Below are positions 1 to 64,000 of a DNA stretch of 64,000 nucleotides, piece by piece; position 1 is the first letter of the stretch, and the number at the start of each line of letters is the position of its first letter. The DNA is from Thermoanaerobacterium sp. RBIITD. Lineage in GTDB: Bacteria > Bacillota > Thermoanaerobacteria > Thermoanaerobacterales > Thermoanaerobacteraceae. The stretch is from positions 1,426,001 through 1,490,000 of the forward strand of contig NZ_LT906662.1 in the NCBI RefSeq assembly GCF_900205865.1. The letters run 5' to 3'. The position numbers and the translations under genes were made by a program. The notes beneath the pieces were generated by a model that saw nothing but the letters and a program-made list of their open reading frames with translations, was not told where the DNA came from and searched no databases.

Positions 1-688
1 TATAGCAAAAAAAGAAAGGACACAAGAAGAATTCTTCCATACATTCAATACGCTTTATGAGGCTAATAAACAGATTATCGTATCCAGTGATCGGCCACCA
101 AAGGAAATACCAACATTAGAAGACAGACTTAGATCACGATTTGAATGGGGTTTAATAGCTGATATTCAGCCACCTGATTTTGAAACAAGAATAGCTATAT
201 TAAAGAAAAAAGCTCAAAATGAAAATTTAAATATACCAGATGATGTCCTTACATATATTGCTGAAAAAATTCCTTCAAATATAAGAGAATTAGAAGGTGC
301 ATTGATAAGAATTGTTGCATTTTCATCTCTTACAAAAGCAAATATAGATTTAGATCTTGCTAAAGATGCATTAAAGGACATAATATCAAACAAAGTTAGA
401 AAAATAACTGTAAAACTCATTCAGGAAGAGGTTTGCAAATATTACAATATTAAATATGAAGATTTTATTTCAAAAAAACGGACAAAAACAATTGCATTTC
501 CAAGACAGATCGCTATGTATCTTGCAAGGGAAATGACTGATTTATCATTGCCTAAAATAGGTGAAGAATTTGGCAAAGACCATACAACAGTTATACATGC
601 TTATGATAAAATATCAACCGATATAAAAGATGATGAATCGCTTAAAAATCAGATAGAAGAGTTAAAAAAGAGAATTAAAGGTTTTTAA
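1..688 (+). CDS. dnaA: DnaA, chromosomal replication initiator (C-terminal part)
   Basis: The gene enters from the left edge in the frame beginning at base 2, so the N-terminus and Walker A lie outside the window. Visible parts are the late AAA+ domain ([20 protein letters not shown], then the sensor-2 motif RELEGALIR) and the DNA-binding domain IV with the DnaA signature [13 protein letters not shown]. DnaA-ATP binds DnaA boxes and opens the origin. The boxes lie directly downstream and dnaN follows, the standard Firmicute origin order. The identification is essentially certain; only the start is missing. Confidence 0.97.
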
Positions 689-906
689 CATATCCACGTT
701 GATATGTTGTTGATAACATTAATGTTTTAGAACTTGTTAATATTGTTGATAAAATTTTATAATAGTATATAAGTTATTCACAGCTTATAGTAAGCTTTTA
801 TCTTTATTTAAGGGCATTTTTGCACAAATTAACAGGTTCTAATACTACTACTATTATTATCTATTATATTCTTTTTTATAATAAAATATGCTTAAAAGGA
901 GCGAAA
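689..906. other. oriC: oriC region (dnaA-dnaN intergenic)
   Basis: This AT-rich gap holds DnaA boxes: TTATTCACA at 774-782 on the plus strand, and TTATCAACA on the minus strand at 708-716 and 744-752. A near match, TTTTGCACA, lies at 818-826. Then comes an A/T-rich tract with the triplet pattern TACTACTACTATTATTAT at 843-860, which resembles the DnaA-trio unwinding element read on the complementary strand. Position between dnaA and dnaN is the usual origin place. Origin activity is inferred. Confidence 0.8.
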
Positions 907-913
907 ATTTTTT

Positions 914-2026
914 ATGAAATTTTCTTGTGATAAAAATTCATTATTAGATGCCGTAAATAAAGTTATAAAAGGGGTTACCCCCCGTACTACCCTCCCTATA
1001 TTGCAAGGTATACTAATAAAATCCTTTGATGATAAAATATTGATGTATTCTACAGATATGGAGATCGGTATAGAATGTAAACTTAATGCCAAAATTGAGG
1101 AAAGTGGAAGTATTGTTGTATCATCGAAAGTCTTCTCAGAACTTGTAAGGAAACTTCCAGATGACATTGTTTATTTTAATTCAGATGAAAATAGCATAGT
1201 AAATATTAAATGTGGCTTATCGGACTTTACTATATCAGGTAATTCTTCAGATGAGTTCCCCGAAATTCCTGAGATAATAAAGGAAATGACTATTAAGATT
1301 AATCAGAACATTTTAAAAGACATGATAAGACAGACGTCTTTTTGTGTTGCACAAGAAATGACAAGACCTATATTGACAGGAATACTTTTGGAAATAAACA
1401 AAAATCAAATCAATATGGTGGCACTTGATGGATACCGCATGGCATTAAAAAAATATACATCAGATGATGTATTATTAAAAGACTATGACAATTTTAGTGT
1501 TGTTATACCGGGTACTACGGTAAATGAGCTTATAAGAATCATGAGCGATGATGATAGTATTGTTGAAATTTCTTTTACAAATAACCAAGTATTATTTGAA
1601 ATGGATGATACTAAAGTTATATCAAAGCTTTTAGAAGGGAACTATATGAATTATAAAGCGGTATTGCCGAGGGATTTTAAATTAATTGTGAATGTTGGTA
1701 AAGATGATTTGTTAGGTGCAATAGAGAGGGCATCATTACTTGCATCAGGAAAAAATAATTTGATTAAATTTACTTTTAATGAAAAAGAGCTTGTTATATC
1801 ATCAAATTCTGATAAGGGTAAGATGTTTGAAAAAGTAAATGTTGATATAGAAGGAAATTTAATAGAAATTGCATTTAACTCGAGATACCTATTGGAGGCT
1901 TTAAGGGTTATTGATTCAGATAAAATAAAAATGAATTTAATAAATAGCATTAATCCAATGATAATAACACCTGAAAAAAATGAAGATTATATATATATGG
2001 TATTGCCAGTCAAATTAAATGGTTGA
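914..2026 (+). CDS. dnaN: DNA polymerase III beta subunit (sliding clamp)
   Basis: 370 residues, the family's usual length. The clamp encircles DNA and tethers polymerase III and repair enzymes. The N-terminus MKFSCDKNSLLDAVNKV, the central PTTLPILQG-like and TRPILTGILLE segments and the C-terminal end YMVLPVKLNG are typical beta-clamp features, reflecting its repeated domains. A purine-rich site (aaaaggagcg) precedes the ATG. It sits between oriC and yaaA. Family assignment is firm; no anomaly seen. Confidence 0.97.
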   Translation: MKFSCDKNSLLDAVNKVIKGVTPRTTLPILQGILIKSFDDKILMYSTDMEIGIECKLNAKIEESGSIVVSSKVFSELVRKLPDDIVYFNSDENSIVNIKCGLSDFTISGNSSDEFPEIPEIIKEMTIKINQNILKDMIRQTSFCVAQEMTRPILTGILLEINKNQINMVALDGYRMALKKYTSDDVLLKDYDNFSVVIPGTTVNELIRIMSDDDSIVEISFTNNQVLFEMDDTKVISKLLEGNYMNYKAVLPRDFKLIVNVGKDDLLGAIERASLLASGKNNLIKFTFNEKELVISSNSDKGKMFEKVNVDIEGNLIEIAFNSRYLLEALRVIDSDKIKMNLINSINPMIITPEKNEDYIYMVLPVKLNG

Positions 2027-2047
2027 TAATTGAAAGGATTGTATAAA

Positions 2048-2254
2048 ATGGAAGAGATTAAAATTAACACTGATTATATAACACTCGATCAATTTCTAAA
2101 ATATGTCGGAATTGTTGAAACAGGTGGTCAAGGAAAACAAATGATATTAGATGGACTTATAAAAGTAAATGGCAATATAGAACTTAAAAGGGGTAAAAAA
2201 CTTCGTAAAAATGATATAGTAAATGCTATGGGGAAAGAATACATCATAAAGTAA
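2048..2254 (+). CDS. yaaA: S4-domain protein YaaA (RNA-binding)
   Basis: A 68-residue protein consisting of little more than an S4 RNA-binding domain: TLDQFLKYVGIVETGGQGK, then DGLIKVNGNIELKRGKKL. Its place between dnaN and recF is conserved in Firmicutes. The ATG at 2048 is preferred to a TTG at 2030 because aaagga lies at suitable spacing before it. Its biological role is not settled; a link to ribosome assembly or RNA binding is known only by family. Confidence 0.9.
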   Translation: MEEIKINTDYITLDQFLKYVGIVETGGQGKQMILDGLIKVNGNIELKRGKKLRKNDIVNAMGKEYIIK

Positions 2255-2323
2255 GCATTTCTAAATTTCTTTATATAAGTCTTTTGCTTTTTACATTTAA
2301 TTAAGCGAAAGGATAAGGAATAA

Positions 2324-3412
2324 GTGTATTTAAAAGAACTTATTATAGATAATTTTAAAAATTTAAGACATCAAAAGGTGAAATTTTCAAAAGGTATAAA
2401 TGTTATATATGGTAAAAATGCCCAAGGAAAAAGTAATTTATTGGAGTGTATAAGGATTTTAAGCATTGGTAAATCGTTTAGAAATAGCAAAAATAAAGAT
2501 ATGATAAATTTTAATAGTGATTATTACTATATAAAAGGTATATTTGATGTTGATACAGAAGATATGGTAATAGAGATGGGTTATAAAATGAATCAAAATA
2601 AGATAATTAAGCTTAATAATAATAAAGTAAAAAATATTTCTGAACTTGTTGGAAGTACTTTAACGACGGTCTTTTCACCAGAAGATTTAAATATAATAAA
2701 AAATAGCCCATCTATAAGGAGACGCTATATAGATACTTCAATATCAATGATAAAAAGAAATTATTTATTCGACCTCTTACAGTACAATAAAGTCCTTAAT
2801 AACAGAAATAAAGTTTTAAAAGACATAAAATTTAAAAATAATAATTTAAAGCTTCTTGATATAATGGATGAACAGCTTTCAATATATGGTTCTAAGATAA
2901 TATTGTATAGAATGCAGTATATAAAAAACCTTAATATTATTGTTAAAAAAATATTACATGATATATCAAAGGAAGATGTTGATCTTAAATATTCAAATAA
3001 TGTAATTGAAGCTACAGAAGAATTAAATGACATAAAAAAAGCTATTAATAATAAACTTAAATTTAGTAGAGAGATTGATTTAAAATATGGTGATACGAAG
3101 TATGGACCACAAAGAGACGATATAAAGATATATATTAATGGCCATGATTCGAGAATTTATGCATCACAAGGTCAACAAAGAACTATTGCATTATGTCTTA
3201 AACTTGCGGAACAGGAGATAATAAAGATGGAAACCCATGAAAATCCAATACTTCTCCTTGATGATGTTATGTCTGAATTGGATTCTAGTAGAAGAAGCTA
3301 TATTTTAAATAGAATTAATGGAAGTCAAACCTTTATAACACATACAGAAAAGGACGATATAAAAGGAGATAAATACTTTTTAATTTCTGATGGAAGCATA
3401 ATTTCGGAATAA
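2324..3412 (+). CDS. recF: RecF, recombination mediator ATPase
   Basis: 362 residues, normal for RecF, an SMC/ABC-type ATPase that helps load RecA at gaps through RecFOR. Walker A is GKNAQGKS near residues 30-37. The ABC signature region is ASQGQQRT and Walker B is PILLLDDVMSELD, followed by the H-loop region FITHTEKDD. The start is GTG, preceded by aggataagga. RecR, its partner, is encoded at 51137-51736. remB follows after a 10-bp gap, so co-transcription is likely. Confidence 0.97.
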   Translation: MYLKELIIDNFKNLRHQKVKFSKGINVIYGKNAQGKSNLLECIRILSIGKSFRNSKNKDMINFNSDYYYIKGIFDVDTEDMVIEMGYKMNQNKIIKLNNNKVKNISELVGSTLTTVFSPEDLNIIKNSPSIRRRYIDTSISMIKRNYLFDLLQYNKVLNNRNKVLKDIKFKNNNLKLLDIMDEQLSIYGSKIILYRMQYIKNLNIIVKKILHDISKEDVDLKYSNNVIEATEELNDIKKAINNKLKFSREIDLKYGDTKYGPQRDDIKIYINGHDSRIYASQGQQRTIALCLKLAEQEIIKMETHENPILLLDDVMSELDSSRRSYILNRINGSQTFITHTEKDDIKGDKYFLISDGSIISE

Positions 3413-3422
3413 GGAGGTAAAT

Positions 3423-3680
3423 ATGTACGTTCATTTAGGAGGTAATATAGTAGTACCTGATAGTGAGATAATAGCTGTTTTTGATATTAATGTTAAGACA
3501 ATGTCTAAAGATACAGGTGACTTCTTGCGAATAGCTGATGAAGAGGGATTTATAGTAAAGATATCCGAAGAAAATCCGAAGTCATTTATAGTTACTGAAA
3601 GAGATAAAAAAAGCATAATATATCTTTCGCCAATTTCCTCATTTACTATAATAAAAAGAGCCTTAAAATATGAAGAATGA
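3423..3680 (+). CDS. remB: RemB/YaaB family protein (DUF370)
   Basis: An 85-residue DUF370 protein: MYVHLGGNIVVPDSEIIAVF at the start, ending in SFTIIKRALKYEE. In Bacillus subtilis RemB (YaaB), encoded between recF and gyrB, is linked to biofilm matrix gene control. A strong aaggaggt site precedes the ATG. It closes the origin-proximal dnaN-recF cluster and is followed at once by a terminator. The role in this organism is inferred from the family. Confidence 0.9.
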   Translation: MYVHLGGNIVVPDSEIIAVFDINVKTMSKDTGDFLRIADEEGFIVKISEENPKSFIVTERDKKSIIYLSPISSFTIIKRALKYEE

Positions 3681-3711
3681 AAAATAGAGGTTTTTAAGCC
3701 TCTATTTTTTA
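3681..3711. terminator. Bidirectional terminator between remB and gatD
   Basis: The stem aaatagagg / cctctattt encloses a short T-rich loop, with A-tracts on one side and T-tracts on the other. It can therefore end transcription of remB on the plus strand and of murT-gatD on the minus strand. The minus-strand gatD stop codon overlaps it. Confidence 0.85.
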
Positions 3712-4433
3712 ACAAATCTTTTTATAATTGCGTTCTGTGTTATGTGTTCAAAAGAATCATCAAGCGGATCAATTTCTTTTTTACCGTATTTTCGGTTTAT
3801 GGCACTTTGTATAAGGATATCGGCAAATTCCGGGTTTTTCGGTAGAACAGGTCCGTGTAGATACGTTCCATAGGTATTTTTGTACATAGCACCTTCCATA
3901 TGGTCTTCGCCATTATTTCCATTTCCAGATATTACAATTCCTAAAGGCTTTATATTTTCTAAATACGTCTTTCCAGAATGGTTTTCAAACCCTACCATTT
4001 TAAATTTTTTTCCATTTAAATCTGCTTCTATTATTACATTTTCGATCATCCTTCTATTTCCAGCGACGGTATAAGCATCTAATGCACCGATTCCAGGCAA
4101 TTTATTTCCTGTACCAGTTTTGTAGTATTTCCCGAGCAATTGATAACCACCACAAATGCTTAAAACTGTGAGGTAATCATTTATGGCAGCTTTTAAATTC
4201 TTTGCTCTTTTTAATGTTAGGTCGTCGCTTACAATTTTTTGTTCTCTGTCAGATCCACCGCCGAGAAATAGTATATCCACATCTGTAAAATTAGTCTTCG
4301 TATCAACCATTATTGGTTTTACTTCAACATCAATACCTCTCCATTCACATCTTCTTTTTAATGTTAATATGTTGCCCCTGTCACCATAAAGGTTTAAAAG
4401 GTCTGGGTACATGTGTCCGATTACTAATTTCAT
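3702..4433 (-). CDS. gatD: Lipid II isoglutaminyl synthase, glutaminase subunit GatD
   Basis: 243 residues of a class-I glutamine amidotransferase of the CobB/GatD type. The nucleophile Cys lies in LSICGGYQLLG and the catalytic His in YGTYLHGPVLPKNPEFAD. GatD releases ammonia from glutamine for MurT, which amidates D-Glu of lipid II to D-isoglutamine. The start overlaps the murT stop by 4 bp, so the pair is translationally coupled. It is convergent with remB. GatD itself is intact, although its partner gene is frameshifted. Confidence 0.93.
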   Translation of the reverse strand: MKLVIGHMYPDLLNLYGDRGNILTLKRRCEWRGIDVEVKPIMVDTKTNFTDVDILFLGGGSDREQKIVSDDLTLKRAKNLKAAINDYLTVLSICGGYQLLGKYYKTGTGNKLPGIGALDAYTVAGNRRMIENVIIEADLNGKKFKMVGFENHSGKTYLENIKPLGIVISGNGNNGEDHMEGAMYKNTYGTYLHGPVLPKNPEFADILIQSAINRKYGKKEIDPLDDSFEHITQNAIIKRFVKK

Positions 4434-5805
4434 TTTTTAACACCTCTTGACCTCATATAACTATTTACTTCATGCAACGATGTATAATTCGGAAGGATTG
4501 CAATAAGCTCATCTTTTGTGACTAATGGTATATAATCGAGGGCTTTTTCAATGGAATTTATTATCTTTATTTTTTTTGGGTCAACTCCGGCATATTTAAG
4601 TCTTAAAGCCATATCCTCTGCCCTCAAGCCTGATGTTACAACATTGTTTATAGTTGTATGTGATACAAAATTTTCAATATCAACATCCCAGAGCCATGAA
4701 ACATCTCTTCCATCTGCGTAATTATCATTTATCGCAATTAAGAGGTTTAATGGTTTATTTATTTCCCTCAACATGTTTAAAGTGCTATCAAAGCCTATTG
4801 GATTTTTAATGAGGTTTATAATAACCTTCTTATCGTTTAAGTATGTTGTCTGTAACCTCCCTGCAATTGGCTTATAGTTTAATAGGCCCTTTTCTATGTC
4901 ATTTAAAGGTACATCAAGTAATAGATTTACTGCAACAGCTGCCATTACATTATAAACATTATAAGCACCTGTGAGATGACTTTTTATCTTAATAAAATTA
5001 TTTTTATATTTTATCTTAAATGATATGCCATCTTCGCTAAAATCAATATCCAATGCACCAAAGTCAAGGTCTGGTCTTGTTTTACCACAGGAAGGACAGT
5101 AATAATCCCCCAATTGTCCGTAGAAAACCTCTCTATATATGTATTTTTTACCACAAACGGGGCAGTATTTCTGTTCAAAAGCAGGCGATAATTTGTAACC
5201 CCTGTTTAGATGATCATATATGCCGTAATACATTACTTTTAAATTTAAACTGTCACCTATAGCTGCTGTAAATGGTTCATCGGCATTCAATAGCAATATT
5301 GTATCATTTGGCAACTTATTTAAAGATTCTTTTACTTTTTTTATCGTTGTATCAAGCTCACCATATCTATCAAGCTGATCTCTAAAAAAATTCGTTATAA
5401 CGACAATCTTAGGCTTTATATCATTAAGTATTAAAGGCATATTCGCTTCATCGATTTCGAAAACTCCCATATCTGCATCAACTTTACCCAAAGTACTGCT
5501 ATCCTTTATGAGTACTGTAGCAATACCACTTAACATATTAGCACCTTCTCTTTAGCACCTTCTCTGTTGTGAACAACTTTTTTCTTCGATGCTTTTAAAA
5601 TACTTGCAATAAGTCCAGATGTAGTTGTTTTTCCATTTGTACCTGTTATTGCTACTTTCTCGTTTTTAATACCGTTAATCAGATCTTTTATTATATTAGG
5701 ACATAATTTTAGAGTAAGTTTTCCTGGAAGTGACGTTCCACCCTTGCCTGTTATTTTACAAGCTAATAATACTATTTTACCAAACGTAACACCTAATAAA
5801 TCCAA
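4430..5805 (-). pseudogene. murT: Lipid II isoglutaminyl synthase MurT, frameshifted by a 14-bp duplication
   Basis: Two minus-strand frames together make a complete MurT. Bases 5530-5805 (TTG start with aaggtgg site) encode the N-terminus with the P-loop AITGTNGKTTT and end at ...VVHNREGA followed by six foreign residues. Bases 4430-5536 resume at MLSGIATVLI and carry a Cys4 zinc ribbon (CPVCGKKY...CPSCGKTR) and the C-terminal domain with NDNYADGRDVSWLWD. Removing one copy of the duplication at 5538-5565 joins ...HNREGA to NMLSGI in one frame. The second part's ATG overlaps the first part's stop (ATGTTAA) with a gaaggtg site, so two coupled polypeptides remain possible. Sequencing error or slip-reversible variation are alternatives. 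Confidence 0.85.
5538..5565. repeat. Perfect 14-bp tandem duplication inside murT
   Basis: The plus-strand unit ttagcaccttctct occurs twice without a gap, at 5538-5551 and 5552-5565. Fourteen is not a multiple of three, so the duplication shifts the murT frame. One copy suffices to restore the family sequence, which makes the duplication the recent event. Confidence 0.95.
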
Positions 5806-5972
5806 AATAACACCACCTTAACGATAAACCCTATAATATATTAAAATTATTCCCATTTGACATAAGTAAACTTTTATTTTAAGTATATTATATAACAATG
5901 CAAATTTAAAATGAAAAAATTTACCTTAAATTTTATTATATTATTTCAATATTTATTCAAAATCGTATTTTC

Positions 5973-6001
5973 TTGTATAAAAAATAAAAAAATGATACAA
6001 T
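5973..6001 (+). promoter_or_regulatory. Sigma-A promoter for gyrB-gyrA
   Basis: TTGTAT at 5973-5978 and TACAAT at 5996-6001 are separated by 17 bp, 33 bp before the gyrB start. A TTGACA at 5857-5862 lies further upstream but lacks a good -10 box. Start site not shown experimentally. Confidence 0.6.
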
Positions 6002-6016
6002 AAAATTATTGGATAA

Positions 6017-7936
<1,920 letters not shown>

Positions 7937-7951
7937 AGAGAGGTGAAATAG

Positions 7952-10396
7952 ATGAGTGAAAATAAAAACGATGATGTAAATAAAGTCATTCCAGTAGACC
8001 TTGAAGATGAGATGAAGAAATCTTTTATAGATTATGCCATGAGTGTTATTGTAAGTAGGGCACTACCAGATGTAAGAGATGGATTAAAACCAGTTCATAG
8101 AAGAATACTGTATGCCATGAGTGGTCTTGGGCTTACACCGGACAAGGCCTATAAAAAAAGTGTTGCTGTTGTCGGTGAAGTCCTTGGAAAATATCATCCA
8201 CATGGTGATGTTGCTGTATATGATGCTATGGTTAGAATGGCACAAGATTTCTCTATGAGGGAAACCCTCATTGACGGCCATGGAAATTTCGGTAGCATTG
8301 ACGGAGATCCTCCTGCAGCTATGAGATATACAGAGGCAAGGCTATCAAAGATTTCCCTTGAAATGCTTACAGATATAAATAAAGAAACTGTTGATTTTGT
8401 TCCAAACTTTGATGAAACATTAAAAGAACCAGTTGTACTTCCATCGAGGTTTCCAAATCTTTTAGTAAATGGATCTCAAGGTATTGCGGTAGGTATGGCA
8501 ACGAACATACCACCACATAATCTTGCAGAAGTAATTAACGGTGTTATAAATTATATAGATAATCCATATATAACGACAGATGAACTTATGAAATATATCA
8601 AAGGACCTGATTTTCCAACTGGTGCACTTATAGTTGGAAAAGATGGTATAAGACAGACATATGAGACAGGAAGGGGCAAAATAATAGTAAGGGCAAAAGC
8701 CGAAATAGAAGAGCACAATGGCAGGAATAGAATTATTGTAACAGAGATACCGTATATGGTAGTAAAGGCAAAGCTTGTTGAAAAGATTGCAGAACTTGCA
8801 AGAGAGAAGCATATTGAGGGCATATCTGATTTAAGGGATGAATCAGATAGAAATGGGATGAAAATTGTCATAGATTTAAAGAGAGATGCAAATCCAAAGG
8901 TAATCTTAAATAAACTATATATGCATACACAGATGCAGCAGACATTTGGAGCAATAATGTTAGCCTTAGTCGATGGAACACCAAAAATACTTACATTAAA
9001 ACAAATTATCGAAAAATATGTCGACCATCAGGCAGACGTTATAACAAGAAGGACAAAATATGATCTTAAAAAAACGGAAGAGAGAGCTCATATATTAGAA
9101 GGTTTAAAAATCGCTTTAGATCACATAGATGAAGTTATAAACATCATTCGAAGTTCAAAGACCGAACCTATTGCGAAGAAAAGCTTAATGGATAGATTCG
9201 GCTTTAGCGATAGACAAGCACAGGCTATAGTTGATATGAGACTTGGCCGCTTGACTGGTCTTGAAAGACAAAAGGTAGAAGATGAATTAAATGAACTATA
9301 TAGAAAGATAGAGGAATTAAAAGGCATTCTTGCAGATGAAAGAAAGGTCCTCGACATAATTAGAAATGAACTTACGGAAATAAAAAATAAATTTTCATCT
9401 CCAAGAAAAACTCATATAGTTGCAAAAGAAGACGAAATGGACATTGAAGATTTAGTACAGCTTGAAGATGCGGTTGTAACAATGACGCATTTTGGCTATA
9501 TCAAAAGAATGCCTCTTGATGCATATAAGTCACAAAAGCGTGGTGGAAAAGGTATATCAGGGATATCAACGAGAGAAGATGACTTTGTTGAAAATGTGTT
9601 TATAACAACTACACACGATAGACTTCTTTTCTTTACAAATAAAGGTAAAGTCTACAGTTTAAGGACAATCGATGTACCTGAATCGGGAAGACAAGCTAAG
9701 GGTACTGCTATAATCAATTTGATACAGATTGAGCAAGATGAAAAAGTTAATGCCGTAATACCAATAAAAAAATCAGTAAAGGCTAAATATGTAGTAATGT
9801 GTACTAAAAATGGCATCATTAAAAAGACAAAAATCGATGATTTCCCAACAATAAAGAAAAGCGGTAATACGGCGATTAAACTTGATGATGGTGACGAACT
9901 TATCAATGTTAAATTAACCGATGGCGACAGGGAAATAATCATAGGTACATCTAATGGTTATTGTATAAGGTTCCACGAGGACAATTTAAGGCCTATTGGA
10001 AGACAAGCAAGAGGTGTTATAGCGATATCGTTAAGAGACGATGATTATGTTGTTGAAATGGACCTTGTAAATAAAGACAGTGAGATATTGGTTGTTACAG
10101 AAAATGGATTTGGAAAAAGGTCTGACCTTGAAGAATATAGGACTCAGACAAGAGCTGGTAAAGGCATAATAGCTACAAAAATAACGAAAAAAACTGGTAA
10201 ATTAGTCGCTATAATGTCTGTTAAAGCAGAGGATGAACTTATGATAATATCAGCAAACGGAATATTGATTAGGACGAATATATCTGATATATCTAAGATG
10301 CACAGAGATACAACAGGTGTAACATTAATGAAACTTGACGAAGGTGATAGGGTGGTATCGACAACAAGGATAAATAACGTAGACAGTGATGAATAA
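7952..10396 (+). CDS. gyrA: DNA gyrase subunit A
   Basis: 814 residues, usual length. The breakage-reunion subunit: the N-terminal domain has [20 protein letters not shown] and the catalytic tyrosine in [10 protein letters not shown]. The C-terminal beta-pinwheel carries a GyrA box variant, QKRGGKG, which supports identification as gyrase rather than topoisomerase IV. The quinolone-determining stretch [17 protein letters not shown] has Val where many species have Ser at the position equivalent to E. coli Ser83/Ala84. A site (gagaggtg) precedes the ATG. A separate promoter follows the gene. Confidence 0.97.
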
Positions 10397-10398
10397 TA

Positions 10399-10427
10399 TT
10401 AACAAAAGAAGGATTTTTAAATATAAT
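10399..10427 (+). promoter_or_regulatory. Promoter of the FMN-binding lipoprotein gene
   Basis: TTAACA (10399-10404), 17-bp spacer, TATAAT (10422-10427). Just downstream, TGACA and TGTCA half sites at about 10427-10448 flank the likely start point and could be an operator; that part is a guess. Confidence 0.6.
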
Positions 10428-10474
10428 GACATATGTATATAGTTGTCAAAAAAATTTCTGAAGGAGAGGTCTTC

Positions 10475-10894
10475 ATGAGAAAAGCATTAGCTATAGGGAT
10501 TGCTACTACATTAGTTGTGGTTAGTTTAGCAGGCTGTGCTTCAAAGACAGCTTCCGGTGCTTTCAAAGATGGTACATACAAAGCTGAACAACCATTATTT
10601 GATTCATATGGCTGGAAGGGTCAAATCGAAATAACAATAAATGACGGCAAGATTTCAAATGTCGTATACAATGAAGTTGACAAAAATGGCAAATTTAAAA
10701 GAGATGACAAACAATATGCTAACAAAATGAAAGCTGAAAACAACGTTACACCAAAGGAAGCTGATGAAAAATTGCAGAAATCTTTAATTGATAAACAGGA
10801 TACTTCAAAGGTTGATACTGTTGCTGGTGCAACAGAGACATCAAAGACATTTAAAGAGTTAGCAGACCAGGCTCTAAAGGATGCAAAGAAGTAA
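10475..10894 (+). CDS. FMN-binding domain lipoprotein
   Basis: 139 residues from the ATG at 10475, which follows gaaggagagg. The N-terminus is a lipoprotein signal (MRKALAIG..., lipobox LAGC), so the protein is expected to be lipid-anchored outside the membrane. One FMN-binding domain follows: DGTYKAEQPLFDSYGWKGQ, then DTVAGATETSKTF, matching the S/G-A-T-x-T/S motif in which Thr carries FMN in PplA/RnfG-like domains. Similar lipoproteins act in extracellular electron transfer in Gram-positive bacteria. It has its own promoter and terminator; electron partners are not visible here. Confidence 0.8.
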   Translation: MRKALAIGIATTLVVVSLAGCASKTASGAFKDGTYKAEQPLFDSYGWKGQIEITINDGKISNVVYNEVDKNGKFKRDDKQYANKMKAENNVTPKEADEKLQKSLIDKQDTSKVDTVAGATETSKTFKELADQALKDAKK

Positions 10895-10895
10895 G

Positions 10896-10925
10896 AAAAA
10901 GCCCTTAAAAGAGGGCTTTTTCTTT
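10896..10925. terminator. Terminator after the FMN-binding lipoprotein gene
   Basis: The hairpin aaaaagccct / agggcttttt has T-runs in both directions. It can also serve the convergent ferritin-like gene, whose stop codon overlaps its end. Confidence 0.85.
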
Positions 10926-11356
10926 TATGGATCAACCTTTAGGATTCCAAGAGCTTTTTCAAGGTCTATAATATGGTTTTCTTCTTCCAATGCTATATTT
11001 CTTATTTTTTGCCCAACATCGTATAATCCAATTTGTTCGGATTGTGCTATTCTCTGATTATAACTATTTAAAGCATCATATTCATATGTTAGATCCTGGT
11101 ACAGCATTTCACGGTTATCGAGAGATGTTTGTCTTGGATAGACTTCGACTGTAGGGATACCTCCAAGGTATTGTATTAGATCTGTCAATATTACAGCATG
11201 TTCATGTTCATCTTTAGCGTGCTCTAATATTTTATCAATAACTTCGACATATTCAGGTCCATGTAACATGCTGGCATGTTGTATATACTGTATCATAGCT
11301 GCATATTCTTTCGTAAGGTCCAAATTTAAATTAATTATTAATTCTTTTTTATTCAT
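10925..11356 (-). CDS. Ferritin-like / bacterioferritin-type four-helix protein
   Basis: 143 residues, mostly helical. Metal-ligand-like motifs appear as LTKEYAAMIQYIQHA, ILEHAKDEHEHA, LTYEYDALNSY and IALEEENHIIDLEKAL, the E...ExxH pairs of a di-iron four-helix bundle. It is shorter than classical bacterioferritin (about 158) and fits the ferritin-like domain protein group common in anaerobes, possibly in iron storage or oxidative protection. The start has a gaggtgaat site. It is convergent with the lipoprotein gene. Exact substrate unknown. Confidence 0.75.
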   Translation of the reverse strand: MNKKELIINLNLDLTKEYAAMIQYIQHASMLHGPEYVEVIDKILEHAKDEHEHAVILTDLIQYLGGIPTVEVYPRQTSLDNREMLYQDLTYEYDALNSYNQRIAQSEQIGLYDVGQKIRNIALEEENHIIDLEKALGILKVDP

Positions 11357-11545
11357 TAAGCATTCACCTCTAATTTAATCATATGTTGTAAAAAATGTGT
11401 ATGTTACATATTAAAATTGAAAAATATATTTTTTAATTTGATGAAAATGTAATCATTTTAATAAAAAAGTATTTTTTTACTTTTGTATTTAAAATTTTTT
11501 AATAAGTGTAAACGATAAATTATTTAAAATTTATAAAAAATTTAT
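11357..11545. other. Long AT-rich upstream region of the ilv-leu operon
   Basis: Nearly 190 bp of A/T runs between the divergent ferritin-like gene and the ilv promoter. No open frame, hairpin or clear operator was recognised. CodY-like or UP-element functions are conceivable but nothing in the sequence decides it. Confidence 0.5.
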
Positions 11546-11574
11546 TTGACTAATTTATTATAAGCTGTTAAAAT
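11546..11574 (+). promoter_or_regulatory. Sigma-A promoter of the ilv-leu operon
   Basis: TTGACT at 11546-11551 and TAAAAT at 11569-11574 with 17-bp spacing. It lies about 50 bp upstream of the T-box leader, so the leader is within the transcript. Confidence 0.75.
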
Positions 11575-11621
11575 AACACTTAATTTCATCTTTAGTTTTA
11601 CACTTTAATAATAAAAAGCAA

Positions 11622-11858
11622 TGATGGAGAGGGGTATATGTATGAGCTTAAGAGAGCCGGTGGTGGCTGCGAACCGGTGCTACAGCATATATTAGATCGC
11701 TCCGGAGTAGTTAATCTGAACCAAGTAGGATTAACCGTATATCTGCGTTAAAGATTTAGTATTTTTACTTACTGAGGCATTTGTCGTGAGGCAAATGTAA
11801 AGTCAGGTGGTACCGCGAGGAAAAATCCCCGCCCTGAAATATGGGCTGGGATTTTTAA
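11622..11858 (+). promoter_or_regulatory. T-box riboswitch (probably tRNA-Ile) controlling the ilv-leu operon
   Basis: The conserved T-box sequence aggtggtaccgcg lies at about 11806-11818. It is followed by the terminator aaaaatcccc gccc / gggc tgggattttt ending near 11858. The stem I region (ggagagggg...ccggtggtgg...aaccggt) comes before. Aligned with the serS leader at 27044, the specifier position reads ATC (11696-11698), an isoleucine codon. Uncharged tRNA-Ile would stabilise the antiterminator and let the operon be transcribed. The specifier is from comparison by eye, so Ile is probable rather than proven. Confidence 0.9.
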
Positions 11859-11876
11859 TTAGAAGGAGGTGATATT

Positions 11877-12383
11877 ATCAGGCATGTTATATCAGTATTA
11901 GTAAATAATCATTCTGGGGTACTGTCAAGGGTTGTTGGCCTTTTTTCAAGAAGGGGCTACAACATAGAAAGCCTTGCAGTCGGTACTACCGAGCAGAACG
12001 ACCTATCTCGGATTACTTTAACAGTCGAAGGCGACGATTATGTAATAACCCAGATCATAAGACAGCTTAGCAAATTGTATGATGTCAAAAAAGTTCAGGA
12101 CGTCGGGGCATATGAAAATGTGTCGAGAGAACTTTTATTAGTAAAAGTAGAAATGAATTCCAATAACCGAGATGACATCATGCAGATAGTTGAAACCTTC
12201 AGGGGGAAAGTCATTGACATTTCGTTAAACTCGCTTATCATCGAAATCACTGGTGATAGTGAAAAGGTAAATGCATTTATCAAACTTATTAAGCAATTTC
12301 AAGTCAGAGAACTTACAAGAACAGGTCTTATTTCGCTCGAAAGAGGCAATAAAATTTTAAAAGAATATGAGGAGGAAATTTAA
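11877..12383 (+). CDS. ilvN: Acetolactate synthase small (regulatory) subunit, non-ATG start
   Basis: About 168 residues. The frame is open from the ribosome site and reads (I)[18 protein letters not shown], then [16 protein letters not shown], the ACT domain typical of IlvN, which confers valine feedback on IlvB. No ATG, GTG or TTG exists in frame between the aaggaggt site (11863-11870) and this conserved N-terminus. The codon where homologs have Met is ATC (11877), with ATT three bases earlier. The ATG at 11884 is out of frame. Initiation at ATC or ATT is therefore likely. It directly follows the T-box terminator and precedes ilvC. Confidence 0.88.
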
Positions 12384-12384
12384 A

Positions 12385-13380
12385 ATGGCAAAAATGTATT
12401 ATGAAGAGGATGCGGATTTAAATCTACTGAAAGGTAAGAAAATTGCGGTAATTGGCTTTGGTAGCCAAGGTCATGCTCACGCATTAAATCTTAAAGACTC
12501 TGGATTGGATGTAGTTGTAGGGCTTTACAAAGGAAGTAAATCTGCAGAAAGAGCAAAAGAAGCAGGTCTTACAGTATTAAGTGTTGATGATGCATGTGAG
12601 GCTGCAGATGTAATTATGGTTCTTATACCAGATGAGAAACAATCAAAAGTATACAAAGAAAATATAGAAAAACATTTAAAACCAGGCAATGCCTTGGCAT
12701 TTGCACATGGATTTAACATCCATTTCCATCAGATCGTACCACCAGAATTTGTAGATGTATTTATGGTAGCACCAAAAGGGCCAGGACACCTTGTAAGAAG
12801 AGTATTTCAGGAAGGCCAAGGTGTTCCAGACTTAGTTGCAGTATATCAAAATTATACTGGAAAAGCTTTTGAACTTTCATTGGCATACGCTAAGGGAATC
12901 GGTGGAACGAGAGCAGGCGTTATAGAGACGACTTTTAAGGAAGAAACGGAAACAGACCTCTTTGGTGAGCAGGCAGTTTTATGTGGTGGTATAACAGAGC
13001 TTATGAAGGCTGGTTTTGAAACACTTGTAGATGCTGGATATCAGCCACAAATAGCTTATTTTGAATGTATCCATGAGATGAAGCTTATAGTTGACCTCAT
13101 CTATGAAGGCGGTTTTGGAAAAATGAGATATTCTATTTCAGATACAGCTGAATATGGGGATTATATGACGGGAAAGAGACTCATAACAGAAGATACAAGG
13201 AAAGAAATGAAAAAAGTACTTAATGAGATCCAGAATGGAGAATTTGCAAAGAAGTGGCTATTAGAAAATCAAATTGGCAGACCACAATTTAATGCCATGA
13301 GAGAAAAAGAAGCAAATCAAAAACTTGAGAAAGTCGGCAAAGAGCTCCGCGAAATGATGTCATGGCTTAAAAAGAACTAA
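12385..13380 (+). CDS. ilvC: Ketol-acid reductoisomerase
   Basis: 331 residues, class I length. Converts acetolactate or acetohydroxybutyrate to dihydroxy acids using NADPH and Mg2+. The Rossmann motif is [17 protein letters not shown] near the N-terminus. The C-terminal knotted domain shows [19 protein letters not shown] and the metal-binding region [18 protein letters not shown]. The ATG at 12385 is chosen because it follows gaggaggaaattt, which overlaps the end of ilvN. It is part of the tightly spaced ilv-leu operon. Confidence 0.97.
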
Positions 13381-13395
13381 AAAGGGGGCCTGTAT

Positions 13396-14589
13396 ATGGG
13401 GGATAAGAAGGTCATTGTATTTGATACCACATTAAGAGATGGCGAACAGACACCGGGTGTCAGTTTTAATAAAGATGATAAATATAGGATAGCAAAGCAG
13501 CTTGTCGCTCTCGGCGTTGATGTAATTGAAGCAGGTTTTCCTGCCGCATCAAATGGCGATTTTGAAGCAGTCAAGAATATATCCGACAATATAGAAGGTG
13601 TAACAGTAGCGGGTTTATCCCGCTGCGTTAAAGATGATATAAATAAGACATATAATGCGATAAAAGGTGCAAAAAGATCGAGGATACACCTATTTATAGC
13701 AACGTCTGACATTCACCTTAAATACAAGCTGAAAATATCGAGAGATGAAGCATTAAAGATGGCATCCGAATGCGTAAAATATGCAAAGGGAAAATTTGAT
13801 GAGATACAATTTTCTGCGGAGGATGCATCTAGAACTGACTGGGATTTCCTCGTTAAAATATTTAGCGAAGTGATTGATTCAGGCGCTACCATCATTAATA
13901 TACCTGATACAGTAGGATATGCGGTTCCAAAAGAATTTGGCAGCTTAGTAAACTATGTTAAAAACAATGTACCAAATATTGATAATGTGATAATAAGCGC
14001 ACATTGCCATAATGACCTTGGAATGGCTGTAGTTAACTCCCTTGCGGCATTAGAAAACGGTGCTACTCAGGTTGAGGTTACTGTATGTGGAATAGGTGAA
14101 AGGGCTGGAAATGCATCTTTGGAAGAGGTAATAATGGCAATAAACACGAGAAAAGATTATTTTGATTTGTACCACAGTATAAACACTAAAGAGATATACA
14201 AAACATGTAAACTTGTCAGTGAGCTATCTGGCATTGCAATTCAGCCAAATAAAGCTATTGTGGGTGCTAATGCTTTTAGACATGAAGCTGGAATACATCA
14301 ACATGGTGTAATAAATAATAAAGCGACGTACGAGATTATGAAGCCTGAAGATATAGGTATTTTAACAGATCATATAGCTATGGGAAAATTATCAGGGAGA
14401 AATGCTTTTGAACTTAAATTGGAAGAGATGGGTTATCATCTATCACATGAGGAGATTAACGAAGCTTTTCATAAATTCAAAGACTATGCGGATAATAAAA
14501 AAATTATAAATGACGAAGATATTAAATCGATTGTTGACGATGTTATCTTAAATTATAGAAATCTCAAGGAGGGAGAGTTTTGGGCTTAA
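13396..14589 (+). CDS. leuA: 2-isopropylmalate synthase lacking the C-terminal regulatory domain
   Basis: 397 residues against about 500-515 for ordinary bacterial LeuA. The catalytic TIM barrel is complete: [30 protein letters not shown] with the HxH metal ligands, and [14 protein letters not shown]. The protein ends after the linker helices ([21 protein letters not shown]...), before the leucine-binding LeuA_dimer domain would start. No missing part follows, since leuC begins at once, overlapping by 10 bp. It may be insensitive to leucine, or a short LeuA/homocitrate synthase-like type. The leu context favours isopropylmalate synthase. Confidence 0.9.
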
Positions 14590-15836
14590 CACTCACACAG
14601 AAAATACTTTCAAATAAGGCAGGATATGAAGTTAGAGCTGGTGAACTCATTGAGATAGATGTAGACATGGTTCTTGGGAACGATGTTACATCGCCTGTTG
14701 CTATAAATGAGTTTTTAAAAATCGGTGCTAAGAGGGTCTTTGATAAAAATAAGATCGCACTTGTACCAGATCATTTTGTCCCAAATAAAGACATAAAATC
14801 AGCTGAGCAGGTTAATACTGTACGCAAATTTGCGAGAGAATATGGCATTGTAAATTTCTTTGAAGTAGGGAAAATGGGGATTGAGCATGCACTTTTACCT
14901 GAAAAAGGTTTGGTTTTGCCTGGTGATGTCGTCATAGGTGCAGATTCACATACATGTACCTATGGCGCAATTTCCTGTTTTTCAACAGGCGTAGGAAGCA
15001 CCGATATGGCTTGTGCAATGGCGACTGGAAAAGCATGGTTTAAAGTACCGGAAGCTATTAAGTTCAATTTAAAAGGCAAATTAGATAAATGGGTAAGCGG
15101 AAAAGACGTAATTTTGTATATTATTGGTATGATAGGCGTTGATGGTGCGCTTTACAAATCGATGGAGTTTACAGGTGATATAAGTTCTTTATCGATAGAT
15201 GACAGATTTACAATTGCAAATATGGCGATTGAAGCAGGGGCAAAAAACGGTATTTTTGATTATGACGAAATTACCGAAGAATATGTTAAAGGGAGAGCAT
15301 TAAGAGAATATAAAATATTTAAGGCAGATGAGAATGCAGAATATAGCATGGTTTATGATATTGATTTATCAAAGATAGAACCGCAAGTGGCATTTCCGCA
15401 TCTTCCTGAAAATACAAAACCGATTGATGAAGTTAAAGATATAAAAATAGATCAAGTTGTAATAGGTTCATGTACAAATGGTCGCATGAAGGATATGGAG
15501 ATAACATATGAAATTTTAAAGGGGAAAAAGGTGCATCCGGATGTAAGGTTAATTATTTTCCCTGCAACGCAGGATATATACCTTGAATGCATAAAAAGAG
15601 GTTATATAGAAGAATTTATTAAAGCCGGTGCAGCCGTATCTACACCAACATGTGGGCCATGTCTTGGCGGCCATATGGGAATACTTGCAAAAGGTGAAAG
15701 AGCATTATCTACGACAAATAGAAACTTTGTTGGCAGAATGGGCCATACAGAGAGCGAAGTATACCTTGCAAGTCCTGCAGTTGCTGCGGCATCTGCAATT
15801 AAAGGGTATATAGTTAGCCCTAAGGAGGTAGTGTAA
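14580..15836 (+). CDS. leuC: 3-isopropylmalate dehydratase large subunit
   Basis: 418 residues, the length of the shorter (HACN/LeuC2-type) large subunits. Aconitase-like 4Fe-4S enzyme isomerising 2- to 3-isopropylmalate with LeuD. Cluster Cys residues appear in [14 protein letters not shown] and [13 protein letters not shown], with [11 protein letters not shown] earlier. The start is TTG within the end of leuA, preceded by aaggaggga. The stop overlaps the leuD ATG (TAATG), indicating translational coupling of the two subunits. Confidence 0.96.
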
Positions 15837-16321
15837 TGGAAGGCAAAGCAATAAAATATGGTGATAATGTTGATACAGATGTAATAATACCTGCGAGGTT
15901 TTTAAATACTTCCGATCCAAAAGAACTCGCATCTCATTGCATGGAGGATATTGACAAGGACTTTAAGAATAAAGTTAAATCCGGAGATATAATGATTGTG
16001 GGTTATAATTTTGGCTGTGGTTCTTCAAGGGAACATGCACCGATATCGATAAAAGAATCCGGAATATCTTGTGTAATAGCTAAATCCTTTGCAAGAATAT
16101 TTTACAGAAACGCTATAAATATTGGGCTGCCTATTTTAGAATGTCCAGATGCTGCATCAGTAATAGATGAAGGTGACATTGTTTCAGTTAACACAGAAAC
16201 AGGTATAATAAAAGATATAACAAAAGGTATCGAATTTAAATCACAGCCATTTCCGCAATTTATAAAAAAGATTATTGAATGTGGCGGGCTTATTAATTAT
16301 GTCAAAGAAAAGGTGACATAG
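15836..16321 (+). CDS. leuD: 3-isopropylmalate dehydratase small subunit
   Basis: 161 residues, the swivel domain that completes the isopropylmalate isomerase active site. Typical motifs are [16 protein letters not shown] at the N-terminus and [11 protein letters not shown] in the middle. It shares one base with leuC and has taaggaggt before the ATG. The 161-residue size matches the short LeuD that pairs with the about 420-residue LeuC type. Confidence 0.96.
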
Positions 16322-16335
16322 AAAGGAAGGTAGAA

Positions 16336-17403
16336 ATGTATAGGATAACTGTATTACCAGGTGATGGAATAGGTCCTGAAGTTATAGATGAAGCATTAAA
16401 AGTATTAAATGTAATATCAAATAAATATAATGTTAAATTCGATACTAAAAAATATCTTTTTGGTGGTATTGCAATAGATAAATATAATACACCATATCCT
16501 AAGGAAACTGAAGAGGCATGTTTGAATAGTGATGCAGTATTACTTGGGGCTGTTGGAGGGCCTAAATGGGATATGTTGGACGGCGATAAAAGACCTGAAG
16601 CGGGTTTATTGGCATTAAGAAAAAGCCTTGGAGTATATGCAAATCTAAGGCCTGCCACGCTTTTTAGTCCCTTGAGGGGTTCTTCACCTTTAAAAGATGA
16701 ATTATTAAAAGATGGACTTGATGTACTTGTAGTAAGAGAATTGACGGGCGGTATATATTTTGGACCGAGAGGTACAGAGAAAACAGAATATGGTTACAAA
16801 GCATATGATACAGAGGTATATGATACAAAGGAAATAGAGAGGATAGCATATATCGCTTTTGAGATAGCTAAGAAGAGAAAGAAAAAGGTAACATCTGTTG
16901 ATAAGGCAAATATATTGGATTCATCGAGGCTTTGGAGGAAGGTAGTAAATAATGTAAGCCAAAAGTATCCAGATATAGAATTAAATCATCTCTATATAGA
17001 CAATTGTTCGATGCAGCTTATAAAAGACCCTTCACAATTTGACGTGATACTTACATCAAATATGTTTGGAGATATATTAAGTGATGAAGCATCACAGCTT
17101 ACAGGATCCATAGGTATGCTACCATCTGCAAGTCTAAGAGGCGATAAAGTCGGATTATATGAACCTGTACACGGTTCTGCACCAGATATAGCAGGGACAA
17201 AAAAAGCTAATCCCCTTGCGACTATTTTGTCATTGGCGATGATGCTTGAATATTCTTTTGATATGGTAGATGCTGCAAAAGACATTAGGCAGGCAGTAAA
17301 TAATATTTTGGAGGATGGGTATAGAACGGCGGACCTTGGTAAGGGAAAGATACTTAATACACAAGAGATGGGTGATATTGTTGTTAAATACTTAAAGGAG
17401 TGA
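16336..17403 (+). CDS. leuB: 3-isopropylmalate dehydrogenase
   Basis: 355 residues, normal length. Oxidatively decarboxylates 3-isopropylmalate to 2-oxoisocaproate with NAD+. Motifs: [31 protein letters not shown], the metal/substrate region [14 protein letters not shown] and the NAD-binding [13 protein letters not shown]. The ATG has gaaaggaagg upstream. It follows leuD by 14 bp and overlaps the start region of ilvD. Confidence 0.97.
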
Positions 17404-17408
17404 TTTAT

Positions 17409-19076
17409 ATGCTAAGTGATAACATTAAAAAGGGACCTGAAAAAGCACCACATAGGTCATTATTATATGCACTCGGTTTTACAGATGAAGAAATAGAAAG
17501 GCCTATTATCGGTATTGCCAACTCAAAAAGCGAAATCATTCCAGGCCATATGAATCTTGACAAAATAGCAGAAGCCGTAAAGGCGGGTGTAAGAATGGCT
17601 GGTGGTACACCTGTAGAGTTTTCTACAATTGGTGTTTGTGACGGTATTGCTATGAATCATAAGGGAATGAAGTATTCACTTGCATCAAGAGAGTTAATAG
17701 CAGACAGCGTAGAAACAATGGCAATGGCACACGGTTTTGATGGCCTCGTTCTCATACCAAACTGCGATAAAATTGTTCCTGGTATGCTTATGGCTGCTGC
17801 AAGGCTTAATATACCATCAATAATTATTAGCGGGGGGTCAATGCTTGCTGGTACATACAAAGGAAATCCATATGATTTAAGTTCAATGTTTGAAGCAGTT
17901 GGTTCCTTAAAAGCTGGGAAAATAACCGAAGAGGAATTGCACGACATGGAGATGGCGGCATGTCCAACATGTGGCTCATGTTCCGGAATGTATACTGCAA
18001 ATACAATGAATTGCCTTTCAGAAGTCTTAGGGCTTGGTTTACCTGGAAATGGAACAATACCTGCGGTATATTCTGAGAGAATTAGGCTTGCAAAATATGC
18101 CGGTATCAAGGTCATGGATCTTTTAAAAAAAGATATTAAGCCGAAAGATATATTGACAAAAGATGCTTTTATAAATGCATTTTGTGCAGATATGGCACTT
18201 GGAGGTTCTACAAATACGGTTTTGCACTTAAAAGCGATAGCACATGAAGCAGGTGTTGAGATTCCGTTGGAAGAGATAAATGTTATTAGTTCAAAAGTTC
18301 CGAATCTTTGCAAATTGAGTCCGGCTGGTAAATATCATATTGAAGACCTGTACCATGCTGGTGGTATATCAGCTCTGTTAAATGAATTGTCAAAATTAAG
18401 TATCCTAAATACAGAGTGCATAACAGTTACTGGAAAAACTCTCGGCGAAAATATAAAAAATGCCGTTATTAAAAACTATGATGTTATACATTCCATTGAA
18501 AATCCTTATAGCAAAACGGGTGGTCTTGCAATATTATATGGTAATATCGCTAAAGATGGCTCTGTTGTAAAAGCATCAGCAGTATCAAACGAGATGCTCC
18601 AACATTCTGGTCCTGCAAGAGTTTTTGACTCTGAGGATGAGGCGATTAAAGCGATATATGAGGGAAAAATAGAAAAAGGCGATGTCGTCGTTATAAGATA
18701 TGAAGGGCCAAAAGGCGGTCCTGGGATGAGAGAGATGCTAAGCCCTACATCGGCACTTGCTGGCATGGGCCTTGATAAAGATGTAGCATTAATAACAGAC
18801 GGAAGATTCTCCGGTGCGACAAGAGGTGCCTGCATTGGTCATGTATCACCGGAAGCTATGGAAGGTGGAGAAATAGCCCTTATAAAAGATGGGGACATCA
18901 TAGACATTGATATACCTGGAAGAAAGCTAAATTTAAGAATAAGTGACGATGAACTTAAAGAAAGGTTGAAAAATTTCAAAAAACCGGAGCCAAAGATAAA
19001 AACAGGTTATATGGCGAGATATGCCAATGAAGTCACGTCGGCAAGTACAGGTGCAGTTTTTGCGGAAGTTAAATAG
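17409..19076 (+). CDS. ilvD: Dihydroxy-acid dehydratase
   Basis: 555 residues, usual size. Dehydrates dihydroxy acids to the 2-keto acid precursors of valine and isoleucine with an iron-sulfur cluster. Cluster and active-site motifs: [32 protein letters not shown] and [17 protein letters not shown]. The ATG at 17409 is favoured over GTG at 17400 by the aaaggagtg site inside the end of leuB. Eighth-operon context is consistent; no damage seen. Confidence 0.97.
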
Positions 19077-19112
19077 ATTTATTTACTGTTACATTGGAAA
19101 GGAGGCATGTTG

Positions 19113-20768
19113 ATGATTTTAAAAGGTGCACAGGTTATCATTGAAGTATTAAAAGAGCAAGGTGTCGATACACTGTTCGGTATTCCCGGTGGCTCAGTTA
19201 TTCCACTTTACGATGCATTATATGATTCAGACTTAAATCATATCCTTGCTACACATGAGCAAATGGCTGCACACATGGCAGATGGATATGCAAGAGTAAC
19301 GGGAAGAGTCGGTGTGTGTATAGCTACATCAGGACCTGGAGCAACAAACTTAGTCACTGGTATTGCAAATGCTTATATGGATTCAATTCCTATTGTTGCA
19401 ATAACAGGTCAGGTTGCAACAAATCTAATAGGGAAGGATTCCTTCCAGGAAGTTGACATTGCCGGTATTACGATGCCTGTGACAAAGCATAATTTTATAG
19501 TAAAATCTCCAGATAAATTAGCTGACACATTAAGAGAAGCATTTTACATTGCACAAGAAGGAAGGCCAGGACCTGTTTTAGTTGATATACCAAAGGATAT
19601 CCAGACAGCAAATATCAATTATATCAAGCGAAAAGATTTTTATGTAGAGGAAAAAAAGCATAGTGTTAATGAAGAGGATTTAAATAAAGCGATTGAACTA
19701 ATTAAATTGAGCAAAAGGCCTGTAATATTTGCGGGTGGCGGTGTAATATGGAGTGAGGCATCAAAAAGCCTTTATGATTTTGCTAAAAAAGCTATGATTC
19801 CGGTTGCCAGTTCCCTTATGGGACTCGGATGTTTTCCTGAAGATGACGAACTTTCACTTGGACTTATAGGGATGCATGGAAGCCGTTATGCAAATATGGC
19901 GGTTTATAAATCAGACCTTATTATAGCAATAGGTTCGAGATTCAGTGATAGAGTTGCTGGAAAAGCAGGAGGTTTAGCACCTGATGCAAAAGTTATTCAT
20001 ATTGATATAGATCCAGCTGAGATAGGAAAAAACATCGATGTTGATGTTCCACTTGTTGGTGATACAAAAGAAGTATTAGTACTTATTAATGATAGGATCG
20101 AAAATATAAACCATAATGAATGGATGCAAGAACTTTTGACTATAAAAGAAAAAAATGTATTTAGATATAAGGATGACGGTAAATTAAAGCCTCAATGGAT
20201 TATTGAGAAGATACAAGAAATCGGAAAAGATAATCTTATAATGGCGACAGAAGTTGGTCAGAATCAGATGTGGACAGCACAATATTTCAAATTTAAAGAG
20301 CCAAGGACATTTGTGACATCGGGCGGACTTGGCACGATGGGATTTGGACTTCCGGCTGCAATAGGTGCACAAGTAGGAAATCCTAAGAAGCGCGTTGTCA
20401 ATATTGCTGGCGATGGCAGCATCAGAATGAATATTCACGCTTTTGAGACTGCGGCTATATACAATATACCAGTGATTACAATTATTCTTAATAATCAGAC
20501 ACTAGGAATGGTAAGACAATGGCAAAAACTCCTTTTTAATAAAAGATATTCAGAGACAGATTTGAATCCAAATCTTGATTTTTCAAAAGTAGCTGAAGCA
20601 TTAGGAGTAGCCGCAAAAAGAATTTCTACAAAAGAAGAGTTTGAAGGTGCTTTTGCAGAAGCTATAACATATAATAGACCATATGTTTTAGAATGTATGA
20701 TAGACAAAGATGAGATGGTGCTGCCGTTTATTCCAGCTGGTGGTACAGTTGAAGATACGATAGGGTAG
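19113..20768 (+). CDS. ilvB: Acetolactate synthase large (catalytic) subunit
   Basis: 551 residues. ThDP-, FAD- and Mg2+-dependent enzyme joining pyruvate with pyruvate or 2-oxobutyrate. The N-terminal ThDP domain has LFGIPGGSVIPLYDAL and ATHEQMAAHMADGYAR. The C-terminal ThDP motif runs from GDGS (IAGDGSIRMN) to ILNNQTLGMVRQWQ. The ATG at 19113 is chosen since GGAGG lies 7 bases upstream. Its regulatory subunit IlvN is encoded at the other end of the operon, about 7 kb upstream, instead of next to it. Confidence 0.97.
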   Translation: MILKGAQVIIEVLKEQGVDTLFGIPGGSVIPLYDALYDSDLNHILATHEQMAAHMADGYARVTGRVGVCIATSGPGATNLVTGIANAYMDSIPIVAITGQVATNLIGKDSFQEVDIAGITMPVTKHNFIVKSPDKLADTLREAFYIAQEGRPGPVLVDIPKDIQTANINYIKRKDFYVEEKKHSVNEEDLNKAIELIKLSKRPVIFAGGGVIWSEASKSLYDFAKKAMIPVASSLMGLGCFPEDDELSLGLIGMHGSRYANMAVYKSDLIIAIGSRFSDRVAGKAGGLAPDAKVIHIDIDPAEIGKNIDVDVPLVGDTKEVLVLINDRIENINHNEWMQELLTIKEKNVFRYKDDGKLKPQWIIEKIQEIGKDNLIMATEVGQNQMWTAQYFKFKEPRTFVTSGGLGTMGFGLPAAIGAQVGNPKKRVVNIAGDGSIRMNIHAFETAAIYNIPVITIILNNQTLGMVRQWQKLLFNKRYSETDLNPNLDFSKVAEALGVAAKRISTKEEFEGAFAEAITYNRPYVLECMIDKDEMVLPFIPAGGTVEDTIG

Positions 20769-20810
20769 TATTTAAATTTAGTTTATGATATAATATATAA
20801 AATCGAATAA

Positions 20811-20975
20811 CCTTCAGGGATTGGTGCAATTCCATACCGGCGGTAAAGCCCGCGAGCCTATGGCTGATCTGGTCAAATTCCAGAGCCGACAGTATAGTCT
20901 GGATGAGAGAAGGTAGTTATACGCATTTAATTTTAAGAAAAGCCCTGAAGCTATGATTTCAGGGCTTAATTTTTA
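20811..20975 (+). promoter_or_regulatory. FMN riboswitch (RFN element) with terminator, upstream of ribD
   Basis: The aptamer at about 20811-20915 carries the conserved RFN sequences ccttcagggattggtg, accggcggtaaagcccgcga and gcctatggctgatctggt. The terminator hairpin aagccctgaa / ttcagggctt with a T-run is at 20940-20975. FMN binding would stop transcription into ribD-ribE. A TATAAT at 20789-20794 gives a possible promoter with a weak -35. Confidence 0.97.
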
Positions 20976-20988
20976 TGGGGTGTTAATT

Positions 20989-22077
20989 TTGGAACAATAC
21001 ATGAAAAGAGCTCTTGAGCTTGCTAAATTAGGATGGGGATATACAAATCCTAATCCACTTGTTGGAGCGGTAATCGTAAAAGACAGTAGAATAATCGGTG
21101 AGGGTTATCATGAGTATTTTGGCGGGCCACATGCAGAAATAAATGCAATAAAAAATGCAAAAGAAGATGTTAAAGGTGCTCAATTATATGTAACATTAGA
21201 GCCTTGTTGTCATCATGGGAAAACGCCACCGTGTGTCGATGCAATTATAAAATCAGGGATTCAAGATGTCTATATAGCTATGGAGGATCCTAATAGCTTT
21301 GTTTCTGGGAAAGGGATAAAGTATCTTAAAGAGGCAGGCTTAAATGTATATACAGGAATTTTAAAAAACGAAGCGCAAAAATTAAATGAAATCTTTATAA
21401 AGTATATCACAACTAAAATTCCTTATGTGATTTTAAAATCTGCAATGACTGTTGATGGCAAGATTGCAACAACTATTGGTGATTCTAAATGGATAACAAA
21501 CGAAAAATCAAGAGAGCATGTCCATATGTTAAGAGGACGTGTCATGGCAATAATGGTCGGTGTTAATACGGTAATCAAAGATAATCCATACCTTACCGCG
21601 AGAATAAGAGGGTTAAAAAGTCCTACAAGGATTATAATCGATAGCCAAGGAAGAATTCCATTGGATTCAAATGTTTTATGCGATAGATCGGCAAAGACTA
21701 TAATTGCAACAACTAAAAAAATGCCTGTGGATAAAATAAATAAATTAAGGAATTTGGCTATCGACATTATAATTGTCGATAGCATAGATGGAAAAGTGAA
21801 TTTAAAAGAATTAATAAAAGTACTTGGAACTATGGGCATAGACAGTGTACTTATCGAAGGAGGAGGAACATTAAATTACTCGGCTTTAAAAGAAGGAATA
21901 GTCGACAAAGTCATGTTTTATATAGCACCAAAGATTATAGGTGGTAGTAATGCGTTAACACCCGTAGAAGGAAATGGAATTGATTATATAAAGGATGCGA
22001 TAAAGCTTAATGATATAGAGATAACAAAGTTTGATGATGACATACTTATAACCGGATATATTGAAAAGTGGGTGTGA
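20989..22077 (+). CDS. ribD: Bifunctional riboflavin deaminase/reductase RibD
   Basis: 362 residues from the TTG at 20989, which sits 6 bases after a ggggtg site; an upstream ATG lies inside the terminator stem and is unlikely. The N-terminal cytidine-deaminase-like domain has HAEINAI and the zinc motif EPCCHHGKTPPC. The C-terminal reductase starts near KSAMTVDGKIAT and includes VLIEGGGTLN. It catalyses the second and third steps from GTP. First gene of the ribD-ribE unit. Confidence 0.96.
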   Translation: MEQYMKRALELAKLGWGYTNPNPLVGAVIVKDSRIIGEGYHEYFGGPHAEINAIKNAKEDVKGAQLYVTLEPCCHHGKTPPCVDAIIKSGIQDVYIAMEDPNSFVSGKGIKYLKEAGLNVYTGILKNEAQKLNEIFIKYITTKIPYVILKSAMTVDGKIATTIGDSKWITNEKSREHVHMLRGRVMAIMVGVNTVIKDNPYLTARIRGLKSPTRIIIDSQGRIPLDSNVLCDRSAKTIIATTKKMPVDKINKLRNLAIDIIIVDSIDGKVNLKELIKVLGTMGIDSVLIEGGGTLNYSALKEGIVDKVMFYIAPKIIGGSNALTPVEGNGIDYIKDAIKLNDIEITKFDDDILITGYIEKWV

Positions 22078-22080
22078 ATT

Positions 22081-22704
22081 ATGTTTACAGGAATAATAGA
22101 AGAGGTTGGCAAAGTCAAAAGATTACAACATGGTGATTTCACTAAATTAATAATAGAATGTGAAAAAGTCATAGATGGTACAAAAGTTGGAGATAGCATA
22201 GCTGTAAATGGAGTATGTCTTACAGTTACAAATATAGATAAAAACTTAATTACTGCGGATGTAATGCCGGAAACATTAAAGTCAAGCAATTTAGGAAGCT
22301 TAAAAAATGGAAGTATTGTTAACCTTGAAAGAGCGTTAAGTCTAACAGGGAGGCTTGGAGGTCATATTGTAACAGGTCATATAGATACAACAGGTACTAT
22401 AATCAATAAAATTTTGGACATGAATGCACATATATTTAAAATAAGCATTGATGAAAGATACTCAAAGTATGTGGTAAGTAAAGGAAGCATAGCTGTTGAT
22501 GGTATTAGCTTGACTGTTGTTGAAGCATCTATGAATTATTTTACAGTATCAATAATACCTCATACAGAGTCTTATACAACACTTAAACATAAAGGCGTAG
22601 GAGACAGTGTCAATATAGAAGTGGATATATTAGCAAAATATATAGAAAAAATTATTCCAAAAAGGAGTATTGAAGATTTGCTTAAAGATAATGGATTTGT
22701 GTAA
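22081..22704 (+). CDS. ribE: Riboflavin synthase alpha chain
   Basis: 207 residues made of two similar lumazine-binding barrels: MFTGIIEEVGKVKRL and GDSIAVNGVCLTVT in the first, GGHIVTGHIDTTG and KGSIAVDGISLTVVEAS in the second. It dismutates two 6,7-dimethyl-8-ribityllumazine molecules to riboflavin. It begins 3 bp after ribD and closes this transcription unit, because a new promoter and riboswitch follow. Confidence 0.96.
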   Translation: MFTGIIEEVGKVKRLQHGDFTKLIIECEKVIDGTKVGDSIAVNGVCLTVTNIDKNLITADVMPETLKSSNLGSLKNGSIVNLERALSLTGRLGGHIVTGHIDTTGTIINKILDMNAHIFKISIDERYSKYVVSKGSIAVDGISLTVVEASMNYFTVSIIPHTESYTTLKHKGVGDSVNIEVDILAKYIEKIIPKRSIEDLLKDNGFV

Positions 22705-22710
22705 TTTTTA

Positions 22711-22739
22711 TTGTATTTATTTTTAAAATATTATATAAT
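22711..22739 (+). promoter_or_regulatory. Internal promoter before the second FMN riboswitch
   Basis: TTGTAT (22711-22716), 17 bp, TATAAT (22734-22739), starting 6 bp after the ribE stop. It makes ribBA-ribH a separately transcribed, riboswitch-controlled unit. Confidence 0.75.
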
Positions 22740-22765
22740 TAATTAAGATAACTTAATAGAGTATG

Positions 22766-22961
22766 CCTTCAGGGATTGGTGTAATTCCATACCGGCGGTA
22801 TAGCCCGCGAGCCTATGGCTGATCTGGTTAAATTCCAGAGCCGACAGTACAGTCTGGATGAAAGAAGGAGTTAATGAAAACATAGGATTTAATTTATTAT
22901 AATATAGAATTTAATGTTTCAAAGCCCTGAGGTATAAATACTTCAGGGCTTTATTATATTT
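22766..22961 (+). promoter_or_regulatory. Second FMN riboswitch with terminator, upstream of ribBA
   Basis: The aptamer at about 22766-22869 is nearly the same as that before ribD, with a few substitutions (for example ggtatagcccgcga). The terminator aaagccctga / tcagggcttt lies at 22921-22961. The terminator stem uses the same ccctga sequence as the first copy, suggesting duplication of the whole control element. Confidence 0.97.
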
Positions 22962-23004
22962 TTGAAGGTATATTCTTTTATAGAATTAGAAGGAGCTGAT
23001 AAAT

Positions 23005-24195
23005 TTGCTTGATGTGATTGAAGATGTTGTAAATGATATTAAAGATGGTAAAATGGTTATTGTTGTTGATGATGAAAACAGGGAAAATGAGGGCGACTTA
23101 GTCATGGCTGCAGAAAAGGTTACAGGAGAGCACATTAATTTTATGATAAAGTACGGCCGTGGTCTTGTATGTGCTCCAATGACGGAAAAGAGACTTAATG
23201 AGCTTGGAATTTACCAGATGGTTGAAAATAATACTGATCATAAAGAAACTGCTTTTACTGTATCTGTGGATTATAAGGATTGTAAAACAGGGATTTCCGC
23301 ATATGAGAGAGCATTAACCATAAAAATGCTTATTGATGATAATGCTAAACCGGAGGATTTTACAAAGCCTGGACATGTATTTCCATTAAGAGCAAAAGAT
23401 GGCGGTGTATTAAAAAGAGCAGGACATACAGAAGCTGCCTTTGACCTTGCAAAGCTTGCTGGCCTTAAAAGTGCCGGTGTAATATGTGAGATAATAAAAG
23501 ATGATGGTACAATGGCGAGGCTTCCTGACCTTTTAGAGTTTTCTAAGAAATTTAATCTTAAAATAGTATCTATTGCGGACTTAATAGAATACAGAAGGAA
23601 AAACGAAACACTTGTAAAAAGAGTAGCTGAAGCACAGTTACCTACAAAATATGGGGATTTCAAAATAATAGGATATGAAGAAATTCTAACGGGGAAAGAA
23701 CATGTGGCACTTATAAAAGGAGAGTTAACTGAAGAACCTACACTTGTGAGAGTACATTCAGAATGCTTAACAGGCGAAATAATGGGATCTTTAAGATGTG
23801 ATTGTGGTGACCAGCTACATGCCGCACTAACAAAGATTGGACAGGAAGGTGGCGTTCTCCTATACCTAAGACAGGAGGGTAGAGGAATTGGCCTTATAAA
23901 CAAGATAAAAGCATATCACCTTCAAGACGGTGGTCTTGATACTGTAGATGCAAATCTAAAGCTTGGATTTCCGGCGGATATGAGAGAATACGGTATAGGA
24001 GCACAGATCTTAAAAGATTTGGGCTTAAAAAAGCTTAGAATAATGACTAATAATCCTAAAAAATTAGCCGGTATATCAGGTTATGGACTTGAAATAGTAG
24101 AAAGGGTCCCTATAGAGATATGTCCAAATGATCATAATGAAAAATACCTTGAAACAAAAAAGGAAAGGATGGGCCACATCCTTCACGCTGTATGA
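23005..24195 (+). CDS. ribBA: Bifunctional DHBP synthase / GTP cyclohydrolase II
   Basis: 396 residues, the usual fusion length. The N-terminal RibB half makes 3,4-dihydroxy-2-butanone 4-phosphate ([31 protein letters not shown]). The C-terminal RibA half opens GTP ([21 protein letters not shown], with zinc Cys residues, and [10 protein letters not shown]). The start is TTG at 23005 with an aaggagctg site. Follows the second FMN riboswitch and precedes ribH. Confidence 0.96.
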
Positions 24196-24284
24196 AATCC
24201 GGACATGGGACAGTTTTCTTTCTGATTTTGTAAATGGAGACTATGATAATTTTATATATAAATTATTTGTGAGGAGAGATTAAC

Positions 24285-24761
24285 TTGAAAATATATGAAG
24301 GCAAACTCATTGGTGAAGGTTTAAAAATAGGAATAGTTATAAGCAGGTTCAATGAATTCATAACAAATAAGCTTTTAGACGGTGCTCTAGATGCACTTAA
24401 GAGGCATGGTGTAAAAGATGACGATATAGAAATCGCCTGGACTCCCGGTGCATTTGAATTGCCTCTTATAGCGAAAAAAATGGTAATGAAAAAAAAATAT
24501 GACGCCATTATTTCACTTGGTGCAGTAATAAGAGGAGATACGCCACATTTTGATTATGTTGCAAATGAAGTATCAAAGGGAATTGCAAAAGTTTCGATTG
24601 ATTTTGATACACCTGTTATATTTGGCGTACTTACGACAGATACGATTGAACAGGCGATTGTAAGGTCTGGTACAAAAGCTGGTAATAAAGGTTTTGATGC
24701 TGCAGTTTCGGCGATAGAGATGGCAAATTTATTAAAAGAATATAATACTACCGTACTATGA
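24285..24761 (+). CDS. ribH: 6,7-dimethyl-8-ribityllumazine synthase
   Basis: 158 residues. Condenses the RibD product with dihydroxybutanone phosphate. Typical motifs: [47 protein letters not shown] and [15 protein letters not shown] start at 24285 after gaggagaga. The 89-bp gap after ribBA has no gene. Together with ribD, ribE and ribBA it completes the pathway to riboflavin. Confidence 0.96.
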
Positions 24762-24813
24762 ACTTTCTATTTGATATGATATTTACAGAATATCAGATGT
24801 AGGTTTTATAAAA

Positions 24814-24944
24814 ATGGATAAAAAGTATGTTACAGTTGTAGGGAGTAATCAAATTTTGGGCCACACATATTTAATGCTGGCCAGATGCTAAAATTAACAA
24901 AAAATGTAAATAATGAATATGATGATGAAAGCAAACAAATTTAA
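24814..24944 (+). pseudogene. Remnant of a HIRAN-like small protein
   Basis: From ATG 24814 the first frame reads MDKKYVTVVGSNQILGHTY. A shift of one base then gives FNAGQMLKLTKNVNNEYDD and a stop at 24942-24944. Joined, the pieces resemble the start of a HIRAN domain (V-T-V-V-G-x-N, then L-x-x-N-x-Y-D-D/x-E). The rest of the domain is missing and a terminator follows. Recognition is by eye from two short stretches, so the family call is tentative; that it is a broken frame is clearer. Confidence 0.5.
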
Positions 24945-24968
24945 ACCTCCTATTAGGAGGTTTTTCAT
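24943..24968. terminator. Terminator between ribH region and ytvI
   Basis: The stem aaacctcc / ggaggttt with loop tatta is followed by T-runs on the plus strand. Being symmetric, it can also end the minus-strand ytvI transcript. Confidence 0.8.
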
Positions 24969-24980
24969 TTTAAATTATTT

Positions 24981-26045
24981 TTATTTCCAAGATGGCACGA
25001 TTCCGGCTTTTTGAAGTGTTTTAAATAAAACCACGAACACGGGCCCCATTATAAGGCCTAAACCGCCAAAAAGCTTTGCACCAATAAACATAGAGAGAAG
25101 CGTTACAAGTGGGTGGAGACCTATGCTTTTTCCTACAATTTTTGGCTCTATGATTTGCCTTACAACTGTTACGAAACCTAAGAGTATTAATAAATATATT
25201 CCTATCATATAGTTTTTAGTAAGTATGTTATATAAAGCCCATGGCACTAGAACTGAACCAGAACCCAAAACAGGTAGTATATCGACGAAACTAACTATCA
25301 AGCCTAATAAAAATGCATAATCAAATCCAATGATAGTCAGGCCTATTGAAACTTCCATAAATGTTATAAACATTATGATTATTTCAGCCCTTAAAAAACC
25401 AATAAGTGTTTGAAATAGTTCGATTTTTATGTAATTTGCGTGTTTAGTCCAGACGGATGGGAATTGTCTTTTAAAAAAATTGATTATCATCCATTTATCC
25501 TTGCTTAAGAAGTATGTTGAAACAATTGTTATAAGCGTCATAAAGAATAAATTTGGTAACTTTGCAGCTAAACTTAAAAGCCATGAAGCTATGTTTTTTG
25601 CAATGATAGATATATTATTCAGAATTGACTGAAGGTTATTCTCAAAAAATGTTGTAATGTTTGGTGGCAATGTAATGTAATATCTTCTGATCCTATCTAT
25701 CGTATCAGGTATAATCAAATCGAAATTTTTTGTATACTTTGGTGCGTATTCTGCAAGCGTATTGAGCTCAAAAATCAGTTGTGTTATCAAAAGTGTAATT
25801 AAAAGGCCTATTATTGCAATCAACATAAATATCAGTAAGATAGAAGAAATTCCTCGCGGTATTCTTAATTTCTTTTCAAAAAATTCGACGGCTGGATCAA
25901 TAAGAATAGCTAAAAATAATGCAATTGCGAAGGGCATCAAAAAAGGAATTAATTTAAATGCCAACAGGTAAAAAGCAATTACTACAACCAAAATAGTTAA
26001 CATGTCCTTTAAATTACTGCCATATTTTGAGATAAATTCTTTCAC
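24981..26045 (-). CDS. ytvI: Sporulation integral membrane protein YtvI / AI-2E family permease
   Basis: 354 residues with about eight hydrophobic segments (two near the N-terminus, a pair around residues 60-85, and a dense set from about 150 to the end). The C-terminal half has the AI-2E family signature region FVDILPVLGSGSVLVPWAL and PKIVGKSIGLHPLVTLLSMF. In spore formers this subgroup is the YtvI sporulation protein. GTG start after aaggaggga. Substrate not established. Confidence 0.75.
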   Translation of the reverse strand: MKEFISKYGSNLKDMLTILVVVIAFYLLAFKLIPFLMPFAIALFLAILIDPAVEFFEKKLRIPRGISSILLIFMLIAIIGLLITLLITQLIFELNTLAEYAPKYTKNFDLIIPDTIDRIRRYYITLPPNITTFFENNLQSILNNISIIAKNIASWLLSLAAKLPNLFFMTLITIVSTYFLSKDKWMIINFFKRQFPSVWTKHANYIKIELFQTLIGFLRAEIIIMFITFMEVSIGLTIIGFDYAFLLGLIVSFVDILPVLGSGSVLVPWALYNILTKNYMIGIYLLILLGFVTVVRQIIEPKIVGKSIGLHPLVTLLSMFIGAKLFGGLGLIMGPVFVVLFKTLQKAGIVPSWK

Positions 26046-26104
26046 CTCGATCCCTCCTTACAATAATTATAATATGACAAAAAGCTTATGTCTACTATTA
26101 ATAA

Positions 26105-26132
26105 ATAAAATCCGGTATTTCCGGATTTTATT
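26105..26132 (-). terminator. Terminator of the small minus-strand gene
   Basis: The stem aaaatccgg / ccggatttt surrounds a short loop and overlaps the stop codon of the 55-residue gene read from 26295. Confidence 0.7.
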
Positions 26133-26295
26133 GGGCGGTTTTTATTTTTATTTCGTATGATTTTTTTGCTATTTCGGACTGTGATATAACACCCTTTTCA
26201 ATTAGAAGCTCAATTAGAGATGTAATTGCAAGTGTGTTTTTATACTCTGTATCTTTTATATTGGCAAGTTCTAAAATATATTTAATTTCGTTCAT
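26128..26295 (-). CDS. Small protein of unknown function (55 aa)
   Basis: A 55-residue minus-strand frame beginning MNEIKYILELANIKDTEY and ending KKSYEIKIKTAQ. Support is a very strong ribosome site (aaggggggt) 7 bases before the ATG and a terminator at its end. The sequence is helical and hydrophilic, with ITSLIELLIEKGVISQSEI in the middle, somewhat like a small helix-turn-helix, but no family was recognised. Divergent from lepB. Confidence 0.7.
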   Translation of the reverse strand: MNEIKYILELANIKDTEYKNTLAITSLIELLIEKGVISQSEIAKKSYEIKIKTAQ

Positions 26296-26404
26296 GCAAT
26301 ACCCCCCTTAACTATTAGATATTTTAATTATTGACATATTTTATTAGAATATACATATTAATATTTATTGGTTTTTAATTTTTGAATTAGTATTTGGTAC
26401 TTCA

Positions 26405-26416
26405 ATGTGATATAAT
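26405..26416 (+). promoter_or_regulatory. Extended -10 promoter of lepB
   Basis: TGA precedes TATAAT (26411-26416), forming an extended -10 (TGN-TATAAT) 33 bp before lepB. No good -35 box lies at the matching distance. Confidence 0.5.
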
Positions 26417-26448
26417 ATTTTTGTATATTTCGATAAGGGGATTGAACA

Positions 26449-26985
26449 ATGAAAAGTAATGCTCGAAAGGAATTAATAAGCTGGATTATAACGATTGGCC
26501 TTGCATTCATTATAGCTTTGTTTATTAGGACTTATATTTTCGAACTTGTAGATGTACCGACTGGTTCGATGCTAAATACGATACAGTTAAATGATAAATT
26601 TATAGAGAACAAATTTATATACAGATTTGAGCCAATTAAAAGAGGAGATATAGTCGTTTTTAGGTATCCTGATGATCCATCAGTAAATTTTGTAAAAAGA
26701 GTAATAGGTATTGGCGGGGATACAATTGAAATAAAGAATGGCATCCTATATAGAAATGGTGTTGCAATAAAGGAACCTTATCTTAAAGAACCCATGGATA
26801 AAAATGGTGTATTTGGCCCATATAAAGTTCCACCAAATCATTATTTTATGATGGGGGACAATAGAAATCAATCACTTGATTCGAGATTTTGGCAGCACAG
26901 ATATGTATCAAAAGACGCAATTCTTGGCAAAATAGTATTTAGAATATGGCCAATAAATAATATAGGTTCTATGGCAGGAAAATAA
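26449..26985 (+). CDS. lepB: Signal peptidase I
   Basis: 178 residues. Cleaves Sec signal peptides at the outer face of the membrane. A single N-terminal membrane segment (WIITIGLAFIIALFI) is followed by the nucleophile Ser in VDVPTGSM and the general base Lys in NFVKRVIGIGGD. Box E is FMMGDNRNQSLDSR. The size matches Gram-positive SipS-like enzymes. A aaggggattga site precedes the ATG. No anomaly seen. Confidence 0.95.
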   Translation: MKSNARKELISWIITIGLAFIIALFIRTYIFELVDVPTGSMLNTIQLNDKFIENKFIYRFEPIKRGDIVVFRYPDDPSVNFVKRVIGIGGDTIEIKNGILYRNGVAIKEPYLKEPMDKNGVFGPYKVPPNHYFMMGDNRNQSLDSRFWQHRYVSKDAILGKIVFRIWPINNIGSMAGK

Positions 26986-26988
26986 TTA

Positions 26989-27017
26989 TTGAAATTATAC
27001 GTTTTGTGTAGTATAAT
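26989..27017 (+). promoter_or_regulatory. Promoter of the serS leader
   Basis: TTGAAA (26989-26994), 17 bp, TATAAT (27012-27017), about 30 bp upstream of the T-box leader. Confidence 0.75.
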
Positions 27018-27043
27018 ACAAAATAAGTAAAAATGAAGCTGTG

Positions 27044-27242
27044 AAGGGCAAATAGTATGTATTATATTAGAAGAGAGCCGGTGGCAGGTGTGAACCGGTA
27101 TAAAATACATATGAATCCGGCCTGGAGCTATGGTTAATAACCAACGGGCGACCGTTAAATCAGTGATGAGGGCGTAAAGCCGAATCAGGGTGGCAACACG
27201 GAATTCCCGTCCCTACTATTTAGGGATGGGATTAATTTTTTC
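27044..27242 (+). promoter_or_regulatory. T-box riboswitch (tRNA-Ser) controlling serS
   Basis: The T-box motif agggtggcaacacgg is at about 27187-27201. The terminator ttcccgtccct / agggatgggat with a T-run ends near 27242. The stem I region includes the agagagccggtggc stretch, and the specifier position reads TCC (27116-27118), a serine codon, in agreement with the downstream gene. Confidence 0.95.
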
Positions 27243-27256
27243 TTGGAGGTGTTATT

Positions 27257-28528
27257 ATGCTTGATATCAAAAGGATTAGAAATAATCCAGAAGAAGTAAA
27301 AAGAGCTATAGAATTAAAAAAAGAAAATTCAAATATCGATGAATTTCTTGAGGTAGACGAAAAAAGAAGAGAGCTTTTAAAAGAATTAGAATCACTCAAA
27401 AATACGAGAAACAAAGAATCGGAAAACATAGCAAAGTTAAAAAGAGAAGGAAAAGATGCAGATGATTTAATAAAAGAAATGAAAGAGATATCTGATAGAA
27501 TCAAAAGCATGGAAAGCGATGTCAAAACATATGACGAAAAGCTTGATGAATTACTTTGGACAATACCAAATATCCCTCACGAGAGTGTGCCAATAGGTGA
27601 TAGTGATGCAGATAATGTCGAAGTGAGAAGGTGGGGTGATGTTAGAAAATTTGATTTTGAGATAAAACCTCATTGGGATTTGGGTGTTGACCTTGGTATT
27701 TTAGATTTTGAGACTGCGTCAAAGGTTACGGGTTCAAGATTTACATTTTATAAAGGTTTAGGTTCAAGACTTGAGAGGTCATTGATTAGCTTTATGATAG
27801 ACCTTCACACCGAAAAACATGGATATACAGAAGTTTTTCCACCATTCATGGTTCACAGAAAGAGCATGTATGGTACAGGGCAGCTTCCAAAATTCGAAGA
27901 AGATGCATTTAAAGTTGCTGGAACAGATTATTTTCTAATTCCTACTGCCGAGGTTCCTGTTACAAATATGTATCGAGAAACTATAATAGATGGCGGAAAA
28001 CTTCCGATTTACCATTGTGCATACAGTGCATGTTTCAGGCAAGAAGCAGGATCTGCCGGTAGAGATACAAGGGGACTCATAAGACAGCATCAGTTTAATA
28101 AAGTTGAGCTTGTGAAATTTACCGAGCCTGACAAATCCTATGATGAGCTTGAAAAAATGGTAAATGATGCTGAGGATGTTTTAAAAACACTTGGGATACC
28201 ATATAGAGTAGTATCAATATGCACAGGAGACCTTGGATTTACAGCAACAAAGAAATATGACCTTGAGGTATGGATGCCAAGCTACGGAAGATATGTTGAG
28301 ATATCATCGTGTAGCAACTGTGAAGATTTCCAGGCGAGAAGGGCAAATATCAAGTATAGACCTGTTGGCGGTGGAAAAGCCCAATATGTTCATACATTGA
28401 ATGGGTCTGGTGTTGCAGTAGGAAGAACATTTGCAGCGATTTTAGAAAATTATCAGCAGGAAGACGGTTCTGTGATCATTCCAGAAGCATTAAGACCGTA
28501 TATGAAATGCGATGTATTGAGGAAATAA
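27257..28528 (+). CDS. serS: Seryl-tRNA synthetase
   Basis: 423 residues, usual length. Class II synthetase with an N-terminal coiled-coil arm (residues about 30-105, [20 protein letters not shown] onward) that holds the long tRNA-Ser variable arm. Catalytic motifs: motif 2 [22 protein letters not shown], shown here in part, and motif 3 [16 protein letters not shown]. The ATG follows ttggaggtg. Two tRNA-Ser genes come immediately downstream, and two more lie at 46.4-46.6 kb. Confidence 0.97.
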
Positions 28529-28564
28529 GAGGTTAAAATAGAAGTAAATTATCATATAGAATTA

Positions 28565-28593
28565 TTGACAACTGTGCCGGTATATGATATACT
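28565..28593 (+). promoter_or_regulatory. Promoter of tRNA-Ser(UGA)
   Basis: Consensus TTGACA (28565-28570), 17 bp, TATACT (28588-28593), 18 bp before the tRNA start. Confidence 0.85.
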
Positions 28594-28610
28594 TTATATC
28601 GTTCCGGCTT

Positions 28611-28699
28611 GGAGAGGTGTCCGAGGGGTTTAAGGAGCTGGTCTTGAAAACCAGTGTCTCTTCACGGAGCCGTGGGTTCGAATCCCACCCTCTCCGCCA
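28611..28699 (+). tRNA. tRNA-Ser (anticodon UGA)
   Basis: Acceptor ggagagg / cctctcc, anticodon stem ctggt / accag with loop ctTGAaa, a long variable arm, T arm gggttcgaatccc and encoded CCA. Reads UCA and other UCN codons. Confidence 0.97.
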
Positions 28700-28781
28700 T
28701 TAAATTTATATGATATGTGGGCAACATAGATATGATTACTGACGCAGTAATTAGAAGCATATTATAGTTTTGAGCTGACAT

Positions 28782-28875
28782 GGAGAAGTACCCAAGTTGG
28801 TGAAGGGGCGGTCCTGCTAAGACTGTAGGTCGGGGATAACCCGGCGCGAGGGTTCAAGTCCCTCCTTCTCCGCCA
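28782..28875 (+). tRNA. tRNA-Ser (anticodon GCU)
   Basis: Acceptor ggagaag / cttctcc, anticodon loop ctGCTaa, long variable arm (gtcggggataacccggc), T arm gggttcaagtccc and encoded CCA. Reads AGC and AGU. Confidence 0.97.
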
Positions 28876-29010
28876 TACATAATATTTTTTATAAGAAATT
28901 GTACTGAATACAAACGTGTTTTTGAACAATTAAAGAAAACGATCAACATTTAAATATATTTTCATTATAATCTATGAATTAATATAATTTAGAATTAATT
29001 CTTTTAACAT

Positions 29011-29038
29011 AAAAAAGGCGGTTTTCCGCCTTAAAAAA
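29011..29038 (-). terminator. Terminator of the 92-residue minus-strand gene
   Basis: The hairpin aaggcgg ttt tccgcctt is flanked by A-runs and T-runs; the stop codon at 29031 overlaps it. Confidence 0.8.
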
Positions 29039-29309
29039 CATCAGATGGATATGTCCTCTGTTCTGTTTTTGAATTACCAAGATAATGAAGATGTGCTGTT
29101 ATATTTACCATATGTGAGCTATTATTATGATGTATCTTTACATCCGATGGTCTGCCATCATCTTGATGGTAGCTTAAATACATCTCAAGTATTTTCTTTG
29201 CATTATCTTCGTTAAAATCTTCAAATGTATATTCTTTATCAGGCAGTTCAAGTGTTATACTGTGAAGCCCATCTTTGACAGAACGGGTTTCTCTTATGGC
29301 GTTTAGCAT
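29031..29309 (-). CDS. Hypothetical protein (92 aa)
   Basis: 92 residues, MLNAIRETRSVKDGLHSITL to TEQRTYPSDVF, preceded by a good gaggtgat site and followed by a terminator, so probably a real single gene. It is soluble, with no signal peptide or membrane segment. An internal HHNNSSHMVNITAHLHYLG stretch is rich in His. No family was recognised. It lies downstream of the LCP-family gene on the same strand, 36 bp away, and may be co-transcribed with it. Confidence 0.7.
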   Translation of the reverse strand: MLNAIRETRSVKDGLHSITLELPDKEYTFEDFNEDNAKKILEMYLSYHQDDGRPSDVKIHHNNSSHMVNITAHLHYLGNSKTEQRTYPSDVF

Positions 29310-29345
29310 TTTATATCACCTCAATAGGTATTTTCCCAAACAAAT

Positions 29346-30566
29346 TTATTTTTTATCCTCACCTATTACAACTGTAACATCTATATTTGAATTATTATTT
29401 TTATCATTTTCGACATAATTTATAGACAATGCTTTTGCTACTTTATTAGCTTTTTCTGCATCATTTCTTATATAAACTCTTGAATCAGTATAATCAATGC
29501 CACTTATATTGCCTATTTTTATAACGTTAAATCCTAACTTCTTTAATTCATCAGCATACTTTGTAGCAAGGCCTGATATTTTTGTCCCGTTTAATACTTC
29601 GACTTTAATTGCGTTATTTGATATTGAATATGTCATTTGTGATACAGTCTGTGATGCTTCACCATTTGTATATTCTCCAAACATACTTGATGCAATTTCC
29701 ATAGCTTTTTTGGAATCGACGTAATAATAGCTAACATTATCTTGATAACGACCTTCACCAGGTATAATTGCAGTATCTATTTTTTCAGGCTTATTTTTTG
29801 CAAAAGCGATAGCATATTTAGTAATATCTGATAAGGATAAATCAGTCTTTAAATTTCTGCTAAGTGTTACTGCAAGAGAAGGAATCCTTGGAAGTATAGA
29901 TGGTGTTGTTACCTTTTTTATAAAGGCTTTTATAAATTCCTGCTGAGCGTTTATTCGTCCTATATCGCCTTCTGTATAACCGTGTCTGTAGCGCACATAT
30001 TGTAATGCTTTTTCTCCATCTAATACTTGTAATCCCTTTTTTAAATTTATATGGAGAGGAGGCTTAGCAACGGTATCGTCATATTTCATGTTGAATGGTA
30101 CATTTATCTCTACGCCACCAATCGTATCAATTATATCCTTAAAACCTTTATAGCTTAAAATTACGTAATTATCAATCCTTATTCCTAATAAATCCTCTAC
30201 AGATTTTTTTAAACCATCAATTTTTTGCTCAGAGTATGCGGCATTGATTTTTTTCTCTCCTGGATTATTGTAACCAGGCCTGGGATAATAAGTATCGCGT
30301 GGAATCGATAACATTTTAACTTCTTTTTTATTTGAATCAAAGCTTGCAACAAATATAGTATCTGATAGACCATCTGCATCACCGACAAATAAAATGTTTT
30401 TCTTATCTATATTTTCTTCCTTTTCTGTCGGTGTATTTTTATTCTCACTGATGTTTTTTGTGTCATTTGAAACATTCATATTTTTATAAAACATAAGAGT
30501 ACCTGTACCTATAGAAATTACAACGCCAAGAATTATAAAAATAAAAATTTTTAATGTCTTATTCAT
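29346..30566 (-). CDS. LytR-CpsA-Psr (LCP) family cell-wall ligase
   Basis: 406 residues. One N-terminal membrane segment (FIFIILGVVISIGTGTLMF) and an extracellular LCP domain. Motifs are SDTIFVASFDSNKKEVKMLS, IPRDTYYP, and YVRYRHGYTEGDIGRINAQQ with conserved Arg and Asp residues binding the polyprenyl pyrophosphate. The C-terminus carries a LytR_C-type domain (IKVEVLNGTKISGLATKYAD onward). Such enzymes attach teichoic acids or capsule glycans to peptidoglycan. No glycan cluster is adjacent, so its substrate is open. Confidence 0.92.
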   Translation of the reverse strand: MNKTLKIFIFIILGVVISIGTGTLMFYKNMNVSNDTKNISENKNTPTEKEENIDKKNILFVGDADGLSDTIFVASFDSNKKEVKMLSIPRDTYYPRPGYNNPGEKKINAAYSEQKIDGLKKSVEDLLGIRIDNYVILSYKGFKDIIDTIGGVEINVPFNMKYDDTVAKPPLHINLKKGLQVLDGEKALQYVRYRHGYTEGDIGRINAQQEFIKAFIKKVTTPSILPRIPSLAVTLSRNLKTDLSLSDITKYAIAFAKNKPEKIDTAIIPGEGRYQDNVSYYYVDSKKAMEIASSMFGEYTNGEASQTVSQMTYSISNNAIKVEVLNGTKISGLATKYADELKKLGFNVIKIGNISGIDYTDSRVYIRNDAEKANKVAKALSINYVENDKNNNSNIDVTVVIGEDKK

Positions 30567-30727
30567 TTAACCCCACATCCAATCATGATATTTATCTGTT
30601 TATTATTAATATACATGATAGCTATGTTATAATCAATAAATTAAATGTTATAAATTATTAAATATGTATTAGAATATAATATAATTAAGAAGAATTATCA
30701 AAAGAAAACAATTAGGAGAGTGATAAA

Positions 30728-30850
30728 ATGGCAGTGTGGGTATGCTCTAAATGCGGATATGAAAAAGAAAGCCGCTGCAAACCAGGCAAATGTCCTGAGT
30801 GCGGTGCGCCTAAAGAATCTTTTACTAAAAAAGATGCCGAGAAGAAATAA
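30728..30850 (+). CDS. Rubredoxin-like zinc ribbon mini-protein (40 aa)
   Basis: A 40-residue protein, MAVWVCSKCGYEKESRCKPG then KCPECGAPKESF, with the two CxxC knuckles of a rubredoxin or zinc ribbon and the RCKP-type spacing. It has an aggagagtgat site and is followed at once by a terminator, so the small frame is a real gene. Bound metal (Fe or Zn) and partner are unknown. A longer overlapping frame from 30720 is a shadow because it loses the CxxC pattern. Confidence 0.85.
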   Translation: MAVWVCSKCGYEKESRCKPGKCPECGAPKESFTKKDAEKK

Positions 30851-30874
30851 AGGGGCTTATCCCCTTTATTTTGT
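30850..30874 (+). terminator. Terminator of the rubredoxin-like gene
   Basis: The stem aaagggg / cccctttt-like (aaaggggcttatcccctt) with a T-rich tail begins at the stop codon. Confidence 0.8.
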
Positions 30875-30938
30875 TGTCATATATATTATAAATATATTAT
30901 AATATTATTTGAAATATATTTATCGGATGGTGATAATT

Positions 30939-33668
30939 TTGAAAAAAAGAAATATTGTAGTGATTACATCTGTAATTGCGATATTTATAATAATTGGTGT
31001 ACTTATAAGCTTTGCTAACCTAATTGTTGATATACAATGGTTTCTAAGTATGAACTATTTAAATGTATTCTTTAAGAAGTTTTTAACACAAATTATGATT
31101 GGGATACCATCGTTTATCATTTTATTTATATTATCTTACTTCTATCTAAATAGAATGGTTAAAGATTATGCAAAATTCGCGCAGGATATAGTCGTTAAAA
31201 AAGGCTATAGGCGATTTAGAAACATTGTAATTGCTGTATCTTTTATAGTAAGCTTCGTTATTTCACTATTTATTTCTTCAAATTGGTGGAATGATTATCT
31301 GTTTTATGTTAATTCAGCAAATTTTGGTGTAAGAGATCCTATATTTAATGAAGATATAAGTCTTTACATGTTCAGACTGCCTTTTTTATTTGATATTTAT
31401 GAATTGCTTATAGTAATAATACCAATACTGATAGTTGCTACGATTATAGTATATGGCCTCATGTATCTTTCGGATAAAACACGGTTTTACGAGATATCCG
31501 ATAGAGGCGGTAATCTTTTTAAAGCTATATACAATAAAGACATTCTCATGATTGCTTTTAGGCAAATAGCAATATTAGGATTTGTTTTTTTTATCGTGCT
31601 TGCACTTGGATTTTATTTAAAGTCATATGGAATCCTTTATTCAAGACGAGGTGTTGCATTTGGAGCAAGTTTTACAGATGTACATGTTACACTTATATTT
31701 TACAGGATATTAATTTTTGCATCTATCTTATCAGGCGTTCTATTCATGTTAGGTGCATTTAAACAAAAACTTAAATATATAGTTGCGTCACCCATAATAA
31801 TTATCGCAATATTAATTTTATCGACAATATCACAAGCTGTTGTTCAGAGCTTCGTTGTTGCGCCAAATGAACTTGATAAAGAGAAAACATATTTAAAGTA
31901 CAATATAGAATACACGAAGAGAGCATTTGGCCTTATTAATGTAGCTGAAAAGAACTATTACCTCAAAAAAGATATTGATAAACAGGTTCTCAACGAAAAT
32001 AAGGATACTGTAAATAATATAAGAATTAATGATTATAGACCTGTTAATCAAATATATAATCAGCTTCAAGGTATAAGGCTTTACTACAAATTTAATGACA
32101 TAGATATTGATAGATACACGATAGACGGAAATTACAAGCAGGTTTTTATTTCTGCGAGGGAGATGAACCTTGATAATTTAAACAGTCAGGCAAAAAATTG
32201 GATAAATATGCACCTCAAATATACACATGGATATGGTGTCGTTATATCTACGGTTAATGATGTTACGGCGACTGGCCAACCTGATTTGCTTGTTAAAAAT
32301 ATCCCTCCTACAACGGATACGAATATAAAAATAATAAGGCCTGAAATTTATTTTGGTGAACTTACGAACAGCTATGCAATAGTCAATACAAAGACAGGGG
32401 AGTTCGATTACCCATCAGGCGATACAAATAAAGAGACATTTTATAAGGGTAAATCCGGTATACCTATGACATTTTTAAATAAGATTTTTTTTACAGCTTA
32501 TACGGGGGATTTTAAAATACTTTTGTCGACTGATATTACATCAGATAGCAAGATGCTGATATACAGGAATATTAAAGACAGAGTTGAAAAGATTGCACCC
32601 TTCCTTATATATGATGATGATCCCTATATCGTTGTAGACAATGGAAAACTCTACTGGATTATCGATGCATATACATATTCTGGTAATTATCCATATTCAG
32701 AGCCATATGCACAAACAGGAATAAACTATATAAGAAATTCTGTTAAGGTGGTTGTTGATGCATATACAGGTGATGTAAACTACTATATATCAGATAAAAA
32801 TGATCCGGTAATAAGGGTATATGATGGGATATTCCCCGGACTTTTTAAGGGCATCGACAAAATGCCGGAAGGCTTAAAAGCCCATATAAGATACCCACAG
32901 TATCTATTTGATATACAATCAAATGTGTATAAAAATTATCACATGAGTGATCCACAAGTGTTTTACAATAAAGAGGATTCATGGGATATTGCAAAGGAGA
33001 AATTCTCTGGTAAAGTACAGCCGCAGGAGTCACAATATGTAATAATGAAGCTACCTGATGGAAGTAAAGCAGAGTATATCTTAATGGTTCCATATACACC
33101 AGCTACAAAGGACAACATGGTGGCGTGGTTAGCTGCAAGGATGGACGGCGACAATTATGGAAAGCTTGTTGTGTACAAATTCCCAAAGAGCAGTATAATT
33201 TATGGACCTATGCAGGTAGAAAACATGATAGACCAGGATCCCACAATTTCAAAGGAATTAAGCCTGTGGGATCAAAAGGGTTCTAGTGTAATAAGGGGAA
33301 ATCTCTTGACATTACCAATAGATGATGCAATGCTGTATGTCGAACCCCTTTATATACAGTCATCAAATGATAATGCTCTACCTGAAGTTAAACGGGTTAT
33401 ACTGGCATACAGAGATAAAATAGTGATGGAAGATACACTGCAAAATGCTTTAAATAAATTATTTAATTTAAAGCCTCAGACCGTGCCTGGATTGCCGCAA
33501 CAAGCACCTACGAATTTAAATCAGACACAGCAAGAGCTTATAAAGAAGGCAAATGATATTTATAATAATGCCATAAATGCTACGAAAAACGGAAACTGGA
33601 CAGATTTCGGTAAATATATGGATGAGCTTAAAAATATATTAAATGATTTAAATAATAGTTTGAAATAA
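30939..33668 (+). CDS. UPF0182 family large membrane protein
   Basis: 909 residues. Seven or so membrane segments occupy the first third (about residues 5-310). The rest is a long, probably extracellular domain with family features such as DYRPVNQIYNQLQGIRLYYKF, TYSGNYPYSEPYAQ and HIRYPQYLFDIQ. The C-terminus is low-complexity with Gln and Asn. Family length is about 900. The TTG at 30939 is chosen because ggatggtgat precedes it. Function of UPF0182 proteins is not known. Confidence 0.9.
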   Translation: MKKRNIVVITSVIAIFIIIGVLISFANLIVDIQWFLSMNYLNVFFKKFLTQIMIGIPSFIILFILSYFYLNRMVKDYAKFAQDIVVKKGYRRFRNIVIAVSFIVSFVISLFISSNWWNDYLFYVNSANFGVRDPIFNEDISLYMFRLPFLFDIYELLIVIIPILIVATIIVYGLMYLSDKTRFYEISDRGGNLFKAIYNKDILMIAFRQIAILGFVFFIVLALGFYLKSYGILYSRRGVAFGASFTDVHVTLIFYRILIFASILSGVLFMLGAFKQKLKYIVASPIIIIAILILSTISQAVVQSFVVAPNELDKEKTYLKYNIEYTKRAFGLINVAEKNYYLKKDIDKQVLNENKDTVNNIRINDYRPVNQIYNQLQGIRLYYKFNDIDIDRYTIDGNYKQVFISAREMNLDNLNSQAKNWINMHLKYTHGYGVVISTVNDVTATGQPDLLVKNIPPTTDTNIKIIRPEIYFGELTNSYAIVNTKTGEFDYPSGDTNKETFYKGKSGIPMTFLNKIFFTAYTGDFKILLSTDITSDSKMLIYRNIKDRVEKIAPFLIYDDDPYIVVDNGKLYWIIDAYTYSGNYPYSEPYAQTGINYIRNSVKVVVDAYTGDVNYYISDKNDPVIRVYDGIFPGLFKGIDKMPEGLKAHIRYPQYLFDIQSNVYKNYHMSDPQVFYNKEDSWDIAKEKFSGKVQPQESQYVIMKLPDGSKAEYILMVPYTPATKDNMVAWLAARMDGDNYGKLVVYKFPKSSIIYGPMQVENMIDQDPTISKELSLWDQKGSSVIRGNLLTLPIDDAMLYVEPLYIQSSNDNALPEVKRVILAYRDKIVMEDTLQNALNKLFNLKPQTVPGLPQQAPTNLNQTQQELIKKANDIYNNAINATKNGNWTDFGKYMDELKNILNDLNNSLK

Positions 33669-33695
33669 AGAGGTCATAGAAGACCTCTTTTTTTA
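33668..33695 (+). terminator. Terminator after the UPF0182 gene
   Basis: Stem agaggtc / gacctct with a run of eight T. Confidence 0.9.
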
Positions 33696-33755
33696 ATTGA
33701 AATTTGAAAATTTTTAAATCAAAATTGGAAATAATAAAAACAGGTGGTGATTGCT

Positions 33756-34346
33756 ATGGAAATAATGCAAACTACAATTAAAATAGATAGCATAATTAAG
33801 GATATTGAACATTTTCATGACAAATTTAATGAAATAAATAATTCAATAGAAATAAACTTAGGTGAGATTGAAGAAAATGTTAATAAGTTATTTCAAGACA
33901 TAGATAAACACTTAAAAGGCGATGAAATAAAAGAATATAGAGAAGAGAGGAAATACTTAGTTAGCTATTTTAGAAAATCAAAAGCAGTAAAAACAGAGGC
34001 AGAAGAAAATTTAAAATTTAATAAGGACGATAAAATAGAACATATTTTAGGGGTGATAAAAAATATAAAAGAACTTAATAACGATTGTAAAAAAAATAAT
34101 TATAAAATAGTGAATTTAAAAAATGATTTAAATTCACTAAAATCAATCGTTGAAAAGGACATATTGCTGAACATGGAATTAAATAGGCAACTACCTGTTG
34201 AAAAAGTTGAATATGTTTATGATATGCCGCCACAACTTATTGATAGCTTGAACAAAGCCTTTGAAAATGTATGTATTGCAAAAGATGGCATTGAGAGAAT
34301 TAAAGTATACGAGGACATAATAAATAATCTTAATCAATTACAATAG
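33756..34346 (+). CDS. Coiled-coil hypothetical protein (196 aa)
   Basis: 196 residues, highly charged and helical, beginning MEIMQTTIKIDSIIKDIEHF. Heptad-like patterns run through residues 10-55 and 85-150, suggesting a coiled coil. No signal peptide, membrane segment or known motif was found. The ATG at 33756 follows aggtggtgat; a GTG at 33744 lies inside that site. Genes on both sides are unrelated by sequence. Function unknown. Confidence 0.75.
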   Translation: MEIMQTTIKIDSIIKDIEHFHDKFNEINNSIEINLGEIEENVNKLFQDIDKHLKGDEIKEYREERKYLVSYFRKSKAVKTEAEENLKFNKDDKIEHILGVIKNIKELNNDCKKNNYKIVNLKNDLNSLKSIVEKDILLNMELNRQLPVEKVEYVYDMPPQLIDSLNKAFENVCIAKDGIERIKVYEDIINNLNQLQ

Positions 34347-34421
34347 AAAAATTTTCATTAGTAATTCTACTTATTAAGGGAATATTATATAGCGGGGAAA
34401 TATTTTAAAGGAGGGTTAACA

Positions 34422-34937
34422 TTGAATAGAAGAGAATTTGAGGATTACATGGGAGAAAAGATCAACAGCGAAGTATCAGAGGAATTAAGTGCAAGATTTG
34501 GTAAGCCAAGTACACAGGCACAGCAAAAGGCACAGCAACAGGCTCAACAACAAGCGCAACAGCAAGCACAGCAGTTTCAGCAACAACTGCAAAGCATGGG
34601 TATAAATGTTACACCTCAGCAATTTCAGCAATTATTAAATCAGGTTAAAACACAAGCACAGCAACAGCAGCAGCAAACAGATATGCAGGTACAGCAGGCT
34701 TTGCAACAGGCCATGGCTGCGCTTCAGCAGGCACAACAAAGCATTCAAGCAAATCAAGTTTTTGCTCAAATGAGCAAAATATTAGATTCATCGAATCAGC
34801 AGCTACAGCAGTTAACACCGCAATTAGGAACGCAAGCACAACAGCCTATGGGTGCGCAAGCACAGCAGCCACAGGCCGGCTTTTTGAATCAACAGCAAGC
34901 AAATCAACAAACGCCTGGACAGGCAGGAATGCAGTAA
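34422..34937 (+). CDS. Glutamine-rich low-complexity protein (171 aa)
   Basis: 171 residues. The first 28 residues (MNRREFEDYMGEKINSEVSE and on) look ordered. The rest is dominated by Gln, with AQQ repeats near residues 32-52, QQQQQQ around 82 and Q-rich stretches to the end, over 35 percent Gln by eye. The TTG start has a strong aaaggaggg site and a terminator follows, so it is very likely translated. No membrane segment. Such composition suggests self-association or a structural role; a spore-associated function is only a guess. Confidence 0.8.
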   Translation: MNRREFEDYMGEKINSEVSEELSARFGKPSTQAQQKAQQQAQQQAQQQAQQFQQQLQSMGINVTPQQFQQLLNQVKTQAQQQQQQTDMQVQQALQQAMAALQQAQQSIQANQVFAQMSKILDSSNQQLQQLTPQLGTQAQQPMGAQAQQPQAGFLNQQQANQQTPGQAGMQ

Positions 34938-34955
34938 TAAAAGAAGTTTAAAATA

Positions 34956-34992
34956 GGGGTTATAGGTTACAATACTTATAACCCTTTTATTT
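34956..34992 (+). terminator. Terminator of the Gln-rich protein gene
   Basis: Stem gggttata / tataaccc with a T-rich tail. Confidence 0.75.
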
Positions 34993-35095
34993 ATTGAAAT
35001 CAATTTCGATATTGAAACTTAGTGTATAATTTTAGTAGGCGGTAAAAAATAGAAAAAGGAAGGCATCCAAAAGATACCTTCCATTCACATGAATC

Positions 35096-36710
35096 ATCCG
35101 CTATAATGTTTAAATAGAAAAAACAAAAAAGCGTTATAGAGGTGATTACATGCTAGAAATAAATTTAAACGAAAATGAAATAAATTTCAAGGATTTAGAA
35201 GTAGAAATTTACAAATTAGTCTGCGAAGAAGCTTGTAAAATAATGGCTCAAATCCTTATGAAAATAGATGATATGCTACTAGAAAAAAGGGACAAAAAAG
35301 AATATAGGTGTAAAGGTAAAAAGCATACAAACGTAAAGACAATTATGGGCACTGTTGAATTTGATAAAAGAATTTATGGACATATAAATAGTGAAGGTAA
35401 AAAGGAATATGTTTATCTTTTAGATGAGTATTTAAAAATGGATACAATAGGGCATATATCAACAAATCTTATTGAAAAAGTTGTAGAAAATGTAACAGAA
35501 ATATCATATAGAGAAGCAGCGAAAAATATAGAATCATTAACAAATCAAAGCATAAGCCATACAACTGCATGGAATATAATACAAAAGATTGGAGAGAAAA
35601 TAGCGGAATTAGAAAAACAAGATATAAAACTATTCAAAGAAAACAAATTAAGAGGAGAAAAAGAAACAAAAATATTATTTCAAGAAATGGATGGATTATG
35701 GTTATCTATGCAAGGCAAAGATAGACCAAAAGGCAAAAAAAGCAGAGGGAAGAAAGAAATAAAATTAGCAGTAGCATACGACGGATGGGTAAAAAGAAGC
35801 CCAGGAAGTAATGAATATATAACACATAATAAAATAGCATGTGCAGGATTTGCAAGCAGCAAAGAATTTAAAGAATTAGTAGATGCAACGATAGCAAAAG
35901 AATACAACATAGACGAAATAGAAATAAAGATAATAAATGGGGATGGAGCAAGTTGGATTAAAGAAAGCTTGGGAGAAGAAGGAGTATATTTTCAATTAGA
36001 TCCATTTCATAAAAGCCAAGCAGTAATAAGGAATGTAGAGAACAAAAAAGATGCCCGCAAATTAATGAAAATGCTAGATGAAGGAAAAGCAGAAGAAAGC
36101 CTAGAATACATAGCAAAATTAATGATAGAGCAAAAAGATGATGAAAAGCAAATGAAGAAATTAGAAAAACTATATAACTATTTAGTAGCCAATAAAGAAG
36201 GGATAAAACCATACCAAAAGAGAGAAGAAATAAAAATACCAGAAGCCCCAGAAGGAATAGAATACAAACATTTAGGAACAATGGAAAACAATATATTTGA
36301 CACATTAGCAAGCAGAATGAATGCAGGAAAAATGAGTTGGACAGAAAAAGGTGCAAACAATTTAGCAAAGATATTAGCCTTAAAGACAAGTGGAAAACTT
36401 TATAGTGTAGTAGAAACATACTTCAATGTTATAATATCAAAAGAAAAATTAACAGAGATAAAAGAAGAAATAAAACTATCAGCAGCGGATGTAAACAAAA
36501 AGCAGAAAAAAGCAAAAACATATCGCATACAAAGAGGCGGTATGCCGTTTGAAGGTTGTGCAATGACAAACAGTCGAAAAGCAATAAGAGAAATACTCAG
36601 ATACAAATGTTTAAGTGAATTAAAAGTCATATAAAAGGCGCAATATGAAGATAAGAATGGAGTAAAAACAATTGCACGAAAATTCACAATACATTAAACA
36701 TTATGCGGAT
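35096..36710 (+). mobile_element. ISLre2-family insertion sequence
   Basis: About 1.6 kb. The transposase gene is bordered by matching inverted ends: atccgctataatgtttaaa from 35096 and, as reverse complement, atccgcataatgtttaa ending at 36710. No clear target duplication was seen beside these ends, so the exact borders may be a few bases off. It sits just upstream of the tRNA-Arg promoter and outside the tRNA island repeat. Confidence 0.8.
35150..36634 (+). CDS. ISLre2 family transposase (UPF0236)
   Basis: 494 residues, full length for this group. Features: a conserved N-terminal region with CKGKKHTNVKTIMGTVEFDK, SYREAAKNI and SISHTTAWNIIQ, an acidic catalytic region (FQEMDGLWL, NGDGASWIKE, LDPFHKSQAV) and a C-terminal block MENNIFDTLASRM with ends RGGMPFEGCAMTNSRKAI. 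The frame is uninterrupted, so the element may still be active. ATG with gaggtgatt upstream. Confidence 0.92.
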   Translation: MLEINLNENEINFKDLEVEIYKLVCEEACKIMAQILMKIDDMLLEKRDKKEYRCKGKKHTNVKTIMGTVEFDKRIYGHINSEGKKEYVYLLDEYLKMDTIGHISTNLIEKVVENVTEISYREAAKNIESLTNQSISHTTAWNIIQKIGEKIAELEKQDIKLFKENKLRGEKETKILFQEMDGLWLSMQGKDRPKGKKSRGKKEIKLAVAYDGWVKRSPGSNEYITHNKIACAGFASSKEFKELVDATIAKEYNIDEIEIKIINGDGASWIKESLGEEGVYFQLDPFHKSQAVIRNVENKKDARKLMKMLDEGKAEESLEYIAKLMIEQKDDEKQMKKLEKLYNYLVANKEGIKPYQKREEIKIPEAPEGIEYKHLGTMENNIFDTLASRMNAGKMSWTEKGANNLAKILALKTSGKLYSVVETYFNVIISKEKLTEIKEEIKLSAADVNKKQKKAKTYRIQRGGMPFEGCAMTNSRKAIREILRYKCLSELKVI

Positions 36711-36770
36711 AAAATTTGAAGAAAAAAATTTGCCAACAACTACTTGACACAAACATATTGAAATAAGTAT

Positions 36771-36799
36771 TTGCAATTTATAAAAAAATATGTTATCAT
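36771..36799 (+). promoter_or_regulatory. Promoter of tRNA-Arg(ACG)
   Basis: TTGCAA (36771-36776), 17 bp, TATCAT (36794-36799), 15 bp before the tRNA. Confidence 0.7.
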
Positions 36800-36813
36800 A
36801 CAGTATGTAAATA

Positions 36814-36891
<78 letters not shown>

Positions 36892-36907
36892 GTAAAATAG
36901 CATATTT

Positions 36908-36942
36908 GAGGGTATGTGTCGTAAGATGCATACCCTTTTTGA
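36908..36942 (+). terminator. Terminator after tRNA-Arg(ACG)
   Basis: Stem agggtatg / catacccttt with a T-run; probably ends the tRNA transcript at the island border. Confidence 0.8.
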
Positions 36943-36966
36943 TTGCGAGTTGATTGCGAGTTGAAA
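36939..36966 (+). repeat. Paired direct repeats near attL (possible integrase arm sites)
   Basis: ttgattgcgag followed directly by ttgattgcgag and ttgaaa. Nearly the same array occurs at 45638-45665 near attR. Confidence 0.7.
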
Positions 36967-36973
36967 TTGGAAT

Positions 36974-37318
36974 TATGGTGTTCCTTGATTTATTAGCAGT
37001 ATCTTCAGCAAACGTTGGTGTCATTTTGTCGTCAACGTTATATCCTGATGCTTTGTTCATTCCATAAGCGCATTTTATACCTGCTTTTGTTTCTGGATAC
37101 TTTGCTTCATACAGATCTTTCATTCTTTTTAAATGTTCAGTATGTTACAAGACTGTCTATTCTGTCATTATTAAGTTTTTGTCAATTTCAGCCAATTCTT
37201 TGTCAATATTATTGTAGCTCATTGTTATGCATTCTATTTCATTTAAATCTAGCACTTTTGCTGCTTTTAATTTATGCAGCCCTGAAATAAATTCGTTTTT
37301 TGTTATAACAATTGGCTC
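36974..37318 (-). pseudogene. ParB-like nuclease-domain protein, broken
   Basis: In one minus-strand frame the sequence reads EPIVITKNEFISGLHKLKAA then LNEIECITMSYNN, IDKELAEIDKNLIMTE, a TAG, TVL, a TAA, then EHLKRMKDLYEAKYPETKAG and FAEDTANKS. This matches ParB/Spo0J-type N-terminal domains (ISGLHRLEAAK, AEIDENL) found on phages and integrative elements. Two in-frame stops and missing ends make it a pseudogene. Confidence 0.75.
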
Positions 37319-37546
37319 CAATACTTATTTCCTTCATGTTTCAAGATGATTTAAATATTATATAATAATTCGACAAAAGTAGAGGAAATCATTTAAAAAT
37401 ATAAGCGGAATTCCACTTTTATAGAGCATTATGAGGTTTTGCAAATACCTAAAAAACATCTCTTTCTTTATTAAGGAGGATTTTTTGCTATTTTATAGAA
37501 TTAATTAATGATTAATGCTATTTTAAAAATAATGGAGGTATCTAAA

Positions 37547-38350
37547 TTGTTTGAAGTCATTACTGTAACAAAAGAATCAAGAGAGTATGTAGAATTATAT
37601 CTTAAACTAAGTAGATTAAATTTAAATTTTATAGACGGGAAATTTAAAAAAAGTATTGAAGCTGAAGAATTTAAGCATAGAAAAGAACGTAAAAATGATA
37701 TTATTACAGTACTTGATAATATTATAAATACAGACTTTTTGTATATGAGAATGATTGATGAAGGCTATTTTTTTATTTTATGTGATGAAGATGGCTATAT
37801 CATTAGATTAATATATAACAATAAATTAGAAAATTATTTTAAAGAAATAAATTTGGCAGAAGGAGTCAGTTTAAAGCTAGAAAGCAGTGGAATAAATGCA
37901 GTCAGTTTAGCAATGGAATATAAACAACAGTATCAAATATGTGGTAATGATCATCAGTGGGACATATTAGAAAATTGGTATTGTACGGCAATACCTGTAA
38001 TTGATTATGCAAATGCTTTAATAATTGCTTATCTTGATTTGTCATGTGTAAATTGTCAAAAAATAGATTATCAAAGTTTTATCTTAAGAAATATAGTTAA
38101 ATGTGTAGAAAAAGCTTTAACATATAAAAATAAATTGTATACAATTGAGTCGGAATTAACTTCAATTGATACAGCAATAATATATTGGTTAGCGCATGGG
38201 ATGGAGAGAAAAGATATATGTAAAGTAATGCATATTGCAGAAAATACTCTTAAAAATCATATAAAAAAACTTCGAATTTTATTAAAAGCAAACACGGATG
38301 CAGAATTAGTTTTCAGGGCAACAAAAGTTGGTATCATAGATCTTTATTAA
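37547..38350 (+). CDS. GAF-domain, LuxR-type HTH transcriptional regulator
   Basis: 267 residues from the TTG at 37547, which follows ggaggt; an ATG at 37508 without such a site is the alternative. The middle resembles the GAF sensor part of AcoR-like regulators (LESSGINAVSLAMEYKQQYQ, ENWYCTAIPVIDYANALI). The C-terminus is a LuxR-type helix-turn-helix: DTAIIYWLAHGMERKDICKV, AENTLKNHIKKL. It lacks the sigma-54 AAA+ domain. It lies directly before the radical SAM genes on the same strand and probably controls them; its ligand is unknown. Confidence 0.8.
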   Translation: MFEVITVTKESREYVELYLKLSRLNLNFIDGKFKKSIEAEEFKHRKERKNDIITVLDNIINTDFLYMRMIDEGYFFILCDEDGYIIRLIYNNKLENYFKEINLAEGVSLKLESSGINAVSLAMEYKQQYQICGNDHQWDILENWYCTAIPVIDYANALIIAYLDLSCVNCQKIDYQSFILRNIVKCVEKALTYKNKLYTIESELTSIDTAIIYWLAHGMERKDICKVMHIAENTLKNHIKKLRILLKANTDAELVFRATKVGIIDLY

Positions 38351-38376
38351 AAAAGTAATAAATATAACAATTTTTT

Positions 38377-38450
38377 AATAGCCTACTAGTACAATAGTTA
38401 CGATAAAATTCGACTTATATTGACAAAATAATTTGTACCAACAAGCTATT
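38377..38450. promoter_or_regulatory. Inverted repeat with embedded TTGACA before the radical SAM genes
   Basis: An 18-base imperfect inverted repeat: arms at 38377-38394 (aatagcctactagtacaa) and 38433-38450 (ttgtaccaacaagctatt), matching at 13 of 18 positions. TTGACA lies between them at 38420-38425; the -10 is weak. It could be an operator for the preceding regulator. Low certainty. Confidence 0.4.
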
Positions 38451-38542
38451 TTCAAAATTCAATAACAGTATTATTATTAAATTAATCGAAAAAAAGTTAA
38501 CTTTAAAATTTAATTAAGTAATTGGATAAATGAAATTTATTA

Positions 38543-39334
38543 ATGTGGATAGAATTTTTTAAAAACAATAAATTCATTATAGGAATTAGTTTAGATGGAC
38601 CTAAATTTATCCATGACAAACATAGATTAAATAGGAAGGGATATTCATCATTTGAAGATACAATAAATGGAATATTATTACTCAAACAATGTAATATATC
38701 AATTAATATTATATCTGTAATTAATAACGATTATGTAAATTATGGAGGCCAGATATTGGAATACTTTGTTGATTTAGGAATAAATGTTGTAGACTTTATT
38801 CCATGTTATTTTTATAATGATAGATATACATTATCAGTTGAAAATTATAAGAACTTTATGATTAACATATTCGATATTTGGATGAAAAAATATAAAAATG
38901 TTATAAAAATTAGATTTTTAAATGACATTTTCCAAAACATTTTGCGTAAATATGATAAAAATATTAGAGTAAATGTAGGTTGTGAGTTGGGTGAAGTATG
39001 TGGACGTAATTATAGTATTTCTGTAAATGGTGATATATTTCCATGTGAATGCTTGACCCCTATTGATTATATGAAATTGGGAAATATAAAAGAAGAAGAT
39101 TTCATAAGTATATTAAAAAAACGAGAATTTAATGAATTTAAAGAATTATATAACAACGTAAGTAAAGACTGTTTAAGATGTGATATTTTAGATATTTGTC
39201 ATGCTGGTTGTTTAAATAGGAGATTACCTCAATATACTTATAATTTAAAAGATTATTATTGTGAGGCAAGAAAGGGAATTATTTACCATATTCTAAATAA
39301 TTTAGATTTATATTTTCCGAAAAGAAAAATATAA
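38543..39334 (+). CDS. Radical SAM/SPASM protein lacking its N-terminal cluster domain
   Basis: 263 residues, homologous along its length to residues about 125-390 of the next protein (FFKNNKFIIGISLDGPKFIH against FFKDNKFSLGISLDGPKYIH). The SPASM Cys residues are kept (CELGEVCGRNY, PCECLTP, CLRCDILDICHAGCLNRR, YYCEARKGI). The CxxxCxxC SAM-binding part is missing. In frame, TGA comes just before NLL-MWIEFF, and upstream no further homology was seen. It is thus a truncated gene, probably nonfunctional as a radical enzyme. A retained binding role is possible but unproven. Confidence 0.75.
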   Translation: MWIEFFKNNKFIIGISLDGPKFIHDKHRLNRKGYSSFEDTINGILLLKQCNISINIISVINNDYVNYGGQILEYFVDLGINVVDFIPCYFYNDRYTLSVENYKNFMINIFDIWMKKYKNVIKIRFLNDIFQNILRKYDKNIRVNVGCELGEVCGRNYSISVNGDIFPCECLTPIDYMKLGNIKEEDFISILKKREFNEFKELYNNVSKDCLRCDILDICHAGCLNRRLPQYTYNLKDYYCEARKGIIYHILNNLDLYFPKRKI

Positions 39335-39382
39335 ATTTAAATTAATATAAGTCTTTAAATATTATTGAAAGAAGGGTTACAA

Positions 39383-40555
39383 ATGCTTTTTGATTATGAA
39401 TATAAAATTAAACAAGTCTTTATCAAACCATCTGAACATTGTAATATGAAATGCGATTATTGTTATTGTAAAAGGGGGAATACCAATAATATTTTTGATA
39501 GTCTTGGTAATATGGATGCTAGTACTTTTGAAAATATCCTACAGAATTATATAAATTTTATTGAAAGTAATAAACAAGAATTAATTTTAAATATTGTATG
39601 GCATGGTGGCGAACCACTAGTAGCTGGATTGGATTATTATAAAAAGATGATGGAGATAGAGAACAGATATAGTGAACTTAATAAAGATGCTAACATTAAG
39701 ATATTTAATTATTTACAAACTAATGCTACATTAATTGATAATGAGTGGATAAATTTTTTTAAAGATAACAAATTTAGTTTAGGAATTAGCCTTGATGGTC
39801 CAAAATATATACATAATAAATATCGTAAGTTTATAGATGATAATGGTACTTTTGATGTAATAATAGAGAATATTAGAAAACTTCAGGAAGAACATGTACC
39901 AATAGGTATATTATCTGTTATTACTAAATTTTCTTCGAATTTTCCAGAAGATATTTTTAATTTTTTTGTTGATAAACTTAAAATAAAATTAATTGATTTT
40001 ATACCTTGTTTTTACAATAATGATGAGCTAAGCCCTTCATCAGATGATTTATCAAGATTTTTAATTAAAATTTTTGATTTATGGTATAGCATTAATTTTT
40101 CGTGTATTAACATAATTACATTAAGTGATATAATTGATAAGACAATAAATTGGCATTATAATATTGAACAGCCAGATAAATATATATGTGAATTTTCTGG
40201 TAACTGTGGACGAAATCTTGCTATATTATCAAATGGAGACATCTATCCATGTGAATGTTTAGTAAATGTTGGTTCTCTAAAATTAGGAAATATTAATCAA
40301 AATAATTTTATTGATATCATTTGTGGAGATCAGTTCAGCAGATTTAAAAATTTATGTAGTGATATTAGTGTTGAATGTATGAAATGCGTATATTTTTCGA
40401 TATGTAAGGGTGGGTGTTTTCATAGAAGAATAAACGGATGGACAATTAATGAAAAAAGAGAACATTATTGTAATGCACGAAAAGAGATTATAAATCATAT
40501 AATTAATACGCTATTTAAAGGGAGCATTCCTGTAATGGACAAAATTGAAGGTTGA
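39383..40555 (+). CDS. Radical SAM/SPASM peptide-modifying enzyme
   Basis: 390 residues from the ATG at 39383 (gaaggg upstream). The radical SAM cluster motif is KPSEHCNMKCDYCYCKRG. Barrel features are IVWHGGEPLVAG, LQTNATLIDNEW and GISLDGPKYIH. The C-terminal SPASM domain has CEFSGNCGRN, PCECLVNVG, CMKCVYFSICKGGCFHRR and HYCNARKEI, enough Cys for two further 4Fe-4S clusters. The family includes anaerobic sulfatase maturases and RiPP maturases. No sulfatase or clear precursor peptide is adjacent, so the substrate is unknown. Confidence 0.88.
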   Translation: MLFDYEYKIKQVFIKPSEHCNMKCDYCYCKRGNTNNIFDSLGNMDASTFENILQNYINFIESNKQELILNIVWHGGEPLVAGLDYYKKMMEIENRYSELNKDANIKIFNYLQTNATLIDNEWINFFKDNKFSLGISLDGPKYIHNKYRKFIDDNGTFDVIIENIRKLQEEHVPIGILSVITKFSSNFPEDIFNFFVDKLKIKLIDFIPCFYNNDELSPSSDDLSRFLIKIFDLWYSINFSCINIITLSDIIDKTINWHYNIEQPDKYICEFSGNCGRNLAILSNGDIYPCECLVNVGSLKLGNINQNNFIDIICGDQFSRFKNLCSDISVECMKCVYFSICKGGCFHRRINGWTINEKREHYCNARKEIINHIINTLFKGSIPVMDKIEG

Positions 40556-40639
40556 TAAAAAGGCATATCATGGTAGAATACGTGGTAATGAATTTACCCA
40601 TTTCTAAATAAATTAAAACTATCATTGGAGGTACCTAAA

Positions 40640-41025
40640 ATGAATTATAACCAAAATAAAAATAATGCAGATAAATGAACAAACATTAATTTTTGTAGTT
40701 AATATTGCGAAAGAAAAACATGTAGCAAGAGCAGAGGACTTTAGAGGAATTAAGCATGGTAAAACTCTTAGCTTTACCAACAAATAAAATAGGCTTTGTT
40801 GAATTCTATAAATAATTTACTAAAATAAGCAAAGAATATGCTAAAGATAACGTTATAGCATGGAACCCACAGGATACTATGAGTTTTAGTAAAGTTTCTT
40901 AGATATAAAGGAATTAAAATAGTTATTATCAATCATATGCATGTCAAGAAAAGTAAAGAACTTTGATGATAATTTCCCGACCAAAAATGGCCGAAAATAT
41001 GCGAGAGTAATCGTTCATAACACTG
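40640..41025 (+). pseudogene. IS110-family transposase remnant
   Basis: A good aaattggaggt-like site precedes MNYNQNKNNA. After a frame change come INEQTLIFVVNIAKEKHVAR, AEDFRGIKHGKTLSFTN, GFVEFYK and, near 40920-40985, KIVIINHMHVKKSKEL, all matching the N-terminal DEDD half of IS110 transposases. Several stops and frame changes interrupt it and the C-terminal half is absent. Confidence 0.75.
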
Positions 41026-41386
41026 TGCTGTAAGCTTATAAGAGTTCTTTACGCAATAGGAACAAAATGTGTTGAAATGGCATTAAAATCCAGAAATTGC
41101 ATGTAATGCTGCTTAATAAACAGTAGCAAATATTTTTAGTTTAAGATAATTACTCACAAAATCTTAGAAAATGATCTTTGACAATATGAGGCTTAGAGTA
41201 GTCGGTTGTATAAATCACAGTTAGAGGGGACGATGACTCTACAAAGAAGCATAACCTACATCCTCTAATTCCAATATTTTTTATTAATATAAATTTAATT
41301 CAAAGGTTTTATTTTGTTAATTTCAAAATACTAAGAATAGGTGAGTAAATTAAAGAAAATTAAAGATTGTAGAAAGAAGTGATGAC
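41026..41386. other. Intergenic region with no recognised gene
   Basis: AT-rich sequence between the IS110 remnant and the MFS gene. No open frame with a ribosome site was seen. It probably contains degraded transposon DNA and the promoter of the MFS gene. Confidence 0.5.
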
Positions 41387-42634
41387 ATGATAAATGATTT
41401 TGGGAAAAGAAATAGAGTATTGCTATCAAATAGTAATTTTATGCTTTATATTATTGGTTATGTAATATCAGGTATTGGCACAAGACTTACGACGATAGCT
41501 ATCTCAAGCAAAATATTGTATCTTACAAATAGTGGACTGTCTTTAAGTGCAACACTAATGCTTGAAGGGATACCGAGTTTTTTGCTAGGTTTGTTTGCTG
41601 GGAATGTAGTCGATAAGATGAGAAAAAAGAACATATTGATGATTTTATATATATTATTTGCTTTTACGTCTTTTGGATTGATATTTGCAAATGACATGAG
41701 CCTAATATACATAATTAGTTTTATAAACGGTATATTAACATCATTTGAATATCCCGCTAGAAGTTCGATTGTCCCGCTTTTGGTTGATAAAGACCATCTT
41801 TTAGAGGCAAATAGCATAAGAAGCAGTTTATCAAGTATAAATATGATAGTGGGGTATTCTATAGGTGGTATAATTGTTTCGATATTTGGGAATGATATAT
41901 CTTTTTTAATAGATAGTCTTACATTTATCATAATTGCGATTTTAATTGCCTTTATTAGAATAGATGAAAAGGCTCAAGAAGATAAAAGTGAGAATATATT
42001 TGATGATGTTTCAAAAACAATCAGCAATATGGCAAATGAAGTAAAGCAAGGAATAGGATTTATCAAAGGCAGCATGGTAATAAGACAGGTGATAAATCTT
42101 AATCTATTGAGTACGCTTATAATAAGTATGCAAACGCCACTTGTGTATATTTTTGTTAAGAACTACCTAGGTGGGGAGAAATTGCTTGCAGCAAGAAGTG
42201 GTATGCTTTTTTCGTTAGCAGGTGTTGGAGGGGTTATTGGAGGTATATTGATAAATTCAATAGGAAAGAAATTTAATAATATTTCAATTATGACGACTGT
42301 ACTGCTTTTTGATGGAATTACTCTTATTGCATTTTCCAACAGCAAAATATTTTTATTATCATCAATACTTTTTACCTTCTTAGGCGTAATATTTGTAGTG
42401 TTTGAAACACTTACAGATACGATAATACAAGAAAATACTAATGACGATAATAGAGGCAAGGTTTATGGATTTTTAGGTTCATTAGTCGATCCTTTATCGA
42501 TAATATCCTTAGGAATAGGTGGCGCTTTAACAAGTGTATTTAGCGCAAAGGTAATTTTTATACTATGTGGAATTGCAGAGATTACTGTAGCGCTTATATA
42601 TAAAACATATAATAGGGTTAAATCAATTAATTAA
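41387..42634 (+). CDS. MFS efflux transporter (EntS/macrolide-efflux type)
   Basis: 415 residues with 12 predicted membrane segments. The conserved loop between segments 2 and 3 is GNVVDKMRKKNILM, and FEYPARSSIVPLLVDKDHLLEANS is typical of the MFS_3 drug or siderophore exporter group. ATG after agaaagaagtgat. It is intact, unlike most of the island. On the same strand as the radical SAM genes, it could export a product or give resistance; that link is inference. Confidence 0.85.
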   Translation: MINDFGKRNRVLLSNSNFMLYIIGYVISGIGTRLTTIAISSKILYLTNSGLSLSATLMLEGIPSFLLGLFAGNVVDKMRKKNILMILYILFAFTSFGLIFANDMSLIYIISFINGILTSFEYPARSSIVPLLVDKDHLLEANSIRSSLSSINMIVGYSIGGIIVSIFGNDISFLIDSLTFIIIAILIAFIRIDEKAQEDKSENIFDDVSKTISNMANEVKQGIGFIKGSMVIRQVINLNLLSTLIISMQTPLVYIFVKNYLGGEKLLAARSGMLFSLAGVGGVIGGILINSIGKKFNNISIMTTVLLFDGITLIAFSNSKIFLLSSILFTFLGVIFVVFETLTDTIIQENTNDDNRGKVYGFLGSLVDPLSIISLGIGGALTSVFSAKVIFILCGIAEITVALIYKTYNRVKSIN

Positions 42635-42888
42635 TTTTATATAAATTTTATTGATTTTTATACTTAGAACATTTTAATTAAAAATTGCCACAAAAATTGT
42701 AATTATTTATAATAGGTTAGCTATTCTTATAGTAGATAGTCATTTTATAAATATACTTAATATGATAAGTTATACATGCAAGTATGCTCCGCTTTTAGTC
42801 TCGCAGAAAGGAGAACTATACCAGTAGTATAAGCTATTAAAATATTAAAAAGGAATGTGCCTTTTAAGGATGTAAGTAGTTTTATCAC
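42635..42888. other. Intergenic region with no recognised gene
   Basis: AT-rich; a short palindrome (ctatacca gtagtatag) near 42817-42832 is the only structure noticed. Confidence 0.4.
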
Positions 42889-43401
42889 CTATTTTAACCT
42901 TTTTAGAATAGGACATAGCCATTTAATCCTGGCAGCTCTGCCTTTCTCCCTAGTTATACCATCATACTTCATTTTAAGAGAAGGGTCATAAGGGCAAGTA
43001 GGGATTCCATCAGAAGCAACATCAGGTTGAGGCAGATTTTTTGAATTACGGTAATTTAGAGGGATAATAGGAATTATGCCATGTTCCTTAAAAAGATATC
43101 TATAATTATCAGAAGCATCAAAATCCGAATCACCCAAAAAATATTTAAGAGAGAAACCAGGATGAAGAGAAAAGAAATTATCAATGACAGGGATAAGACT
43201 TTTAGTATCATATTGATCCTTAGATTCGTGAGCAGATTTTGCCGTATCAGGATTTAAAGAATTATCATCATAAAAATCGACATGACAAACAACACCTAAA
43301 GCATTAGTAACAATAGCAGTTTTGTGAGCATAACAATAGTGACCGTTAATATAAGAGAATTTAGCATCAGGATTAGAAGAAGCGAATTTAGGCCAAATTT
43401 C
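42889..43401 (-). pseudogene. DDE-type transposase fragment
   Basis: 171 codons without a stop, but with no start codon near the upstream end, because the N-terminal half is missing. It reads EIWPKFASSNPDAKFSYING, HYCYAHKTAIVTNALGVV, FFSLHPGFSLKYFLGDSDFD and KEHGIIPIIPLNYRNSKN. The pattern of Y-x-H-K, then D-x-x-F-D, then IPLN is that of IS4/IS5/IS1182-like DDE transposases; the exact family is not certain. Confidence 0.7.
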
Positions 43402-43999
43402 AATTTTTAAAAATCAAAATATAACTTACGTTTTTCGTTGATGAAAAAGCGAAAGTAAAAGATGAGATTGCAAAAGAAATTAATGAGGTTATAAAAGAAG
43501 AATCTATGACAAAAACTAAATGAGAGAAAAAAACGTGTGGTAGAAAGTATGTCTAGATTTAAATTTATGAATAAACAGACGATTAAGCCTAATTTTTGCG
43601 CTCATTTTAAATGATTTTATTCTAATTGTGTAAGAAGGATTTTTTGTAACTTTTTATAATTAAGAAAATCTACTTACATAAATTGATATAATAAATTTGC
43701 GGGCAACAATTTTATAATTAGATAATTAATCTTATTTAAATAATTCTAAAGATTAGGATGTGTTATATCAACGTTAGATTCACATTAAATTTATATTACT
43801 ATTTCTGGCTTTAAGGTTCAAAAATAAGCTTTTAACTAGCAGAACGGATTTTTTATTTTTGCTCTGTTCAAATCAAACAAATTTATGATGTACATCTGCT
43901 CATATTTCGCAGACGTGCTAAACTTTTAGAAGCTTAAATTAACTTTTAAATGGTAATTAATCATATTAAGAGATTAGTAAAAATATTTTTAATATTCTA
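43402..43999. other. Mostly empty island DNA
   Basis: Only a short open stretch at about 43430-43523 (VDEKAKVKDEIAKEINEVIK and a stop) suggests the tail of a lost gene. Otherwise no gene, RNA or repeat was recognised. Confidence 0.5.
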
Positions 44000-44028
44000 T
44001 TGACATTTTTATTATTATGTGTCATAAT
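44000..44028 (+). promoter_or_regulatory. Sigma-A-like promoter within the island
   Basis: TTGACA (44000-44005), 17 bp, CATAAT (44023-44028). It drives no protein gene but leads into a short segment ending in a terminator. Confidence 0.65.
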
Positions 44029-44034
44029 ATGATT

Positions 44035-44168
44035 GAAGGTAGAATTAAAAAAATAAAAAGTGGATTAGCTTTTAAAAATTAAAAGGTGAGTACCTATAAC
44101 AAAAGAAATGGGTGGATAAGTTTCTACCAAAGAAATAAAGGTGGCGTGATCAACCACCCTTATTTTTA
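44035..44168 (+). ncRNA. Putative short RNA of unknown type
   Basis: About 134 nt from the promoter to a clear terminator (aaggtgg / ccaccctt, 44138-44168). Two more hairpins precede it: aggtgagtacct at about 44090-44101 and ggtgg...ctacc at about 44111-44128. No convincing protein frame fits. All three stems start with a GGTG sequence. It could be an orphan leader whose gene was lost, a small RNA, or an attenuator. Confidence 0.5.
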
Positions 44169-44715
44169 TGACAAATAATGTGATACTGTTACATTTTCAC
44201 GGCTGTGACTTAAGTTTCTGCTTACTTCTCTTACTGCTTCTCTAGTTAATTTTTTTATCATCAGGTCTTTCAAGTCTTGATCTTGTTATATCTTTTACCT
44301 TTCTTTCAGGTATTTCGATATTATTTGTGAGGCTATTATTCTTATATGCTTTTCTAAGAGCTGCTCTTGCAACTTTTATAGACCATGCTGATTTACCCAG
44401 TGAGATTTTTTCGCTTAAATAGTCTGATACCATATCCTTTGTTTTGTCAAAGTCTTTGTTTTTCACACCTTTGGATTTACACCAATCAGCAAATTTTTTA
44501 ACTTCATTGCGATAAGTCGCATAAGTTTGTACAGAGAAGATACCTGCATTAAAAACTGCATCATTCATAGCATTAAATACATCCTGACCATGAAGTCAAC
44601 TCTTTATTGCCTCTTCTCTAGCTTTCTTCTTAACAGCATATTTACTTTTTCAAAATGACTGCTGTTCTTTTAAATTATTGAGGAGTCTATAAAAAATACT
44701 TCCTTTTCTGCTCAT
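44166..44715 (-). pseudogene. Integrase-like (phage SAM-like N-terminal) protein, broken
   Basis: A strong aggagg site precedes ATG 44713-44715, then MSRKGSIFYRLLNNLKEQQS, F, TGA, KSKYAVKKKAREEAIKS, TGA, LHGQDVFNAMNDAVFN and on through VQTYATYRNEVKKFADWC. Near 44262 the frame shifts by one and continues LTREAVREVSRNLSHSRENV to a stop at 44166. The core resembles the SAM-like domain of tyrosine recombinases. Two TGA codons and one frameshift disable it. Confidence 0.75.
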
Positions 44716-44742
44716 AATAAAAGCCTCCTAAAAACATAGTAC

Positions 44743-44776
44743 AGGGAATATAACCAGCTTCGCCGTTTATATTCCC
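44743..44776. repeat. Long hairpin upstream of the broken integrase gene
   Basis: gggaatataa and ttatattccc pair around a short loop, lying just upstream of the integrase-like start on the minus strand; an attenuator or terminator is possible. Confidence 0.6.
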
Positions 44777-45333
44777 TTATTATCGCTGCGTGAGTGAGTT
44801 TTATATCTTAAATTAAGTTTAGTCTTTGTTAAAACATCATTACCAGTTAAGATTGTGTCGCTGATAAAGCCGGTAAGCCGCTTTATCTTCTTTAAAGACA
44901 TTATCCGCATAGCATGATAGAATTTTCTTCTGCAGTGATTTTTGCGATGCAGCTGCTTATTGCTGTATGTATTTTTTTATCATGCTGGATAACTGATGCC
45001 TTAAAATTCCGTCTGCTCTTTTCCAAGCCTATGAGCATGGGGCTTTACCGCTGGTGCAAATACATGAGGTCTACTGCGTATTTAAATACTTTCAAGAAAA
45101 TCAAGCAACCTTCCATTGCCATTCTCTTTTATGAAATATTCGGATACATGCAAAGGAATTAACTTTAGCGGCAGAAAGTTAATCCTTTGATACTTGCAAA
45201 ATGCTTTCTGAAGGCCCGGATATTTCAACCGTAAAGGAAAGAGAATGATGCATAGCGCATTTTATTTTTATGCTTGTCTTCTTTTTAATTCGACATTATT
45301 ATATAACAAATATTCAGAAAATTCAATATAAAC
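44777..45333. other. Island region without a recognised gene
   Basis: An open plus-strand frame at 44914-45162 has no ribosome site and no recognisable motif. A minus-strand frame (MLIGLEKSRRNFKAS onward, about 45 codons) is no better. Base composition is more mixed than the neighbours. Nothing else was identified. Confidence 0.45.
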
Positions 45334-45377
45334 TAAAAAAGATGCCTTGCTTTCTTAAATACAAAGCATCTTTTTAG
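45334..45377 (+). terminator. Hairpin terminator in the island
   Basis: aaaaagatgc / gcatcttttt flank a 19-base loop, with T-runs on the right. Confidence 0.6.
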
Positions 45378-45414
45378 GTTGGTTAATTTTTCATTTTAAA
45401 TTTTATTAACTCTA

Positions 45415-45627
45415 GTACTTTTAAAAAATGCAGGTTTGCCAGATATAAGACTATATGATTTAAGACATACATCAGTGACATTATTAATGAAGGCAGGTGA
45501 AAATCCAAAAGTAGTAAGTGAAAGATTAGGACATGCTAATATCGGAATAACATTAGATATTTATTCGCATGTATTGCCAGATATGCAAGAAGAAGCGACA
45601 AAGAAACTTAAGGATATGTTATTTTAA
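45415..45627 (+). pseudogene. Tyrosine recombinase (integrase), C-terminal fragment
   Basis: About 70 codons: LLKNAGLPDIRLYDLRHTSV, TLLMKAGENPKVVSERLGHA, NIGITLDIYSHVLPDMQ. It has the RHT box, LGHANI and the nucleophile Tyr (DIYSH) of tyrosine recombinases. The rest of the protein is missing upstream. It lies 11-12 bp before the repeat array and 156 bp before attR, the normal place for the island's own integrase. Confidence 0.88.
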
Positions 45628-45637
45628 ATTGATTTTT

Positions 45638-45665
45638 TGATTGCGAGCTGATTGCGAACTGAAAA
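45638..45665 (+). repeat. Paired direct repeats near attR (possible integrase arm sites)
   Basis: ttgattgcgag, ctgattgcgaa, ctgaaa: the same array as at 36939-36966 with three substitutions. Confidence 0.7.
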
Positions 45666-45783
45666 AACTTGATTAATTTCAACACATATTGTATAATGAA
45701 ATAAGTAAAAGAAACGTTGAAATGGTGCGCATTAGAGGGACTTAAGAAGAATAGACAATATTCGATAAAAGTGGCTTATAAGG

Positions 45784-45830
45784 GACTACGAATCAAAAGG
45801 CCACGGGTTCGAATCCTGTCGGGCGCACCA
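45784..45830 (+). repeat. attR: partial tRNA-Arg copy
   Basis: Exact 47-bp copy of the tRNA-Arg(ACG) anticodon-to-CCA part; the 5' half of the tRNA is absent here, so it is not a functional tRNA gene. Confidence 0.93.
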
Positions 45831-45872
45831 TGATATTGACAAAAATTAATTTTTATATATAATATAAATCAT

Positions 45873-45949
<77 letters not shown>

Positions 45950-45965
45950 TTTATGTGTGATTAAG

Positions 45966-46394
45966 ATGTACAATAAATACATGCAGAGTGCTATTGATGA
46001 AGCTATGCTAAGCTTTAAACTTAATGAGATGCCGGTTGGTGCAGTTGTTGTTAAAGACGGCACTATCATCGGAAAAGGTCATAATTTAAAAGAAAGTGAA
46101 AAAGATGCAACGCAGCACGCTGAAATCAATGCGATAAAAGATGCTTGCAAAAACATGGGAGATTGGAGACTCAATGGTGCATCGCTGTATGTTACATTAG
46201 AGCCATGTCCTATGTGTGCAGGTGCGATAATTGAATCTAGGATAAAAAGAGTCTATATAGGCGTAGAGAGCCGCGATAGCGGTGCTGCTGGTACTGTATA
46301 TGATTTTTTGAATAAGAAAATTGAAGTCTATTTTGGTATAATGGAAGATGAGTGTAAAAAACTAATAAGTGATTTCTTTAGTAGACTTAGGTAA
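45966..46394 (+). CDS. tadA: tRNA adenosine(34) deaminase TadA
   Basis: 142 residues. Converts A34 to inosine in tRNA-Arg(ACG). The cytidine-deaminase fold shows QHAEINAI and the zinc site EPCPMCAGAIIESR. The start is taken as ATG 45966, since frames further upstream run into the tRNA; no strong ribosome site is visible. The gene for its substrate tRNA is at 36815, separated only by the island, so the two were neighbours before integration. Confidence 0.93.
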   Translation: MYNKYMQSAIDEAMLSFKLNEMPVGAVVVKDGTIIGKGHNLKESEKDATQHAEINAIKDACKNMGDWRLNGASLYVTLEPCPMCAGAIIESRIKRVYIGVESRDSGAAGTVYDFLNKKIEVYFGIMEDECKKLISDFFSRLR

Positions 46395-46398
46395 ATCC

Positions 46399-46488
46399 GG
46401 AGAGATGGCTGAGTGGTCGAAAGCGCTCGCCTCGAAAGCGAGTGGGCGGATTCCCGCCTCGTGAGTTCGAATCTCACTCTCTCCGCCA
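46399..46488 (+). tRNA. tRNA-Ser (anticodon CGA)
   Basis: Acceptor ggagaga / tctctcc, anticodon loop ctCGAaa, long variable arm (gggcggattcccgcc), T arm gagttcgaatctc and CCA. Starts 5 bp after the tadA stop. Confidence 0.96.
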
Positions 46489-46499
46489 TGAAATACCAT

Positions 46500-46593
46500 G
46501 GAGAGATGGCTGAGCTGGTCTAAGGCGCACGACTGGAAATCGTGTGTACCCACAAAATGGGTACCGAGGGTTCGAATCCCTCTCTCTCCGCCA
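46500..46593 (+). tRNA. tRNA-Ser (anticodon GGA)
   Basis: Acceptor ggagaga / tctctcc, anticodon loop ctGGAaa, long variable arm (tacccacaaaatgggta), T arm gggttcgaatccc and CCA. Confidence 0.96.
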
Positions 46594-46648
46594 TGAAAAT
46601 ATGTCCCATCTTAATCCATAACTTCCATTAAAAATCTAGATCACAGTG

Positions 46649-46677
46649 TTGATTTTTACATATAAAACATGTATAAT
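46649..46677 (+). promoter_or_regulatory. Promoter of the SRP RNA gene
   Basis: TTGATT (46649-46654), 17 bp, TATAAT (46672-46677), about 50 bp before the mature RNA. Confidence 0.75.
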
Positions 46678-46730
46678 AACATTTGCATAACGCAAAATAA
46701 TAACGTAAGCCAATTAAATATGACTTACAT

Positions 46731-47001
46731 GGCCGTACTAGATGGGGAGGTAGCGGTGCCCTGTAACCTGCAATCCGCTATAGCAGGGTCGAATTCCCGA
46801 GCTGAGGCATGATTACTGTAAGGCTGGCAAAGGTAAGTGATTATGATATTCAAGTCCTTCGCAATGGAAATTTGTGAATCCCGCCAGGTCTGGAAGGAAG
46901 CAACGGTAAGCAAATACTTTCATGTGCCGGAGGAGCGCTTGAATGGAGTTAACTGCCTGTGTAACGCTTATGGTAACATGACAAAGTCGGGTGTGCGGCC
47001 T
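46731..47001 (+). ncRNA. ffs: Signal recognition particle RNA (large, Bacillus-type)
   Basis: About 270 nt. The Alu-domain sequence tagatggggaggtagcggtg near the 5' end and gggtgtgcggcc at the 3' end identify the long Firmicute 6S-like scRNA. The S-domain tetraloop region cccgccaggtctggaagga followed by agcaacgg binds Ffh. Flanking gtaagc...cttac sequences upstream may help processing. Confidence 0.93.
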
Positions 47002-47152
47002 TTATTATTAACCATATTTACAAAAATATTTTAATAAATCAAAAATAAATGTAACATTCAATAAATATTCAAAAATTTTCATTATTACTATAAAGTTTTC
47101 ACTTTGAATGTCGAAATATGTTTTAGATATTTTATCTTCTCGGGAGGTATTT

Positions 47153-49048
47153 ATGTTTAAAAATTATCGGAACCGCTTATTTGCAATTATATTTGGTGTA
47201 TCTATATTTATCTACTTTATATCCTTTATACATATTGTTAAGGGAATAGCGAATGGTGTTTTAATATCTATTATAATATTGCTTATATCAATTATTATTT
47301 CAATGAGGGAATCAAAGATTTTGTTAGAACCTATAGTGAGGTTAAATGATGGTGTTAAAAGAATTTCAAAAGGTGATTTTGATTATAAGATTGATATAGA
47401 TGTAACGGGTGAATTTAAAGAGTTGGCCAAAAACTTTGATGAAATGTCGATGAAGCTAAAAAAAACGTACGAGGATTTAAAAAATGAATCAGTTGAGCTT
47501 ATTAAAAAGAATAATGAGCTGCAGGATTTCAATATGGAACTGGAGGCATCCTATGAACAACTTGAGGCATTAACAGGTGAACTCGAAATATCAGAATCAA
47601 AATACAGGACACTTGTAGATAACATGTCAGATATTTTATGGTTTGTTGATAAGGATTTTAACATAGAATTTATAAACATAAGATCAATGAGGTATTTAAG
47701 CTATTTGCCTGATGAAATTATAGGGAGAAATATTCTTGAATTTGTTGATGAAGATGATAAAAGGGTATTGAAAAACATGATGATAGGAAAAATTAACATG
47801 GCTGAAGTGAAATTTATAAGAAAAGATGGCTATAAACTTATAACGGAAACTCGAACAAGGATAATAAAGAATAACTTTGATGAAGTTATCGGCCTTCAAG
47901 GTATATCTCGTGATATAACAGATTATTACAGCGCAAGAAACGAAATACTTGAAAGGAATAGGCAGATACTTACAATTAGTGATGTAACACAACTACTAAC
48001 AAAAGACTTAGACTCTCAAGATATACTTTATTCTATTGCACATAAGGTTGCTACTGTATTAGAATCGCCACTATGCACAATTAGGACTATAAATAAAGAC
48101 ACAGGAAAGCTTGCATTAATGGTGAGTGCTGGTGAATTAATGGAAGAGCCTGTGATAAAAGAAATATCTATGTCAAACGATGCAAATACGAAAATATTCA
48201 TATCAAAAGAGATAACTTTGATAGATGTAGACAAATTTCCTTTTGACGAAGCTATAAAACCAAAGCTTAAGGAACTAAATATTCAAAACGTGATATCTGT
48301 TCCATTAATTTCAAAAGATGAGACGATGGGTGTTTTAAATATTCTAACAAAATCAAAGCTTGGGAAGAATTTAAGCTTATTGAGGTCAGTCGCTGGTAGT
48401 GTTTCAATTGCTATCGAAAATGCAAGACTTTATGATAATTTGAGAAAATGGTATATGAAAACTATTCAAGCGTTGGCATATGCAGTTGAAGCAAAAGACA
48501 GATATACAAAAGGACATTCTTTACGGGTTTCAAGATATGCTGTATTAATTGGCGAAAGCATGGGATTATCAAAGGATGAAATTGAAAAGCTAAAAATAGC
48601 TGGTATTCTTCATGATATAGGCAAAATAGGCATATCCGATAAAATACTTACGAAACCTGGAAAACTAACTGATTCAGAATATGATATAATTAAGCAGCAT
48701 CCAAAAATATCAAAAAAGATATTAGAGCCCATTGGTTTATCAAAGGATATAATAGATGGTATCGAAAAGCATCATGAAAGATACGATGGCAAAGGATATC
48801 CATTTGGCCTTGATGATGATAAGATACCACTTGTAGCAGCAATTTTATGTGTTGCGGATTCCATCGATGCCATGACATCTGATAGGGCATATAGAAAGGG
48901 AATGCCCTTTGAGGATGCAATAAATGAGCTATTAGAGTATAAAGGGACGCAATTTAATCCATATGTTGTTGACAGTGTTATATCAATATACATGAAAGAT
49001 AAAGGAAAGATTGAAAGAGTAAAAAAGGAAAATGAGCTCATAAATTAG
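47153..49048 (+). CDS. Membrane sensor with HAMP, PAS, GAF and HD-GYP domains
   Basis: 631 residues from ATG 47153 (gggaggt upstream). Two membrane segments (about residues 8-50) are followed by a HAMP-like linker (EPIVRLNDGVKRISKGDFDY), a coiled coil, a PAS domain (YRTLVDNMSDILWFVD to ISRDIT), a GAF domain and a C-terminal HD-GYP phosphodiesterase: HDIGKIGISDKILTKPGKL and HHERYDGKGYP. All HD-GYP metal and GYP residues look present. It should hydrolyse cyclic di-GMP in response to an unknown signal. Confidence 0.92.
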   Translation: MFKNYRNRLFAIIFGVSIFIYFISFIHIVKGIANGVLISIIILLISIIISMRESKILLEPIVRLNDGVKRISKGDFDYKIDIDVTGEFKELAKNFDEMSMKLKKTYEDLKNESVELIKKNNELQDFNMELEASYEQLEALTGELEISESKYRTLVDNMSDILWFVDKDFNIEFINIRSMRYLSYLPDEIIGRNILEFVDEDDKRVLKNMMIGKINMAEVKFIRKDGYKLITETRTRIIKNNFDEVIGLQGISRDITDYYSARNEILERNRQILTISDVTQLLTKDLDSQDILYSIAHKVATVLESPLCTIRTINKDTGKLALMVSAGELMEEPVIKEISMSNDANTKIFISKEITLIDVDKFPFDEAIKPKLKELNIQNVISVPLISKDETMGVLNILTKSKLGKNLSLLRSVAGSVSIAIENARLYDNLRKWYMKTIQALAYAVEAKDRYTKGHSLRVSRYAVLIGESMGLSKDEIEKLKIAGILHDIGKIGISDKILTKPGKLTDSEYDIIKQHPKISKKILEPIGLSKDIIDGIEKHHERYDGKGYPFGLDDDKIPLVAAILCVADSIDAMTSDRAYRKGMPFEDAINELLEYKGTQFNPYVVDSVISIYMKDKGKIERVKKENELIN

Positions 49049-49051
49049 CTT

Positions 49052-49082
49052 AAAGGATATAGAAATATATCCTTTTTTTTGT
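49052..49082 (+). terminator. Terminator after the HD-GYP sensor gene
   Basis: Stem aaaggatata / tatatccttt followed by a T-run. Confidence 0.85.
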
Positions 49083-49108
49083 TACAATTAAATAAATGAG
49101 GTGTTTTT

Positions 49109-50713
49109 ATGTATCAGTCATTATACAGAAGATATAGGCCGCGCAAATTTAGTGAAGTTTTGGGGCAGGATCATATTGTCAGGACTCTGAAAAATCAAAT
49201 AAAAACGGAAAGAATAGGTCATGCATATCTTTTTTGTGGTACTAGAGGCACAGGTAAAACAAGTATTGCCAAGATTTTTGCAAAAGCCGTAAATTGCCGT
49301 AATGCAAAAGATGGAGAGCCATGCAATAATTGCGATATATGTACATCTGCAAATAATAACTCACTAATGGATATTATAGAAATAGATGCTGCATCAAATA
49401 ATAGTGTTGATGATATAAGAGACTTAAGAGATACTATCATATATGCTCCATCAATATGCAGGTACAAAGTATATATAATTGATGAAGTTCATATGCTATC
49501 AAGTAGTGCTTTTAATGCGCTTTTAAAGACTCTTGAAGAACCACCGTCACATGCTATATTTATATTGGCAACAACGGAACCAAACAAGATACCTGCTACG
49601 ATTCTTTCAAGGTGCCAAAGATTTGACTTTAAGAGGATATCGTCGAAGGTCATAGCACAAAATATAAAGAGGATCTGTAGCGATAGCAAAATAAATGCAG
49701 AGGATAAGGCTATATCGACAATTGCACAATATGGAAATGGTTCAATGAGAGATGCTATAAGCATTCTCGAACAGTGTGCATCATATAGCGATGTATTAAC
49801 ATATGATGTTGCATGTGATATCCTTGGCACAGTAAATGATGATACTATATACGACCTTATAAAAAGTATAAATGATAAAGATGCGAAAGAATCAATGAAA
49901 AAAATTGACAAATTGATGCTTTATGGTATAGATATAAGCAATTTAATTAAATCAATATTAAACTTCCTAAGAGATGTGCTTATATATAAAACCTGCGGTG
50001 AGGAATCTAAAGATATACTTGATGTCGATATAAGCGGTAAAAAGCTTTTGGCGGCTGAATTTGATACTACATTTTTGTCAAATGCCATTGATAAATTAAT
50101 GGAGCTACAAGGTACAATTAGATACTCTGCATCACCAAGGATACTGCTTGAAATAACCATCTTAAAACTCGTATGTCCTGAAATTTCACCGGATATGTCC
50201 AGTATTCTGAATAGGATTGAAAATCTTGAAAATAAATTAAATAATATAAAGAATCTAAATAATGAAATAGCACTTACTAAAGAAAAAAAAGTCAAAAATA
50301 TAAAAAGCTCTAATGAAGAGAACAGGCTTGAAGATTTAAAAAGAGAGGAAGAAAGGGAAAATAATACAAAAGATGAAGAAACTAAGAAAGAAGATGTCAC
50401 CAATATAGACATTAATGATATATGGAACAAGGCATTAAGAATGATAAAAAAAGATAGGCCAATGATTTATTCTTTTATGAACTTTGGAAAACCATATTTA
50501 AAAGATGATAAATTTATGGTAGAATATCCTGAGGAACAAGAATTATACGTAAATGAACTAAATAGGGTAGAAAATAAAGACTATATTAAAGATGTTATCA
50601 AGAAAATATCGGGAAATGAATATATTTTAGATTTTGTCACTGTAAAAAATGATGACGATAAATTACTAGAACAGGTTAAAAATTATTTTGGCGATGTAGA
50701 AATTATAGATTAA
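49109..50713 (+). CDS. dnaX: DNA polymerase III gamma/tau subunit
   Basis: 534 residues. The clamp-loader ATPase: Walker A GTRGTGKTS, a Cys4 zinc module CRNAKDGEPCNNCDIC, DEVH box IIDEVHMLSSSAFNALLKTL and sensor-1 ILATTEPNKIPATILSRCQR. The C-terminal third is charged and repeats Glu and Lys (residues about 385-430) before a tau-like domain. Followed by ebfC and recR in the standard Firmicute order. RBS gaggtg. Confidence 0.97.
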   Translation: MYQSLYRRYRPRKFSEVLGQDHIVRTLKNQIKTERIGHAYLFCGTRGTGKTSIAKIFAKAVNCRNAKDGEPCNNCDICTSANNNSLMDIIEIDAASNNSVDDIRDLRDTIIYAPSICRYKVYIIDEVHMLSSSAFNALLKTLEEPPSHAIFILATTEPNKIPATILSRCQRFDFKRISSKVIAQNIKRICSDSKINAEDKAISTIAQYGNGSMRDAISILEQCASYSDVLTYDVACDILGTVNDDTIYDLIKSINDKDAKESMKKIDKLMLYGIDISNLIKSILNFLRDVLIYKTCGEESKDILDVDISGKKLLAAEFDTTFLSNAIDKLMELQGTIRYSASPRILLEITILKLVCPEISPDMSSILNRIENLENKLNNIKNLNNEIALTKEKKVKNIKSSNEENRLEDLKREEERENNTKDEETKKEDVTNIDINDIWNKALRMIKKDRPMIYSFMNFGKPYLKDDKFMVEYPEEQELYVNELNRVENKDYIKDVIKKISGNEYILDFVTVKNDDDKLLEQVKNYFGDVEIID

Positions 50714-50787
50714 ATATATTCACTACTAAGTCAAAATCAGCATATAAATAAGATAGAGCATTAAATATAAAATAGGAGGTATGCCTA

Positions 50788-51123
50788 ATGGCAAAAGGAG
50801 GATTTCCAGGCGGTTTTAACATGAACAACATGATTAAACAGGCCCAGCAGATGCAGGAACAGATGAAAAAGGTACAGGAGGAGCTTGAAAGCAAGACAGT
50901 TGAAGAGACCGCAGGAGGCGGAGCTATTAAGGTTGTTGCGAATGGAAGAAAAGAGTTAATAAGCATTAAGATTGATCCTGCTGTTGTTGACAAAGATGAT
51001 GTAGAAATGTTAGAGGACCTTGTATTGGCAGCAGTAAATCAGGCATTAAGAAGTGCTGAGCAGATGATTGCCCAGGAGATGGGAAAAGTAACGGGTGGCT
51101 TAAATATACCAGGTCTATTTTGA
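50788..51123 (+). CDS. ebfC: YbaB/EbfC family nucleoid-associated protein
   Basis: 111 residues. The start [20 protein letters not shown] and the body [20 protein letters not shown], then [20 protein letters not shown], are typical. EbfC-like dimers bind DNA and are encoded between dnaX and recR in many bacteria. A strong aggaggt site precedes the ATG. The gap after dnaX is 74 bp. Confidence 0.95.
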
Positions 51124-51136
51124 GGTGAATTAATTA

Positions 51137-51736
51137 ATGAATTTTTATTCGAGGTCATTATCTAAGTTAATTGATGAATTGTCAAGGCTTCCTGGTATAG
51201 GAAGAAAGACGGCCCAGAGACTTGCCTTTTATATAATTGATATGCCGAAAGAAGATGTATCAAACTTGTCAAATGCTATTTTGGAGGCAAAGGAAAATTT
51301 GAGATATTGTACAGTCTGTTATAATTTTACCGACGGCGATTTATGCAATGTTTGCAGCGATAAGACAAGAGATCCTTCAACGATTTGCGTTGTATCTGAT
51401 CCGAGGGATGTCGTTGCGATGGAAAAGACAAGGGAATATCATGGGCTATACCATGTACTGCATGGTGTGATATCACCGATGGATGGAGTTGGTCCTGAAG
51501 ACATAAAAATCAAAGAACTTCTTGAAAGGATTAAAAATAATGATATAAAAGAAATTATTTTGGCAACAAATCCTGATATAGAAGGCGAAGCAACAGCTAT
51601 GTATATAGCAAAATTAATTAAGCCCTTCGGCATAAAAGTTACAAGAATTGCACATGGTGTACCTGTTGGCGGTGACCTCGAATATACGGATGTAGTAACA
51701 TTATCAAGGGCATTGGAAGGCAGAAGGGAAATGTAA
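51137..51736 (+). CDS. recR: Recombination protein RecR
   Basis: 199 residues, normal length. Ring-forming mediator that acts with RecF and RecO to load RecA. N-terminal helix-hairpin-helix [17 protein letters not shown], Cys4 zinc finger [16 protein letters not shown], then a TOPRIM domain with [13 protein letters not shown] and the Walker B-like [20 protein letters not shown]. Starts 13 bp after ebfC with gaggtgaat. Its partner RecF is at 2324-3412. Confidence 0.97.
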
Positions 51737-51738
51737 TC

Positions 51739-51767
51739 TTTACAAACAATATTGTACATCATAAAAT
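51739..51767 (+). promoter_or_regulatory. Promoter of the fluoride riboswitch-crcB unit
   Basis: TTTACA (51739-51744), 17 bp, TAAAAT (51762-51767), starting at the recR stop. Confidence 0.7.
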
Positions 51768-51770
51768 GAA

Positions 51771-51852
51771 AATGGTGATGGAGCTCACCTATAATTGCTT
51801 TGAAAGCTAATGGCTCCTATTAGGTATCATAACCTAATAGGAGCCGTTTTAA
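51771..51852 (+). promoter_or_regulatory. Fluoride riboswitch (crcB motif)
   Basis: The core ggtgatggagctcacc, ataattgctttgaaagcta and atggctcctat matches the crcB motif. It overlaps a terminator whose stem is ggctcctattaggt / acctaataggagcc with T's after it (51812-51852). Fluoride binding is expected to block the terminator and turn on the two exporter genes. Confidence 0.92.
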
Positions 51853-51898
51853 TTTACTAATTTTGTTATTTTTGATGAAATAATGGAGGGTGATTTTA

Positions 51899-52300
51899 AT
51901 GGAGTATATATACATAGGTATTGGTGGATTTTTTGGGGCTATCATGAGGTACTTGGTTTCAAATTATTACCAAAATATTTGTCATACTGTTTTTCCTTTT
52001 GAGACATTTTTTATAAATGTATTTGGATCATTTTTACTAAGCTACATATCAAACTTAGCTCTTGAAGAGTACAATGTTGATTCAAATATACGATTGGCTA
52101 TTACAACAGGATTCATAGGTGCTTTTACGACATTTTCTACTTTTACTAAAGAAACAATAGACTTATTAAGAGGAGGAAAAGTTTTAATTGCACTAACTTA
52201 TGTTTTCCTTTCGATATTAAGTGGATTTATAATGTCATTTATGGGATTTGAATTCAGCGATAGGACAGTAAAATTTATAAGAGGACGTGAAAATAAATGA
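51899..52300 (+). CDS. crcB1: Fluoride channel subunit CrcB (Fluc), first copy
   Basis: 133 residues with four membrane segments. Conserved CrcB features: GGFFGAIMRYLVSN, FINVFGSFLLSYI and TGFIGAFTTFSTFTKET, which hold the pore Asn, Phe box and Thr residues. Fluc proteins export fluoride as dual-topology dimers. ATG 51899 is chosen with the ggaggg site; a GTG at 51890 lies too near it. It overlaps the second copy by 4 bp. Confidence 0.94.
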   Translation: MEYIYIGIGGFFGAIMRYLVSNYYQNICHTVFPFETFFINVFGSFLLSYISNLALEEYNVDSNIRLAITTGFIGAFTTFSTFTKETIDLLRGGKVLIALTYVFLSILSGFIMSFMGFEFSDRTVKFIRGRENK

Positions 52301-52671
52301 TATCGAATATCTTGTATGTTGGACTCGGCGGTATTTTTGGTGCTATATTGCGCTATGAAATATCAAGGCATATTAAAGAAAATAGAGATTTTATTGTACC
52401 TGTAGAAACATTTTTGATAAATACGATGGGAGCATTTTTGCTTAATATTTTATCAAATCCTAAGGTGTTCTACATAATGAATAATGATATAAGATTATTT
52501 TTATTGACTGGCTTTATAGGTGCTTTTACGACGTATTCGACTTTTTCACATGAAACGATAAGTCTTTTGCGGCAAAAACATTATTTACATGCTTTTTTAT
52601 ACAGTGCAATGACAGTTATTATAGGACTTTTAGGGGCATTTTTTGGTTATTATGTTGGAAATATTTTTTAA
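52297..52671 (+). CDS. crcB2: Fluoride channel subunit CrcB (Fluc), second copy
   Basis: 124 residues, again four membrane segments: GGIFGAILRYEISRH, FLINTMGAFLLNIL and TGFIGAFTTYSTFSHET. It differs clearly from the first copy, as in organisms where two Fluc halves of opposite orientation form a heterodimer. Its ATG lies in the ATGA overlap with the first gene's stop, so the two are made together. Confidence 0.94.
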   Translation: MISNILYVGLGGIFGAILRYEISRHIKENRDFIVPVETFLINTMGAFLLNILSNPKVFYIMNNDIRLFLLTGFIGAFTTYSTFSHETISLLRQKHYLHAFLYSAMTVIIGLLGAFFGYYVGNIF

Positions 52672-52716
52672 ATAGTGTATTATAATATGTATACATACAA
52701 ATGAGGGGGGAAGACT

Positions 52717-53889
52717 TTGATTTTAAATTATTTTAGATTATTATCAGCATTATCACTATCACTTGACATTCTCGAGAGAAGAAATTTTGGTCATGCACGC
52801 AAAGTTGCATACATAGCTATACGTTTATCAAAGAATTTGTACCTTAACGAAAATGATGAACATATGATATTCTATTCTGCTTTTCTCCATGATATAGGCA
52901 AAAATGACACATATGAAGATTTTACATCGACCGAAACATGGAAGCACTCTCTAAGAGGTAGTGAAATAGTAAAAGACATCCCACACGGGTTAGAGTTTTC
53001 AGAATTTATAAAGTATCATCATGAAAATTGGGACGGAAGCGGACATTTTCATCTTAATGGTACTTCTATACCTATTGAATCACAAGTAATATATTTAGCA
53101 GATCAATTCGATATAAAATACAATACGGTTTCTAAAGAATCAAATGAATATGATACAAGAAAGTACATAAAAAAATGGTTAGTAAATGAGTCTGGCAAAG
53201 CATTTAATCCCTTGATTGTAGACGTTATGTTAGACCTTATAAACCAAGAAAAATTTTGGCTTGATTATGAGTTTTATGATACATTTAGTATCTTAGAACC
53301 ATATGTTAAAAATGAACTCATAACTATAGATATAAATGGCCTTAATAAAGTTGCACTGGCTTTCTCAAAAATAATAGATAATAAAAGCCATTTCACACAC
53401 ACACATTCAAAAGGTGTTTCTGAGCTTGCATATAAAACAGCAAAAATTTCAGGCTACAACGATTTATTGATTAAAAAAATAAAAATTGCTGGACTTTTGC
53501 ATGACCTTGGAAAGCTATCTATTCCGAATGACATACTTGATAAACCGGGCAAATTAAACGAAGAAGAGTATATGAAAATGAGATCACATACATATTATAC
53601 AAAAAAGATATTGAGAGAAATTGGTGGCATTGACGATATTGCAGAATGGGCAGCAAATCATCATGAAAAATTAGATGGATCAGGTTACCCAGAGGGTCTT
53701 AAGGATAAAGACCTTGATAGTGTTTCAAAGCTTATGGCGGTATGCGATATGTACCAAGCACTGACAGAGGATAGACCATACAGAAGAGGTATGTCGTCTA
53801 AGGACGCAATAGATATCATATATAAGTCTGTAAAATTAAAAAAACTTGATGGTGAAGCACTTGATAAATTAAAAGAAGCAATTATATAA
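52717..53889 (+). CDS. Tandem HD / HD-GYP domain protein
   Basis: 390 residues in two similar halves. The first half (residues about 20-150) keeps HDIGKN and KYHHENWDGSG, but the GYP motif reads GSGHFH, so its phosphodiesterase activity is doubtful. The second half is canonical: HDLGKLSIPNDILDKPGKL and ANHHEKLDGSGYPEGL. No membrane segment. TTG start after gaggggg. It probably hydrolyses cyclic di-GMP through the second half, with the first as a sensor or regulatory part. Confidence 0.85.
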   Translation: MILNYFRLLSALSLSLDILERRNFGHARKVAYIAIRLSKNLYLNENDEHMIFYSAFLHDIGKNDTYEDFTSTETWKHSLRGSEIVKDIPHGLEFSEFIKYHHENWDGSGHFHLNGTSIPIESQVIYLADQFDIKYNTVSKESNEYDTRKYIKKWLVNESGKAFNPLIVDVMLDLINQEKFWLDYEFYDTFSILEPYVKNELITIDINGLNKVALAFSKIIDNKSHFTHTHSKGVSELAYKTAKISGYNDLLIKKIKIAGLLHDLGKLSIPNDILDKPGKLNEEEYMKMRSHTYYTKKILREIGGIDDIAEWAANHHEKLDGSGYPEGLKDKDLDSVSKLMAVCDMYQALTEDRPYRRGMSSKDAIDIIYKSVKLKKLDGEALDKLKEAII

Positions 53890-53938
53890 AGTATACTCAG
53901 CCGTATTAGTGACAATAATATGGTTGAGGAGGTATTTT

Positions 53939-54205
53939 ATGGGCTCGCTATACAATTTTTTTAAAGAAATTTCTGCTACAAAAGAAAATATTGGTGATGA
54001 AAATACTGCTTTAATCAATGAAGTTAAAAATACCATGAGGCAGTTAAAAGACGCGGAAATGTATTTTCAAAATGTGACAGACCCTGATTTAGTAGATCAA
54101 GCCATATACAATCTTGAATCACTAAGAAAGAAATACATATACTTAATAAAAAAAGCAAAAGAGAATGGTATTAATTTTAATAATTTCAGTTCATTGATAT
54201 CATAA
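53939..54205 (+). CDS. yaaL: DUF2508 (YaaL-like) protein
   Basis: 88 residues from ATG 53939 (gaggaggt upstream), beginning MGSLYNFFKEISATKENIGD. Helical; the ESLRKKYIYLIKKAKENGI end is typical of DUF2508. In B. subtilis yaaL lies between recR and bofA, and the same order is kept here with crcB and HD-GYP genes inserted. Function unknown. Confidence 0.85.
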   Translation: MGSLYNFFKEISATKENIGDENTALINEVKNTMRQLKDAEMYFQNVTDPDLVDQAIYNLESLRKKYIYLIKKAKENGINFNNFSSLIS

Positions 54206-54260
54206 TTTGTCCCCCTCTTAATATAATAATCATAGGATGTATTAAGGGGGGAATTTTTTT

Positions 54261-54533
54261 ATGAATTTAAGCATTGAATATAATATAATTATCGCATATG
54301 TTATCGGACTTTTTTTACTTTACATACTTGGCTGGTTATTAGTCGTGCCGAGGAAGTTTTTGCTAAGGTTAATATTAAATGGCATAATTGGTGCTTTGGT
54401 TTTATTTTTTATAAATATGGCTGGCAAATCTTTTGGAATATATGTGGCCATCAATCCGATAACTGCACTTGTGGTCGGCTTTCTTGGAATACCAGGAATA
54501 ATCCTCCTTGTAATTTTGCAATATATTGTATGA
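54261..54533 (+). CDS. bofA: BofA family pro-sigma-K processing inhibitor
   Basis: 90 residues, nearly all membrane: segments at about 10-30, 37-52 and 65-88, with the family motif KSFGIYVAINPITALVVGFLGIPGIILL. BofA holds the SpoIVFB protease inactive until late in sporulation. RBS aagggggg before the ATG. It implies a spore-forming host. Confidence 0.9.
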   Translation: MNLSIEYNIIIAYVIGLFLLYILGWLLVVPRKFLLRLILNGIIGALVLFFINMAGKSFGIYVAINPITALVVGFLGIPGIILLVILQYIV

Positions 54534-54616
54534 CAGAAATTTCAAATCACATTAAGGTTATTTTACCTCCTAAAATGAAATAATAAGAATGTAATCAATT
54601 TAAGGAGGTAATTAAT

Positions 54617-54865
54617 ATGACAGTAAAAAGTGATATTGAAAAAGCTGTAGCCGCTGCACAATCAGCACTTGGCACATATGCACAGTTTGCAAGTTCTACG
54701 GATGATCCATCAGCAAAACAGATGTTTCAGCAGATGCAACAAGATATGCAAAGACATGTAAATATGCTTAACAATAGATTAAACTATGTCAATTCAAATA
54801 ACAAGCTTAATCAACAGCAACAGGCAACACAGCAGGTTCAAAATATACTATCAAATAAAAAATAA
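54617..54865 (+). CDS. DUF1657 protein
   Basis: 82 residues: MTVKSDIEKAVAAAQSALGT, then SSTDDPSAKQMFQQMQQDMQ, RHVNMLNNRLNYVNSNN and a Gln-rich tail. This is the DUF1657 family, seen mainly in spore-forming Firmicutes, often with spoVA genes. Strong aaggaggt site. The Gln-rich end recalls the protein at 34422 in composition only. Confidence 0.9.
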   Translation: MTVKSDIEKAVAAAQSALGTYAQFASSTDDPSAKQMFQQMQQDMQRHVNMLNNRLNYVNSNNKLNQQQQATQQVQNILSNKK

Positions 54866-55255
54866 GAATATTTTAAGGGGCATTATTAATGCCTCTTAAA
54901 TTTTACACAAATTTAACATAAGAATGAGAAAATACAAGCAATAAAAAGATAATGTAACATAAAATAGATTATTGACGAATAACCGCGATCAATCATGTTG
55001 TACTATGCAAAAAAATATGATATATTTATATACACCGCAAGAGCGGGACAATCGGTTGATGCAATTCTGAGCCGAATGAACTGAGGCGAAGGATCTTAGG
55101 ATCCGAAAGAAGTAGTCCAAAGAAATATGACAGCAAAAAAATAGTTGACATAAAAAATGAAATATGATAATATAGACAATGTCGCCAATGCGACAGGTTG
55201 AACCTTGAAAACCGAACAGTGAGAAAAAAGCCAGAGAATAAAAAAGAGGTAAGGA
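54866..55255 (+). other. rRNA operon leader
   Basis: No protein gene. It holds the promoter at 55145-55173 and the left arm of the pre-16S processing stem (55201-55226, aaccttgaaaaccg...), which pairs with 57003-57028. The part from about 55020 to 55130 is GC-richer, contains several small hairpins (for example ggatcttaggatcc) and has no assigned role. Confidence 0.6.
55145..55173 (+). promoter_or_regulatory. rRNA operon promoter
   Basis: Consensus TTGACA (55145-55150), 17 bp, TAATAT (55168-55173), about 80 bp before the 16S gene. Confidence 0.85.
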
Positions 55256-56785
<1,530 letters not shown>

Positions 56786-56812
56786 AATCCTACAAAAAGT
56801 ATTAAAAGGCGA

Positions 56813-56995
56813 ATTGTAATTATTAAGAGAGAGACGATTAATTGCGCTTTCGTAATATACTAGGCGAGTGAAGCGCAGTGAGGCATATGAGCGAAAGCGA
56901 AAGCCGTCACAACGCATAGACGGCGTTAGCCGAACAAGCGTAAGGAGCCTAAAGTATATAGAAAGCACAATTTGTCGAACGATAATAATTACAAT
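56813..56995 (+). repeat. Spacer palindrome, copy 1 (16S-23S spacer)
   Basis: Outer arms attgtaattatta and taataattacaat are perfect complements. The interior shares the core cacaacgcatagacgg with the other two copies. It lies inside the pre-16S trailer. The spacer holds no tRNA. Confidence 0.8.
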
Positions 56996-57116
56996 GAGCA
57001 TATCTCACTGTTCAGTTTTGAGGGTTAAACCCTCAAAGTGAACCTTGAAAACTGCACAATGCAAAAAAAGGGTAACGAGAAAAACGAGTTACAATGAGAA
57101 CCGATATACATTGTCC

Positions 57117-57303
57117 GGAAAATATTATTAAAAGCGAACGATTAATGAAGCTTTCGTAATATATCACGATGAACGTAGCGCAGTTTGGCGTATGAGCGAA
57201 AGCGAAAGCCGTCACAACGCATAGACGGCGTTAGCCAAACAAGCGAAGAGAATCGATGATATATTAGATAAGCGGAATTTGTGAGCGTTAATAATAATTT
57301 TCC
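57117..57303 (+). repeat. Spacer palindrome, copy 2 (before 23S)
   Basis: Arms ggaaaatattattaa and ttaataataattttcc nearly pair. The core with gtcacaacgcatagacggcg is as in copy 1. It lies between the left arm of the pre-23S processing stem (57038-57062) and the 23S gene. Confidence 0.8.
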
Positions 57304-57819
57304 AAAGAAAAGCGATGTATAAAAAAGAGAAGGTCAAGTTACAAAGGGCGTATGGTGGATGCCCAGGCACTTAGAGCCGAAGAAGGACGCAGCGAGCGGC
57401 GAAACGCTCCGGGGAGCCGCAAGCAGGCAGAGATCCGGAGATATCCGAATGGGGAAACCCGCTTAAGGTAATACTTAAGCATCCCATGGTGAACACATAG
57501 CCATGAGGAAGGGAGACCGCGCGAACTGAAACATCTAAGTAGCGCGAGGAAAAGAAAGAAAAATCGATTTCCCAAGTAGCGGCGAGCGAACAGGAAAGAG
57601 CCCAAACCATCACCTATGGTGATGGGGTTTAGGACCACGCAAAAGGAGTATCAGACGAAGCCGAACAGACCTGGAAAGGCGGGCCAAAGACGGTGAAAGC
57701 CCGGTAGGCGAAAGGAAGATACCCAAGTGGGATCCAGAGTACCACAGGATAGGCAACCCGGTGGGAAGACGGGAGGACCATCTCCCAAGGCTAAATACTA
57801 CTAAGTGACCGATAGCGCA

Positions 57820-57851
<32 letters not shown>

Positions 57852-57901
57852 GGGAGGGGAGTGAAAAAGAACCTGAAACCATATGTCCACAAGCAGTGGA
57901 A

Positions 57902-57969
57902 GTCTGGCACTCAACTGAACATGTTAGGGAGGAGAAAAAAGAACTAGCGTGTCCGGTTGAGTGCCAGAC
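57902..57969 (+). other. Intervening sequence in 23S helix 25
   Basis: A 14-bp perfect stem, gtctggcactcaac / gttgagtgccagac, closes a 40-base loop with no open frame. Helix 25 is a known site for excised intervening sequences in other bacteria. Whether RNase III cuts here is inference. Confidence 0.8.
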
Positions 57970-58490
57970 GACCACGTACTTTTTGTAGAACGGACCGGCG
58001 AGTTATAGATATGCAGCAAGGTTAAGCGAAAGCGGAGCCGAAGCGAAAGCGAGTCTAAAAAGGGCGGAAGTTGCATATCATAGACCCGAAACCGTGCGAC
58101 CTACCCATGATCAGGGTGAAGCCGGAGTAAGATCTGGTGGAGGCCCGAACCACGTTGACGTTGAAAAGTCATGGGATGAATTGTGGGTAGAGGAGAAATT
58201 CCAATCGAGCTCGGAGATAGCTGGTTCTCCCCGAAATAGCTTTAGGGCTAGCCTCAGGGAGTAAATATGGAGGTAGAGCACTGAATGGGCTAGGGGCCAA
58301 AAAGGCTACCGAACCCTATCAAACTCCGAATGCCATATTGATACCTGGGAGTCAGACTACGAGTGATAAGATCCGTGGTCAAAAGGGAAAGAGCCCAGAC
58401 CGACAGCTAAGGTCCCAAAGAGCATGTTAAGTGGGAAAGGAAGTAGGACTTCCAAGACAACCAGGATGTTGGCTTAGAAGCAGCCATACA

Positions 58491-58522
<32 letters not shown>

Positions 58523-59223
58523 AAATCCTGCGCCGAAAATAAACGGGGCTAAAACATGACACCGAAGCTTCGGATGAAAAATGGTAGGGGAGCGTACTGT
58601 ATAGGGGGAAGGATAAGCGGAAGCGAATCTGGACAATACAGTAGAGAGAATGCCGGTATAAGTAACGAGAGTAAGGCGAGAAACCTTACCGTCGAAAGCC
58701 TAAGGATTCCTGGGGAAGGATAATCCGCCCAGGGTAAGTCGGGACCTAAGCCGAGGCGAAAGCGTAGGCGATGGACAACCGGTAATGAGTCCGGTACCAC
58801 CAATATCCGATAAAAGAGAAGCAAGGACGCAGCGAGATAAGAAAAGCGTGCGGTTGGTAGAGCACGTCCAAGCAGCGACGAAAAGGGATGTGAGTGAAGT
58901 ACCACATACCATAAGAGCTGTAACGGGGAGCCGAAAGGCGAAGTTTCAAAGGGGCTGCCGAGAAAAATTGCTATCGAGGATAAAGGTGCCCGTACCGCAA
59001 ACCGACACAGGTAGGCGAGGAGAGAATCCAAAGACGAGCGGGAGAACCCTCATTAAGGAACTCGGCAAAAAGACTCCGTAACTTCGGGAGAAGGAGTGCC
59101 GAAAGGCCGCAGAGAAGAGGCCCAAGCGACTGTTTACCAAAAACACAGGTTTCTGCTAAGTCGAAAGACGAAGTATAGGAGCTGACGCCTGCCCGGTGCT
59201 GGAAGGTTAAGGGGAAATGTTAT

Positions 59224-59530
59224 CCGGCACTCAACTATACCTATTAGGAGTGAAAAAGATGTATTATGTCTATGTAATAAAGAATGAAAAAGGAGGCATA
59301 TATACAGGCTATTCAGAGAATCTACGAAAAAGAGTAGAGGCACATAATAAAGGATTAAACAAGTACACAAAAGAGCATAAATGGGAAATAATTTATTATG
59401 AAGCATACAAAGCGAAAGAAGATGCAATAAAAAGAGAAAAACAATTAAAAGAATCTCATAACGCAAGAAGATGGTTAAAAGAAAGAATAGCCAAAAGTAA
59501 AAACTCTTAGTAGATAGAGTTGAGTGCCGG
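59224..59530 (+). other. Protein-coding insertion in 23S helix 68
   Basis: Perfect 12-bp arms ccggcactcaac / gttgagtgccgg (59224-59235 and 59519-59530) enclose 283 bases holding a GIY-YIG gene. The flanks are normal 23S sequence (ggtgctggaaggttaa on the left, taaacggcggccgtaact on the right). The site corresponds to the outer part of helix 68, near E. coli 1850-1890. No group I or II intron core was recognised. Confidence 0.85.
59259..59510 (+). CDS. GIY-YIG nuclease-like protein encoded inside the 23S rRNA gene
   Basis: 83 residues on the rRNA strand, a full UPF0213-type GIY-YIG domain. It shows MYYVYVIKNEKGGIYTGYSE, LRKRVEAHNKG with the catalytic Arg, YEAYKAKEDAIKREKQLK with the Glu and an ending NARRWLKERI. 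An aggag site lies 8 bases before the ATG, so translation is plausible if the insert is cut out of the pre-rRNA. Codon use is AT-rich like normal genes and unlike the rRNA around it. A homing or maintenance role is inferred; most UPF0213 proteins have no known target. Confidence 0.85.
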   Translation: MYYVYVIKNEKGGIYTGYSENLRKRVEAHNKGLNKYTKEHKWEIIYYEAYKAKEDAIKREKQLKESHNARRWLKERIAKSKNS

Positions 59531-59543
59531 AGAAGCATAGAAC

Positions 59544-59638
<95 letters not shown>

Positions 59639-59889
59639 CTTGGGCGCTGTCTAGATGGGGGACCCGGTGAAATTGTAGTACTCGTGAAGATGCGAGTTAC
59701 CCGCGACAGGACAGAAAGACCCCATGGAGCTTTACTGCAGCTTGTCACTGGATTTTAGTAATCCCTGTACAGGATAGGTGGGAGGCAGAGAAAGATGGGC
59801 GCAAGCCTATCTGGAGCCGACGTTGGGATACCACCCTGAGATTACCGAAATTCTAACATAGGAGCCGTAAGCCGGCATATGGACACTGA

Positions 59890-59922
<33 letters not shown>

Positions 59923-60133
59923 AAAAAAGTAACGGAGGCGTCCAAAGGTTACCTCAGCGCGGAAGGAAATCGCGCGTAAGAGTGCAAAGGCAGAAGGTAG
60001 CCTAACTGTGAGAAAAACAATTCGAGCAGGGACGAAAGTCGGGCTTAGTGATCCGGCGGTAGAGAATGGGATTGCCGTCGCTCAACGGATAAAAGCTACC
60101 CTGGGGATAACAGGCTGATCTCCCCCAAGAGTC

Positions 60134-60277
<144 letters not shown>

Positions 60278-60621
60278 TCGCGGGCGTAGGAAATTTGAGA
60301 GGGGCTGCCCTTAGTACGAGAGGACCGGGGTGGACGAACCGATGGTGTACCAGTTGCGTAGCCGTACGCACAGCTGGGTAGCCAAGTTCGGAAGGGATAA
60401 ACGCTGAAAGCATCTAAGCGTGAAACCCACCTCAAGATAAGATTTCCCAAACCGAAAGGGAGTAAGACACCTTGAAGAAGACGAGGTAGATAGGCCGGAG
60501 GTGTAAGAGTAGAAATACTTTGAGCTGACCGGTACTAATAAGTCGAGGACTTGACCAAAGAAGCATTGTGCAGTATTCAAAGTTCATTTAGAAAAAGCAT
60601 ATATGTGAAGAATCCAAAGAA

Positions 60622-60790
60622 GAAAATATTATTGGAGAGAGCGATTAATTGCGTTTTCGTAATATACTCGGCGAACGAAGTGCAGTGAGGCGTCAAAAGA
60701 CGTCACAACGCATAGACGGCTTTAGCCGAACAAACGAAGTGAGCCGAAAGTATATAGAAAACACAATTTGCGAACGGAAATAATATTTTC
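60622..60790 (+). repeat. Spacer palindrome, copy 3 (23S-5S spacer)
   Basis: Arms gaaaatattatt (60622-60633) and aataatattttc (60779-60790) are perfect complements; the core gtcacaacgcatagacggct matches copies 1 and 2 with one change. It lies after the right arm of the pre-23S stem. Confidence 0.8.
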
Positions 60791-60834
60791 TAAGAGAAGA
60801 ATCAACATATATGCAAAGAAATGAACAGAAGATA

Positions 60835-60943
60835 TCCGGTGGCAATAGCGGAGGTTAAAAACCCGTTCCCATACCGAACACGGAAGTGAAGCCCTCCAGC
60901 GCCGATGGTACTGCTATTGCGGGAGAGTAGGTCGCTGCCGGAT
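60835..60943 (+). rRNA. rrf: 5S ribosomal RNA
   Basis: Terminal stem tccggtggc / gctgccgga, conserved cccgttcccataccgaacac and gatggtactgc. About 110 nt. Confidence 0.95.
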
Positions 60944-60952
60944 TTAAAATAG

Positions 60953-61027
60953 TCCTCAGTAGCTCAATGGTGGAGCAACCGGCTGTTAACCGGTAGGCTG
61001 TAGGTTCGAGCCCTACCTGAGGAGCCA
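60953..61027 (+). tRNA. tRNA-Asn (anticodon GUU)
   Basis: Acceptor tcctcag / ctgagga, anticodon loop ctGTTaa in stem ccgg / ccgg, T arm aggttcgagccct and CCA. Ten bases after 5S. Confidence 0.96.
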
Positions 61028-61050
61028 TTTTATTATATAAAAGAATATTT

Positions 61051-61125
61051 GCGGATGTGGCTCAGTGGTAGAGCATCGGCTTCCCAAGCCGAGGACCGCG
61101 GGTTCGAATCCCGTCATCCGCTCCA
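61051..61125 (+). tRNA. tRNA-Gly (anticodon CCC)
   Basis: Acceptor gcggatg / catccgc, anticodon loop ttCCCaa, T arm gggttcgaatccc and TCCA end. Probably the last member of the rRNA transcript. Confidence 0.95.
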
Positions 61126-61227
61126 TATAGAGATAAAGGTTTCGAGCAATCGAAATCTTTTTTAATATAAAGCAGTATTTTTGATTAATTAGTAGGATTT
61201 ATACATAGAAAAGCAGATGTCGAATAT

Positions 61228-61583
61228 ATGTGGAAAGCACTCGATGGAACAAGTTTGCTGTCTATGCAAGATACAATATTGAGGAATTATGGCAGTCTCA
61301 TTATTGGTCCTTCAACAATGAAGAATGAATTCGTAAAAGTAACAGTTAACCCAAATGGAATTGTTGATATCATAATCAGACTTTTTGTAGAAGTGGTTAA
61401 GCAAATTGGCCTACAAAAAAAAATATTCGGCACTAATATCAAATATTTTTGGGATCGCCCTTTGCATTTTATATATGTCACCTGGCGAAATATTAAAGGG
61501 TATTCTACTATGTACAGAGTTAGGCCTTGGTGCATCTGGATTATACAGTACGACAAAAAATACCGTTGAGGCAGTTAAAAAAT
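61228..61583 (+). pseudogene. Holin-like small membrane protein, frameshifted
   Basis: The first frame reads FVKVTVNPNGIVDIIIRLFV, EVVKQIGLQKK; after a one-base change near 61420 it continues YSALISNIFGIALCILYMSP, GEILKGILLCTELGLGASGL and YSTTKNTVEAVKK with a stop at 61581. The two parts make a two-helix membrane protein with the SPGxILKGILLG...ASGLY pattern of small phage-holin-like proteins. The frameshift and lack of a convincing start mark it as a remnant. Confidence 0.55.
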
Positions 61584-61755
61584 GATTTTATTTGTTGGTT
61601 TGGTTATTTTCCATGCCATATTTTTTATATACCCTTGAAATTTTTCTTTATGTTTATATAATCAATTTATAGATAATAAATATAAAAAAGACTTATGTTT
61701 ATTATAATTTCGCCATAATATATTTTTGACGGTATATTTTTGAAAGGATGTTATT

Positions 61756-62493
61756 ATGCTTAATGGCAAAGTTATAGTTGTAACAGGCGGATCTGGTGGG
61801 ATAGGAAGTGCAATATGTAAAGAATTAGCAAAATTAGGTGGATGTATTGCAATCCATTATAAAAGTGATTATAAAAGCGCAAATGACTTAAAAAATTATA
61901 TAAAAGAGAATTATGGCTACGCAGACATATTTAAAGCAGATATAAAGGACAGAAAACAAGTAGATCAAATGATGGAAACTATATACAATAGTTTTGGCCG
62001 TATCGATTATTTAGTTAATAATGCTGGTATTGCACAGATCAAGCCTTTTATGGACATAACTGTAGACGACTGGGACGCTATGATAGATACAAACCTAAAA
62101 GGTTTATTTAATTGTACACAAAGTGCGTTAAAATATATGCTATCAAAAAAATCCGGCGTTATCGTAAATATTTCATCAATTTGGGGAATACGTGGAGCAT
62201 CATGTGAAGTACATTATTCCGCGGCAAAAGGTGGCATAATATCTTTTACAAAAGCACTTGCAAAAGAATTAGGACCTTCTAATATTCGGATTAACTGTAT
62301 AGCACCAGGTGTCGTTGACACTGATATGAATAAATATTTATCATCGGATGTAAAAGAAGATTTAGTATCAAAGACATCACTTGGAAGACTCGGCACTCCT
62401 ATTGAAATAGCAAAAGCTGTATCATTTTTACTGTCGGATGAGGCTTCATTTATAACAGGACAGGTTCTTACAATTGATGGTGGTTTTATATAG
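61756..62493 (+). CDS. SDR family NAD(P)-dependent oxidoreductase (FabG-like)
   Basis: 245 residues, classical short-chain dehydrogenase. Cofactor motif VTGGSGGIGSAICKELA, NNAGIAQIKPF, catalytic Ser in NISSIWGIRG and YxxxK as HYSAAKGG, and C-terminal ITGQVLTIDGGF. It resembles 3-oxoacyl-ACP reductase but stands alone, without fatty acid genes, so the substrate is uncertain. gaaaggatg site before the ATG. Confidence 0.88.
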   Translation: MLNGKVIVVTGGSGGIGSAICKELAKLGGCIAIHYKSDYKSANDLKNYIKENYGYADIFKADIKDRKQVDQMMETIYNSFGRIDYLVNNAGIAQIKPFMDITVDDWDAMIDTNLKGLFNCTQSALKYMLSKKSGVIVNISSIWGIRGASCEVHYSAAKGGIISFTKALAKELGPSNIRINCIAPGVVDTDMNKYLSSDVKEDLVSKTSLGRLGTPIEIAKAVSFLLSDEASFITGQVLTIDGGFI

Positions 62494-62637
62494 GTATTTA
62501 TATAATTTAACTTAAATTACTTTAATTATAAATATAAAATCTTCAACTATCATTTAGGAAAAAAATTTAATAAATGATGAAGAAATAAAAAGCCAATAAA
62601 GTTATTGCATTTTGGCTATAGAAAGGAATATTATTTA

Positions 62638-62805
62638 TGATTAAGCGAATAAACGGTAAATATGTTTTGCTTCATAGAAGAATACTAGAATGTAATATCT
62701 AGCTGTAGCGCAATTGAAGTAAATGAAAAATATTATGTATATTATGGTGGTGACGATACTCATATTGGAGTTGCAGTAATAGAAAAAGATAAAATATCGT
62801 TTTAA
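62638..62805 (+). pseudogene. Remnant of a second GH130 phosphorylase
   Basis: ATG 62638 opens IKRINGKYVLLHRRI, which matches EKIHGNYVMFHRRYP of the next gene. After a stop and frame change the sequence reads SSCSAIEVNEKYYVYYGGDD, THIGVAVIEKDKISF and a stop, matching that gene's last 30 residues. The whole middle is deleted. Tandem GH130 genes are known in Thermoanaerobacter, so this is probably the lost partner. Confidence 0.75.
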
Positions 62806-62817
62806 GGAGCGGATATT

Positions 62818-63711
62818 TTGATAAAGCTAAAAAGATTGAGCGATCAACCTATACTGAAACCAATAAAGGAGCATGAATGGGAAAGAAAAGCAGTATTCAA
62901 TTGCTCTGCAATATATGATAATGGATTATTTCATCTTATCTACAGGGCTACAGATTTAGGGCCACACATGAAGTATGGAAGATATATTTCAAGGCTTGGT
63001 TATGCTGTCAGCAAAGATGGTATCAATTTTATGAGGCTTGATAAACCGGTTTTAAGCAATGACGTTGAACAAGAATTGAGAGGATGCGAAGACCCAAGAA
63101 TTGTAAAGATAGACGATACCTACTATATGATGTATACGGGTTTTGGCGATAGGACAAAAGACGATTATAGGATATGCTTAGCTACATCAAAAAATTTAAT
63201 TAATTGGGAAAGGAAAGGTGTTGTCCTCGATGAGCCAAATAAAGATGCAACACTATTTCCTGAGAAGATTCATGGTAATTATGTAATGTTTCATAGAAGA
63301 TATCCTGATATTTGGATAGCCTTTTCTAATGATTTAAAAAACTGGTATGGTCACAAACCTGTTATTAAGCCTATTAAAGGCACATGGGAAAGCGCGAGAG
63401 TTGGTGTAGCAGGGCCGCCGATAAAGGTAAAAGATGGTTGGTTTTTAATCTACCACGCTGCAGACGACAATAATGTTTATAGGCTAGGAGCGGCATTACT
63501 CGATACGAATGATCCTTCTAAAGTCTTAGCGAGGCAGAAAGAGCCGATTTTAGAGCCTGAATTAGAATGGGAAAAGAATGGCTATATATCAAATGTTGTA
63601 TTTAGTTGCGGCAATGCCATAAAAGACGATAATATATATGTTTACTATGGTGGTGCAGATACTGTAATAGGTGTTGCAGTGTTGAATATAAATGATATTA
63701 AGTTTGATTAA
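62818..63711 (+). CDS. GH130 family beta-1,2-mannoside phosphorylase
   Basis: 297 residues, the short GH130 form. The five-bladed propeller motifs are LIYRATDLG, SRLGYAVSKDGINF, GCEDPRIVKIDDTYYMMYT with the catalytic Asp, HRRYPDIWIAFS, TWESARVGVAGPPIK and YYGGADTVIGVA. GH130 enzymes phosphorolyse beta-mannosides; Thermoanaerobacter homologs act on beta-1,2-mannobiose or -oligomannan. The exact substrate here is inferred. TTG start with aaggagcgg. Confidence 0.88.
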   Translation: MIKLKRLSDQPILKPIKEHEWERKAVFNCSAIYDNGLFHLIYRATDLGPHMKYGRYISRLGYAVSKDGINFMRLDKPVLSNDVEQELRGCEDPRIVKIDDTYYMMYTGFGDRTKDDYRICLATSKNLINWERKGVVLDEPNKDATLFPEKIHGNYVMFHRRYPDIWIAFSNDLKNWYGHKPVIKPIKGTWESARVGVAGPPIKVKDGWFLIYHAADDNNVYRLGAALLDTNDPSKVLARQKEPILEPELEWEKNGYISNVVFSCGNAIKDDNIYVYYGGADTVIGVAVLNINDIKFD

Positions 63712-63796
63712 TTTTAAAACCAATAGATCATATAATGGTCTATTTATTATCTTTTTTCTACTTATTAATAAAACATTTTCATAAAAATAATACTTC

Positions 63797-63825
63797 TTGA
63801 CATAAGGAATAATATGGATTATAAT
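63797..63825 (+). promoter_or_regulatory. Consensus sigma-A promoter
   Basis: TTGACA (63797-63802), 17 bp, TATAAT (63820-63825): both boxes are perfect. Confidence 0.9.
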
Positions 63826-63832
63826 AAGAGTG

Positions 63833-63859
63833 TTAGCAGCCATTAACATAGAGTGCTAA
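63833..63859 (+). promoter_or_regulatory. CIRCE element (HrcA operator)
   Basis: TTAGCAGCC, nine bases, GAGTGCTAA. The right half is perfect and the left half has two changes from the consensus TTAGCACTC-N9-GAGTGCTAA. It lies just after the -10 box, at the start point, where HrcA would block transcription. Confidence 0.8.
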
Positions 63860-63981
63860 TATCAGCGGAAAATGCAATACTATCATATTTTTCACATGGT
63901 TTAACATTCTACAATAAACTAACAATATACTAACGACAAATTTTTTAATAAAATAAAAAACTTAATAAAGGAGGAGTTCGA

Positions 63982-64000
63982 ATGAAAGCTTTATTGCTAG
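63982..64000 (+). CDS. Start of a gene cut by the window edge
   Basis: A strong aaggaggag site precedes ATG 63982; only MKALLL is visible. The opening does not look like GroES, GroEL, HrcA or Hsp20, and recalls zinc-type alcohol dehydrogenases, but six residues cannot decide. It lies about 120 bp after the CIRCE element. Confidence 0.6.

Follow-up and report, generated by a model that had tools for sequence, protein, structure and literature searches.

The murT–gatD locus

In the heat-loving bacterium Thermoanaerobacterium sp. RBIITD, the minus-strand gene murT is frame-shifted by two adjacent perfect copies of the 14-bp segment TTAGCACCTTCTCT (plus strand, 5538-5565). All coordinates refer to the window, that is, the whole 64-kb stretch of DNA that was analysed. 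A perfect repeat at this place had been reported in a preliminary description of the locus, and the two identical copies bear this out. The gene now occupies two open reading frames, ORF1 (5805-5530) and ORF2 (5536-4430), which overlap at ATGTTAA; as had been described, the ATG of the second overlaps the stop codon of the first. The locus comprises the following features:

5538-5551, no strand assigned: first copy of the repeat, TTAGCACCTTCTCT
5552-5565, no strand assigned: second copy, identical to the first; the segment is single-copy in all inspected relatives
5530-5805, minus strand: murT ORF1, 91 aa, TTG start, MurT residues 1-84 followed by 7 out-of-frame ones, ending with the stop codon TAA at 5532-5530
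5626-5643, minus strand: P-loop GTNGKT of MurT, within ORF1 (equivalents of K59 and T60; function of K59/T60, PMC6113224)
4430-5536, minus strand: murT ORF2, 368 aa, ATG start, remaining central domain, Cys4 zinc ribbon and MurT C-terminal domain
5544-5548, minus strand: Shine-Dalgarno (SD)-like GAAGG, located 7 nt before the ATG of ORF2 and likewise found within intact murT of relatives
5552-5554, minus strand: at the duplication junction, a TAA in frame with ORF2, blocking rescue by any frameshift further upstream
3702-4433, minus strand: intact gatD of 243 aa, which overlaps the stop codon of murT (ATGA)

Pfam and NCBIfam searches assign ORF1 to the N-terminal part of the MurT profiles and ORF2 to the remainder, with the break after residue 84. 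This agrees with the earlier claim that the frame is broken between the P-loop region and the rest of the protein. In ORF1, the seven foreign residues take the place of the last part of the conserved motif EGAN, and the start methionine of ORF2 is an internal methionine of intact MurT. The P-loop central domain and the C-terminal domain are spread over two ORFs instead of being encoded as a single chain. In its sequence, murT-gatD order, P-loop, Cys4 zinc ribbon and catalytic residues, the locus resembles the MurT/GatD lipid II isoglutaminyl synthase of Staphylococcus aureus (6GS2/6H5E) and Streptococcus pneumoniae (6FQB), from which it differs in that murT occupies two frames. Since the murT stop codon is overlapped by gatD, translation of gatD is probably coupled to that of murT. 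No second murT was found in the RBIITD genome, and a search of the plasmid collection gave no match. The murT duplication is the perfect tandem duplication with the longest unit in the window, and perfect tandem repeats with a unit of 12-30 nt were absent from 20 first-order Markov (dinucleotide) simulations of 64 kb.

Relatives and the age of the duplication

The locus was compared with that of 19 relatives from the same family, represented by one genome per species. In all eight congeners (8/8) and all eleven other family members inspected (11/11), the segment is present once and the MurT frame is uninterrupted. The recurrence expected of a phase-variable locus is absent among these 19 species, and no family member has murT split at this place, as a split conserved in other lineages would require. 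Intact orthologs in close relatives are what is expected for a recent frameshift pseudogene. The murT of one relative (G008) is clipped by a contig end and is intact over its readable length. An in-frame TAG in G019, which would have made its murT another broken one within the family, proved to be the normal end of a slightly shortened protein.

On the level of the phylum, the MurT C-terminal domain is encoded in 98 of 299 genomes and was not found in 201, among them one from the same order (G020), so that many related lineages can do without MurT. With its 373 aa, the RBIITD open frame is the sole short one from a finished genome among the PF08353 carriers that were listed for the phylum. Short frames around the MurT C-terminal domain also occur in two draft genomes, G244:C209 (252 aa), which lies near a contig start, and G272:C133 (184 aa). 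A literature search for papers that speak of murT as split, truncated or frameshifted, in these phrases, found none.

The protein sequences carry no sign of decay. Relative-rate counts of amino-acid changes in ORF2 were 13 for RBIITD vs 31 for the comparison genome G001 with G009 as outgroup, and 18 vs 19 with G016; those for gatD likewise gave no excess on the RBIITD branch, so that neither gene shows accelerated evolution by this measure. Between the ORF2 sequences of RBIITD and G001, dN (0.125) is low compared with dS (1.62), the latter being near saturation. Alignment to the S. aureus protein shows that the residues critical for activity are still encoded, K59 and T60 in ORF1 and, in ORF2, the residues that correspond to E108 and D349. 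Because the two copies are identical, murT and gatD have not evolved faster and the checked catalytic residues are kept, the duplication looks very recent. Of the options offered in the preliminary description, a recent mutation is thus well supported, with all inspected relatives in the family intact and no sign of relaxed selection.

It is quite improbable that the duplication is a sequencing or assembly artefact and that RBIITD really has one copy of TTAGCACCTTCTCT. Random errors in PacBio reads mostly affect single bases; a consensus with a clean 14-bp duplication would be unlikely and atypical of them. Among about 40 window genes compared with those of G001, murT is the only one with a broken frame; other flags, which might have pointed to a general decay of the assembly, came from unremarkable differences at C-termini or starts (TadA, IlvN) or from spurious ORFs, either antisense or in the rRNA region. 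The genome consists of one contig of 3,402,993 bp with a completeness of 99.99%. It was assembled with HGAP from PacBio RS reads alone and without short-read polishing, which would leave room for an error, but at a coverage of 164.7x (PMC5764936). The assembly error considered earlier is accordingly unlikely.

Routes to the second fragment

The SD-like GAAGG in front of ORF2 has a dG of -6.7 kcal/mol, a value that ranks in the top 6% for all ATGs of the window. Combined with the stop/start overlap, this ribosome-site-like sequence gives the arrangement expected of a split gene with coupled translation. The plausible ribosome site proposed for ORF2 therefore exists, but the same signal is found in intact relatives, which have an equal or stronger SD-like site (-7.6 to -8.9) at the same place before the same ATG. 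In the conserved motif (R/K)EGANM, this ATG encodes the methionine and the GAAGG ahead of it encodes E-G. Because both elements pre-exist in relatives as coding sequence of this motif, the restart signal is incidental and no adaptation. All intact murT genes of relatives (e.g. L008, L013, and L016) have the SD-like site and the ATG at the internal EGANM, and a shorter MurT product made by internal initiation is conceivable in these species.

Other routes into the ORF2 frame were considered. No slippery heptamer of the type X_XXY_YYZ occurs in the 22 nt over which both frames are open, and the duplication itself creates the TAA at 5554-5552, which closes the ORF2 frame just upstream of its ATG. 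Programmed frameshifting was rejected on both grounds, and transcript slippage at an upstream A6 run would hit the same TAA. A frame-restoring recoding signal is thus missing from murT, which is a second feature of recent frameshift pseudogenes. The mRNA fold around the break is only mildly more stable than that of shuffled sequences (z -1.8). Given the junction TAA and the lack of a slippery heptamer in the overlap, reinitiation would, as far as can be read from the sequence, be the sole plausible route to ORF2. The singleton frameshift genes of the GeneTack survey, which were attributed to indel mutation or sequencing error (PMC3711429), are comparable in that they are confined to one genome, have no recoding motif and have intact relatives. 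RBIITD murT differs from them in its cause, a 14-bp duplication, and in having a chance restart codon.

Reinitiation could in theory sustain a tolerated split enzyme, in which co-translated ORF1 and ORF2 products reassociate as an active MurT that works with GatD. The ATGTTAA overlap with its SD-like site and the presence of every checked catalytic residue on one fragment or the other are in line with this idea, which we nevertheless regard as very improbable. The SD-like site and the ATG are already present in intact homologs and hence are no mark of selection for splitting, and no family member is split at this position. The break also parts the P-loop and T60 from E108 inside one nucleotide-binding domain. 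T60 and E108 (S. aureus numbering) both coordinate Mg and now sit on different fragments, and mutating either of them abolishes the activity of S. aureus MurT (PMC6113224). In addition, ORF1 has the seven foreign residues in place of the end of the EGAN motif. The tolerated split protein of the preliminary description is weakened by these observations. An AlphaFold prediction of the MurT of an intact relative, made without an alignment, reached a mean pLDDT of 40.6 and was not used.

A probable loss of MurT function or a possible reversible switch

The explanation that we consider likely is a recent inactivating 14-bp tandem duplication in the murT of RBIITD, a gene missing from many related bacteria. 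A very recent duplication would have thrown murT out of frame, and RBIITD, or its sequenced stock, would most likely be without functional MurT, so that the amidation of D-iGlu in lipid II would be absent or much reduced. Ribosomes that halt at the TAA at 5532-5530 would probably reinitiate at the ATG, which lies 4 nt upstream, and produce the 368-aa remainder; without the P-loop, the likely sole effect of this fragment would be to maintain the translational coupling of gatD. While we thus infer that enzyme activity has been lost, S. aureus and S. pneumoniae are species in which MurT-GatD is either essential or important (PMC6085368, PMC6113224, PMC3266927), and a null mutation might be costly. 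Tolerance of the loss in RBIITD is plausible because many clostridia, including a genome from the same order, are without MurT.

A perfect, adjacent and frame-changing tandem repeat without decay is also what is expected of a phase-variable allele, in which the duplication arises and collapses by slipped-strand events or recombination and cultures mix murT-off and murT-on cells. Alleles of this kind, due to spontaneous duplication, are known from capsule genes of S. pneumoniae (type 3 locus, cap8E, and tts; Waite et al., 2001, 2003, cited after PMC4022640), where the duplications likewise lie within an ORF and switch off a surface-polymer gene, in principle reversibly. Since a 14-bp tandem repeat can in principle drop one copy and such capsule alleles are known, it is possible that the murT allele is reversible. 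RBIITD differs from the capsule cases, as they are cited there, in that another gene in one genome is concerned and that reversion, mixture and recurrence were not seen. Elsewhere, MurT and GatD changes have been linked to the response to phages and glycopeptides: resistance to phage SOCP was due in part to a MurT substitution (PMC4652380), and gatD mutants had altered vancomycin resistance (PMC6001138). A selective reason is therefore conceivable.

Nevertheless, a phase-variable murT is unlikely. The duplication is absent from every relative inspected, the junction has no microhomology (the match run is exactly 14), and perfect tandem duplications with a unit of at least 12 nt number 4 in 464 kb of RBIITD vs 4 in 480 kb of G001. 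The sampled RBIITD stretches thus contain no excess of such duplications, and a genome-wide repeat mutator was rejected. The reversible switch suggested earlier draws on the tandem-repeat structure, and neither the relatives nor the repeat content of the genome add to it. That RBIITD toggles lipid II amidation via the 14-bp repeat, or else runs a two-piece MurT by coupled reinitiation, is distinctly unlikely.

The exact duplication without microhomology would also fit the footprint of an insertion element, a 14-bp target duplication left after excision, and several multi-copy transposons are present in the RBIITD genome. Such a footprint would entail the same loss of function and concern only the origin of the mutation; it is extremely improbable, as no evident 14-bp target duplications were found at the ends of the three multi-copy transposon groups examined.

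If the inactivated allele is real and fixed, RBIITD would be a natural murT knock-out beside intact sister species, useful for asking what role D-iGlu amidation plays in clostridia, many lineages of which are without it. If both copy numbers coexist, the repeat would be a simple means of turning a modification of the cell wall on and off. Failing both, the duplication would be one more recent loss-of-function mutation.

Further short tandem repeats were observed elsewhere. At L075:9366-9399, a perfect 16-bp tandem of CTATGAGGAATTGAAA, which resembles the tail of a CRISPR repeat, lies just upstream of a cmr1-like gene (named by eye). In the window, near-identical tandem 11-mers, TTGATTGCGAG and TGATTGCGAAC, are found at 36939-36964 and 45638-45662, both seemingly intergenic. 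Also in the window, an ilvN-like gene (about 11870-12383, plus strand) has no ATG, GTG or TTG at its conserved beginning, where ATT ATC AGG CAT comes after GAAGGAGGTGAT; G001, G005, and G007 share this arrangement, which suggests a conserved AUU or AUC start codon for this gene in the genus.
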